From Candidatus Poribacteria bacterium (lineage in GTDB: Bacteria > Abyssobacteria > SURF-5): a DNA stretch of 6,574 nt. The stretch is from positions 1-6,574 of the forward strand of contig JACRIR010000216.1 in NCBI GenBank assembly GCA_016215705.1, written 5' to 3'. Below, in pieces: positions 1 to 6,574 of this stretch. Under the pieces are notes generated by a model. The model had not been told where the DNA came from, did no database searches, and worked only from the letters and a program-made list of their open reading frames with translations. Position 1 is the stretch's first letter. Every line of letters begins with the position of its first letter. The translations under genes were made by a program, and so were the position numbers.

Positions 1-3
1 CGC

Positions 4-39
4 AATCTCCCTTCCGGACTTGGTTCGGGAGGTTTTTTT
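4..39 (+). terminator. Terminator-like hairpin and T-run overlapping the panB ribosome-binding site
   Basis: Bases 4-11 pair with 27-34 in an 8-bp stem containing one G-T wobble. The loop is 15 bases, and seven T residues (33-39) run straight into the panB ATG at 40. This is the form of a rho-independent terminator. The 3' arm is also the panB Shine-Dalgarno GGGAGG (27-32, seven bases before the ATG). It could be the terminator of a gene left of the window, an attenuator of panB, or an RNA fold that masks the ribosome site. The structure is seen in the sequence; its function is inferred, and the left context is missing. Confidence 0.5.
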
Positions 40-846
40 ATGAAAGCAGCAAAAACAACCGTTCCCGACATACTCCAGAAGAAAGAACGCCGCGAGAAGA
101 TCACCATGCTTACGGCCTACGATTTCCCGATGGCCTCGATCTTGAGCAAGGCGGGCGTGGATATGCTGCTCGTCGGCGACTCCGCAAACATGGTCTTCGC
201 GGGCGAACCCAATTCTCTGACCGCGACCATGGACCAAATGATTTACCACAGCCGCGCCGTCTCGAATGCCCAGCCTGTATCGCTCATCGTCGGCGATATG
301 CCCTTCATGAGCTACCAGCTTTCGCCCGAGCAAGCGGCCGAGAACGCGGGCCGGTTCATTTCGCAAGGCAGAGCCGAAGCGGTCAAACTCGAGGGCGGGG
401 GAGAGTTCGTCAAGGAAATCGAGGCGATATCCAAATGCGGCATTCCCGTGATGGGTCACCTTGGGCTGACCCCGCAGTCGATTCACAAGTTCGGCGGCTT
501 CAAGGTTCAGGGACGCGATGAGGCTGCCGCAAAGAAGCTCATGGACGATGCGTTCGCTCTTCAGCAGGCTGGGTGCTTTTCTATCGTTCTCGAATGTGTT
601 CCAGCCGACCTCGCCGGCAAGATGACTGAATCTCTCGCGATTCCGACAATCGGCATCGGCGCAGGCCCCGATTGCGACGGACAGGTGCTTGTGACCCCTG
701 ACCTGCTCGGTCTCTTCGAGAGATTTACCCCGAAATTTGTGAAGCGATATGCGAGCCTTGCGCCGCTCGTCGAGGAAGCAGTCAAGTCTTATATCGAAGA
801 AGTGAAAGCCGGCAAGTTTCCTTCGGAGGATCATACGTACAAATGA
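40..846 (+). CDS. panB: 3-methyl-2-oxobutanoate hydroxymethyltransferase (ketopantoate hydroxymethyltransferase)
   Basis: Transfers a hydroxymethyl group from 5,10-methylenetetrahydrofolate to 3-methyl-2-oxobutanoate to give ketopantoate, the first committed step of pantothenate synthesis in the cytoplasm. The 268-residue product is full length for this TIM-barrel family (about 264). Visible family motifs are TAYDFPMA (25-32), VGDS with metal ligand Asp47, VGDMPF with metal ligand Asp86, VKLEGG (115-120), GHLGLTPQS (139-147), catalytic Glu185 in IVLEC, and IGIGAG followed by CDGQVLV (204-218). The ATG has GGGAGG seven bases upstream, so the start is well supported. It is followed by panC and panD on the same strand, a classic pantothenate operon. 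Ketopantoate reductase (panE or an ilvC-type substitute) is not in the window. Identification is very secure. Confidence 0.97.
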   Translation: MKAAKTTVPDILQKKERREKITMLTAYDFPMASILSKAGVDMLLVGDSANMVFAGEPNSLTATMDQMIYHSRAVSNAQPVSLIVGDMPFMSYQLSPEQAAENAGRFISQGRAEAVKLEGGGEFVKEIEAISKCGIPVMGHLGLTPQSIHKFGGFKVQGRDEAAAKKLMDDAFALQQAGCFSIVLECVPADLAGKMTESLAIPTIGIGAGPDCDGQVLVTPDLLGLFERFTPKFVKRYASLAPLVEEAVKSYIEEVKAGKFPSEDHTYK

Positions 847-896
847 GGCAGTCAAGGAAACTGAGCCCTCGAAACGGCGGAGTTAAGCCGAAAGAG

Positions 897-1745
897 ATGA
901 GAATAATCAGCGATTCCTCCGAAATGCAGACGCTTGCAAACCGGATAAGGGAGACTGATCTGCTCATAGGGTTTGTGCCTACGATGGGCTATCTTCATGA
1001 GGGGCACGGCAGTCTCATACGTGGCGCGCGGCAACAGTCTGACATAGTGGTCCTGAGCATTTTCGTGAATCCGACCCAATTCGGGCCGGCCGAGGACCTC
1101 GACAAGTATCCGCGAGACATGGAGCGCGACAAGGAAATCGCGAGGGAAGCAGGGACCGACTACATTTTCTATCCCGAGGCGCGCGACATCTACACGTCCG
1201 AGTTTCAGACCTATGTCAACGTCGAGAAGATTACGAAGTCGCATTGCGGCGTTTCCAGGCCGACCCATTTCAGGGGCGTCGCGACCGTTTGTACCAAGCT
1301 CTTCAATATCGTTCTGCCGCATTGGGCGTTCTTCGGACAGAAAGACTATCAGCAGTGCGCGGTGATTCGGCGAATGGTCAAAGACCTGAACATGAATCTC
1401 GAGATAATAGTGCTGCCTACGGTCCGTGAAGCTGACGGATTGGCGATGAGCTCGCGCAACGTCTATCTCACTCCGGAGGAGCGCAAGCAGGCGACCTGCC
1501 TGTATGAGTCGCTGCAACTTGCGAAGAATATGGTGCGCGCCGGACGCACAGACGCAAGAACAATTCTTATGGCGATGCGCGAGCACATAAAGCGCAAGCC
1601 TCTGGCTAGTATTGACTACGTCTCAATCGCCGACACGGACACTTTACAGGAGTTGGAAACAATAAGAACTGAGGCCGTCGCTCTTCTAGCCGTCTATTTC
1701 GGGAAGACGCGCCTCATAGATAATGAAATTCTGAGGGTAATGTGA
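897..1745 (+). CDS. panC: Pantothenate synthetase (pantoate--beta-alanine ligase)
   Basis: Joins pantoate and beta-alanine using ATP, through a pantoyl-adenylate, to make pantothenate. From the ATG at 897 the product is 282 residues, matching the family (about 283). Motifs are VPTMGYLHEGH (27-37, with the HxGH nucleotide-binding signature at 34-37), SIFVNPTQFGP, YPRD, the FFGQKDYQQ segment, and MSSRN, the KMSKS equivalent. The C-terminal ARLIDN-like segment reads TRLIDN. An in-frame ATG at 843 overlaps the panB stop (ATGA) and has GGAGGA 12 bases upstream. It would add 18 basic, unconserved-looking residues. I prefer 897 because known family members begin right at the MRxI strand, although its own GGAG (879-882) lies 14 bases upstream. 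Either start gives an active-looking enzyme. Coupled to panB. Confidence 0.95.
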   Translation: MRIISDSSEMQTLANRIRETDLLIGFVPTMGYLHEGHGSLIRGARQQSDIVVLSIFVNPTQFGPAEDLDKYPRDMERDKEIAREAGTDYIFYPEARDIYTSEFQTYVNVEKITKSHCGVSRPTHFRGVATVCTKLFNIVLPHWAFFGQKDYQQCAVIRRMVKDLNMNLEIIVLPTVREADGLAMSSRNVYLTPEERKQATCLYESLQLAKNMVRAGRTDARTILMAMREHIKRKPLASIDYVSIADTDTLQELETIRTEAVALLAVYFGKTRLIDNEILRVM

Positions 1746-1793
1746 GTTCTAACGGAGGCGATTCTCACAAGACGCCTACCAAGGAGGAACACG

Positions 1794-2225
1794 ATGCATC
1801 GAACAATGTGCAAGTCAAAGATTCACCGGGCCACGCTCACGGGGGCAAACCTTCATTATGAAGGCAGCATCACGATCGATTCGGACCTGCTGGAAGCGGC
1901 CGATATCCTGCCCTATGAGCAGGTTCACATCGTCAACGTCAATAACGGCAGCCGTCTCGAGACCTACGCGATCGAGGGCAAGCGCGGCAGCGGCGAGATG
2001 TGTCTCAACGGCGCAGCGGCTAGGCTGGGCGCTCCGGGCGATACGATCATCGTTATATCGTACGCCGTGATGGACGAGGAGCAAGCCCGCGAGTGGGAGC
2101 CTAAAAAGGTTCTGGTTGACAGGGGGAATAAGATAGTCTCCAACGGGTGTGGCAAAAAGAGCCGAATAATAGACCAGCTCAAGGCCGACCCGACGGGCTG
2201 TCTGGCAGGGTATTTCCCGGGGTGA
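1794..2225 (+). CDS. panD: Aspartate 1-decarboxylase (pyruvoyl-dependent proenzyme)
   Basis: Decarboxylates L-aspartate to beta-alanine, the second substrate of PanC. The proenzyme cleaves itself between Gly24 and Ser25 (seen here as HYEGS, 21-25), and the serine becomes the pyruvoyl cofactor. Residues known to matter in E. coli PanD are all at the same positions: Lys9, Arg54, Thr57 and Tyr58. The NGAAA motif follows at 72-76. The ATG is set by a strong AAGGAGG at 1781-1787, six bases upstream. At 143 residues the protein is about 16 longer than the usual 126-127. The extra C-terminal tail contains two cysteines and ends in YFPG. The gene lies 48 bases after panC and completes the panBCD set. 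Identification is secure; the role of the tail is unknown. Confidence 0.96.
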
Positions 2226-2241
2226 GGCAAAAGTGTTGAGA

Positions 2242-2269
2242 GCGGCGAATACACGTATCTGTCCGCCGC
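2242..2269. other. Short GC hairpin downstream of panD
   Basis: GCGGCG (2242-2247) can pair with CGCCGC (2264-2269) around a 16-base loop, starting 16 bases after the panD stop. No T-run follows, so it is not a canonical terminator. It may slow 3' exonucleases at the end of the panBCD transcript or may be chance in GC-rich DNA. Confidence 0.3.
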
Positions 2270-2290
2270 CGTCGTGGAGCGTTCGACATC

Positions 2291-2330
2291 GTTCTTGTAG
2301 GGGCGACCCGGCGGGTCGCCCTTACGGAAC
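2291..2330. repeat. REP-like 40-base palindrome
   Basis: GGGCGACCC (2301-2309) and GGGTCGCCC (2313-2321) form a perfect 9-bp stem around a 3-base GGC loop. The stem is prolonged outward by GTAG/TTAC (2297-2300 with 2322-2325, one G-T wobble). After a small asymmetric bulge, GTTC/GAAC (2291-2294 with 2327-2330) closes it. No T-run follows. The GTAGGGGCGACC core resembles dispersed intergenic palindromes that I recall from several bacterial phyla. That comparison is from memory and was not searched. It separates panD from nadA and is probably a dispersed repeat copy rather than a terminator. Confidence 0.7.
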
Positions 2331-2395
2331 AATGACTCCTTAAATCTTGCCGGAGAAACTGTTTCGTAATTGACGAATTGGAACATGCTTGAGCC

Positions 2396-3331
2396 ATGAC
2401 AACACCGCATCCTGACTACATTGAATACGTCGAGGCGCTCAAAGATGAGATCAATGCGCTCCGCAAGGAGCGCAACGCCGTCATCCTCGCACACAACTAT
2501 CAGCGCGACGAAGTCCAGGAGATCGCTGATTTCTGCGGCGACTCGCTCGCCCTGAGCAGGCAGGCATCAAAGACCACAGCCGATGTGATTGTGTTTTGCG
2601 GCGTTCACTTCATGGCTGAGAGCGCGGCCATTCTATCACCTCAAAAGACCGTGCTGTTACCCGTCCTCGAAGCCGGCTGCCCAATGGCCGATATGATTGA
2701 CGCGCCACGCCTCCGCGAAGTGAAGTCGCGGCATCCCGATGCGGTTGTCGTCACATACGTTAATTCGAGCGCGGCGGTCAAGGCTGAAAGTGACATCTGC
2801 TGCACGTCGGCGAATGCCGTCAAGGTTGTGAACTCCGTTGATGCGAAGAAGGTTATCTTCACGCCGGACAAGAATCTGGCGCACTATGTATCGCGCTTTT
2901 CCGACAAAGAGATAGTTCCGTATGAGGGATTTTGCCCGACCCATCACCTCATTTTCCCCGATGCTGTCCGGCGAGCGAAGGCCGAGCATCCAAACGCCTT
3001 GTTCATTGCGCATCCGGAGTGCCTGCCGGAAGTGGTTGATCTGGCCGACCACGTGTGCAGCACTTCGGGTATGTATGAGTTCGTGCGGAAATCGGCTGCC
3101 AATGAATTCATAATCGGAACCGAGATGGGCATCCTATACCGCCTGCGCAAGGAGAACCCGCAAAAAGTGTTTTACCTGCCGGCGAGACATATTCTTTGCC
3201 CGAATATGAAAATGACTACACTTGATTGGCTGGCGCAATCACTTCGCTACATGCGGCATAAGGTGGAAGTGCCCGAAGACATTCGGCTCAAGGCGAAGCA
3301 GGCGCTCGACAGAATGCTGGAGGTAATCTGA
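2396..3331 (+). CDS. nadA: Quinolinate synthase A (4Fe-4S)
   Basis: Condenses iminoaspartate with dihydroxyacetone phosphate to quinolinate, the de novo precursor of the NAD pyridine ring, using an oxygen-sensitive [4Fe-4S] cluster. The 311-residue length fits the compact NadA group. The three cluster cysteines are visible with family spacing: Cys95 (EAGCPMAD), Cys180 (GFCPTHH) and Cys268 (HILCPNMKM). Substrate-site motifs are AHNYQ (32-36), [14 protein letters not shown] (120-133), HPEC (206-209), the STSGM loop (222-226) and GTEMG (241-245). The start is inferred from family alignment, since no good Shine-Dalgarno precedes it. An ATG at 2385 opens only a four-codon frame (MLEP) that overlaps the nadA start as ATGA. 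The partner genes nadB and nadC are not in the window. The end of the gene is duplicated 170 bases downstream. Confidence 0.96.
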
Positions 3332-3338
3332 TGCCTTC
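3302..3338 (+). repeat. Direct repeat copy 1: end of nadA and pseudo-start
   Basis: This stretch matches 3472-3508 at 29 of 37 positions, and at 21 of 22 in the core 3312-3333. It encodes the NadA tail ALDRMLEVI and stop. It also contains a GGAGG (3319-3323) and an ATG overlapping the stop (TGATG), followed by codons resembling the start of gltX. It therefore looks like a duplicated nadA/gltX stop-start junction in which the gltX side has been displaced. Confidence 0.8.
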
Positions 3339-3367
3339 GAATCATATCGTCATTCGCGCAAAGACCG

Positions 3368-3414
3368 GCAATTATTCGGGGACACCATGCCGCATGGTGT
3401 CCCCGAATAATTGC
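3368..3414. repeat. Perfect 23-bp inverted repeat (REP or MITE-like palindrome)
   Basis: Bases 3368-3390 are the exact reverse complement of 3392-3414, with a single base (3391) at the centre. The transcript would form a very strong hairpin. The arms carry GGGGACACCAT next to an AT-rich AATTATT end, a composition I associate from memory with dispersed palindromes tied to IS200-like REP transposases. No transposase lies in this window. No T-run follows, so it is not a standard terminator, although such a stem could stall polymerase or protect the nadA message. Confidence 0.85.
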
Positions 3415-3426
3415 GCGTTTCCTAAT

Positions 3427-3466
3427 GGATTCTTAGCTGTCATTCCAAGCGAAGCGAGGAATCCCT
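3427..3466. repeat. GTCATTCC-GAAGCGAGGAATC type intergenic repeat
   Basis: The segment contains GGATTC (3427-3432) pairing with GAATCC (3459-3464), and within it ATTCC (3442-3446) pairing with GGAAT (3458-3462), around a GCGAAGCGAG core. Sequences of the form GTCATTCC...GCGAAGCGAGGAATC recur between genes in many bacterial genomes, and their frequent translation as VIPSEARNP-like peptides is a known annotation artefact. Family membership is from memory. It sits directly after the large palindrome inside the same insertion. Confidence 0.55.
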
Positions 3467-3471
3467 TCCCT

Positions 3472-3508
3472 GCTCTCACAGGAATGCTGGAGGTAAGCTG
3501 ATGTCCTC
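3472..3508 (+). repeat. Direct repeat copy 2: nadA-like tail and true gltX start
   Basis: Second copy of the repeat at 3302-3338, offset by 170 bases. Read in frame it gives ALTGMLEVS and a stop, clearly related to the NadA tail ALDRMLEVI, and the stop overlaps the gltX ATG as TGATG. It carries the functional gltX Shine-Dalgarno GGAGG (3489-3493, seven bases before the ATG). This suggests that gltX originally overlapped nadA by one base and was separated by the intervening DNA. Confidence 0.8.
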
Positions 3509-4985
3509 CAAAGTGAGAGTCCGTTTCGCTCCCAGTCCGACCGGCTCCCTCCATATCGGAGGCGCGCGAACAGCCTTGTTTAACTGGTTGTTCGCTCGCC
3601 ATAACCATGGGACTTTCATCCTCAGAATCGAAGACACCGACCAGCAGCGCTCCACGCCGGAATCACTTGCCGCAATCCTTGACGGCCTCAAATGGCTCGG
3701 GATCGATTGGGACGAAGGTCCGGAGGTCGGCGGTGAATATGGGCCTTACAACCAGATGGCAAGAATCGAGATTTACCGGAGTGAAGCAAAGAGATTGTTG
3801 ACGACCGGCGCGGTTTATAAATGCTTCTGCACACCGGATGAGTTAGTCGCGATGCGCGAGGAAGCGCGGGGGAAAAAAGCCGCGCCGCGATATGATGGCC
3901 GATGCCGCAACCTGACTCCGTCAGATGTCGCCGACCGCGAGTCCAAAAGGATTCCATACGTCCTTCGGGCCAGGGTCCCTTCCGGCACGACTAAATTCGA
4001 CGACATGGTTCGCGGGCGCATTGCCTTCGACAACTCCGAGATCGACGACTTCATAATTCTCCGGTCAGACGCCACACCGACCTACAATTTCTCGGTTTCA
4101 GTTGACGATTTCACGATGAAGATCACGCACGTCATCCGGGGCGAAGACCACATCTCGAACACGCCCAAACAAATCATCCTTCTGCGGGCGATGGGCGCGG
4201 AGCCGCCGATATACGGGCATGTCTCCCTGATAATGGGGGAGGACGGCTCGCGCCTCAGCAAACGGCATGGGGCCACCGCCGTTGCAGCGTACGACGCAAT
4301 GGGGTATCTGCCCGAGGCGATGATGAACTATCTTGCCCTTCTCGGGTGGTCGCCCAAGGACAATCGTGAAATCATGACGTGGCAAGAGATTGTGCGCGAT
4401 TTCGATATTGCCGACGTGTCTAAGACGGCGGCGATTTTCAGCCCGGACAAGCTTCAATGGATGAACGGCCAATACATTCGGGCGCTGAGCGATGAACAGC
4501 TTGCAGAGAGGGTTGCGCCTTTCCTGGTAAAGGCCGGCCTACTGAGTGAGTCGGGATGGCAATCGCATCAAGAATGGCTTGTCAAGCTTGCACGCGCAAC
4601 GAAGGAAAGGCTTCACCTTCTCACTGATATCGTAGGCTATGCCGACTACTTTTTCCGCGCCTTCGAGGGCTACGACGCCGGAGGCGTGAAGAAACAGTGG
4701 TCGAAGCCGCTGGCGAAAAAGGTTCTATCTGACCTCGCAAACATGCTTGAGAATTGCGAGTCGTTTGACGCTCAGACCATCGAATCGCACTGCCGCGGGT
4801 ACCTCGAGCGCGAAGGTCTCAAGCTCGGCGATCTCGTACATCCCGCCCGGCTTGCCCTCACCGGCAAGACTATCAGTCCCGGCTTCTTCGAGACCGTCGA
4901 ACTCTTGGGCAAACTGAAAACTCTCACCCGCCTCCGCAAAGCCATTCAATACATCGTGGATCACGAACAACGTGAATCCCGATGA
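3501..4985 (+). CDS. gltX: Glutamate--tRNA ligase (glutamyl-tRNA synthetase)
   Basis: Charges tRNA-Glu with glutamate for translation, and in organisms using the C5 route also feeds tetrapyrrole synthesis. The 494-residue length is normal for a bacterial class I GluRS. The catalytic domain shows PSPTGSLHIGGART (11-24, HIGH-type motif at 18-21), the glutamate-site segment LRIEDTD (41-47), TYNFSVSVDD (194-203), HVIRGEDHISNTP (210-222) and the KMSKS-type SRLSKRHG (250-257). The C-terminal anticodon-binding part ends with the usual ARLALTG...LLGK pattern. A zinc-type cluster is partly present: Cys108, Cys110 and Cys135 align with the E. coli ligands, but the fourth position is Asn137 instead of histidine. 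The start has GGAGG seven bases upstream and overlaps the stop of the duplicated nadA tail. Whether it also charges tRNA-Gln cannot be read from sequence alone. Confidence 0.97.
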   Translation: MSSKVRVRFAPSPTGSLHIGGARTALFNWLFARHNHGTFILRIEDTDQQRSTPESLAAILDGLKWLGIDWDEGPEVGGEYGPYNQMARIEIYRSEAKRLLTTGAVYKCFCTPDELVAMREEARGKKAAPRYDGRCRNLTPSDVADRESKRIPYVLRARVPSGTTKFDDMVRGRIAFDNSEIDDFIILRSDATPTYNFSVSVDDFTMKITHVIRGEDHISNTPKQIILLRAMGAEPPIYGHVSLIMGEDGSRLSKRHGATAVAAYDAMGYLPEAMMNYLALLGWSPKDNREIMTWQEIVRDFDIADVSKTAAIFSPDKLQWMNGQYIRALSDEQLAERVAPFLVKAGLLSESGWQSHQEWLVKLARATKERLHLLTDIVGYADYFFRAFEGYDAGGVKKQWSKPLAKKVLSDLANMLENCESFDAQTIESHCRGYLEREGLKLGDLVHPARLALTGKTISPGFFETVELLGKLKTLTRLRKAIQYIVDHEQRESR

Positions 4986-5006
4986 ATCATACGAACTGAT
5001 TCTCAT

Positions 5007-5034
5007 CCAGCCACAAAGACGCAGAAAAGGCTGG
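5007..5034. other. Short hairpin after gltX
   Basis: CCAGCC (5007-5012) pairs with GGCTGG (5029-5034) around a 16-base A-rich loop, starting 21 bases after the gltX stop. There is no T-run on either strand, so it is at best a weak or rho-assisted end signal. The loop resembles CACAAAGACGCAGA-type dispersed intergenic repeats recalled from other genomes. Confidence 0.35.
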
Positions 5035-5035
5035 A

Positions 5036-5071
5036 ACACGAATCGCGCGAATGAAACGAATTACGTAAATG
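5036..5071. repeat. Four imperfect 9-base tandem units
   Basis: The units ACACGAATC, GCGCGAATG, AAACGAATT and ACGTAAATG follow one another without gaps. The first three share CGAAT at positions 4-8 and the fourth is degenerate (TAAAT). The rest of 4986-5135 holds no convincing gene. Such CGAAT-periodic stretches occur as decayed intergenic repeats in other genomes (from memory). Function is unknown. Confidence 0.5.
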
Positions 5072-5135
5072 AGTCCAGGCTGCCGATGAATGCTGGCGAA
5101 TCAGGTTGGGCCGAACTGAAACGGCGTGAAAGGCA

Positions 5136-5212
5136 TGGTGGGCCCAGTAGGACTCGAACCTACGACCCGCTGATTATGAGTCAGCTGCTCTAACCAACTG
5201 AGCTATGGGCCC
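5136..5212 (-). tRNA. tRNA with CAU anticodon, probably tRNA-Ile2 (lysidine type)
   Basis: On the minus strand the sequence folds as a complete cloverleaf. The acceptor stem is GGGCCCA/TGGGCCC with discriminator A73, and the D arm is AGCTCAGTTGGTTAGAGC. The anticodon stem GCTGA/TCAGC encloses loop CTCATAA (anticodon CAU), and the T arm contains GGTTCGAGTCC. The CCA end is encoded (5136-5138). CAU is shared by initiator Met, elongator Met and Ile2. The first acceptor pair is G1-C72, so it is not the mismatched initiator type. C4-G69 and C5-G68, features TilS uses to pick tRNA-Ile2, are present. I therefore favour Ile2, which would read AUA after lysidine modification of C34. Elongator Met remains possible. 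Confidence 0.93.
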
Positions 5213-5221
5213 ACACGGACA

Positions 5222-5251
5222 ATTTTAACCCCACGAGGCGAGGTTTGTCAA
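5222..5251 (-). promoter_or_regulatory. Sigma70-type promoter of the tRNA gene
   Basis: On the minus strand a perfect -35 box TTGACA (5251-5246) and -10 box TAAAAT (5227-5222, five of six consensus bases) are separated by 18 bases. Transcription should begin near 5215, only about three bases before the mature tRNA 5' end at 5212, so the precursor would have almost no 5' leader. Box positions are seen directly; the start site is inferred. Confidence 0.75.
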
Positions 5252-5273
5252 TTTCTGAAGAGTGGTTGAATTC

Positions 5274-5294
5274 GCAGATTTGCGCGAAATCTGC
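5274..5294. promoter_or_regulatory. Inverted repeat in the divergent tRNA/lipoprotein spacer
   Basis: GCAGATTT (5274-5281) and AAATCTGC (5287-5294) are perfect inverted arms around GCGCG. The dyad lies 22 bases upstream of the tRNA -35 box and about 130 bases before the lipoprotein gene. Its size and symmetry fit a dimeric repressor or activator site, but no regulator gene is nearby and chance is possible. Confidence 0.35.
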
Positions 5295-5347
5295 AAATGA
5301 ATCCGAGGTCATGAACAGTACAGGCGCAGTTCTTTGTGACACCTAAA

Positions 5348-5376
5348 TTGTGGAAACACTGAATTTCTGATAAGCT
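5348..5376 (+). promoter_or_regulatory. Weak candidate promoter for the small lipoprotein gene
   Basis: TTGTGG (5348-5353) and TAAGCT (5371-5376) are spaced by 17 bases, and the second is preceded by TGA, an extended -10-like TGn. Both boxes deviate from consensus. It is the best candidate in the spacer 5252-5426, which otherwise holds only the dyad at 5274-5294. Confidence 0.25.
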
Positions 5377-5426
5377 TATGGGTGGACGTGCAGTGTGGGG
5401 CTTTCTACATGATCAGGAGGGCGGAG

Positions 5427-5591
5427 ATGAGAATAGGTCTGGCGGTCTTGATGCTGTGGATTCTTTTGTTATGCGGTTGCGAGACTACGACGACAAAGCA
5501 AGTTGTGCCTCAGGGATCGCAGGTTAAACCTGAGAGCGTGGTAGTAGGCGGAGAAGTAAAGGTGCGGGCCCAGCATCAGGAGAAGAACTGA
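5427..5591 (+). CDS. Small lipoprotein of unknown function (54 residues)
   Basis: I do not recognise the family. The ATG at 5427 is chosen because AGGAGG (5415-5420) sits six bases upstream. From it the protein begins as a textbook lipoprotein signal: basic Met-Arg, a hydrophobic core (GLAVLMLWILLL, 4-15) and the lipobox L-C-G-C with lipidated Cys18. Cleavage would leave a 37-residue mature peptide starting C-E-T-T-T-T. It is polar, Thr/Val/Gln-rich and lysine-ended, with no predicted membrane segment and no cysteine other than the anchor. Glutamate at +2 would not retain it in the inner membrane under the E. coli Lol rule, so an outer-membrane location is possible. An in-frame ATG at 5382 would add 15 residues ahead of the signal and is unlikely. 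The gene stands alone, with a terminator 13 bases after its stop. Small entericidin-like or cell-wall-linking roles are only guesses. Confidence 0.75.
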   Translation: MRIGLAVLMLWILLLCGCETTTTKQVVPQGSQVKPESVVVGGEVKVRAQHQEKN

Positions 5592-5604
5592 TCGGCTTGA
5601 AAAC

Positions 5605-5640
5605 GAATCGGGCGGCGCGGATTAGTGCGCCGCCCGATTC
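5605..5640. terminator. Bidirectional terminator hairpin between convergent genes
   Basis: A perfect 14-bp stem pairs GAATCGGGCGGCGC (5605-5618) with its reverse complement at 5627-5640 around an 8-base loop. On the plus strand TTCTTGT follows; on the minus strand CGTTTTC follows. It lies 13 bases after the lipoprotein stop and 16 bases after the stop of the minus-strand surface-protein gene, the expected place for a shared terminator. The T-runs are short on both sides but the stem is very GC-rich. Confidence 0.85.
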
Positions 5641-5656
5641 TTCTTGTCCTCGCAGG

Positions 5657-6574
5657 TTACCTTACTTTCAGAGACAGATTAGCGTTATACGTGGTTGCAT
5701 CATTGAGGCTGATGCGCAATTGATACGTGCCTGCGGTCAACCCTTTTGTGGACCAGTTGTAGATATACTGCTGTTCGACAGGATCATATCGGAACAGGTT
5801 GCCGGTATTGGCCTCACCGACAGGAACGGTTTCCACCTCCGTAACGGTTCCAGTTACAACATTGGTTACCTTGAAGACTGACAGAGTGGCAGTCGCAGCG
5901 CCGACAGGCGTGGTGCCCGAGCAGTATAGTTTGAACTTCACCGGGACCGCCCGTCCAATTTTGAAGACGCTCGATCCGTCGGCATTTATCGGTTGAAGTA
6001 TGCCGCTATACACGTATTTCACGTGAACCGATGCTTGACAACTGCTCGTATTTCCGCTCGAGTCGGTCGCGGTAAAAGTCACAACAGTAACGCCGGGTGT
6101 GAAGATGCCGGGCGCGTTGTTTGTGACCGGAACGGCTCCGTCCACGTTGTCGGTGGCCGTGGCTGCGTTCAGGAACGCATGGATAGCCACACTGCTTGAG
6201 GGTGTGCCGCCGCATTCCAGGTCCACCTGAATATTTGCCGGACATGTTATTGCCGGTGGGACAGTGTCGTCGCATACAGGATCGGCTCCATTACAGTCTT
6301 CGTCGATGCTGTTTCCGCAGATTTCGGTTGCGCCCGGATGCGTGCCCGCGTTGGAGTCGTCGCAGTCGGTGGAATTCGTCACATATCCAACTGGCGCGGA
6401 GCAGGCGTCAACTGTTATGGCTATGTTGCCGTAGGTGTCACCGTCAGCATCCCGATAGAATGTTTGTGTCACCCCTTCATCAGCCTGACCGTCACAATCG
6501 TTATCCATGCTGTCACAGATTTCGGCTGATGGAGCCCCAGGCGTGCAAGTATCCTGCAATGTACCGCCAACGCA
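5657..6574 (-). CDS. C-terminal part of a secreted/surface protein with metal-binding-motif, HYR and PxKF domains (5' truncated by window edge)
   Basis: The frame is open to the right edge, so 305 C-terminal residues are visible and no start or signal peptide can be seen. A TTG at 6559 is internal: the five codons before it continue the same Cys/Gly pattern. Domains, numbered from the first visible residue, follow in order. First come Asp/Cys-rich putative metal-binding-motif units (MopI type, about 1-103) with EICDSMDNDCDG, DADGDTYG and EICGNSIDEDCNG. Next is an HYR domain (about 106-186) with PPAITCPANI, ATDNVDG and TATDSSGNTSSC, an immunoglobulin-like adhesion fold. Last is a PxKF domain (about 187-305) with Pro211-Val-Lys-Phe214, ending in LSLKVR. 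These domains are typical of large exported proteins of Gram-negative and candidate-phylum bacteria. The many D-x-D loops suggest calcium binding (inference). The substrate or partner is unknown. Confidence 0.88.
   Translation of the reverse strand, partial: CVGGTLQDTCTPGAPSAEICDSMDNDCDGQADEGVTQTFYRDADGDTYGNIAITVDACSAPVGYVTNSTDCDDSNAGTHPGATEICGNSIDEDCNGADPVCDDTVPPAITCPANIQVDLECGGTPSSSVAIHAFLNAATATDNVDGAVPVTNNAPGIFTPGVTVVTFTATDSSGNTSSCQASVHVKYVYSGILQPINADGSSVFKIGRAVPVKFKLYCSGTTPVGAATATLSVFKVTNVVTGTVTEVETVPVGEANTGNLFRYDPVEQQYIYNWSTKGLTAGTYQLRISLNDATTYNANLSLKVR

Follow-up and report, generated by a model that had tools for sequence, protein, structure and literature searches.

The nadA–gltX junction is present twice around inserted DNA

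The window, the whole 6,574-nt stretch of DNA analysed here, carries nadA, encoding quinolinate synthase (positions 2396–3331, plus strand; PF02445, E = 5e-125), and, on the same strand, gltX, encoding glutamyl-tRNA synthetase (3501–4985; PF00749, E = 4e-107, and PF19269). NadA has orthologues in the two same-family relatives, G001 and G002, and the gltX start aligns with that of G002 gltX. The junction of the two genes occurs twice on the plus strand, as copy 1 at 3312–3341 and copy 2 at 3482–3511, which are identical at 26 of 30 positions. The copies enclose inserted DNA (3342–3481, plus strand) that is missing from both relatives and whose first ~8 nt may be part of copy 1. Copy 1, which matches the empty site of G002, contains the final codons of nadA, its TGA stop (3329–3331) and a remnant of the former gltX start (ATGCC, as in G002). 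Copy 2 contains a vestigial nadA tail (MLEVS followed by a stop), GGAGG as ribosome site and, at 3501, the ATG that starts gltX. An Rfam scan of the window returned one tRNA and nothing else, and at 5657–6574 on the minus strand a large secreted-type ORF with repeated DNDCDG-like motifs runs past the contig end.

The sequence-only reading had placed two junction copies 170 bases apart, in agreement with a repeat finder, which reported a single long direct repeat between 2900 and 3900 (3312–3341 against 3482–3511, 26/30). The 22-base core that it described, GAATGCTGGAGGTA[AT/AG]CTGATG, lies at 3312–3333 and 3482–3503 with one differing position, and has no further occurrence in the searched sequence of the window's genome. 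The copies had been quoted as 37 nt long; duplication is supported over ~30 nt (26/30), and the leftward extension is doubtful, because the similarity left of the core (GCGCTCGACA versus GCTCTCACAG) falls within the end of a GTCATTC-type repeat that recurs elsewhere with CCCTGCTTTCA, and we therefore trimmed the duplication to ~30 nt. The claim of related C-terminal tails (ALDRMLEVI and ALTGMLEVS) stands in part: copy 2 keeps MLEVS and its stop in frame, matching the G002 nadA tail LDRMLEVS, but the 'AL' of ALTGMLEVS is doubtful. When 48-nt contexts were aligned on the start codon, the two copies agreed at 32 of 48 positions, a value not reached in 40,000 random pairings of same-genome contexts that each contain a Shine–Dalgarno sequence (SD) and a start (mean 14.2, s.d. 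3.1), confirming that the junction duplication at nadA/gltX is real.

The uninterrupted junction is the older state

The comparison covers two same-family genomes, both of other genera (NadA identity 75–83%). In G002, the closest relative compared (NadA 83% identical), the predicted empty site reads ...AGAATGCTGGAGGTGAGTTGATGCCGCC..., and in the sequence ...CTCGATAGAATGCTGGAGGTGAGTTGATGCCGCCAAAAGTACGC... the nadA stop and the gltX start share one base as TGATG, with neither spacer nor palindrome, bearing out the one-base ancestral overlap that had been proposed from the window. In G001 (NadA 75% identical), nadA and gltX overlap by 4 bp (ATGA), likewise with no spacer. The nadA/gltX site is thus uninterrupted in both relatives, nadA adjoins gltX in each, and neither shares the window's spacer. 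Since both relatives overlap directly, the overlap is the older state and the ~140-bp insert is derived. The other 57 relatives belong to other families, and among the 30 best NadA loci none outside this family had gltX as a neighbour. Separately, a reading in which copy 1 runs on into a decayed gltX 5′ end (ATTCGCGC...ACCGGC; p = 0.003 against G002) was rejected: this sequence also stands left of other hairpins and is part of the element.

The insert combines two dispersed repeats

The insert contains a perfect 47-bp palindrome at 3368–3414, of the form GCAATTATTCGGGGACACCATGC-C-reverse complement (23 + 1 + 23 nt), which the repeat finder returned as a perfect inverted repeat (3368–3390/3392–3414) with a 1-nt loop, as the sequence-only reading had described it. 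This palindrome is one of ~400 GGGGACAC hairpins in the window's genome. A search for GGGGACAC-N11-GTGTCCCC with up to three mismatches gave 472 matches there versus 58 for the reversed control; in G001 and G002 the family is at control level (15 versus 17 in each), with no expansion. A second dispersed repeat, also anticipated from the window, occupies 3434–3478 on the plus strand (GTCATTCCAAGCGAAGCGAGGAATC...CCCTGCTCTCA) and is also found joined to a hairpin at C265 (L030/L233) and partly so at C246 (L012); C227 and C32 carry it by itself. In addition, the left arm at 3349–3372 (GTCATTCGCGCAAAGACCGGCAA) recurs left of other hairpins (seven flanks score at least 8 versus 1.3 expected), and at C265 the stretch right of the palindrome, through to CCCTGCTCTCA, is again attached to a hairpin. 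Because both flanks of the palindrome recur elsewhere, we read the insert as built from two dispersed repeats, and the duplication as ~30 nt. The earlier proposal that insertion of a palindromic element duplicated the junction thus holds insofar as the insert is derived and the junction doubled, but the inserted unit is not the palindrome alone.

To describe the family, we used a collection of 140 hairpins in 1.12 Mb, or 150 with ten from other loci. Among the 150, 101 lie between co-directional genes, 20 between convergent and 16 between divergent genes, 8 at contig edges and 5 inside called genes (17 of 211 under looser criteria). The family is thereby REP-like in the broad sense, being of high copy number, palindromic and mainly extragenic. 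The arms stay complementary while their sequence varies (CACC...GGTG and CACG...CGTG; TTATTC...GAATAA and TAATTC...GAATTA), which suggests selection for pairing or hairpin-templated correction. Hairpins at loci L001–L030 and L144–L160 of the window's genome have perfectly complementary arms, with variants including AAAATC. On contig C49 (~16100–16250, minus strand; L168/L159), a second intact hairpin is read in frame within the 3′ end of ilvD and contributes residues such as LDYSGTPCGKVSPNNRS to its product, resembling the palindromes that are inserted into genes in Rickettsia.

Relationship to known repeats and transposases

The terminal inverted repeats around TIRYT transposase genes have been described as carrying the motif GGGGWSAS (PMC3733652). 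The GGGGACAC of the window palindrome, and the family as a whole, fit this motif, and the hairpins share with TIRtrons a high copy number, intergenic placement and self-complementarity; they differ in that the copies in the window's genome are mainly fused single palindromes. That genome contains three Y1 transposase (Y1_Tnp) genes, none of which is flanked by an exact GGGGACACCATGC repeat. One of them (L166; G000:C28, ~1370–2111) has TTATTCCGGGGACATAATACC repeats on either side in inverted orientation, close in sequence to half of the hairpin; these flanks (GGGGACATAATACC) are similar, not identical, to the hairpin repeat. This transposase is likely the nearest relative of whatever moves the hairpins. 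A second near-copy lies immediately upstream of it on the same contig. Another Y1 transposase (L162; G000:C225, 56–1030) carries a DnaA C-terminal domain (helix-turn-helix); its GGTCAGGTCTTGAAATTTGAATTAAG-type ends belong to a different repeat group. DnaA-type C-terminal domains are treated under TnpA-REP subclass 2.1, which is equated with most TIRYTs (PMC6006769). Taken together, the hairpin family likely belongs to the TIRYT/TIRtron-type repeats, a membership that is not proven because the exact cognate transposase was not found.

REP/REPIN/BIME elements, which are associated with RAYT transposases, are similar to the hairpins in being short, dispersed, largely extragenic palindromes with hundreds of copies. 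However, the family consensus ..CG.TAATTCGGGGACACCATGC..GAATTA.CG contains neither a GTAG nor a CGTC tag, and a long flanking duplication is undescribed for such elements in the open papers searched. The direct repeats that bound the inserted DNA recall the target-site duplications of IS elements and MITEs, but here they are ~30 nt long, were seen only at overlapping gene junctions and are absent from the family at large.

Flanking repeats are not general to the hairpins

The flanks of 145 other hairpins carry no constant target-site duplication: the best 30-nt match averaged 16.37 versus 16.33 for mismatched flanks (p = 0.57), and local alignment placed 12 sites above the 95% level versus 7.4 expected, a mild and non-significant excess. 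These two tests reject general flanking repeats at all hairpins, and the doubled junction is not a target-site duplication typical of the element, in keeping with the earlier remark that one so long is unusual for a transposon. Four hairpins (L211:3162, L225:3426, L238:13903 and L185:5595) have direct repeats in their flanks that are weak (~70%) or, in L185, short (15/15), each within the range of mismatched flanks and jointly slightly above expectation.

Doubled junctions recur at other overlapping gene pairs

A fixed-register comparison of upstream stop against downstream start in 72 tight pairs gave two cases, the window and rsmH/ftsL (C52), and a third, the ilvD/ilvB-like pair (C49), was spotted through its flanking repeat. 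The copies agree at 26/48 positions for rsmH/ftsL (p = 0.00025) and at 28/48 for ilvD/ilvB (p = 0.00005). Both pairs are split by a hairpin in the window's genome and overlap in both relatives, as TTGA and TGATG for rsmH/ftsL and as ATGA twice for ilvD/ilvB.

A uniform scan of co-directional pairs in the canonical overlap register, covering 1.66 Mb (~30% of the genome) at a threshold of at least 24/42, found a duplicated junction in 3 of 96 hairpin-bearing pairs (0.01 expected) versus 1 of the 449 pairs that lack a hairpin (Fisher p = 0.019), rates that are rough, as the window and ilvD/ilvB had been found through their duplication before the scan. Extending the search by 0.54 Mb yielded no further hairpin case. 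The hairpin-free case is an scpB/rluB-like pair (L319; G000:C241, ~12330–12415, minus strand), names that we assign presumptively from reading the protein sequences, in which an ATGA junction is doubled over 34 nt (~80% identical) around a 32-nt filler with no hairpin. Duplication thus needs no hairpin, and this junction is a possible intermediate. The scpB/rluB-like genes overlap directly in both relatives, as do those of the other three split pairs (nadA/gltX, rsmH/ftsL and ilvD/ilvB).

The second copies retain the upstream stop in frame. Two vestiges are clearly like the upstream tails, namely MLEVS-stop and KAEKICGETLG-stop (upstream gene, AAEKLGVETSE-stop), and a third, GRRRQST-stop, shows weak likeness. 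Among 23 hairpin pairs with an orthologous junction in G002, three overlap there and two of these, the window and rsmH/ftsL, have clear duplications, in contrast to none of the ~20 pairs with a spacer in G002 (Fisher p = 0.012).

Origin of the doubled junctions

We propose an explanation that, taken as a whole, we hold to be highly probable. In the ancestor, nadA and gltX overlapped as TGATG. In the lineage of the window, a mobile repeat composed of the GGGGACAC palindrome and the GTCATTC repeat came to separate two ~30-bp copies of the junction, each with the end of nadA, the ribosome site and the start of gltX. Of these, the left one now serves as the nadA end alone and the right one as the gltX start alone, such that the operon survives with its genes apart. 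A plain insertion at an overlapping junction would cost the upstream gene its stop context or the downstream gene its ribosome site or start, and retaining both signals would need duplication of at least the segment from the SD to the stop/start (~20 nt); the observed duplications, of 30–36 nt, lie just above that minimum. We infer a selection filter, by which inserts persist between formerly overlapping genes only with a doubled junction; the duplication would be seen only at overlapping junctions because it makes the split tolerable there. Three observations count against the explanation: a pair upstream of nadE (L206) overlaps in G002 but has no clear doubled junction here, the scpB/rluB-like junction was doubled with no hairpin present, and the additional 0.54 Mb brought no new hairpin case.

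How the duplication arose relative to the insertion is a narrower question. We give roughly even chances to a joint origin, through either a template switch at the hairpin or the filling-in of a staggered break that captured repeat DNA; such a single event fits the way in which the copies abut the insert. Alternatively, a short tandem duplication of the junction may have come first, creating a dispensable spacer in which mobile hairpins landed later. This is a serious possibility, if somewhat short of an even one: the scpB/rluB-like junction is the intermediate it expects, and hairpins prefer co-directional spacers (101/150), but it requires that each of the three sites underwent two rare events independently, the insert sits almost exactly at the copy border in all three hairpin cases, and only 1 of 449 hairpin-free pairs has such a duplication. 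An element that always copies ~30 bp of target, with copies decaying unless both are needed, would account for the similar lengths (30–36 nt) abutting the insert in the three hairpin cases, and the cognate transposase of the family was not found. We regard this as improbable, given the near-identical scores of true and mismatched flanks at the 145 other hairpins, the modest local-alignment count (12 versus 7.4), and the statement that IS200/IS605 relatives make no larger duplications (PMC2817692).

Two further readings concern the duplication itself. A metagenome assembly artefact comes to mind as the window is an entire 6.6-kb contig of a 270-contig draft, but it is very improbable: four differences separate the two 30-nt copies, nadA–gltX adjacency is kept in both relatives, and the pattern is found on other contigs. 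Chance or convergence, with copy 2 a newly evolved ribosome site that happens to resemble the nadA tail, draws on the fact that a ribosome site and a start codon are required anyway; we consider it next to impossible and rejected, as the 32/48 agreement far exceeds a null (14.2 ± 3.1) whose contexts all carry both signals, the vestigial MLEVS frame is retained, and three further cases exist.

Consequences for the operon and for overlap loss

That ATGA and TGATG junctions couple translation is well established (PMC6728339), and gltX translation now presumably relies on its own ribosome site, not on nadA termination. The spacer is predicted to fold into a very strong stem (z = −5.9, 3300–3520), which we do not read as an intrinsic terminator because no T-run follows it in the window sequence. 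Within 3474–3521, the predicted fold pairs the gltX ribosome site UGGAGG with CCUCCA in codons 2–4, and CUCUCAC with GUGAGAG. In this model the gltX start may be partly masked; by eye, the pairing is not conserved in G001 and G002.

The hairpin family and the loss of gene overlaps are already known kinds of phenomena. As here, ancestrally overlapping co-directional genes separate in Salmonella and Escherichia coli, in a study that classifies the fates of overlaps and does not mention duplication in its main text (PMC3843671). No description of a recurrent stop/start junction duplication was found in the open-licence papers searched, which is weak evidence of absence.

Overlapping stop and start codons couple the translation of many genes in operons, and such sites should hardly admit insertions. 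In this one genome, at least four overlaps were opened with both signals kept, and same-family outgroups show the uninterrupted state. This makes overlap loss directly traceable, accounts for how repeats can enter tight operons, and supplies a signature, the doubled junction in ATGA/TGATG register, for which any genome can be searched. We also entertain, tentatively and as rather unlikely, a separate insertion pathway at overlapping, translationally coupled junctions, in which template switching would capture single-stranded hairpin repeats and at once copy ~30 bp of the target. If such a pathway exists, overlaps would open with stop and ribosome site both preserved, and coupled genes would have a recurrent way of becoming uncoupled.
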